A stretch of DNA of 35,381 nucleotides from Nitrososphaerales archaeon (GTDB taxonomy: Archaea > Thermoproteota > Nitrososphaeria > Nitrososphaerales > Gagatemarchaeaceae). The stretch spans positions 1 to 35,381 of the forward strand of contig JASHPA010000166.1 of the NCBI GenBank assembly GCA_030038365.1. Reading direction: 5' to 3'. The notes beneath the pieces were generated by a model, which was not told the DNA's origin, did not search any database, and was given only the letters and a program-made list of their open reading frames with translations. A program made the position numbers and the translations under genes. Within the stretch, counting starts at the first letter, position 1. The number at the start of each line of letters is the position of its first letter. Shown in pieces: positions 1 to 35,381 of the stretch.

Positions 1-51
1 TCCCTCCTTCAGAGGCATCTCGTCGCTCTTCCAGCCGGGTTGAATCTCCAT
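1..51 (-). CDS. Possible 5' end of a CDS running off the left edge (MEIQPGWKSDEMPLKEG...)
   Basis: ATG on minus strand at 51 preceded by GGGAGAGAGA; open to the window edge; only 17 codons visible. Confidence 0.3.
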   Translation of the reverse strand, partial: MEIQPGWKSDEMPLKEG

Positions 52-502
52 TCTCTCTCCCTGCTATTCAGCGGCTCAGGCCACTGATTGCAGTTCGGAT
101 ATCTACACTGGACTTGAGTGCGCCCGCTCCAAGTAGCAATCCGAGAAAGGAGAGAATCGCTATTGCTTTATCCCTCACACCTGTCTCCTTTTTGCAGTGG
201 CAGCTTTCTTAAGTAATTTTCCATCCATCTGTTCTCTCCGTTTGCCTGATGGAGCCTCTGCCACCTCAGCTGGCGTCAGACTGTTCAATCCGCGATTCTC
301 CCGGACGAAGTTGCAATAGGGGCGTTGCCTCCTCTCAGAGCAAAGTCGTCCGACTTCCATCCCCTCTGAATCTTGGTGCAGCTCTCGGATCGTCTGGTTC
401 AGCCTCTTGATTCTGTTATTGTTCGCGTATGGCTTTTCTCGATTGCTGCCCAACCGGATTAGCTTCGGCGCGTCCTTCCCCGAGTCATAGGATCACGTGT
501 AT

Positions 503-1747
503 TCAGTTGAAGCCGAAGTTACAGTAAATTCTTCCAGGGTTGGATCCGCTCGGTGTCTTCGAAAGTGGGCGAGTACGCCTGCCAGGGACGAAGAGCACAA
601 TCAGGATGGCCGACCCCGCTGTTCCGACGACTATCAGGTACGACATGCTCAGAGCAGTGTGGCTCGAGCTGGGACTGGACGTTGTCGTTGTGGTAGTCGA
701 CGAGGTAGTGGTGGTCGTAGTGCTGCTGGTGGCCTCGCCCGGCATCACTTCATAAATCTGATTCGCTGTCTGCCCGCAAGAGGCGTAGATGACTCCTGTC
801 TGAGAGTTGAGGGCTAGCCGCCAAGTGAACTCCACGGTGCTTATGGTCTGCACGAGCTTGTCGGTCGAACCCTGTATCACGGAGATACCCTGGGAATCGG
901 TGTTCGCCACATAGACGTCCCCATCATTAGGGTCGAAGAGCATGCCTGAAGGCTCCTGTCCGACTGTGACGTTCGCGACAACCGTGTTCGTGGATGCCTG
1001 GATTATCGATACGTTATCGCTGATGGAGTTCGTCACGAAAACTTGGCCGTTGCTTGTATCCACAGCCACTCCCGCGGGATCGCCGGCTACGGATATGTTT
1101 GCCACCACGGTGTTGGTCGAAGGTTGTATCACCGCGACCGTATCGTAGCCGTAGTTCGCTGTGTAAATCTCTCCGTTGACCGGATTGTACGCGACACCAT
1201 AGGTGCCTGCCTGGACACCCTTCACTGGCGACAGGACCGAATTGTTGGATCCATCGATGACCGATATTTCGGAGGCGTTCCACCCGGTCGCATAGAGGTA
1301 ACCGTTGCTGGGGTCGTACGCTATATCTGGGCTCTCGCCCGCTATCGTCACGTTGGTCACCGCTGTGTTCGTCGATGTCTGTATGACCTCGACCTTGTTC
1401 GAATCGAACGACGAGACGTAGAGCTCCCCGTTGTTCTGGTCAAGAACGATGCCGTTGGGGCTTGCAGGCGTGCTGATGTTGGCAACTATGGTGTTCGTGG
1501 ATGTCTGGATCACCGAAACCATGTTCGAGCTGGGGAAGGTTACGTAAAGGTCACCGTTCGAGGGGTCGAAGGCCATCGCCAAGGGGCCATTGGACAGATT
1601 GATGGTCCCGGTCACGGTGTCTGCCCTCACCGACGCGATCACGGGGGTAGCAGCGATAAGAAGAGCAAGCAGAATGAGGAGAGCCAGTCTCGCGTGGAAG
1701 GATTTTGACCTCCCCACGATGCTTCCCTCGCAACCAACCCAGGGCAA
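503..1747 (-). CDS. Secreted YVTN-type beta-propeller repeat protein with Ser/Thr linker and C-terminal TM segment
   Basis: Repeated NGxxYVTxxxSNxVSVIQxSTNTVVANIxV units; N-terminal signal-like hydrophobic segment; STTTTTTSS linker then a hydrophobic helix and RRTR. Confidence 0.85.
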   Translation of the reverse strand: MPWVGCEGSIVGRSKSFHARLALLILLALLIAATPVIASVRADTVTGTINLSNGPLAMAFDPSNGDLYVTFPSSNMVSVIQTSTNTIVANISTPASPNGIVLDQNNGELYVSSFDSNKVEVIQTSTNTAVTNVTIAGESPDIAYDPSNGYLYATGWNASEISVIDGSNNSVLSPVKGVQAGTYGVAYNPVNGEIYTANYGYDTVAVIQPSTNTVVANISVAGDPAGVAVDTSNGQVFVTNSISDNVSIIQASTNTVVANVTVGQEPSGMLFDPNDGDVYVANTDSQGISVIQGSTDKLVQTISTVEFTWRLALNSQTGVIYASCGQTANQIYEVMPGEATSSTTTTTTSSTTTTTTSSPSSSHTALSMSYLIVVGTAGSAILIVLFVPGRRTRPLSKTPSGSNPGRIYCNFGFN

Positions 1748-2056
1748 GAAATCGACAGCTCGTCGACCGTTTACGTCTTAAGGGTTTCGCGGCGAGATAG
1801 GTTCAATCGCTTCACCTTGTAGTGATGAGAGCGGTCCAGTGGGCGCGGGATGCGCGTCCGCCGTCGGCGGCCATTCTGTCACCAAGATAGGTTCTGCAAG
1901 AGCGATCCGTGAGCGCGCCACTGCTGGCATCCTTATCTCAAACCTGAATTCTCGTATAATGTTGAAATTCTGCAAGAAAACCCGCCGGTGAAACGTAGCC
2001 TGCCTATAGTAGATGATTTCATCGTAGTCTTATAGCAATTTTCCGGCATACCTTGT

Positions 2057-3613
2057 GTGAAAACACTTAGACAGCAACATCAACTAACGCTTTCCACTAT
2101 CTCTATCTTCGTCATTCTATCACTCCTGGTATCCGGCACGGCGATTGCTGCGACCACGAGCAGCTCGACCGCAACCAGCGCGCATGCCGAATATCATCAT
2201 CACCAGTATCCCTCGCCTCCCTCATCTGATGCCACAGTCACAGTGACGTCGTATTTCGAAAACGGAACCCAGATCACTGGAATGTATATAGAACTCCAGA
2301 ATCCAGGGGGAAACGACATAGCGACGGGCTTTACTCCTGTAACTTTCAGCCTGACCCCTAGCACTCAATATCTGGTCTATGCCAATAACTACGAGCAAAT
2401 CCAGTTTGTCTGCTGGGGCGGCTTGTCGACATCGAGTAATACTCTCAACTACACTGCCTCGAGCGGGAGTCAGGATCTGGTAGCAATCTATGCATCAAGC
2501 GGGGGAAGCTCCGCCTGCAACTCCACTACGTCGTCGTCAACATCAACAACAACTACGACGAGTACCACCTCATCTTCTTCATGCGGAGGCAGCAGCTGCG
2601 CTCTGACTGTTCTCTCGGAGAATGCAACTGGCGACACGATCACTGGATACTACACAGCTTTGTCCAGTTCTTCAGGTTCGCTAATCACCGACAGCTTCAC
2701 GCCTGCCAGCTTTACCTTGACGAATGGCGTCGGGTATGAGATACAGGCAGATAGCTACGGTGTCTGCACATTCTCTCACTGGGAAGGCGGTGGGCTCAGC
2801 GGGAGCACGACGGACCCTGCTCCGATAAGCATCACCAGCCCCACTACCATAGAGGCCGTGTACTCCGGTTCGGACTGCGGATTGCAGACCACAAACTCGA
2901 CTAGCACAGCAAGCGCGGCAGGGGGAGCTAGCGCTCCTATGGGCCTCATAGTGCCAATGTACATGGACCCCGATTCCTATTGGACGGAGCTCATTACGGC
3001 AAAGGAGGCCTATCCAAGCGTCCCGGTCATCGCAATCATCAATCCAGAAAACGGACCTGGACCATCTAGCGATTCAACCTACGCATCCTACACAGCTAAC
3101 CTGGCGTCAGCAGGCATCATAATTGCGGGCTACATCGACACGGTAGAGATGAGCACTTCCATCTCGTCCGTGGAATCGCAGATGCAAGAGTACGTGGCTT
3201 GGTACCCACAGGTCTCGGTATTCTTCCTCGATGACATGCCAGACACATACTCATCCAGCTTCGCGAGCTACTACAGCACTCTGACAGCATACGCAAACTC
3301 GCTGGGTAAAACCACAATCGCAAACCCAGGCTGGGAGGTATCCGCCTCAGCCTACGCGACGACGGACGGGATAATGTTCTATGAGTCGAGCGGGCTCCCG
3401 TCACTTAGCTACCTTCAAGGAGCAGACTTTGGTGACTCCGCGTCCCACTTCTCCTTCATCGCCACCTCGGTATCGTCCCTTCCAGACCAGTCCTACTTCG
3501 ACTCTGCGGCACAATACGCCGCCTACACCTACATCTCGAATCAAGGCGATTCCTACAGTAACCTACCCACGTACCTCATGCAGGAAATGGCGGAACTCGC
3601 CGCCACAGCCTAG
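2057..3613 (+). CDS. Secreted protein: two repeated ~75-aa beta domains plus C-terminal spherulation-specific family 4-like domain
   Basis: GTG start; signal-like N-terminus; C-terminal PMYMDPDSYWTELITAKEAYPSVPVIAIINPENGPG...VSVFFLDDMPDT resembles the spherulation-specific family 4 fold. Confidence 0.75.
   Translation: MKTLRQQHQLTLSTISIFVILSLLVSGTAIAATTSSSTATSAHAEYHHHQYPSPPSSDATVTVTSYFENGTQITGMYIELQNPGGNDIATGFTPVTFSLTPSTQYLVYANNYEQIQFVCWGGLSTSSNTLNYTASSGSQDLVAIYASSGGSSACNSTTSSSTSTTTTTSTTSSSSCGGSSCALTVLSENATGDTITGYYTALSSSSGSLITDSFTPASFTLTNGVGYEIQADSYGVCTFSHWEGGGLSGSTTDPAPISITSPTTIEAVYSGSDCGLQTTNSTSTASAAGGASAPMGLIVPMYMDPDSYWTELITAKEAYPSVPVIAIINPENGPGPSSDSTYASYTANLASAGIIIAGYIDTVEMSTSISSVESQMQEYVAWYPQVSVFFLDDMPDTYSSSFASYYSTLTAYANSLGKTTIANPGWEVSASAYATTDGIMFYESSGLPSLSYLQGADFGDSASHFSFIATSVSSLPDQSYFDSAAQYAAYTYISNQGDSYSNLPTYLMQEMAELAATA
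2762..2868 (+). repeat. 107-bp perfect inverted repeat, copy 1 (within the 2057..3613 CDS)
   Basis: Identical to the reverse complement of 5865..5971, compared base by base. Confidence 0.95.
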
Positions 3614-3622
3614 AAAAGAACA

Positions 3623-3652
3623 GGACAATGGGAACCTAGACTCCCATTGTCC
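3623..3652 (+). terminator. Perfect 11-bp stem-loop immediately downstream of the spherulation-family-like CDS
   Basis: GGACAATGGGA-ACCTAGAC-TCCCATTGTCC, followed by AATTTTAT, 9 nt after the TAG stop. Confidence 0.55.
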
Positions 3653-3722
3653 AGCCCAATTTTATCATCGAATTAGCGGCAGTTACTTTGGACCAGAGAG
3701 AGGTCGTCTAAGGCCACTCTCC

Positions 3723-4388
3723 CTATGACGAGGGAGACGAGAGAGTCAGCTCCGTTATATCCACGATGTAGCTGAACTGCGGTTGCATCGCTGTGAACTG
3801 GACGATTACCTTGACATTGTACACGCCAGGCTCTGACAGGACGCCGCTATAGTTCTCACTTGTGTTCCACAGAAACTGGAAGGAGATTTGTTGGCCGCTC
3901 GTCAGCTTCAGGCTGCCTGCTTGGAATGGCACTAGGGAGCTGGAGTAGACCACGCTGCCATTCTGGGCCGTGATGGTTATGTTGCCATTGATCGATGAAA
4001 TCGTCGTTGTCTGGTTGTTGTTCTCGAGCACTGCTGTAATCTTCACTTCCTGACCAACCGAAGGAGTAGAAGAAGGTGAGAAGCGCATCTGCAGGGCGAG
4101 CCCGTCTGTCGAGTTGGCGGTTATTGTCATGGAAGAGGAGGCGGTTGTAGAGGAGGTCGTCGAGGAAGAGGAGGCATCGGTCGTGGTGGTGCTCGTTGGT
4201 ACTGACATCGACGATGACGATGGTGATGATGACACCAGGGATGACGACGGCACTACTGGGCTGCCGAATGTGCTCGTCGCCGTGCTGGCGGTAGCGCTTG
4301 TTGCTTCGTAGGCTGCTGCCCAGACTACCGAAGCGACGGTCACGACGATGACTATGGTTATGATAGTTCGGCGGGGCGGAAGAATCAT
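3723..4388 (-). CDS. Secreted/lipid-proximal protein with Ser/Thr linker and Ig-like (BsuPI/CARDB-type) domain
   Basis: N-terminal TM, S/T-rich stretch, then beta-rich domain (MRFSPSSTPSVGQEVKITAVLENNNQTTTISSINGN...); start overlaps upstream stop by 4 bp. Confidence 0.6.
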   Translation of the reverse strand: MILPPRRTIITIVIVVTVASVVWAAAYEATSATASTATSTFGSPVVPSSSLVSSSPSSSSMSVPTSTTTTDASSSSTTSSTTASSSMTITANSTDGLALQMRFSPSSTPSVGQEVKITAVLENNNQTTTISSINGNITITAQNGSVVYSSSLVPFQAGSLKLTSGQQISFQFLWNTSENYSGVLSEPGVYNVKVIVQFTAMQPQFSYIVDITELTLSSPSS

Positions 4389-7243
4389 GGGACGCTTCTG
4401 CGCCCTCCGCGCTTATGGTACTTGTCGACTCCGCCCACTACCAAAGATATTCCGACTACCAGAGAGGCGGTTCCAAGTGGGAGAGACGCTTGCGTGAGAA
4501 GGTTCGTTGTGCTATGACTGACTGGCGCGGCTGCATTGGTGCAATCGTACACACCTACGAACGTCTGGGGCCCATCGGTGGCTGTGAAAGTCAATAGACC
4601 TGAGTTTGTCGTGCCCTGCCAGTACTCAAAGGTGCAGACGGTGTAGCTGTCTAGCTCTAGCTCATATGTGGTCCCCGCCTTCACATCGGTAAAGGTCTTG
4701 GTTGTGTAGCCTGTAGAGACGGTGGTGCCGCTGCTGGTGCGTAGAACGGTCCAGTACCCTGTAATCGTCTGACCATCTTGATTGACAGACTCGACAGTAA
4801 CGCTGGGCGCGCCGGAGGACGTGGTTGTCGTTGTGGTAGTCGTTGTTGTTGGAGTGGTGGAGGTAGTAGTAGTCGTAGTTGGGGTGGTGCTCGTACTGGT
4901 GGGTGTGGTTGAGGTCGTTGAGGTCGTTGTTGTCGTGGTCGGAGTCGTTGACGTCGTGGTGGTCGTGGTCGGTGTGGTAGAAGTAGTGGTCGTGGTTGCT
5001 GAACCTGCCTGAACTGCGACTGCGATTACTCCAAAGTCGTATCCTTGCGCTGTTCCGAAGGAGAGGGTCGCTGATGAGAGCGTTGTGCCTGAGAGCACTT
5101 CGTACTGCCCGTATATGTCCTCTCCGGCTTTCGTCGCCTGGATGAGCGTCATTCCTGCGCCCGCAGTCTGCAGCGTGCTACCCGTATCACCTCCGATTTG
5201 GAACACAAAATCGTTCGGGTTGGTCGTCGATACTCCCGTATTGCAAGGTAGAGAGCTGGGACAGCCGAGGGTGTTCGTCTGCCCTACAGGCAACGAGGGG
5301 TTCGGATCGAACGGATTTGCTGTATTCGCTCCTGATATGCCGAAGGCGACTACCCCATACCACGTCTCGCCAGTATCCGTGCTCGTGACGGAGATGGTAT
5401 CAGAAGTCAGCCGACTGGGCGCTATTGCGTACCACTCCTCCATGAACTCGTTGCCTCCGATGCTGATTTCGGCCAGGGAATGGAATGTGAGTCCCGCTGT
5501 GTCGCTTACCGAGAAGGTAGAGGCTTCGGAGATGGGATAACAATTACAGCCGACGATGATCACGTCTGGTCCGCTACTGGCGGTGGTCAGCTTCACTGAG
5601 CAGGAAGTGACATAGCCGCATCCGGTGGAAGCGGACCCGTCAGGCGCCAAGCTGGAAGGCTCCGAAGAGGTAGTGGTCGTAGAGGTGCTGGATGTTGTCG
5701 TGGTCTTAGTGGAAGTCGTGCTCGTCGTTGAGGTTGACATCGTGGAGGAAGTGGTCGTAGAGGTCGTAGAGGTCGTAGTTGGAGTGGTGCTCGTACTGGT
5801 GGGTGTGGTTGAGGTCGTTGTTGTGGTAGTGGTAGTGTTTGTGGTCTGTGGTCCGCAGCTTGATCCGGAGTACACGGCCTCTATGGTAGTGGGGCTGGTG
5901 ATGCTTATCGGAGCAGGGTCCGTCGTGCTCCCGCTGAGCCCACCGCCTTCCCAGTGAGAGAATGTGCAGACGGTATAGCTGTCAGACTGTACCTCGTATC
6001 CTACGCCGCTGCTGAGGGTAAAGGTGACGGGTGTGAAGCCATCAGTGACTACCGACCCAGAGGAGGTGAGCAGCTCTGTGTAGTACCCGGTGATGGTATT
6101 TCCGAGAGTATTCTCGGAGAGAACAGTCAGAGAACAACCGCTGCTTCCACATGAGGAACTGCTACTCTTTGATGTGGTCGATGATGACGAGCTGCTACTG
6201 GTAGTTGCAGGGGTATAACTGTAGACGTCCCCACCCCAGAAGCTCGTGCTGCTTGTCGACGCCAAGACGGTGTTGCTGCCAGACACTATCTCAAGCGTGC
6301 CCGCCAGCGGGAGTTCATACTGAGCTATGCCCAGATAGAGTGTCTGTACAGCGGACCCGGTGTTGGTTGCGGTCGCCTCCACCGTGGACCCGTCGAATAT
6401 CTCTGCTGTATCGCCAGCGGGCACACCTTGGACCGCCACCGAGCTATTCAGGTTCGAGTAGTAATCGGTGTAAGAGGCCCACAGAAGCTGACTTGCATCA
6501 TGTGATTCTACCTCGAGGTATGCGTTGAATGGTTCGGGCATGTTGGTCAGTCCCGCGTTGGTGCTCCCGTACACAAGAGTACCATCCATGTAGACGTAGA
6601 GAATGTTTGCCCCATTGGTGACGATCGTGCAGTCTTCGGTCGAAGATGAAGTTCCAGTCTGGACGGGTCCGTTCCAGATCTCGGTATTGTTTGTCGTCTC
6701 TTGTGTGTTACCTGTTGCTATCTCCGCGCCCCACTGGTACTCATCAGGGCCAAGAACGTTGGCGTAGCACGCCACGTAGTTGATGAGTCCATTCGCAGTT
6801 TGAACGTACAACCCCGTGTTGAAGTCGCCACCGGACTCTATCGTCTTCGCGGGCAGCGTCAGGTCTGCATGGAAGAGCATTACCGTCTCATTTGGAGACT
6901 CAGCATAGATGCCGGCCCACCCATACTGGCTTGAGCCTTCGCTTCCGAGCCACAGCCCGGACGACCCCTCACACGCTGTCCACGTCGAACCCTCGTTCAC
7001 CGCGTCCCCATAAATCAGCCAGTAGTCCGTGTTGATGTTGCTCGTGCTGTTGTCCTTGCTTCCATCCCATGTGCAACCCGAGCCTCCCGACGTGAGGGAG
7101 TCTTCGTGTACAAGCCCCGATGAAACCTGAGAGAGTGTGCCGGCGGGAGTGGCAGTCACGTTCTGTAGAGGAAGAAAGGGTACGGTCAGTCCCAACGCTA
7201 TTAGCACGAGGGCTATCGATACGAAGATTATTCGACCTGCCAA
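4385..7243 (-). CDS. Large secreted mosaic surface protein with multiple Thr-rich linkers and C-terminal membrane anchor
   Basis: Signal-like N-terminus; lectin-like N-terminal region; two copies of the TVLSEN..GxTITGYYTxL..SGS domain; several (T)n/TPT linkers; C-terminal hydrophobic helix followed by KYHKRGGRR. Confidence 0.8.
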   Translation of the reverse strand: MAGRIIFVSIALVLIALGLTVPFLPLQNVTATPAGTLSQVSSGLVHEDSLTSGGSGCTWDGSKDNSTSNINTDYWLIYGDAVNEGSTWTACEGSSGLWLGSEGSSQYGWAGIYAESPNETVMLFHADLTLPAKTIESGGDFNTGLYVQTANGLINYVACYANVLGPDEYQWGAEIATGNTQETTNNTEIWNGPVQTGTSSSTEDCTIVTNGANILYVYMDGTLVYGSTNAGLTNMPEPFNAYLEVESHDASQLLWASYTDYYSNLNSSVAVQGVPAGDTAEIFDGSTVEATATNTGSAVQTLYLGIAQYELPLAGTLEIVSGSNTVLASTSSTSFWGGDVYSYTPATTSSSSSSSTTSKSSSSSCGSSGCSLTVLSENTLGNTITGYYTELLTSSGSVVTDGFTPVTFTLSSGVGYEVQSDSYTVCTFSHWEGGGLSGSTTDPAPISITSPTTIEAVYSGSSCGPQTTNTTTTTTTTSTTPTSTSTTPTTTSTTSTTTSSTMSTSTTSTTSTKTTTTSSTSTTTTSSEPSSLAPDGSASTGCGYVTSCSVKLTTASSGPDVIIVGCNCYPISEASTFSVSDTAGLTFHSLAEISIGGNEFMEEWYAIAPSRLTSDTISVTSTDTGETWYGVVAFGISGANTANPFDPNPSLPVGQTNTLGCPSSLPCNTGVSTTNPNDFVFQIGGDTGSTLQTAGAGMTLIQATKAGEDIYGQYEVLSGTTLSSATLSFGTAQGYDFGVIAVAVQAGSATTTTTSTTPTTTTTTSTTPTTTTTTSTTSTTPTSTSTTPTTTTTTSTTPTTTTTTTTTTSSGAPSVTVESVNQDGQTITGYWTVLRTSSGTTVSTGYTTKTFTDVKAGTTYELELDSYTVCTFEYWQGTTNSGLLTFTATDGPQTFVGVYDCTNAAAPVSHSTTNLLTQASLPLGTASLVVGISLVVGGVDKYHKRGGRRSVP
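4815..5000 (-). repeat. Low-complexity Thr/Ser/Pro-encoding tandem repeat region
   Basis: (gtggtcgtngtng)n on the plus strand encodes TTTTSTTPTTTT linkers; related unit repeated at about 5750-5835. Confidence 0.85.
5865..5971 (-). repeat. 107-bp perfect inverted repeat, copy 2 (within the 4385..7243 CDS)
   Basis: Identical to the reverse complement of 2762..2868. Confidence 0.95.
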
Positions 7244-7759
7244 GTAGGGAACGAACCTACACCGATTACGGTTATGTTATGCCTAATGCACCTATAGTCT
7301 GACTCGAAGCGAAATAAGAAGCTGCGATAAGCTTCACCGACAGCATCAATTTAGGGTAAATACATCAACCTCGGCTACCACCCATTCCTAACCTACAGTG
7401 TACGCTTACAATGTAAGAATCTCTCGCGGAAATGAAATGGTTAGAGACTACCTAATCTGCTGACAGCATCACGAAGGAAAGTCTAGTGGAGAGAAAGCAC
7501 AACCCCGTCGCGCCGGGATGGCTCGAAGTTGAATTCGGCAGAGAGAGGTAATCAGGAAAAAATGGTCGTCGCCGGACCGTCAAAGCGCGAGCCTCAGCTA
7601 GGACAAGGCGAAACCATGAGGTTCCTTGACGCCAGCCATGATGGCGCTCCGCGTATATGGTCATGGAATCGGCCGAGTGCTGCTCGACGATAGGGGATGG
7701 CGGGAACCCGTTCTCTCATCTCCTGATATGCGGAACGAGGACACCGCCGCGGTTTATAC

Positions 7760-7966
7760 CTAGTGGTCGCGAGCCGCGAGTCTTCTGTCATCGACTATGC
7801 CGTTGCCCGAACACTTCGTGCAGCTTGCAGCATACTCCTCCTCAGAGGAGGCGTTCTTTCCAGTCCCGCGACAGTATGGGCAAATCACGATTATCGAATC
7901 GCAGGTATGGCACCTCACCGGCACAGAGGGGAGCTCCGTGGAGCAGTTGGGACAGGTGTATGCCAT
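7760..7966 (-). CDS. Small zinc-finger protein (two CxxC knuckles plus DnaJ-type CxxCxGxG motifs)
   Basis: MAYTCPNCSTELPSVPVRCHTCDSIIVICPYCRGTGKN...CTKCSGNGIVDD; internal ATG at 7966 fits better than the ORF-track start. Confidence 0.65.
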   Translation of the reverse strand: MAYTCPNCSTELPSVPVRCHTCDSIIVICPYCRGTGKNASSEEEYAASCTKCSGNGIVDDRRLAARDH

Positions 7967-8031
7967 CGGCCGGAGGCCTTCCTCGTGGCTTAAAAACTCC
8001 AGACTTCCGAAAGAGAGCCACAAGGACGGCC

Positions 8032-8553
8032 TTATTCCTGGCCAGGTGGTGTATCGCCGGTAGCTCTGAAGCTTCCGCCAAGGATGGACCTGTGGCTGAC
8101 CACCCCGATCGGAGTCCCATTTTCGGTGACGACCAGCCGGCGGATGTGGTGGGCCGCCATTATTCTCAGGCCTTCTGCGACAGAAGTGTCTGAGGGGGCA
8201 GTCACGAGTGACTGTGACATTATCTGCCTAAGAGTGACCTTGGAGGCGTTCAGGTCCTCCGCGGCGACCATGTTGACTATGTCCCTCTCCGTGACCATGC
8301 CTGTCGGCTTTCCGTCTATCGTGACCAAGACGTTCTCGGTGTCCCGTTCCTTCATTATCTTGGCCGCGTTCCAAGCGGACTCGTTGCCATCCATCCTTAC
8401 CAGGTTGGTCCTGACATAATCCTTGAGGGTCTGCGGCTTCTCCTCAGCCTGCTCAATCCAGAAACTTATCGAATAGTGGCAACTGGGGCACTCCTCCGGG
8501 GCGTTTTCGCCCTCGACGATGTACGAGCACCTGTAACACTGCCACCGGCCCAA
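8032..8553 (-). CDS. Rubredoxin-like zinc ribbon fused to a tandem CBS-domain pair
   Basis: WQCYRCSYIVEGENAPEECPSCHYS followed by two CBS repeats (VLVTIDGKPTGMVTERDIV; RRLVVTENGTPIGVVSHRSIL). Confidence 0.85.
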   Translation of the reverse strand: MGRWQCYRCSYIVEGENAPEECPSCHYSISFWIEQAEEKPQTLKDYVRTNLVRMDGNESAWNAAKIMKERDTENVLVTIDGKPTGMVTERDIVNMVAAEDLNASKVTLRQIMSQSLVTAPSDTSVAEGLRIMAAHHIRRLVVTENGTPIGVVSHRSILGGSFRATGDTPPGQE

Positions 8554-8866
8554 GGCAGCATTTGCGGGATAAAGTGTCTCATTAAGGTTTGCCGGTCAGG
8601 CGGGAGACTTCACCGCATCCCTATGAAATGGGACCGGTTCCTAGTCAGCCTCCAGACCCTTCGCGACAGGTAGTTCCGAAGGAGAGTCTCGGTCGTCTCG
8701 TTTGAGTGCCGCATACGACGCTGGCCTCGTGACCTTCCAAGCTTCCAGATATCGGCCCCGCGCCCCGCGGATTTCCCCTGATGAGGTCTGTGTCAATAGC
8801 CCTGACAGGGATCACGATGCAGGAGGGACACGAGCCGAGGACAGACCCCGATTCATCCGGGGACGC

Positions 8867-9466
8867 TCAGCTTGGCTGAAAACCTTCGGCGCTCCTGTCG
8901 GCGGTGGGTAGCTCCGTGAACCGCTTCACCGCGATGGCGAGTACGGAGCAGGCCATGAGGATGAGCACCACGCCAGCGACGTCATCAGGGAGGGCCTTTC
9001 CGGCACTGAAGACATGCACTACCATAAGCGCTATCCCGACTAGGGACAGCAGCCCGTGGTAGAACACAGAGCTCCTAAGCCTCTCGAAGAAGAACGTACC
9101 GGTTATCCAGATGGCGAGGGCAGCGTAGGTCGCGACGTATCCGAAGAGCACGGGAATGCTGAGAGGGAAGAGCAGGAAGAACGTGACGTGGAAGACGAGG
9201 AACGCCCCGCCCAGTCCTGCCACGGCGATGTGTATGCCCCGAAGCAAATCAGGATCCCTCATCCGACGGACGATCGGCTTCTTGAATAGCATCAGGACAG
9301 CAGTGGCTATTATGAGTATGAGGGCTGCGTATCCAGCGACGTTCGCGTAGTACGTGTAATGATAGAGGAAGGCGACGGGGGCCAGCTGTGCCAGACCAAG
9401 AACGACCGTGAAACCCACGAGGAACGTGAGGGCGATGGTCGAGAGATAGCCGAGGTTGTCCTTCAA
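8867..9466 (-). CDS. Multi-pass membrane protein, ferric-reductase/cytochrome b-like
   Basis: About 5-6 hydrophobic helices with His residues (GIHIAVAGLGGAFLVFHVTFF; FYHGLLSLVGIALMVVHVF). Confidence 0.5.
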   Translation of the reverse strand: MKDNLGYLSTIALTFLVGFTVVLGLAQLAPVAFLYHYTYYANVAGYAALILIIATAVLMLFKKPIVRRMRDPDLLRGIHIAVAGLGGAFLVFHVTFFLLFPLSIPVLFGYVATYAALAIWITGTFFFERLRSSVFYHGLLSLVGIALMVVHVFSAGKALPDDVAGVVLILMACSVLAIAVKRFTELPTADRSAEGFQPS

Positions 9467-9549
9467 GGAAGCCGGGACGTGTCTGCCGTGGCCTTCAATA
9501 TAGTTTGAAATGGGGCGTAAGACAAAAATAGCGAAACGGCCAACGATGT

Positions 9550-10875
9550 ATGATAGATTTCTTGGTCTCTACCCAGTTGACGAAGGGTCGCATGGACGAG
9601 TTCATGCAGAAGACCGCAGGTTCGAGGAAGCTTTTCGAAAGGGCACAGGGTTCGCTGCCAAGTGGGAGCACCCGCGCACCCTACTATTATTCGCCCTATC
9701 CGCTCTACATCAAGAAGGGAGAGGGACCCTATGTCTGGGACGTAGACGGCAACAAGTACCTCGATTTCGCCAACAACATGGGACCCCTCGTCCTCGGCCA
9801 CAGAAACCCCCGGGTCCAGAAGGCCATCGAGGCCCAGACCGACGCGTTCTGGTGCGGCGGCCCTACCGAGCTCGAGGTGGAGCTCGCCGAGAAAATCAAG
9901 AAGGCATTTCCGTTCGGGGACCATCTGCTCTTCACACCCTCGGGGACCGAGGCCACGATGAAGCTCATCCGAGCTGCCCGCGCCTCGACGGGAAAGGACA
10001 GGATAATGCTCTCGACGGGAGCATACCACGGCAGCCATGATATTGTGACGACCAGTCCGGGCATACCCAAGTCATACCTCTCGCTGGTGACCCGATACAG
10101 CTACAATGACGAAGAGTCATTCGTCAAGGCCTTCCGGAAGGACAAGGCCGAACTAGGGGCGGTGGTCATGGAAGGCTTGCTCGGGCACGCCGGATCCGCT
10201 CCGCCGACCAGATCTTTCATCAAGACAGTCAGGGAGGAGACGGAGAAAGCAGGTGTGCCCTTCATCATCGACGAGGTCGTGACAGGATTCAGGGTCGCAA
10301 GAGGAGGAATAAGCGAGATAATGGGAGTCAAGCCCGATGGCGTGACGCTCGGCAAGATCATCGGTGGAGGCTTCCCGGCCGGCGCGTTCCTTGCTACAGA
10401 CAGGCTGATGAAGGAGTACCAGTACACAAAGGCGGATTTCCCGCATATCGGCAGGGCCAGACTCCAGCAGTCCGGGACTTTCAACGCACATGCGGTGACG
10501 ATGGCCGCGGGTCTGGCTACCCTGGAGCAGCTCACGCCCGACGCCTACAAGCATCTGGCCTGGGCTGGCGGAGAAGCCTCGAGAATCCTCGACAAGCTCG
10601 CCACCGAGCGTCGCATCCCCCACGCGATGACCGGAATCGGCTCCATCTTCTTCATGCACTTCTCGAAGGACCCGATCAACAACGCCGAGACGGCAGAGAG
10701 TTCTGACGAGAGGAAGGGACGAATCCTAGACGCGCTCATGCTGCCATACGGGGTAAGCATGCCTGCGTTCCACAGTGCATTCGCGTCGCTTCCGATGGGT
10801 AAGCCCGAGATGGCCCTGTTTGAGAAGGCGGTCGCGTCGGGCCTCGATGACATGAAGAAGATCGGCGAGCTGTAG
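9550..10875 (+). CDS. Class III aminotransferase, glutamate-1-semialdehyde 2,1-aminomutase-like
   Basis: SGTEATMKLIRAARASTGKDRI, YHGSHD, FIIDEVVTGFR, TLGKIIGGGFPAGAF motifs; true start may be downstream at GRMDEF/MDEF. Confidence 0.85.
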   Translation: MIDFLVSTQLTKGRMDEFMQKTAGSRKLFERAQGSLPSGSTRAPYYYSPYPLYIKKGEGPYVWDVDGNKYLDFANNMGPLVLGHRNPRVQKAIEAQTDAFWCGGPTELEVELAEKIKKAFPFGDHLLFTPSGTEATMKLIRAARASTGKDRIMLSTGAYHGSHDIVTTSPGIPKSYLSLVTRYSYNDEESFVKAFRKDKAELGAVVMEGLLGHAGSAPPTRSFIKTVREETEKAGVPFIIDEVVTGFRVARGGISEIMGVKPDGVTLGKIIGGGFPAGAFLATDRLMKEYQYTKADFPHIGRARLQQSGTFNAHAVTMAAGLATLEQLTPDAYKHLAWAGGEASRILDKLATERRIPHAMTGIGSIFFMHFSKDPINNAETAESSDERKGRILDALMLPYGVSMPAFHSAFASLPMGKPEMALFEKAVASGLDDMKKIGEL

Positions 10876-11080
10876 AAGGACTCTTCGGCCGCCGCCGGTG
10901 TGCTTTTTCTACGCAGCCCTCTTGTCTCGTGGCAAGTGGCGCGGGCTTCTGCTGTTCGCCGATTCTCTCGACGACAAGGGCAGGCTGACGGAAAGGCAGA
11001 GCGCGTTCGCCATGGAAACTCCGTGTCTCCTTATGCCAACCTTGCAAAAGTTATAGTGGCGCAGTCTCCCGCAGGCTCCG

Positions 11081-11674
11081 TTGCTCGAGGGCTGGCAGGT
11101 CTTCCTCACGGGGGTCGTACTGGGTATCTCGATAGCCGCGCCTCCGGGACCGGTCAACGCAGCGGCAGCCTATCAGGTCACCAAGTCTTGGTTCGCAGGG
11201 TGGTCGACGCTTCTAGGCGCCACGACGGCCGACGCGATCTTCTTCCTGCTGACCTACTTCGGGCTGACGGCCCTGATTGCCTCGGGGGAGATACGGGACA
11301 TACTCTTTCTCGTCGGGGGGTGCTTCATGTTCTACCTAGCCTATGTCACGCTGAAGAGCGCGAAGAGCGGCCCTCAGGAAGGGAAGAAGAGCGGCAGACC
11401 CTACGTCCTGGGGCTCACGATCGGGCTCTCCAACCCCTTTCAGCTGGCCTGGTGGATAGCCGTGGGCGTCGGTATGGTAACGACGTTCGGGTTCAGCATA
11501 GTCTTCGGATTCTTCACTGGGATAATCGCATGGACGCTTGCCTTCTCCTTGCTCCTTCACGCCGGGGTGAGCAGGTACAGGGAAGTCTATCCCTACATCA
11601 TCTACGTATCAGGTGCCATACTGGCTGCTTTCGGTGTGTGGTTCCTCTTCACCGCTGTTTCTTCGCTGGTCTGA
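11081..11674 (+). CDS. LysE/RhtB-family transporter
   Basis: GVVLGISIAAPPGPVNAAAAYQ N-terminal motif and about 6 TM helices; TTG start. Confidence 0.8.
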   Translation: MLEGWQVFLTGVVLGISIAAPPGPVNAAAAYQVTKSWFAGWSTLLGATTADAIFFLLTYFGLTALIASGEIRDILFLVGGCFMFYLAYVTLKSAKSGPQEGKKSGRPYVLGLTIGLSNPFQLAWWIAVGVGMVTTFGFSIVFGFFTGIIAWTLAFSLLLHAGVSRYREVYPYIIYVSGAILAAFGVWFLFTAVSSLV

Positions 11675-12161
11675 CCCTCTTGGCGTACTCATAGACGGCA
11701 CTCTCCTGCGACGACTCGACCGAACCAGGTCTGTCATTCCTCAACTTGGCGATGACCTCCGCAGGCTCTCTGTCTTGGTACTGCACGAGGTAGCAGGAAA
11801 GCACCGTCCCTGTTCTGCCCTGGCCGGCCAGGCAGTGCACCACCACCGCGTTTCCCTTTTCAATCTCGCTCCTGATGTGACCGACGGCCTTGGAGAGAGA
11901 CTCCTGTGAGGGGGGGTCGTGGTCGGACATCCGGATGTGCATATAGTTGACGCCAGTGCCGTCGATGTACCCCTTCGGTAGAGGCTCCTCCCTGAGCGTC
12001 AAGATCGACTTCACGCCATGTCTCTGGAGCCACCTCACCTGGGAGACGGATGCCGGGAGTCCCGAACCCGCGAGACTTCCCTCGATAACCCATCCGAAGT
12101 TGGTCGGCTTGTCGACTAACGACGCACGAAGCTTCCGGTAAGCAGTCCCCGTCCTGCCCAT
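11649..12161 (-). CDS. Dual-specificity/tyrosine protein phosphatase
   Basis: VVHCLAGQGRTGTVLSCYL (HCxxGxxRT P-loop); C-terminal end overlaps the LysE gene convergently. Confidence 0.85.
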   Translation of the reverse strand: MGRTGTAYRKLRASLVDKPTNFGWVIEGSLAGSGLPASVSQVRWLQRHGVKSILTLREEPLPKGYIDGTGVNYMHIRMSDHDPPSQESLSKAVGHIRSEIEKGNAVVVHCLAGQGRTGTVLSCYLVQYQDREPAEVIAKLRNDRPGSVESSQESAVYEYAKRVRPAKKQR

Positions 12162-12224
12162 TTCGAAAAGTCGCCGTAAGCCGGATGGAAATACGCCTAT
12201 CGGTCTGCTGGACCCTATGCTGGC

Positions 12225-12518
12225 CTAGCCCTCGACAGGCTCGAGCTTGCCGTACCTTCCGACGTTGAGCTGCCTCTCGCCCCTGAAGGTGTTGATGTAA
12301 CCGTTCGTGACCTTGACCCTTACGCCCTTTGCGACCTGGTCGATCTGGGCATCCCACAGCGACATCTTGATCGTGCCGCTCTCGTCCCTCAGCGTCGCAT
12401 CCGCTACCCTCGCCTGCCCTCCGGTCCTAAGCGTGACCTCCCTCGGAGATGAGATGTCGATTATTTCTCCCTCAACTTCAACGGTGCGCATGCCGTCGCG
12501 CAAATCCTTGATATTCAA
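12225..12518 (-). CDS. Single-OB-fold nucleic-acid-binding protein (archaeal SSB/RPA-like)
   Basis: VEVEGEIIDISSPREV...GGQARVADATLRDESGTIKMSLWDAQIDQVAKGVRVKVTNGYINTFRGERQLNVGRYGKLE. Confidence 0.85.
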   Translation of the reverse strand: MNIKDLRDGMRTVEVEGEIIDISSPREVTLRTGGQARVADATLRDESGTIKMSLWDAQIDQVAKGVRVKVTNGYINTFRGERQLNVGRYGKLEPVEG

Positions 12519-12557
12519 GTGAAACTTGCCGCCTACCCAAGTCCCTGATATATTTAA

Positions 12558-13643
12558 TTGTTGGCTGGGGATTCCTTAGACAGAGCGCCGGACCAGATAT
12601 CCTCAAATCCGCTGGGCCGGCAGAAGCCTCGGCCTAGCTGGTTGGACATCAAGCAATACATCCCCGACATCCGCTCCTCGGGTCTCTTCTGGGTCGCCGC
12701 GGCGTTCCTGACGCTCTCGGTGTGCAACGCCCTCACGCTCATTCCGGGGAGGGACAATGCTATCGCCGACATCAGCGCGAACCCGCTAGGGCCTGTCCTG
12801 GCTGTCCTCATCTACGACACGCCGTACACCATCGCAGGGCTCCTGGGCCTAATCATGCTCTTCTCGCCTGTCCTCTTCGGCACGTACGTCCCCGCGAGGC
12901 GAAGGCTCTCAATGTTCTTTTGGACTGCGAGCATCACAATCGCGGTCGTCTCCGGGCTCATCTGGGACAGGTTCTACGCCCCGCCAGGGGTCATCGGGGT
13001 GGGGTCGTCGGCTGCCGCCATCGCGGGACAGGCTATAGTGACGGTAATGGCCGTTTTCGGCTTGCTGAGGCTGTGGAGGCAGGATACCCGCAAGCTCGGG
13101 CGCATGAGCAGCTACTGGTGGCACGCTTATGGGGTCATCTACGCGACCCTGATTCTCACCACAATCTGGTTCGTCGTCTTCCTTCAGTCGATATTCGTCC
13201 CGACAGAGCTTTACAACTGGAGAGTCCACGAGTTCGCGTTCCTGATAGCAACAGGAGTGACGACTGCATACGGATGCGCGAACTGGTCGGCGCTGGGACT
13301 CGACGGGAAGGTGCGCGTCGACGAGACACTGCTGAACTTCCACTTCGACGACCTCAACGACAGGTTCCCGGACCCGCTCCCGAAGCTCAAGGTCGTGTTC
13401 GCACACCTCCCCCCGAACTCGCCCGCTGGATTCTTCCCCGAGCGAGGTGAGATCCGGATGCCCTACTCATACCAGGGCGTAGAATACTTCCAAGCTGTCA
13501 AGCAGGTCGATGGAGCTCTCCTTAACGCGATGGTGCACGCGTCCGTCCATTATTCAGCCAAGTCCTCGACCCCCGGGACGCGGGACGCGAAGGCGGACTT
13601 CGAGACGCTCGCAAAGCAGGTAGGGGTCGACCCCGAGGCCTGA
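12558..13643 (+). CDS. Multi-pass membrane protein with C-terminal soluble domain resembling an inactivated SprT-like zincin
   Basis: Hydrophobic helices in the first ~250 aa; C-terminal ...GEIRMPYSYQ...GALLNAMVHASVHYSAKS...ADFETLAKQVG; TTG start with TGATATATTTAA just upstream. Confidence 0.6.
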   Translation: MLAGDSLDRAPDQISSNPLGRQKPRPSWLDIKQYIPDIRSSGLFWVAAAFLTLSVCNALTLIPGRDNAIADISANPLGPVLAVLIYDTPYTIAGLLGLIMLFSPVLFGTYVPARRRLSMFFWTASITIAVVSGLIWDRFYAPPGVIGVGSSAAAIAGQAIVTVMAVFGLLRLWRQDTRKLGRMSSYWWHAYGVIYATLILTTIWFVVFLQSIFVPTELYNWRVHEFAFLIATGVTTAYGCANWSALGLDGKVRVDETLLNFHFDDLNDRFPDPLPKLKVVFAHLPPNSPAGFFPERGEIRMPYSYQGVEYFQAVKQVDGALLNAMVHASVHYSAKSSTPGTRDAKADFETLAKQVGVDPEA

Positions 13644-13702
13644 CCACACCAACCGGTTGGAATCTTTTAAAGACGAGGGCGGGGCCGGCGTAGCAGAAAA
13701 AA

Positions 13703-14737
13703 TTGCTGCCTTCTGACCGCGACGTTGCGGCCTTCGTCGTGGCATTCTCGCTCCCCTGTGTGGTCATCTTCGCCTTCATGCCGCGATACCTCAGCATGCT
13801 GCGTTCGATGGGACGAGTAGCGACCGATGTGCACAAGCCTGATCAGACGAAGGTACCTACCCCTGCCGGGCCCCTGCTGATAGCGGCGATAGTCGCCGGT
13901 GAAATCGGGATCTACCTGCTCCACGAGTCCACGATACCGGTCGTCGCCATCGAGGTGTCGGTCGTGGCCGGCGCTGTCGGCCTCTATGATGACCTGCGAG
14001 GGCTCGGCGGCATCGTCAAGCCGGCTCTGGTGGCGCTCGCGGCGGCACCGCTGATCATAGAGGAGCAGGTACATCACTCCCTCTACACCGGCGCCCTGGC
14101 CTTCCCGATATTCGGGGAGACGGGTACGCACTTCATCATATTCGCCGTGCTCATAGTGGTCGCGATGCCGGTTTCGGCGAACGCCTTCAATATGCTCGAC
14201 GCGTTCAACGGCGAGATATCCGGCTTCACGGGCATCGTCTCGGTGGCTCTGGTCGTGGGGATGCTCCTGGAGGGTCTGGCGTCTTCGACCTTCGATTGGC
14301 TAAGGCTAGCAGCAGCCATGCCGTTGATGGCCACGGCATTCTGCTTCCACTACTACAACAAGTTCCCCGCCAAGGCGTTCGACGGTGACACGGGAAGCCT
14401 GGCGTTCGGCGCGCTCTACGCCGCGCTCGCGATAATGGGAAACGTGGAGATGGCCGCGCTGGTAGCGCTGATCCCGGCAGTCATCAATTCCTACTACATC
14501 CTGTACAGCGCCAGGGGTCTCGTCGAACACAAGCAGATGAAACTGAGGCCGACGTACCTCGGAGCAGACGGGAAGCTGCACGCGACCGAGGACGCGAAGG
14601 CGCCGACGACGCTCGTGAGGCTGATACTTCTCGGCGCTCCCGCTGACGAGAGGCAGATAGTCCAGGTCATACTCACCCTGACGCTCTTCGCCTGCGCCCT
14701 CTCAATCCTTACCTCCGCGCTGACCTGGATCCCATGA
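13703..14737 (+). CDS. GPT/MraY-family UDP-GlcNAc:dolichyl-phosphate GlcNAc-1-phosphate transferase-like
   Basis: DVHKPDQTKVPTPAG, GLYDDLRGLGGIVKP, NAFNMLDAFNGE motifs typical of the WecA/GPT family. Confidence 0.85.
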   Translation: MLPSDRDVAAFVVAFSLPCVVIFAFMPRYLSMLRSMGRVATDVHKPDQTKVPTPAGPLLIAAIVAGEIGIYLLHESTIPVVAIEVSVVAGAVGLYDDLRGLGGIVKPALVALAAAPLIIEEQVHHSLYTGALAFPIFGETGTHFIIFAVLIVVAMPVSANAFNMLDAFNGEISGFTGIVSVALVVGMLLEGLASSTFDWLRLAAAMPLMATAFCFHYYNKFPAKAFDGDTGSLAFGALYAALAIMGNVEMAALVALIPAVINSYYILYSARGLVEHKQMKLRPTYLGADGKLHATEDAKAPTTLVRLILLGAPADERQIVQVILTLTLFACALSILTSALTWIP

Positions 14738-14799
14738 AGGACAAGGACCTCAATGGTCTTACGCTCATCATCCCGGCCCTAGCTGTGGACGCCGGCTGA
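14734..14799 (+). pseudogene. Truncated 5' remnant of a GT2-like glycosyltransferase (MKDKDLNGLTLIIPALAVDAG*)
   Basis: ATGA overlap with the GPT stop; N-terminus matches the start of GT2 enzymes (LTLIIPAL[NEE]) but stops after 21 codons. Confidence 0.5.
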
Positions 14800-14946
14800 A
14801 GGCCAGCCGTTCATCGCACTGGTAGAGCCACTCGCCCATAGCTTCACTTCCGCCACCTTTTCCTTGGCTCCCTCTCAGGATATTGCTTGACACGGTGCTC
14901 CCCGGAGTACGAGCAGCGGGCGTGTTTGCGGTGGATTCGTTCTGAT

Positions 14947-15450
14947 CTAGGGAGAGCCGGACGACTCCCATGTGAGCTTCTTCGCATCATATTCCTTTCT
15001 GGTGTAGACCTTCCTAGCGGGTACGCCCAGGACGACCGTCTCAGGTGGCACGTCCTTCGTCACGACAGCCCCCATCGCCACCACGCTCCTCCTGCCTATC
15101 GTCACGCCGGCTTTGATGACGGCCCTTCCGCAGATTATCGCGCCGTCCTCGATGGTCACGCCCACCATCTTAGGCGACATAGGATAGGGATCGTTTGTCA
15201 GGACGGCGGCAGGACCGATGAAGACATCCTTGCCTATCCTGCTCTTGGGCGGGATGTAGGCCAAACCCTCTATCCTGGTGTTATCGCCTATCTCGACGTT
15301 GTAATCCACGTGGGCGAGGGAACCAATGCTGACGTTGTCGCCGATCACCGTTCGAGAGCCCACATACGCAAGGTTCCATATCGAAACGCCAGACCCTATG
15401 CTCGCGTCTGGAGCGATAACTGTGTATTGTCCCAGACGGGCGGGCTTCAT
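14947..15450 (-). CDS. Left-handed beta-helix (hexapeptide) N-acyltransferase, WbpD/sugar O/N-acetyltransferase-like
   Basis: Hexapeptide repeats VIAPDASIGSGVSIWNLAYVGSRTVIGDNVSIGSLAHVDYNVEIGDNTRIEG; ATG at 15450 preferred to the upstream start. Confidence 0.85.
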   Translation of the reverse strand: MKPARLGQYTVIAPDASIGSGVSIWNLAYVGSRTVIGDNVSIGSLAHVDYNVEIGDNTRIEGLAYIPPKSRIGKDVFIGPAAVLTNDPYPMSPKMVGVTIEDGAIICGRAVIKAGVTIGRRSVVAMGAVVTKDVPPETVVLGVPARKVYTRKEYDAKKLTWESSGSP

Positions 15451-16082
15451 AGCGAACCCCCAAGAGGTTTGAATTCGCGTCTGTTCATAACAGGGAAGGT
15501 CATCCATTCCCCGTATTTTAGCAGTAGATCGGCCGTGCTTCTTCGGGGGCGCGATATGGAACGACCACCGACCAGGGGGTCTTCGGGGGTCTTCTTCCGC
15601 CTGTCGAAATGGCTGGCAGGGCATCCCCCAGGAGGCCCGTTGGTTGAAGAGACCCTGTGGTCCCACATTTGTGCCACGCGCTCGGGGAGGCTCTCGTCTT
15701 CCAGCGAGTTCCTCGCCGTCGGAGCGACGCAGCGCACCTCTGGTCGCAAATCCATGCGCTCATGCCTGAGTCTCTTGGTTCCAGACTGGATGCAAGCCAT
15801 CATGGTGGTGCCGTCTCGCTCGGAATGCAGCGCTCGTGGCGTAGCTTCGCGTGCAACGATAGGAATCGCCTGTGCCGGGCTCACGAAAGGCAAAGAGCAG
15901 AGTATTCACTCGCAATGACCATAAATCGAAGTACCAAAGCTTCACGTTTTTCCTAACGTCGCATCCGGAATATGAAGCTCACTGAATGTGGTTTTGCTGG
16001 CGGTTCTGTCTCCGGCGGTTCGCGTAAATGGACTATCAACGTCCACTTTCAGCCACCTCTCCAGACCAAGAACGCCTTTTTC

Positions 16083-16100
16083 ATAATCTTATATATAATC
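16083..16100 (+). promoter_or_regulatory. TATA-box-like element upstream of the HTH regulator
   Basis: ataatcttatatataatcc about 25-35 nt before ATG 16123, consistent with a (near-)leaderless archaeal promoter. Confidence 0.5.
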
Positions 16101-16122
16101 CATATTCCGACATATTGGTCTA

Positions 16123-17307
16123 ATGGTCAATGAGCCGAGCGGCAAGGTAACCGGCGGACAGCCGATTCCTGAGATGGCTCAGCTCGCGAAGCTGGTGATG
16201 AAAATAGGGCCAGATATCGACCTTATCGCGAGATTATCAGGACAGTACAAGGAAACCATACGTTACAGGTACAAGGAAAAGATACTCTCGAAGGGGTTTG
16301 CACTGCAGGCGCGACTCAACTTTCAGGGTCTCAACCTGCAGAGGATCATAATGAAGGTCCGGTTGGGTGAAAACTATGCCCCCTTCGCCAAGGAGCTCTC
16401 CGTTGCCATGAACAGGATATGTTACGTGACCAACCTGTCCTCGCTCATGCCGGAGGGGTCATACCTTGTCCATGCTAACGTGCCGCGCCAGTTCAAGGAC
16501 AGGTTCGTCGAGCTCATGACCAAGATTCAAGGGCTGGGCATCTTCGCGTCAGTAGAATTTTACACCTTCGACTGGTACAGGAACGTGCCCATGCGGGCGG
16601 AATACTATGACTTTGAGCACGGTATGTGGGAGTTCAACTGGAGCAAGCCTGTCGAGCACGGTAAGGACGACCACGAGCCAGGGTTCGCTCCCTTCGAGTT
16701 CGACAAGGTCGACCTGCTGCTGATGAAGGAGCTCCAGATTGACGCTACACGCCCCCTGAGCGAGATAAGGGAAGCGATAAAGGCCAACGATGGGGTTGAT
16801 ATCAACTACAAGACGTTGTCCTGGCACTGGGTAAAGCACGTCCAGGAGAAGCAGATGATCAAGGGGTACACGCTGAGATGGACAGGGACGAAATACGACC
16901 CCAAGACCGAGCGTCTTGAGCACAGGCCTCACAGGTACATCTTCATCGCGGTGTTGGTGAGGGAGGTCGACGAGGCGGAGCGGGTCCGGCTGACGGCAGA
17001 GATGAACAAGGTGCCGTTCATCTGGAGCGAGGCCGCCGGGAGCGACTACTACGCCGAGTTCGCGTTTCCCGTCGAAATGATCAACGATGCGTTCGTCTTC
17101 CTAAAGAACGCCATCTCGACTTATGGCACGAGGGCTGAGTACCACGTAATCGACCAGATGAACACGCTCAGCTATGTCATATCCTACGGCCTCTTCGATG
17201 GCAGCGAGAGGATGTGGACGTTCAACACGGAAGAAATCCTCGCCAGGTTCCGGAGCCTGATAATGAAAATTGGAGAGGGCTCCGGTGCGGGCCGGAACCC
17301 ACAATAG
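16123..17307 (+). CDS. Two-module HTH protein, AsnC/Lrp-like archaeal regulator
   Basis: Two winged-helix-like segments (IDLIARLSGQYKETIRYRYKEKILSKG; FDKVDLLLMKELQIDATRPLSEIREAI) with intervening effector-like regions. Confidence 0.6.
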   Translation: MVNEPSGKVTGGQPIPEMAQLAKLVMKIGPDIDLIARLSGQYKETIRYRYKEKILSKGFALQARLNFQGLNLQRIIMKVRLGENYAPFAKELSVAMNRICYVTNLSSLMPEGSYLVHANVPRQFKDRFVELMTKIQGLGIFASVEFYTFDWYRNVPMRAEYYDFEHGMWEFNWSKPVEHGKDDHEPGFAPFEFDKVDLLLMKELQIDATRPLSEIREAIKANDGVDINYKTLSWHWVKHVQEKQMIKGYTLRWTGTKYDPKTERLEHRPHRYIFIAVLVREVDEAERVRLTAEMNKVPFIWSEAAGSDYYAEFAFPVEMINDAFVFLKNAISTYGTRAEYHVIDQMNTLSYVISYGLFDGSERMWTFNTEEILARFRSLIMKIGEGSGAGRNPQ

Positions 17308-17313
17308 ACGCGT

Positions 17314-17442
17314 TTAGAGTCCGCCTGCAGAGCCGACCAGCCCGGTGGTCAGTGGCCCGGGATGGACCCCCATCGCCGTCAGCACGAGAGTCGCTCCGCC
17401 GAGTGCCAGCATGCCGAACCGAACCTTGTCGTCGATAGTCAT
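17314..17442 (-). CDS. Putative 42-aa single-pass membrane micropeptide MTIDDKVRFGMLALGGATLVLTAMGVHPGPLTTGLVGSAGGL
   Basis: Intact small ORF below the ORF-track cut-off with a hydrophobic helix; AT-rich TTAAATTTT about 30 nt upstream of the ATG. Confidence 0.5.
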   Translation of the reverse strand: MTIDDKVRFGMLALGGATLVLTAMGVHPGPLTTGLVGSAGGL

Positions 17443-17563
17443 AATGCATGAAAGAACTGCTTGAAAATTTAAGCGTATGCTTTACTAGGTAAATGCTTAG
17501 AAGCTGGAAACTATCTTCATGTTTCGTCTGAGTTAGATTCCGGTGCTGATGATCTCCGCCGTA

Positions 17564-18022
17564 TCAGACCGTCCGCTGCAGCTCGTCGATTACCTCGAGG
17601 TGGTCCTCGGCGATGGACGCCCTCGGCAGCGAACTCAGCTTGTAGAAGCCGGCATCCACGAAGGGCGGTTTGGCGGTGGGCTTGGCCCCAGGCGGGACGT
17701 CGAACTCGAAGACTATCACTATGTCCCAATGTCCGCCCATGAACGACTGGAGGTCGGCGAACTTCCTGGTCGCCCCGTCGATCCCCGAGACCTCCGAGTC
17801 TGCGGCTCTCTGGGCTGCATCCGATGGCTTCTCGCCGAACCGCAGGATAGTCGCCGGGAGCATCAGCTTGCCCCTCCTGAATGCGAGAGGGTGGGCGTCG
17901 GTCGCCCTCACGAGCAGCACAGAGTCCGGGTCGGACTTGATGAGGTCGAACGCGGAGATGTGCAGGTTCTCGTCGCTTATCCTCATGCGGTTCCAGCCTC
18001 CGGCCCCGCTGCTGGTGGCCAT
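17564..18022 (-). CDS. NUDIX-fold-like protein with a degenerate Nudix box
   Basis: SVLLVRATDAHPLAFRRGKLMLPATILRFGEKPSDAAQRAADSEVSGI aligns with Nudix topology but lacks REUxEE. Confidence 0.5.
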   Translation of the reverse strand: MATSSGAGGWNRMRISDENLHISAFDLIKSDPDSVLLVRATDAHPLAFRRGKLMLPATILRFGEKPSDAAQRAADSEVSGIDGATRKFADLQSFMGGHWDIVIVFEFDVPPGAKPTAKPPFVDAGFYKLSSLPRASIAEDHLEVIDELQRTV

Positions 18023-18056
18023 GTCCTGTTCTGCGACAGGCCGACCGGATTAAAGG

Positions 18057-18629
18057 CTACCTGTTTGACTTTCGGCCGGGCCTCTTCCGCGCGAACCGTT
18101 CAGAGGCCTCGGTTATCAGTGAACGCGCGTGCCGATGGTCCTCCCAGCCGTCGACCTTTACGAACTTGCCTGGCTCGGACTCCTTGTAGTGCTGGAAGAA
18201 ATGCTCGATCTGCTTCCTTGTGAACGCGGGGAGCTGCCTTATGTCGTCGACGCCCGAGTAGTTCGGGTCCACCCTCTTGGCCGGAAGCGCTATCACCTTG
18301 GCGTCGGGACCATTCTCGTCCTCCATCACCAGCACCCCTATCGGCCTCGACCGGATGACCGACATCGGATAGACTGGTTCCTCCGTCACCACGAGAGTAT
18401 CGAGCGGGTCGCCGTCCTCCGCCGAGGTCTGAGGGATGAAGCCATAGTTGAACGGGTAGTAGGTTGGGGTGTAGAGGAAGCGGTCGACGAAGACGAATCC
18501 GGTCTCCTCGTCTATCTCGTACTTCACGTTGCTCCCTCTGGGTATCTCGATCACGACGTTGACCTCGTCGGGCGCCTTCCTACCGGCGTTCAGCGTTGTC
18601 ACGAACGCGACCTTGGTCCAGTCCCGCAA
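18057..18629 (-). CDS. ppa: Inorganic pyrophosphatase (family I)
   Basis: EVNVVIEIPRGSNVKYEIDEETGFVFVDRFLYTPTYYPFNYGFIPQTSAEDGDPLDTLVV. Confidence 0.93.
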   Translation of the reverse strand: MRDWTKVAFVTTLNAGRKAPDEVNVVIEIPRGSNVKYEIDEETGFVFVDRFLYTPTYYPFNYGFIPQTSAEDGDPLDTLVVTEEPVYPMSVIRSRPIGVLVMEDENGPDAKVIALPAKRVDPNYSGVDDIRQLPAFTRKQIEHFFQHYKESEPGKFVKVDGWEDHRHARSLITEASERFARKRPGRKSNR

Positions 18630-18836
18630 TATAAGGTGCCTGAGACCGTCGAAGGGCGAGCCATCGCTGCGTGAGGTTGTCGGTACAGGACAGGTCGACG
18701 GTGATCGCTTGGGAATGAACCAAGCACCCGGACCCCCGTGCCGCAGGGGGGCGGGACCGGACCACCACTGCCGCAGCTCACCATACTCTGAGTGTCTTCT
18801 CTATTCATATATCGAAGCTCGGTTCGACCGCCCCTG

Positions 18837-20195
18837 ATGGGGGTCTCGGTCACCTGTTACGGAGGGGTCGGACAGATCGGCGGGAACAAGATACTGCTGA
18901 GAGACAGGGACACCGCCGTGATGCTCGACTTTGGGGCGGGATTCTCCGACGGCTCAGACTACTTCGCCCAATATGTGATTCCCCGGAGGGTCAACGGCGC
19001 GGGAGACTTCTTCGAATTCGGTCTGCTCCCTGAGATAGCCGGGCTGTATTCGGAGGACGCCCTCCAGAACACCCATGTCAAGTACGAACCACCGCTCGTC
19101 GACGCGATAATCCTCAGCCACTACCACTTCGACCACACGGGAAGGATAGGCCTCACCGACGCTCAGATACCCGTCTATTGCGGCGAGACGACCGCTCTGA
19201 TGCACGAAGCGTGCCAGAATCTGCCGGGCGGCTCGCCTCTCAAAGGCCATCGGCTCGAGACCTTCCGCACCGGCGACAGGTTCAGGGTCGGGTCGATAGA
19301 GGTCCAGCCCGTGCACGTCGACCATTCGATTCCGGGCACGTATGGGTTCATCATCTTCACCTCAGAGGGGCCGATGGTGTACACGGGCGACTTCCGGTTC
19401 CACGGACCCAAGGGCTCCATGACGCGGGACTTCATAGAGGCGGCCGCTGGAGCGAGACCGAATGTCCTCATCTCCGAGGGGACCCGCGTCGGCCAGAGAG
19501 ACCCGAGGAGGGAGATGGGGGAGAAGGAGGTGGTGTCAGAGACACAGGCTCTCCTCGCCAAGAACGAGGGGCTTGTCTTCTCCTCATTCAGGGGGAACGA
19601 CATCGACCGGGTGTCTTCGTTCTTCAGAGCCTGCGAGGTGGCTGGGAGACGACTGGTCGTGTCGATGAAGGTCGCGGCGCTGCTGGTGAAGTTGCAGGAC
19701 GACAAGAACCTCAGGGTTCCCAAGCCGGGGAAGGACGTCTCGGTCTACGTGCGCAGAAAGAAGAAAGGTTCCTACGACGACGGGGACTATTTCAGATGGG
19801 AGAAACCGTTCCTGGACGGAGGAGTCTCCGCCGCAGACATCAAGAAGGATCAGAAGGGATATCTGCTCCACCTTGATGAAGCGCAGCTTCCCGAGCTCAT
19901 CGACATCCGCCCCGACGCTGGTGGGGCCTACATCCACGCTTCGACGGAGGCTTTCAACGAGGAGGGGGAGCGCGACGAGGAGCTAGTGAAGAACTGGGTC
20001 GAGCACTTCGGGTTCAGCTATCACCAGATTCATGCGTCCGGGCACGCGCCGACGCGCCAGGTAAAGGAGCTCGTGAACGGTATCGGCGCGCGACGCGTGG
20101 TGCCAGTGCACACGGACAACCCCGGACTGTTCTCCTCGATGACCTCCTCGAAGGTGACGCTCCCGCAGAAGGGAGAGCCCATCAGCGTCGCTTGA
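18837..20195 (+). CDS. Metallo-beta-lactamase-fold RNA exonuclease, RNase J/CPSF-like
   Basis: GGVGQIGGNKILL, HYHFDHTG, HVDHSIPGTYGFII, YTGDFRFHG, ASGHAPTRQVKEL...VVPVHTDNP; ATG 18837 with TATA-like ttcatatatc upstream. Confidence 0.8.
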   Translation: MGVSVTCYGGVGQIGGNKILLRDRDTAVMLDFGAGFSDGSDYFAQYVIPRRVNGAGDFFEFGLLPEIAGLYSEDALQNTHVKYEPPLVDAIILSHYHFDHTGRIGLTDAQIPVYCGETTALMHEACQNLPGGSPLKGHRLETFRTGDRFRVGSIEVQPVHVDHSIPGTYGFIIFTSEGPMVYTGDFRFHGPKGSMTRDFIEAAAGARPNVLISEGTRVGQRDPRREMGEKEVVSETQALLAKNEGLVFSSFRGNDIDRVSSFFRACEVAGRRLVVSMKVAALLVKLQDDKNLRVPKPGKDVSVYVRRKKKGSYDDGDYFRWEKPFLDGGVSAADIKKDQKGYLLHLDEAQLPELIDIRPDAGGAYIHASTEAFNEEGERDEELVKNWVEHFGFSYHQIHASGHAPTRQVKELVNGIGARRVVPVHTDNPGLFSSMTSSKVTLPQKGEPISVA

Positions 20196-20207
20196 CGAGG
20201 ACGGCCT

Positions 20208-21503
20208 CTATGCGAAGAACGCTACCGTGAACGTCAGCAACGCCCAGACAGCAGCGGCCAAGCACAGGATGGTATAGACGGCCACCTTCCACTTTCGATT
20301 GACCACGCTGCGGGAGTAACCGAAGAACACGGGGAACGCCGCCAGCAGCAGACGGGGAATCGAGTAGACCGGCGTGCCCTGGACGAAGAGCAGTGGTACC
20401 GAGAGGACCAGCGAGAAGCCGACCAAAAGCCAGCGTTCTTTCAGGCCCTTGAGCGCGGCTAGGAGACAGACCCCGGCAAAGAAGAAAGCTTCGAAGAAGA
20501 CGTTCCTCAGTACCCAGTACGTCGACGACAGCGAAATCCCGTCGACCAGCCATGGTATGTGGTCGAAGGAACCTTCTCCGTGGCCGTTGTAGAGCCATTC
20601 GATCTGCCCCCACGGCGTCGCTGCCCCGACCGACCAGAGCTCGTGTTCCAGCTTCAGGAAGGTGAAGGGACTCCCGGTCGCGACCCAATACGCCCCCAGC
20701 ACGCAGACCCCAGCGACGACGCCGGGAAGGAGGAGTGGGAGAGCAGTCTTGAGCACCGTGGAGACGCTCGCCCTGCCTCCCCAGGCAAGCAGCGCTCCAT
20801 AGGCGGTCGCAACCCCTGCGGCGACCAGAAGGTCGTAGAAGACTAGCCCGGCGAGGGCCAGGCAGACCCCGGCAGCGAGCCGCCTACCTCTGACGAACGC
20901 CAGGAGGCCGAGACCGAGGAAGACGAGCGCCAGCATGTCTGAATAGCCGACCAGGGAATACGCGACGTAGACTGGGAAGACCTCGGCGAGCAGGGCCGTC
21001 CTCAGGTCGAAGAGCTTCAGCAGTATGATCGGGAAGACGAAGCTGAGGAGATTGGTGACCAGCAGGGCAGCCGTCCAGTAGGAGCCGGTGGCGAAATGGC
21101 CAAGATAGATGAGCGCAGGATAGAACGGTGAGAATGCGTACAGCTCCGAAAAGGGAAGTCGCGGGTATCCCGTCGAGGCGATCGACTGGTACAGATAGGC
21201 GTCCCAGTTCGTGGCCATCGTATGAACCATCGCGGTGAAGCCGCGCTCGGTCGGAAGAACCGTGAATGTCTGGAAGTTTCCCCTAGTGAAGAGTACGAAG
21301 GTTCCGGCGAGGACGACCACCTTCGCGGCGACGAGGACGGAGACGACGATCATGATGCGTCTCCGGTCGAGTATGCCCTTCCCGAGGGAGTTGGTCCCCG
21401 GCGAGGCGGGAGGTGAAGAGAGGCTCTCGGTCGTCATTCGTTGTTCCTCGGGGACGTCGCGCGTCTTCATCTGGAGTGGATTTATATTGAATAGATTCCG
21501 CAT
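20208..21503 (-). CDS. Multi-pass mannosyltransferase-like protein (PIG-V/GT-C type)
   Basis: NWDAYLYQSIASTGYP with acidic lumenal loop, YSFSPFYP-like AFSPFYPALIYL motif, >8 TM helices. Confidence 0.65.
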   Translation of the reverse strand: MRNLFNINPLQMKTRDVPEEQRMTTESLSSPPASPGTNSLGKGILDRRRIMIVVSVLVAAKVVVLAGTFVLFTRGNFQTFTVLPTERGFTAMVHTMATNWDAYLYQSIASTGYPRLPFSELYAFSPFYPALIYLGHFATGSYWTAALLVTNLLSFVFPIILLKLFDLRTALLAEVFPVYVAYSLVGYSDMLALVFLGLGLLAFVRGRRLAAGVCLALAGLVFYDLLVAAGVATAYGALLAWGGRASVSTVLKTALPLLLPGVVAGVCVLGAYWVATGSPFTFLKLEHELWSVGAATPWGQIEWLYNGHGEGSFDHIPWLVDGISLSSTYWVLRNVFFEAFFFAGVCLLAALKGLKERWLLVGFSLVLSVPLLFVQGTPVYSIPRLLLAAFPVFFGYSRSVVNRKWKVAVYTILCLAAAVWALLTFTVAFFA

Positions 21504-21711
21504 TCAATAAGTAAAAGTGGCCTGACCCACATTGGTTCGCCGGAAAACCAGCAGCTTTGGTTTCACAAGAACCGTCTGCAGATTCGCTTCGAGTTACGTG
21601 GACTGCCGAAGCGTCTGAAATAAGGCAACAGTGTATGAAGGGCCATAAATGAGGTAGCCCGGCCAGGAGTCGAACCTGGGTCAAGGGCTCCAAAGGCCCC
21701 TATGCTTGCCA

Positions 21712-22427
21712 CTACAGTCGACGGACACAAGTCCTCCACCGGGCTGCTTCCGGGCTGGAAGGCCCGCGCCTGTTTCGATTTAAAAAGCTAGTCAGTTGCT
21801 TCCTTTTCTTTCCTATCAATCCTATCTTCAAAGGGAAAGCCTGGCAATCGGCTGAACCGTAGAGACGCAGTCCATACATTGTCTTACCATCCTTCTGATA
21901 ATGATAGATTTTGGATCGGAGCCCGAACTGCTGGAGCACCAAGTAGAACTCCTGAATCAGGATCGGCTCGAGCATCTGAATCTGGAGTTTCACATTACTC
22001 GCAAAAGTTACGGACCCCTCAACCGAGAATAACCCTGCTATGAATCCGCGCAGGGTGTCCGAGTGTTGCTTCGCAAACTCCGGAATCCGAAGTCTACCCG
22101 TTTTCTTTCCGTTGGGATGCTCTCCTACATGTGTCATGAACTCATACACGATCCTGCTACAGTAGTAGGCTTCATACCATGTGGTCCTATCCCTAATCGT
22201 GGCCTTCACATTGAAGAGGGCAAGGGTCAGGCTCCTGTATGATTGTACAACTCCCAAGTCCCCTTCACAAAGTTCGATTCGCCATTTTCCAGTCCGTAAG
22301 GCAGCTCTTCTCTTTTGATGAGATTTCCGTCTCCATACAGCATGCCTGCCAGGGCTCCGAGATCGTACGAGTCATAGTCTGGCCAGAAAACAGTATGCGG
22401 AGATCCCTTCGCCATAGCCTCTGCCAC
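21712..22427 (-). pseudogene. LAGLIDADG homing endonuclease, two motifs in two frames (frameshift near 22230-22257)
   Basis: Motif 1 DLGALAGMLYGDGNL in ORF 22227..22427 and motif 2 LRGFIAGLFSVEGSV in ORF 21712..22257; stop TAG of the second ORF is formed by the tRNA 3' exon (T13-A14-G15). Confidence 0.75.
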
Positions 22428-22532
22428 GTGGTTTCATGTTGGTGAGCGCTAAGACATCGGCGAAGCGCCGTTGAAGAGGAACAGACGCCATTACCCATGA
22501 TGTTCAGAGGGCAATTAAGCCCAACGAATCCG
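21714..22532 (-). mobile_element. ~819-nt D-arm intervening sequence carrying a LAGLIDADG homing endonuclease
   Basis: Lies between the tRNA-Gln exons; boundaries ambiguous by the shared TGT; ends CGGAT/GTCCG can pair. Confidence 0.65.
21736..21745 (-). repeat. Second copy of tRNA-Gln 5' end (AGCCCGGTGG) inside the endonuclease ORF
   Basis: Exact 10-nt direct repeat of 22536..22545, 22 nt before the 3' exon. Confidence 0.9.
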
Positions 22533-22587
22533 ACACCACCGGGCTACCAATCGCGGGAAGAGTTGGTAGCCAGACAAGGGTTGTCGG

Positions 22588-23652
22588 TCAGTGCACGACG
22601 AAATTCTCTTTCTTCACGAGATACCCCACGATCTTCTCTACGGGGTCCTCCATAGAGTCGAGCGCCTTCTTCGCCTTCCTTGCGCAGTGCTTCCTGTAGT
22701 TGGGCGCGAGGCACTTCCTGACGAGCGGCGAGAGCCTCTCGATGTTGTGTGTGCGTAACAGCAACCCGCTCGTGCGCAGGTACCTCTCCGTGTAGAGCCC
22801 GTGTCCCTGGTACGCGGAGATGGTGGGGACGCCTATGAGCGCGGCTTCCGTGGTCATGGTGCCACCCATGCCTATGAAGACGTCGGAGCGCCGTATGAGA
22901 CCCGCCCCGTCGACGACCTTGTCGGGGACGATGAAGACATCCCCGAACATCTTCTGCACCCTCTCGAGCTGGTCCTGGTACCTGCAGAGGGCCACGAGGT
23001 TGCAGTTCCGGTAGTCGGACGCGAGCTTCTGCAGGACCCTCTCCGCCCAGGTGGCGTCGGTCCCTATCATGTAGGGCGCGTACGACTCTTCGAGCCTGAC
23101 GAGGATGGTGGGCTTCCCCGCCTCCAGCTTCACCTCGAGCGGGGCCTTCGGCGGTTCCCGCTTCAGCCAGGCGGCGGGGTCGAGAGCCCTGTACTTGGTT
23201 ATCTCGCGCCTCTGGAGGCCGAAGCGGTACCAGGCGATATAGGGGATTATCCACGGCGTCAGCAGGTGGTGGGAGAAGGGCAGGGAGAGCTTCCCCGCGA
23301 TGACCGAATGAGGTGAGTCGCTTACCGCGACATGGTTGCATCGTATACCGAAGGAAATCCGGGCGCAGTCCGCCGAAGCCACGGAGACCGAGACGTTCGG
23401 CTGGAACTTGCCGATCGCCGGGAGGAGAGCGTTCATCCTCTCGAGGCTCGCTCGGAGCTGGTCGTAGGGGTCCTTGCCGCCTCGGGCGCCGAAGTAGTTC
23501 AGGTCCATGCCGAGGAGGGACGCGAGCTGCTCCACCTCACGGTAGTGCCTCGATGTCAGCAGGACTTCGTGGCCCCCCTTGCGGAGCTCTTCCGCCACCG
23601 GCCTGAAGAAGAGCAGCTGCTTCGGGGTCAACAGGTCTAGCCATACTTTCAA
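22588..23652 (-). CDS. DUF354-family glycosyltransferase-like protein
   Basis: KVWLDLLTPKQLLFFRPVAEELRKGGHEVLLTSRHY...DVFIGMGGTMTTEAALIGVPTISAYQG; TTG start at 23652 fits the family N-terminus, upstream ORF extension looks non-coding. Confidence 0.8.
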   Translation of the reverse strand: MKVWLDLLTPKQLLFFRPVAEELRKGGHEVLLTSRHYREVEQLASLLGMDLNYFGARGGKDPYDQLRASLERMNALLPAIGKFQPNVSVSVASADCARISFGIRCNHVAVSDSPHSVIAGKLSLPFSHHLLTPWIIPYIAWYRFGLQRREITKYRALDPAAWLKREPPKAPLEVKLEAGKPTILVRLEESYAPYMIGTDATWAERVLQKLASDYRNCNLVALCRYQDQLERVQKMFGDVFIVPDKVVDGAGLIRRSDVFIGMGGTMTTEAALIGVPTISAYQGHGLYTERYLRTSGLLLRTHNIERLSPLVRKCLAPNYRKHCARKAKKALDSMEDPVEKIVGYLVKKENFVVH

Positions 23653-23823
23653 GAAGGCATCCTCCGGGGCGTTCCTTCGCTGCTGGAGCGTGCGCGCTCG
23701 GGCAAGTTCGCGCCAGTCTCCTGGAGCCCGCCTTATTAGGCGCTCGGCTTGCGCACTAATTCCTTCGACGCCTGTCCATGCAGCGAGGCGCGGGATGCGC
23801 CAAAGTCTATAACGCTTCGCGCA

Positions 23824-24971
23824 TGTATCCTTGGATAGAGTTCGGAGCGTTGCAGAAACCAAAAGTCGCGATATACGGGCTGACGACGGAAGGGTACGCC
23901 CTCGCTGCGAAGATGGTCGAAAAGGCATCAGTGACCATAGTCGACGACACGCTCCAGATGGCCATGGACCTCGACCCGCCGATGGTGAAGAGCAACAGGA
24001 CGGTTGCGCAGCTGCTTGGGGAGGAATCGCTCATGGGGCTGAAACCTATCCCCCAGGTCCTCTCTGAGGCAAGGGTGGTCCTGTTCACGCCGAAGCTCAG
24101 GAGGACCGGGGACGAGTCGATAATAGAGTCGAGCGGGAAGTTGAGGGAGGTCGCCAAACACATCTCGAAGGGCGGGATGGTCATCAACGTCCTGCCGGTA
24201 GGTGTAGGAGGTAACAGCGACAACATCGCGCTCATAGAGAAGCAGACAGGGATGAAGGTCGGAGAGGCGATCAACTATGGATATTGCTCCCTCAGGCCGG
24301 GTGGGGAGCCATCGCCGGTGGCCTCGTTCGCGAAGATGGAAGGACAGGTCGCGCCCGACGAGGTCGGGCTCAAGTCGACCGATGCTAGCATCGCTTCGCT
24401 CGAACTCTCGCACGTCTCCTCCGTGCTGAACGCCAGCGCCTCGATCTCGACCGAGATAGAGCTCATGAGGAGGGCAAGAGGACAGAAGATCCCCGCAGGA
24501 GGAGCGGAGAGGTACATCGACGACCTGGCGTCGCACGTCTACGACCTGACGGCCGTCCAGGCCAGCGAGGACGTCGGAGAGCCCCTCACGTACCTGGCAG
24601 GGGCAGCCCTGAAAAGCCTCGAGAATCACGTGCGGTACATCGTCGAAGAGACCAGGGACCTCCTCAGGGACATGCAGCTCAAGGCGAGCAGGACGCGGGT
24701 GGTAGTGGCGTGGACGGTCGACAAGTACGAGATGCGGGCAGACAGAGCGAAGACCGCCGAGAGGATCGAGGAACGGCTGAGGGACTATGTCACCGATGTG
24801 AGGCATGCGCAGATGAGCGCGGGAAGGGAGGAGGTGATGGACCCGTACAAGCACAACGTGGTCATCGCATGCTCGTCTGCCGACTTCGAATGGGTGAAGG
24901 GTCTCAAGGGAGGGTCGCGCTCGACGGAACTCTCCATACTGAAGGGGACGCCTTCTCTGCAGAGGGTGTAA
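23824..24971 (+). CDS. Nucleotide-sugar dehydrogenase-like (divergent UDP-GlcNAc/ManNAc dehydrogenase family)
   Basis: Rossmann-like KVAIYGLTTEGYALAAKMVEKASVTIVDD; GMVINVLPVGVGGNSDNIALIEKQTGMKVGEAINYGYCSLRPG. Confidence 0.5.
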
Positions 24972-25023
24972 TCAGAAATCATTAAGTGGTCTGCCGAGCA
25001 GGCGGCGTCAGTTCGATTCTCCG

Positions 25024-25968
25024 TTGGTCAAGATCGCCGTCGTAGGCACGGGGGGATGGGGCAAGAACCATGTTCGGGCCTTGAGCGAGGCGGGGAACCT
25101 CGCCGCGGTCTGCGACGTCGACGCTGCCAGGGCCAAGGAGTTCGCCGCCAGGTACCAGGTCAAGGGGTACAGCTCGGTCGACGAGATGCTCAAGCGGGAG
25201 CGGCTCGATGGCGTCAACATCTGCACGCCAGCCTCGACGCATCTGGCGGTGGCATCCAAGACGCTCCAGGCCGGCGTCAACACGTTCGTCGAAAAGCCGA
25301 TGACGAGCACCCTGAAGGAAGGGGAGGAGCTCATCAAGGTGGCCGAGTCCTCTGGCAAGATACTGACCGTGGGTTTCATCGAGAGGTTCAACCCTGCGAT
25401 CACGGAGCTGAAGAAGATCATCGACGAGGGTTCCCTGGGCAGGCCGATCCTCTTCGAGTACCGCCGCGAGAACAGAAGGGGAGAGAACATCACCGACGTC
25501 GGGGTGGTAAAGGACGCGTCGGTCCACGACATCGACACGGCGAGGTGGCTCTTCGGCGAGGAACCCAGGACGGTCTACGCGCGCGTCGGGAACGTGATGG
25601 GGAAGAACGAGGACTTTGCGACGATCCTTCTTGGGTTCAGCGGAGAGAGGACCGCTTTCATCACGACCAACTGGGTCACGCCTATGAGGATCCGTCAGCT
25701 GAGCGCGGTCTTCACCGGGGGCGTTGCTACGGTCGACTTCATAACGCAGGAGATGCAGATACACGAGGAGTCGGGCACCATCGTACCCACGCACACGGTG
25801 CAGGAGCCGCTGACGCTCGAGCTGAAAGAGTTCGTCTCGGCCATCGAGCAGAAGAGGAAGGCGCTCGTCACGGGCAGGGACGGGCTCAACGTCATCAGGA
25901 TAGCCGAAGCCGCGCTGGCGTCGAGCAAGAGCGGCAGCGCGATCTACCTTTCAGCGTATGGCAGTTAG
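25024..25968 (+). CDS. Gfo/Idh/MocA-family oxidoreductase
   Basis: KIAVVGTGGWGKNHVRALSEAGNLAAVCDVDAARAKEFAARYQV; FVEKPMTSTLKEGEELI; GFIERFNPAI. Confidence 0.9.
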   Translation: MVKIAVVGTGGWGKNHVRALSEAGNLAAVCDVDAARAKEFAARYQVKGYSSVDEMLKRERLDGVNICTPASTHLAVASKTLQAGVNTFVEKPMTSTLKEGEELIKVAESSGKILTVGFIERFNPAITELKKIIDEGSLGRPILFEYRRENRRGENITDVGVVKDASVHDIDTARWLFGEEPRTVYARVGNVMGKNEDFATILLGFSGERTAFITTNWVTPMRIRQLSAVFTGGVATVDFITQEMQIHEESGTIVPTHTVQEPLTLELKEFVSAIEQKRKALVTGRDGLNVIRIAEAALASSKSGSAIYLSAYGS

Positions 25969-26111
25969 CCGACGGCCTTCGTTGGCTTCAAATCGGACCG
26001 CCAGCGGTCGTTGGACGTCGGTCAGGACGATTTCAGGGAACGTTTATTATTTGAGCGTCGAATTTCCTCCGACTTTTTCTTGGCGAGGACAAGACGCGAT
26101 ATGCGGCGGGG

Positions 26112-26813
26112 TTGCTCGTGCCTTCATCAAACACCACCGTAGAGCCGGACTTTTGGAGGCTTGCTCCTAAAGGCACTTCGGTCCACTCAGCTCGCATGAT
26201 GTGTCCGAACAACACGATAGAGGGCATCCTAAGGATGGAGCGTGACGCCGAGGACGCGGCCAAGATGGTATCCTCCGCCGACGTTGACGTCGTCGTTTAC
26301 GCTTGCACGAGTGGTAGCTTCATCGGCGGAATCAAGCACGAAAGAGAACTGCGAGCCAGACTGGAGCAAGCTACTGGAAGGCAGGTCGTCACCACCTCCG
26401 AGGCAGTGATAGCTGCACTCCATGCACTCGGTGTCAAAAAAAGTGGCCGTTGCGACGCCCTACCTAGACGAGATAAACGAGAAGCTGGTGCCCTTCTTCG
26501 CCGAGAACGGACTGCTCGTGACCAAGCTCAGAGGACTGGGCCTCGAAGACGACATCGAGACGGGTGACCAAGAGCCGCGTGTGACCTGCGAGCTAGCTCG
26601 CAGGTGGATACCGCCGAGGCCGAGGGTATTTTCATCAGCTGTACGAACCTCAGGTCCGCGGAGGCCGTGGACAAAATTGAGAGGGATTTCGGAAAGCCAA
26701 CGACGTGCAGCAACGTCGCGACCTTATGGTACACTCTGAGGAAGCTCGGATGCAGTGACGAGATAGGCGGCGCAGGGATGCTGCTCAGGGATCCCGCGCT
26801 CCGACCCCAATAG
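26112..26813 (+). pseudogene. Maleate cis-trans isomerase / Asp-Glu racemase superfamily gene split over three ORF segments
   Basis: LLVPSSNTTVEPDF...VVYACTSGSFIGG (frame 0), KKVAVATPYLDEINEKLVPFFAENG (frame 1), EGIFISCTNLRSAEAVDKIERDFGKPTTCSNVATLWYTLRKLG (frame 0). Confidence 0.8.
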
Positions 26814-26889
26814 CAACTCCCGGCTGAGAGAAGGATATGGGGCGCGGGACTCCACAAAAGATAAAGCCCGCCCAGCCCAAAAAAAATCG

Positions 26890-29205
26890 ATGCAGGAAGG
26901 AAGCTCCAAGATCACCGTGGCGACAGGGAAGGCCGCGGAACTTTATCGACGCCTGCCCAACGGACGCGTCCAGTGTACAGCGTGCGCAAGAAGGTGCCAG
27001 ATAGGGGAAGGACAGGTGGGGCTCTGCGGCATCAGAGGGGTAGTGGGAGGGGAGCTGTACCTGCTCAATTACGGCAGGATAATCACGGGGCACATCGACC
27101 CGATAGAGAAGAAGCCGGTCACCCACTATCGGCCTGGGTCGAAGATATTTTCGATAGCTACCACGGGCTGCAGCTGGCTCTGTTCTTACTGTTTTTCGCC
27201 AGAGACGCCGGTGATTACAGACCATGGGATAAAGACAATCGATCAGGTTTTTTCCGCTTGTGATGTCGAAGGGGAGATTGGATATCCCAATCGGGATCTG
27301 CGTGTGCTCACCCACACAGGTAAGTTTAGGGAGGTTCTCAAAGTCTTTCGGCACCCCTACAGCGGAGGACTCAAAACAATTCGGCCCTTCTACTTACCCG
27401 AAATCAGATGCACTCCTAACCATGGCATTTTCATCTACGACGAAGCTAGCAAGACAGTCATGAAGAAGCGGGCTGAGGAGATTACATTGAAGGACCATCT
27501 AGCCATCCCAAAACAAAGTGATTCGATTGTATCGACTTCGGTAGACAGTCTGCAAGTAATCACTGCCGAGGTGCTCTCGCTAAGGCGATCGACTCGTCGT
27601 CCGTCTGTCTGGAAGGCGCGGGAGAAAGATGGTCGTGTCATTCTTGGCGGAGCGAAGGCGCCAGGAATTCCAAGAAAAATCTCAATCGATGAAGATTTCG
27701 CGGAACTGCTAGGAATCTACTGCGCCGAGGGATCCGCGACAAGACGAAAGGACAGGCCGAATAGCTGGGAGGTAACCTTCTCCTTTGGGCATCATGAGGA
27801 GGACCTCATAAATCGAACCGAAGAACTACTGAAGAAGGTTTTTGCGGCAAGAGTTCGCCGCGTCCGGCAAGGTCCAGAGCTTCGTCTAGAATGTGGTAGC
27901 GCTCCTCTTGGCATATTCCTGCACGGCACAGCAGGTCCTAACAAATACACCAAGAGGGTCCCCGATTTCCTGCTGCATAACGTTTCAAGCAAAATCTTGG
28001 CCCGCTTCTTGGAGGGTTACATCGCGGGTGACGGCTACATGACCGGGTATGCAAAATCTCGATGGATTGGCACGACGTCCGTTTCTAGAGAGCTTAGCCT
28101 AGGAGTTTGGTACGTGATGCTTCGTCTTCATCTATTGCCTAGGTTCTATGTCTCTCAGAACAAGGAAGACTATGTCATCCAGGGGCGAGCAGTGAATAGG
28201 CATCACGACTACATGACTCGTCTGCTCATTTCGCCCTCGCAGTCCTCGGGAGGCGAGCTATCATTTGCTGCCAGCAAAGTCAGGGACGTTGAGGGTTACT
28301 TGCTTGTTCCAATCAGGGCCATCTCTGATGAGGAATACAGTGGCCCGGTCTACAATATGGAAGTTGAGGGGGATCACTCATACTCAGCTAGCTTCGTGTC
28401 CGTAAGCAACTGTCAGAACCAGGACATCAGCCAGAGGAGGAAGGTGGAGGGCATCGAGATGGAGCCGGATGGCGTCGTCCGGCTGGCGGTCGAGAACGGA
28501 TGTGAAGGGATTGCGTACACCTACAACGAGCCTAGCATCTTCATGGAGTACGCGAGGGACGTCGGGAAGAAAGCGCATGAGAAGGGAATCTTCAATATAT
28601 TCGTCTCCAATGGTTTCGAGACTCCTGAATCGGCGGCCGTCATGGGGCAGTTCCTCGATTGCCTGACGGTCGACTTCAAGGGTAGCGGCGAGACGGGATT
28701 CGTGAAGAGGTACATCGGCATCCCGAGCGCGGAGCCGATATTCCAGACTCTACTCGAGGTCAAGAACAAGACGAAGATACACGTCGAGATCACCGACCTG
28801 ATAGTTCCAAAGCTGGGCGACGACCTGGAGAGCGCGCGGAAGCTCTCCAAGTGGGTGTACGAGAACCTCGGGCCTGACACTCCGACCCACTTCCTGCGCT
28901 TCCATCCGGACTACAAGATGATGGACGTGCCGGTGACACCCGTGGAGATGTTGGAGAGGCACGTCGAGGTGGCTAAGAAGGAGGGGCTGAGGTACGTCTA
29001 CATCGGGAACGTTCCAGGCCACCCCGCGGAGAACACGTACTGCCCAGGTTGCGGGAATGTCCTGATAGACAGGAACGGGTACGAGCTCGGCGCCTACAAC
29101 CTCGACGACCACAACAGGTGCAGGTTCTGCGGCTATCAGACGCCTATCGTCGGGCCGCTGAGCACCTGCGCCCGCGACGACCGGTTCAAGCTTGTAGTAG
29201 GTTGA
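26890..29205 (+). CDS. amrS: AmrS-like radical SAM enzyme (AmmeMemoRadiSam system) with in-frame intein
   Basis: Exteins: CTACARRCQIGEGQVGLCGIRG, ATTGCSWLCSY|CQNQDISQ, IDPIEKKPVTHYRPGSKIFS, YIGNVPGHPAENTYCPGCG; uninterrupted reading frame through the intein. Confidence 0.9.
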   Translation: MQEGSSKITVATGKAAELYRRLPNGRVQCTACARRCQIGEGQVGLCGIRGVVGGELYLLNYGRIITGHIDPIEKKPVTHYRPGSKIFSIATTGCSWLCSYCFSPETPVITDHGIKTIDQVFSACDVEGEIGYPNRDLRVLTHTGKFREVLKVFRHPYSGGLKTIRPFYLPEIRCTPNHGIFIYDEASKTVMKKRAEEITLKDHLAIPKQSDSIVSTSVDSLQVITAEVLSLRRSTRRPSVWKAREKDGRVILGGAKAPGIPRKISIDEDFAELLGIYCAEGSATRRKDRPNSWEVTFSFGHHEEDLINRTEELLKKVFAARVRRVRQGPELRLECGSAPLGIFLHGTAGPNKYTKRVPDFLLHNVSSKILARFLEGYIAGDGYMTGYAKSRWIGTTSVSRELSLGVWYVMLRLHLLPRFYVSQNKEDYVIQGRAVNRHHDYMTRLLISPSQSSGGELSFAASKVRDVEGYLLVPIRAISDEEYSGPVYNMEVEGDHSYSASFVSVSNCQNQDISQRRKVEGIEMEPDGVVRLAVENGCEGIAYTYNEPSIFMEYARDVGKKAHEKGIFNIFVSNGFETPESAAVMGQFLDCLTVDFKGSGETGFVKRYIGIPSAEPIFQTLLEVKNKTKIHVEITDLIVPKLGDDLESARKLSKWVYENLGPDTPTHFLRFHPDYKMMDVPVTPVEMLERHVEVAKKEGLRYVYIGNVPGHPAENTYCPGCGNVLIDRNGYELGAYNLDDHNRCRFCGYQTPIVGPLSTCARDDRFKLVVG
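27190..28410 (+). mobile_element. Intein (407 aa) with LAGLIDADG endonuclease domain inside AmrS
   Basis: Starts CFSPETPVITDHGIKTIDQVF; block B CTPNHGIFIY; LAGLIDADG motifs LLGIYCAEGSA and LEGYIAGDGYM; block F/G VYNMEVEGDHSYSASFVSVSN, then +1 Cys. Confidence 0.93.
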
Positions 29206-30130
29206 GCTGGTGTGGTTCCTTGAGGAACCTGTCGGCGTCGAGCGCGGCCTTGCATCCGTCGGCGGCCGCAGTCACGGCCTGCCTGTAGCGGAAGTCCCTC
29301 ACGTCGCCAGCGGCGAAGACACCGGGAATGTTCGTCTCCGTCTCGTTCTTGACGATAATGTAGCCGTTCTTGTCGAGGTCCAGCTGGCCCCTGAAGATCT
29401 CGGTGTTGGGGTCGTAGCCTATGGCCACGAACAGGCCGTCGAGCTGGATGTCTGTCGGGTCGCCCGTCTTTACGTTCGTGATCCTGACACCTTCGACCTT
29501 CTTCTCGCCAAGGACCTCGGTGACGGCGGAGTCGAAGAGGAACCGGATCTTGGGGTCGGCGAAGGCCTCCTTCTGGAGGATGTTGCTTGCACGTAGCGCA
29601 TCCCTCCTGTGTATCACGGTCACGCTGCTCGCGAGCTTCGAGAGATAGGTGGCCTCTTCCATGGCTGTGTCCCCGCCGCCGACGACGGCGAGCTTCTTCC
29701 CCCTGAAGAAGAACCCGTCGCATACGGCGCAGTTCGAGACGCCCCTCCCCATGAGCCTCATCTCGGACGGGAGGCCGAGCCTGCGCGGGTTCGCGCCGCT
29801 CGCGACTATCACGCTGAGAGCACGCCTCTCCTCGCTCGGCGTTTTGATCACAAAAGGATAGGTCCGGAGGTCGACCTCCGTCACGTCGTCCTGGATGAGG
29901 GTCGTTCCAACCCTCTCGGCCTGGGCGCGCATCTGCTCCATCAGGTCTGGTCCCTGGATCGCGTCCTTGAACCCAGGGTAGTTCTCGACGTCGCTCGTCA
30001 GCATGAGCTGCCCTCCGTACTTCGTGCCCATGTAGAGTACCGGCTCCAGCCCTGCCCTGGCGCAGTAAACGCCTGCGGTGTATCCGGCGGGTCCAGAGCC
30101 AATTATCACTACCTTGCTTACATTATCCAT
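29186..30130 (-). CDS. trxB: Thioredoxin reductase (NAD(P)/FAD-dependent)
   Basis: IIGSGPAGYTAGVYCARAGLEPVLYMG; CAVCDGFFFRGKKLAVVGGGDTAMEEA; GVFAAGDVRDFRYRQAVTAAADGCKAA. Confidence 0.93.
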   Translation of the reverse strand: MDNVSKVVIIGSGPAGYTAGVYCARAGLEPVLYMGTKYGGQLMLTSDVENYPGFKDAIQGPDLMEQMRAQAERVGTTLIQDDVTEVDLRTYPFVIKTPSEERRALSVIVASGANPRRLGLPSEMRLMGRGVSNCAVCDGFFFRGKKLAVVGGGDTAMEEATYLSKLASSVTVIHRRDALRASNILQKEAFADPKIRFLFDSAVTEVLGEKKVEGVRITNVKTGDPTDIQLDGLFVAIGYDPNTEIFRGQLDLDKNGYIIVKNETETNIPGVFAAGDVRDFRYRQAVTAAADGCKAALDADRFLKEPHQLNLLQA

Positions 30131-30190
30131 CTGGAGCGTCTGGCGGGAAAACCGTGTCCGAGCTTGATAAACCTATTTCCGGCCAGCAGG

Positions 30191-31903
30191 CTAGGCCTGC
30201 TTGCCCTCTCTCTGTGCGAGGTTGAGCAGGTCGGAGAGGTGGTTCGTCGCTGCGTCGAGACGCTTCTTGTAGTTGGGGTACAGCCTGTGGAAGGTCTCCT
30301 CCCTCATCCTCCTGCTCTGGTACTGGTCGAAGAGGTTGATGAGGTCCTTCGCCGCCCTGTCCTCCTCCCGCTCCGCTTCCTGTAGCTGGTTGAGCAGGTC
30401 GATGTAGCGCTGCGACTGCGCGAGCTGGCGCACGGAGCTCAGCCTGTTCATCGCGGTGACCTTGAGCGCATCGAGCTCGTTCTTGATCTTGTTCAGGTCA
30501 CTGCGCGTGACAGCACCCTGAGGCTTCTTGACGGCATTGTCCTGGAACTGCTGGAAGAGCGAGATCTTGTTCTCGAGCGTCTTGATGAGGTCCGCCAAGC
30601 TGTCGCCCAGCACCTCGTTCTCTTCTTCCTCCTCCTTCTTCTTGGTTATCTGCTCGGCTCCGGTAAAGGTCAGCGTTATGAAGCATGCGGCGAAGATCAG
30701 CACGGCCGCTGGGATGGCCTGGACAGCTCCCCATCCGGGAGAGATGCTGTACTTCAGCTGGACGTTGCCCTGCAGGATCGACGTGGCGTTGGTGACCGCT
30801 ACCTTGGTCTGCCCGCTCGCATGCATCCCGCTCGGCAGGGCGATGCCGACCGTGTAGTTCGCTGCTATCGTAGCTATGGGAAGGCTGTAGGGAATCGTGA
30901 CCGTGACGGTGTTACCCGAAGTCTGGAGGTCAGCCTTGGGCAGCGGGTATCGCATCGCGAACGTGAAGTTGTCCCCCGCGGCTATCTGGCCTACGAAAGG
31001 AGCGTCGGCGATGTTCAGGTCGCCGTCCGTAAGCCCGACGGGGGTCGGGTTTATCGTAGGGACGGCGCTCGACGGCAATATCGTGACGTTCGTGAGCCCC
31101 GGGGCGAGGAGCGAGATCGGAAGCTCCGTTATGGCGTACGAAGCGAGGTTCCTCAGGGAGACCGTGTCGTCTACCTGCGGCACGCCGTTCGAGCCGGGCA
31201 CTATCGTCCGGATGACGCTGTAGACCTGCACGGGCTGCCAGACAGCCTCGTCGCTGTCGCTGAAGATGACGCTGGAGGTCGAAATCGCGGGTTTGACGTT
31301 GCTTACCGTGGCCGCGTAAATCTGCTCGTTGCCCGTTGGAGCGATGATGAATCCGGTGGGCTGGGGCTTTATGACGCCCTCCGAGGGAAGCACTATGTCC
31401 TGGTTGAGCGTTGTTACATTCTGGCTCAGGGATGGGCTGAGCAGCACGAGCGCCGAGAGATTCCCGGCGGCCCCGGCGGTGATGTTCAGCTGCCCCGTCA
31501 GATAGCCCTTGAGCGAGACCGAGCTCGAGGCTCCCGCCGCCAGGGTCGGCGAACTCGTCGAAATCGTGAAGGTCGTCACGTTCTTGCTGTTCGAGCTCGT
31601 CTGTGAGTACGGGTCGTTGGAAGAGACTACGAAGCCCGTGGTATGGTTCGCCATGCTGTCGGGGAGGCCCAGCTGGACCGACGGTATCTGCACCGAGGAC
31701 GTGCCGTTGTTCGAGAAGGTCAGCGTCTCGTTGAGCACGACAGCCCCTGCAGGCGTCAGGATCCACTGGGTGGTGAGCGTGATGTTGGGAGAACCGCTCG
31801 TCTGAGCGCCAGCGCTCGCCGCCATAGGCAGCAGGAGGAGCAAGGCGAGTGCGAGGGGAAGGATTCTCCTGATCAACTGATTTGCTAGCCCGAGTGAATA
31901 CAT
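30191..31903 (-). CDS. Secreted/membrane protein: large extracellular beta-rich region, one TM, cytoplasmic coiled coil
   Basis: Signal peptide; GAVQAIPAAVLIFAACFITLTF TM; KKKEEEEENEV followed by heptad-rich C-terminus. Confidence 0.7.
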   Translation of the reverse strand: MYSLGLANQLIRRILPLALALLLLLPMAASAGAQTSGSPNITLTTQWILTPAGAVVLNETLTFSNNGTSSVQIPSVQLGLPDSMANHTTGFVVSSNDPYSQTSSNSKNVTTFTISTSSPTLAAGASSSVSLKGYLTGQLNITAGAAGNLSALVLLSPSLSQNVTTLNQDIVLPSEGVIKPQPTGFIIAPTGNEQIYAATVSNVKPAISTSSVIFSDSDEAVWQPVQVYSVIRTIVPGSNGVPQVDDTVSLRNLASYAITELPISLLAPGLTNVTILPSSAVPTINPTPVGLTDGDLNIADAPFVGQIAAGDNFTFAMRYPLPKADLQTSGNTVTVTIPYSLPIATIAANYTVGIALPSGMHASGQTKVAVTNATSILQGNVQLKYSISPGWGAVQAIPAAVLIFAACFITLTFTGAEQITKKKEEEEENEVLGDSLADLIKTLENKISLFQQFQDNAVKKPQGAVTRSDLNKIKNELDALKVTAMNRLSSVRQLAQSQRYIDLLNQLQEAEREEDRAAKDLINLFDQYQSRRMREETFHRLYPNYKKRLDAATNHLSDLLNLAQREGKQA

Positions 31904-31933
31904 ATTTTAACGGTTTGTATTCGCTGTCGTGGC

Positions 31934-33316
31934 GTGACCACAGCGGAACCTCATCCCTTCCTGCCGAACCTGGATGAGGAGATTGTAGAAGTCATGCTGA
32001 AGAAGATAGGCGTCTCTTCGGTAGCGGAGCTTTTCTCGGACATACCCGGAGAGTTTAGACTCAAGAGGAGGCTGGCGATCCCGGAGGGGCAGCCGGAAGC
32101 CGCGGTAAGGAGGGAGGTTACCCGCAGGCTCGGCGCCAACAAGGCCGGCGGGGACACGCTTTGCTTCCTGGGGGGAGGAGTATGGCCGCACTACATCCCA
32201 GCCGCGGTCGAGTCGATACTCTCTAGACAGGAGTTCTACACGAGCTACACGCCATACCAGCCGGAGATCAGCCAGGGGATGCTCCAGGCGCTTTTCGAGT
32301 ACCAGAGCCTGATGTCCGACCTGCTCGGAATGCAGGTCTGTAACAGCTCGATGTACGACTGGGCGTCGGCTTCCGCCGAGGCGGTGAGGATGGCGGCAAG
32401 GGTGAAGGGGAGGAAGGCGTTGTTGATCGCAGAGAGCATAGGTCCGCAGCGCCTCGAGGTCATAAGGACATACGCCGAGCCGATCGGTCTCGAGCTGAGG
32501 ACCATCCCCTTCAACAGAAGGACAGGGGAGCTCGACCTGGACGCTCTTTCGAGGGGTCTGACCGGCGACGTTGCGGGGGTCTATCTGGAGAACCCGAATT
32601 ACTTCGGAGTGATAGAGCAAGGAGCGGAGTCGGTCATGGACGCAGTCCACCGCGTCGGCGGGCTCGGGCTGGTGGGCGTGGACCCCATGTCGCTATCGGT
32701 TCTGAGAAACCCGGGGAGCTACAACGCGGACGTCGTCGTGGGAGAGGGTCAGCCTCTGGGGATACCGATGAACTACGGTGGTCCGCACGTCGGCATATTC
32801 GCCGTGAAGGACCTCGCGCTTGCGAGGAGCATGCCGGGCCGACTCATCGGGATTACGACCACCAAAGCAGGGAACGAGAAGGCGTTCTGCATGGTCCTCC
32901 AGACGAGGGAGCAGCACATCCGCAGGGAGAACGCATCCTCGAACATCTGCACCAACCAGGCGTTGCTCTCGCTGGCGGCAGGATGCTATCTCTCGCTCCT
33001 CGGAAGGATCGGCTTCAGCAAACTTGGCGATGTGATCCTCGGCAACTCGCACTACGCGGCGGAGAAGCTTGAGGAAGTGAAGGGGCTGCGGGCGCCGCTG
33101 TTCGAGGGACGCTTCTTCAAGGAGTTCGCCGTCGGATATGACCGCGCCAGGTCGGAGGACGTCTTCCAGAAGCTCGCCGCCAGGGGGATAATGGCTGGGT
33201 ATCCGCTCAACAGGCACTTCTCAGGGATAGGCGAGGCCGGTGGCTACTGCGTCACCGAGGTGCACTCGTCCGACGATATCGCGACGCTGACCCAGGCGCT
33301 CCGGGAGGTCGCCTGA
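31934..33316 (+). CDS. gcvPA: Glycine dehydrogenase (decarboxylating) subunit 1
   Basis: HPFLPNLDEEIVEVMLKKIGVSSVAELFSDIP; FLGGGVWPHYIPAAVESILSRQEFYTSYTPYQPEISQGMLQALFEYQ. Confidence 0.95.
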   Translation: MTTAEPHPFLPNLDEEIVEVMLKKIGVSSVAELFSDIPGEFRLKRRLAIPEGQPEAAVRREVTRRLGANKAGGDTLCFLGGGVWPHYIPAAVESILSRQEFYTSYTPYQPEISQGMLQALFEYQSLMSDLLGMQVCNSSMYDWASASAEAVRMAARVKGRKALLIAESIGPQRLEVIRTYAEPIGLELRTIPFNRRTGELDLDALSRGLTGDVAGVYLENPNYFGVIEQGAESVMDAVHRVGGLGLVGVDPMSLSVLRNPGSYNADVVVGEGQPLGIPMNYGGPHVGIFAVKDLALARSMPGRLIGITTTKAGNEKAFCMVLQTREQHIRRENASSNICTNQALLSLAAGCYLSLLGRIGFSKLGDVILGNSHYAAEKLEEVKGLRAPLFEGRFFKEFAVGYDRARSEDVFQKLAARGIMAGYPLNRHFSGIGEAGGYCVTEVHSSDDIATLTQALREVA

Positions 33317-33317
33317 G

Positions 33318-34790
33318 ATGGCAAGAAGATACAGACAGGCGCGGTGGGACGAGCCCCTCCTCTCGGAGCTGAGCAGGAAGGGCAGGGCGGGTTTCCTCCC
33401 TCCCACCGACCCCAAGATAGAGGCGTGGAAGGGTGCGCGCCAGATCCTTCCGGCCGACCTGCGCTCGACCGAGCTCAGGCTCCCGGAGCTGGCGGAGCTG
33501 CAGGTGCTCAGGCACTTCAACCGGCTTTCGCAGATGAACTTCTCCGTCGAGTCGGGGACCTACCCCCTGGGCAGCTGCACTATGAAGTACAACCCAAAGG
33601 TCTCTGAATACATCGCCGGCTCGCCGGGGATGAAGGAGGTCCATCCGCTCCAGTCGGAAGCCACGATACAGGGGCTCCTGGGCATATTCTACGACCTCTC
33701 GGCGATGCTCAGCGAGATAACGGGGATGGACTCCTTCTCGCTCACCCCCGCTGCAGGCGCCCAGGGCGAGTTCGCCGGCGTCCTCATGATACGCAAGTAC
33801 CTCCGCGATCAGGGTAAGGACAAGGACGAGATCCTTGTCCCGGACTCGGCGCACGGTACCAATCCGGCGAGCGCCGCGATGGCGGGCTTCAAGGTGGTCA
33901 AGGTCCCCTCCGACGAGAGGGGCCTCGTGAGCCTGGATCAGGTGGAGAAACTGGTCTCGCCAAGGACGGCGGGGATGATGCTCACCGTCCCCAACACCCT
34001 CGGCCTCTTCGAGAGCGACGTGGGGCCGGTCGCCAGGGCCATCCACGACGCGGGAGGGCTGATGTACTACGACGGGGCCAACATGAACGCGCTCCTCGGG
34101 AAGGCACGCCCGGGCGACATGGGCTTCGACGTGGTCCACCTGAACCTCCACAAGACGTTCGCGACGCCACACGGAGGAGGAGGCCCCGGCGCAGGACCGG
34201 TCGGCGTGGGGGAGACCCTGAGAGACTACCTGCCAGTCCCCGTGGTGAGGAAGAACGGGGAAGCCTACAGCCTCGACTACAAGGTCCCGAAGAGCATCGG
34301 AAGGCTGAAAGGGAGCTACGCCAATTCGGCCATCCTGCTGAGGGCATACTGTTACATCCGGCTCCTGGGCGCCGGAGGGCTGGACAACGTCTCGAGCCTC
34401 GCGGTCGTGGCCGCCAACTACCTGCTCTCGAAGCTCGACCCGCAGGCATATGCCCTTCTTCAGGGCAAAGGGCTAAGAAGGAAGCACGAAGCCATAGTCT
34501 CTGTGAGGAGCACGATGAGCGGGGGCGCGATGAAGGTCGCCAAGGGATTGCTTGACTACGGCGTCCACTCGCCCACGGTCTACTTCCCGCTCACCGTCGA
34601 GGAGGCGCTCATGATCGAGCCGACCGAGTCCGAGACGCTTGAGGCGCTAGACGAGTACGCAGATTTGCTGAACGAGCTACATGGGAAGCTTCAGAGGGGA
34701 GGGCTAGAGGACGAGCCGAAGAACACCAGTGTGGGGAGGATCGACGAAGCAAAGGCCTCGCACCCGTTGTCCCTGAAGGTGAAGTGGTAG
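33318..34790 (+). CDS. gcvPB: Glycine dehydrogenase (decarboxylating) subunit 2
   Basis: YPLGSCTMKYNPKVSEYIA; AHGTNPASAAMAGFKVV; DVVHLNLHKTFATPHGGGGPGAGPVGV (PLP Lys). Confidence 0.95.
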   Translation: MARRYRQARWDEPLLSELSRKGRAGFLPPTDPKIEAWKGARQILPADLRSTELRLPELAELQVLRHFNRLSQMNFSVESGTYPLGSCTMKYNPKVSEYIAGSPGMKEVHPLQSEATIQGLLGIFYDLSAMLSEITGMDSFSLTPAAGAQGEFAGVLMIRKYLRDQGKDKDEILVPDSAHGTNPASAAMAGFKVVKVPSDERGLVSLDQVEKLVSPRTAGMMLTVPNTLGLFESDVGPVARAIHDAGGLMYYDGANMNALLGKARPGDMGFDVVHLNLHKTFATPHGGGGPGAGPVGVGETLRDYLPVPVVRKNGEAYSLDYKVPKSIGRLKGSYANSAILLRAYCYIRLLGAGGLDNVSSLAVVAANYLLSKLDPQAYALLQGKGLRRKHEAIVSVRSTMSGGAMKVAKGLLDYGVHSPTVYFPLTVEEALMIEPTESETLEALDEYADLLNELHGKLQRGGLEDEPKNTSVGRIDEAKASHPLSLKVKW

Positions 34791-34794
34791 GATC

Positions 34795-35094
34795 ATGGCG
34801 TCGGACGGCCTAGCGAAGAGCGCGAGGGAAGCGGTCTACGAGGTGGTCGAAGAGGAGTCGGGCAGGAAGCTCGGAGAGCTGTCCGTTGTGACGGAGGTCT
34901 TCGAGGTCACGCCCGGAGTGGTCAAGGTCAGGTTCACGCCGCTGTCCCCCTACAGTCCGACGGCGGTCGACCTCGGCAGGAGGATAAAGACGGCCATGGA
35001 AAGGCTCGAGGGCGTGAAGAAGGTCGTCGTCGAATGCAGCGGGCACATGCAGGACGACCTCGTAAACAGGCTGGTAAACGGCGAAGGAGCCTAG
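34795..35094 (+). CDS. DUF59/MIP18-family (iron-sulfur assembly-type) small protein
   Basis: VVKVRFTPLSPYSPTAVDLGRRIKTAMERLEGVKKVVVECSGHMQDDLVNRLVNG resembles the PaaD/MIP18 fold. Confidence 0.55.
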   Translation: MASDGLAKSAREAVYEVVEEESGRKLGELSVVTEVFEVTPGVVKVRFTPLSPYSPTAVDLGRRIKTAMERLEGVKKVVVECSGHMQDDLVNRLVNGEGA

Positions 35095-35156
35095 CGACGG
35101 GCAAAGGTTAACTTTCTGTCACAATTGGTTCAAGGTTTTAGTGCACGGGCGGATTA

Positions 35157-35381
35157 ATGCAAAAGAGGGCGGAGCTGATGCCGTCGATGTCCAATACCGC
35201 TTCTGGGCAGGTTTTAGCTCTCGGGATAGGAAGCGCGGGAACGAGGATCGTATCTGCGCTCAGCAAGGAGACCACCCTGGTGGACAGGTTCGCCTACATC
35301 TCCTGTGACGAGGCGGACCTGGAAGCGACGGAGGGAGAGACGCTCATGATCGAGTGTCCCATCGACCAGAAGCTTACCCCG
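35157..35381 (+). CDS. N-terminal part of an FtsZ/tubulin-superfamily-like protein (truncated by window end)
   Basis: VLALGIGSAGTRIVSALSKETTLVDRFAYISCDEADLEA matches the FtsZ N-terminal nucleotide-binding strand/loop and NTD-like position; open to the edge. Confidence 0.5.
   Translation, partial: MQKRAELMPSMSNTASGQVLALGIGSAGTRIVSALSKETTLVDRFAYISCDEADLEATEGETLMIECPIDQKLTP

Follow-up and report, generated by a model that had tools for sequence, protein, structure and literature searches.

A full-length class 1 intein in the [4Fe-4S] motif of the radical SAM enzyme AmrS of a Nitrososphaerales archaeon

The window analysed here, a stretch of 35,381 nucleotides from a Nitrososphaerales archaeon, carries a gene for the radical SAM enzyme AmrS that is interrupted just before its third cluster cysteine (position c3). 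The insert is very probably a full-length, still mobile class 1 intein that homes into the AmrS motif and is spliced to leave the active-site CX3CX2C. Its anatomy and junction, the distribution of the allele and the mobility of the intein are demonstrated by the sequences; the endonuclease target, splicing and cluster loading we infer from the intein family. A preliminary description of this DNA had located an intein in AmrS, at 27190-28410, exactly where the third cluster cysteine stands, and had suggested that splicing might depend on redox state or metal. The observation is confirmed, the coordinates being exact and profiles, fold and empty sites in agreement, and the interpretation is right in part.

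The interrupted gene and its predicted splicing

The ORF at 26890-29205 (+) encodes 771 aa, in 771 codons free of stops and frameshifts. It matches the AmrS model TIGR04337 of NCBIfam (E 2.8e-94, 315.9 bits against a cut-off of 220) and the Pfam family Radical_SAM (E 2.2e-9), and also Intein_splicing (PF14890, 3.8e-11) and LAGLIDADG_3 (1.5e-9) in Pfam and intein_Nterm (TIGR01445, E 3.6e-6) in NCBIfam. Its features are:

26890-27189 (+): AmrS N-extein, 100 aa, with a putative start codon, ending in GC(-7)SWLC(-3)SY(-1), which holds ligand cysteines 1 and 2
27190-28410 (+): full-length class 1 intein of the AmrS c3 site (407 aa), which includes a LAGLIDADG homing endonuclease
27190-27192 (+): Cys1, first splicing nucleophile, which restores CX3CX2C in the unspliced precursor; invariant in A1/A4
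27412-27423 (+): block B, T-P-N-H, intein Thr75 to His78; neither of these two residues varies among 20 related inteins
27706-27732 (+): LAGLIDADG motif 1, LLGIYCAEG, with acidic Glu180, assigned by sequence conservation
28006-28041 (+): LAGLIDADG motif 2, FLEGYIAGDGYM, with acidic Asp281, assigned by LAGLIDADG_3 and conservation
28405-28410 (+): intein end, Ser-Asn, with a penultimate Ser where the usual His is absent
28411-29202 (+): AmrS C-extein, 264 aa, whose first residue is Cys+1, the third [4Fe-4S] ligand
29203-29205 (+): AmrS stop codon

The intein spans aa 101-507 of the ORF, begins with CFSPET, ends with FVSVSN and is followed by CQNQDISQ, so that the junction reads GCSWLCSY/CF...VSN/CQN. 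Because 32 intein-free AmrS genes of relatives are continuous across the motif, this junction is fixed to a single residue. Cys1, T75-P-N-H78, Asn407 and Cys+1 are all present, as in class 1 (HINT) inteins, and both LAGLIDADG motifs (LLGIYCAEG and FLEGYIAGDGY) have their acidic residues, as in LAGLIDADG homing endonucleases; the Pfam LAGLIDADG_3 match falls on the motif-2 side. Among archaeal relatives Cys1, block B, Glu180, Asp281, the block F region and Asn407 are kept, Glu180 and Asp281 being invariant in seven archaeal c3 inteins and conserved to at least 90% in 20 related inteins. An AF2 model of the intein (pLDDT 88, pTM 0.88) resembles in Foldseek the full-length inteins TliVMA (7qsu/7qss, 4e-22) and PI-PkoII (2cw7, 2e-20). 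The joint evidence of profile, fold and junction for an intein is far beyond chance.

Joining of the exteins gives ATTG-C-SWL-C-SY-C-QNQDISQ, in which CX3CX2C is present and Cys+1 is the third cluster ligand, as had been proposed. The accompanying claim that the cluster site is interrupted in the unspliced protein stands as regards the position of the insert, at the third ligand, but not as regards the motif: Cys1 is itself a cysteine, so the precursor keeps a complete linear CX3CX2C (C-SWL-C-SY-C1, formed by Cys-7, Cys-3 and Cys1) through the intein's own nucleophile.

The interrupted gene is the sole AmrS of the window's genome, which like the other genomes is a MAG (88% complete, 5% contamination), and the partners AmrA (AMMECR1) and Memo are both found there; with the only AmrS interrupted and its partners retained, selection should demand splicing. 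By analogy with other class 1 inteins, Cys1 would attack the carbonyl of Tyr-1, the acyl group would then pass to Cys+1, and Asn407 would cyclise as the exteins are ligated to CSWLCSYCQN, which should be able to bind a [4Fe-4S] cluster. The penultimate His is usual in class 1 inteins and not obligatory, others without it being known; the Ser found here predicts a slow last splicing step. This Ser may also be counted in favour of a decaying, non-splicing pseudogene, an explanation that is scarcely credible given an uninterrupted frame and a full set of catalytic residues, all retained in orthologous inteins only 47-59% identical. A thioredoxin reductase-like gene with the motif CAVCDG, at 29186-30130 (-), adjoins AmrS in convergent orientation; it could have a bearing on redox release, or be a coincidence.

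Distribution and mobility of two inteins in one motif

The preliminary description had proposed a survey of the insertion site in related archaea. The AmrS junction was readable in 49 genes of related Nitrososphaerota (the near relatives named here are MAGs of this phylum): c3 is occupied in 9 (two of these carriers being known only by C-terminal ends at contig ends), a second intein lies before the second ligand cysteine (c2) in 8, and 32 sites are empty. The N-extein of the window shares 73-80% aa identity with those of other c3 carriers. When 300 genomes of this phylum were drawn, long frames occurred, among the matches listed, in the window's genome (G000), G057, G134 and G327, the last two being c2 carriers. 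One genome-contig scan added AmrS genes with a c3 intein from Chloroflexota, Acidobacteriota, Rokubacteria, Latescibacterota, Omnitrophota and one Micrarchaeota MAG; the hosts L132 and L138 were verified as AmrS. None of the libraries searched gave an earlier annotation of an intein at the AmrS site, and a literature search returned no paper linking inteins and AmmeMemoRadiSam. To this extent the view of AmrS as an uncommon intein host holds; the allele, however, spans several archaeal and bacterial phyla.

The AmrS c3 inteins, archaeal and bacterial, form a single clade (99/98). Their nearest outsider is L149 (99/98), an intein that an AhbD/MoaA-like radical SAM protein carries at this same cysteine, the third of the motif. 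Between G019 and G027 the intein differs at 10 of 1197 nt and the exteins at 72 of 1071; for third positions the figures are 3/399 and 45/357 (p 2e-12). Such sequences indicate that the c3 intein is mobile and has moved recently in this pair. In G030 and G031, exteins that are 90-92% identical surround inteins only 50% identical, so the histories of intein and host differ. GC3 of the intein is below that of its own exteins in 7/7 cases (55 against 71 and 83% in the window). The LAGLIDADG endonuclease most likely targets the conserved AmrS DNA for CX3CX2C; intein-free alleles would be cut there and the intein copied in through recombination. A phage or plasmid origin was considered for both inteins and rejected: matches to the c3 intein reached just 20-28% and included no AmrS-type relative, and the search for c2 gave nothing useful.

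The c2 intein (GCNWL/CHP...VHN/C-x-Y-C) is unrelated to that of c3; it combines HINT blocks with a DUF559/MTES_1575-type nuclease and has no LAGLIDADG. None of the 17 Nitrososphaerota carriers holds both inteins in one gene, a sample too small for a test of exclusion. Both are present in two Euryarchaeota MAGs (L184:2101-4368 and L197:2155-4356), separated by C-R-Y and reduced to mini-inteins without endonuclease; joint occupancy was seen only where both endonucleases have been lost. The middle cysteine has two roles here: to the first intein it is the +1 nucleophile, and to the second it is Cys-3. In a narrow search of the literature, no precedent was found for adjacent inteins with a tripeptide spacer. 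With active endonucleases targeting sites 9 bp apart, each insertion should ruin the target of the other. In another c2-bearing AmrS (L038, genome G025) the C-extein has an in-frame TAG (...NGYDTP*TVK...), attributable to recoding, decay or an error of sequencing. Two unrelated inteins make the AmrS Fe-S motif of eight residues a double hotspot, and its repeated invasion at two neighbouring positions makes Fe-S cysteines look like recurrent landing sites. The intein of the window is of a known type, a class 1 LAGLIDADG intein seated at a ligand cysteine of a radical SAM enzyme, and gains interest from this double-site context.

Inteins at other iron-sulfur cysteines and a possible splicing gate

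By our own reading the window's genome has about 17 inteins, with MCM (4), PolB (3+1), RadA, RtcB, HerA, Mrp, eIF2-gamma, RpsL and others as hosts; its intein-bearing contigs include C29, C60, C72, C87, C133, C139, C150, C190 and C197. Two of its inteins, in verified hosts, interrupt NuoB (L115, contig C126; LETAC/C...VVHN/CSVE) and NuoI (L117, contig C169; DYGR/C...VHN/CVFCGLC), and in other genomes inteins lie before cysteines of NifU/IscU, IspG, PorB and RLI (L170, L171, L179, L204). From knowledge of the protein families, we take all these insertion cysteines to be ligands of Fe-S clusters. Since an AmrS intein served as the query, the sample is biased and no enrichment is claimed. The intein tree pairs NuoI with RLI (99/98) and IscU with PorB (100/99), as if inteins hopped from host to host where short motifs are alike; the NuoB intein and the first of the PolB inteins in the window's genome (L116, contig C29) are sisters (100/100), probably the trace of a host jump within the lineage. 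Elsewhere in the window, at 21653-21727 and 21712-22257 (-), an LAGLIDADG_3 ORF (181 aa) reaches into the 5' end of tRNA-Gln(TTG), and is possibly a tRNA-associated homing endonuclease. For comparison with the roughly 17 inteins of this genome, a survey of 2023 lists, for 18 genomes of Thaumarchaeota, one gene with a single intein (PMC10643990 Table 1).

Two accounts of why the intein sits at a cluster cysteine have been weighed. The one we consider somewhat better than evenly probable is that the intein is purely selfish and splices fast and constitutively, its site reflecting conserved DNA and the need for Cys+1 alone. Its sporadic presence and recent homing fit this account, as do the sharing of one motif by c2 and c3 inteins with different nuclease families and the many conserved sites of the window's genome that hold inteins; it leaves unexplained the loss of the penultimate His at c3 in two groups that are separate in the best tree. 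The other account, which we hold only tentatively, is a conditional switch, in which a Cys-3/Cys1 disulfide, or a metal or [4Fe-4S] cluster on Cys-7, Cys-3 and Cys1, would mask Cys1. AmrS would then be held as an inactive precursor until conditions fit the oxygen-sensitive enzyme, and the endonuclease might still act.

The preliminary suggestion of redox or metal dependence gains weight from the MoaA intein of Pyrococcus abyssi, since the CX3CX2C spacing forces the same Cys pair on AmrS (GCSWLC(-3)SY/C1), the residue pair of the MoaA/Tes redox trap. A disulfide between Cys-3 and Cys1 keeps the MoaA intein from splicing (Callahan et al., 2011, according to the reviews PMC3922620 and PMC10663303), and oxidation could trap the AmrS precursor likewise. 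The Tes intein of Thermococcaceae, present in 9/38 genomes, occupies the same ligand, and with MoaA showing the same spacing redox-gated splicing has a precedent. Nearly all other collected inteins have the penultimate His, which is mostly lost in both radical SAM c3 lineages (7/7 Ser in Tes; mostly Ser, Lys, Gly or Ala in AmrS); its loss would curb cleavage at the C-terminal junction ahead of time, as long as step 1 is held back. Against the switch, Cys-3 is imposed by the CX3CX2C spacing and needs no selection for sensing, and occupancy is patchy, with many close relatives lacking the intein, as for a selfish element. The His is also kept by RLI and PorB inteins with Cys-3 and by three bacterial AmrS inteins; RLI and PorB are the exceptions for which a general rule that Cys-3 means no penultimate His was discarded.

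It is conceivable, if doubtful, that Fe-S cysteine motifs are a common landing zone between unrelated proteins and that the radical SAM motif adds a built-in redox or metal gate; the extreme form would be the mini-inteins flanking C-R-Y, where two junctions must be ligated before cluster binding. With the present results AmrS joins the hosts of inteins, and the allele concerned is spread across archaea and several bacterial phyla. Natural constructs are available with c3 alone, c2 alone, tandem mini-inteins or no intein, and permit side-by-side comparison of inteins as redox sensors or as merely selfish elements. If gating is true, it would offer a general route to post-translational control over radical SAM enzymes.

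Comparison with known systems

Among the closest known counterparts is the Tes intein of Thermococcaceae (NF045703), inserted just before the third cluster cysteine (CNLSCWY/C). It shares with AmrS c3 a radical SAM host, Cys-3 and Cys1, the third-cysteine site and the Ser-Asn end; it differs in its host, Tes instead of AmrS, and in belonging to another clade of the best tree. P. abyssi MoaA and Thermococcaceae Tes are probably one host family, and the disulfide is the one described for MoaA; in AmrS c3 the same Cys pair is a candidate for such a bond. A jump of the Tes ("MoaA") intein between radical SAM genes, with direct descent of the AmrS intein from it, is improbable. The position in the motif and the Ser-Asn end are in common, and in NCBIfam the AmrS ORF has its next-best match in the Tes model that contains an intein (E 4.8e-20); yet NifU, NuoI and PorB inteins match this model too, so the match is generic and was rejected as specific. 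In the tree, Tes inteins join those of PurL (98/95), and AmrS joins L149 (99/98); a joint AmrS and Tes clade was not rejected by the AU test (p 0.11 and 0.08).

Another example is the family of Rv2578c intein-containing radical SAM proteins (NF038136), whose profile can be aligned to the AmrS intein of c2, starting near its Cys1; the host is a radical SAM protein like AmrS, and the intein is akin to c2, not to the c3 intein of the window. The inteins of Mycobacterium tuberculosis SufB and mycobacterial DnaB have been discussed as cases of regulated or stress-responsive conditional splicing (PMC8891592, PMC6195587). SufB is an Fe-S assembly protein, but the hosts and sites of both inteins are unrelated to AmrS. 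Finally, the MCM-a and MCM-d inteins of haloarchaea are neighbours in one gene whose homing interferes (PMC10643990); in contrast to these, c2 and c3 of AmrS lie just 9 bp apart and have nucleases of different families.
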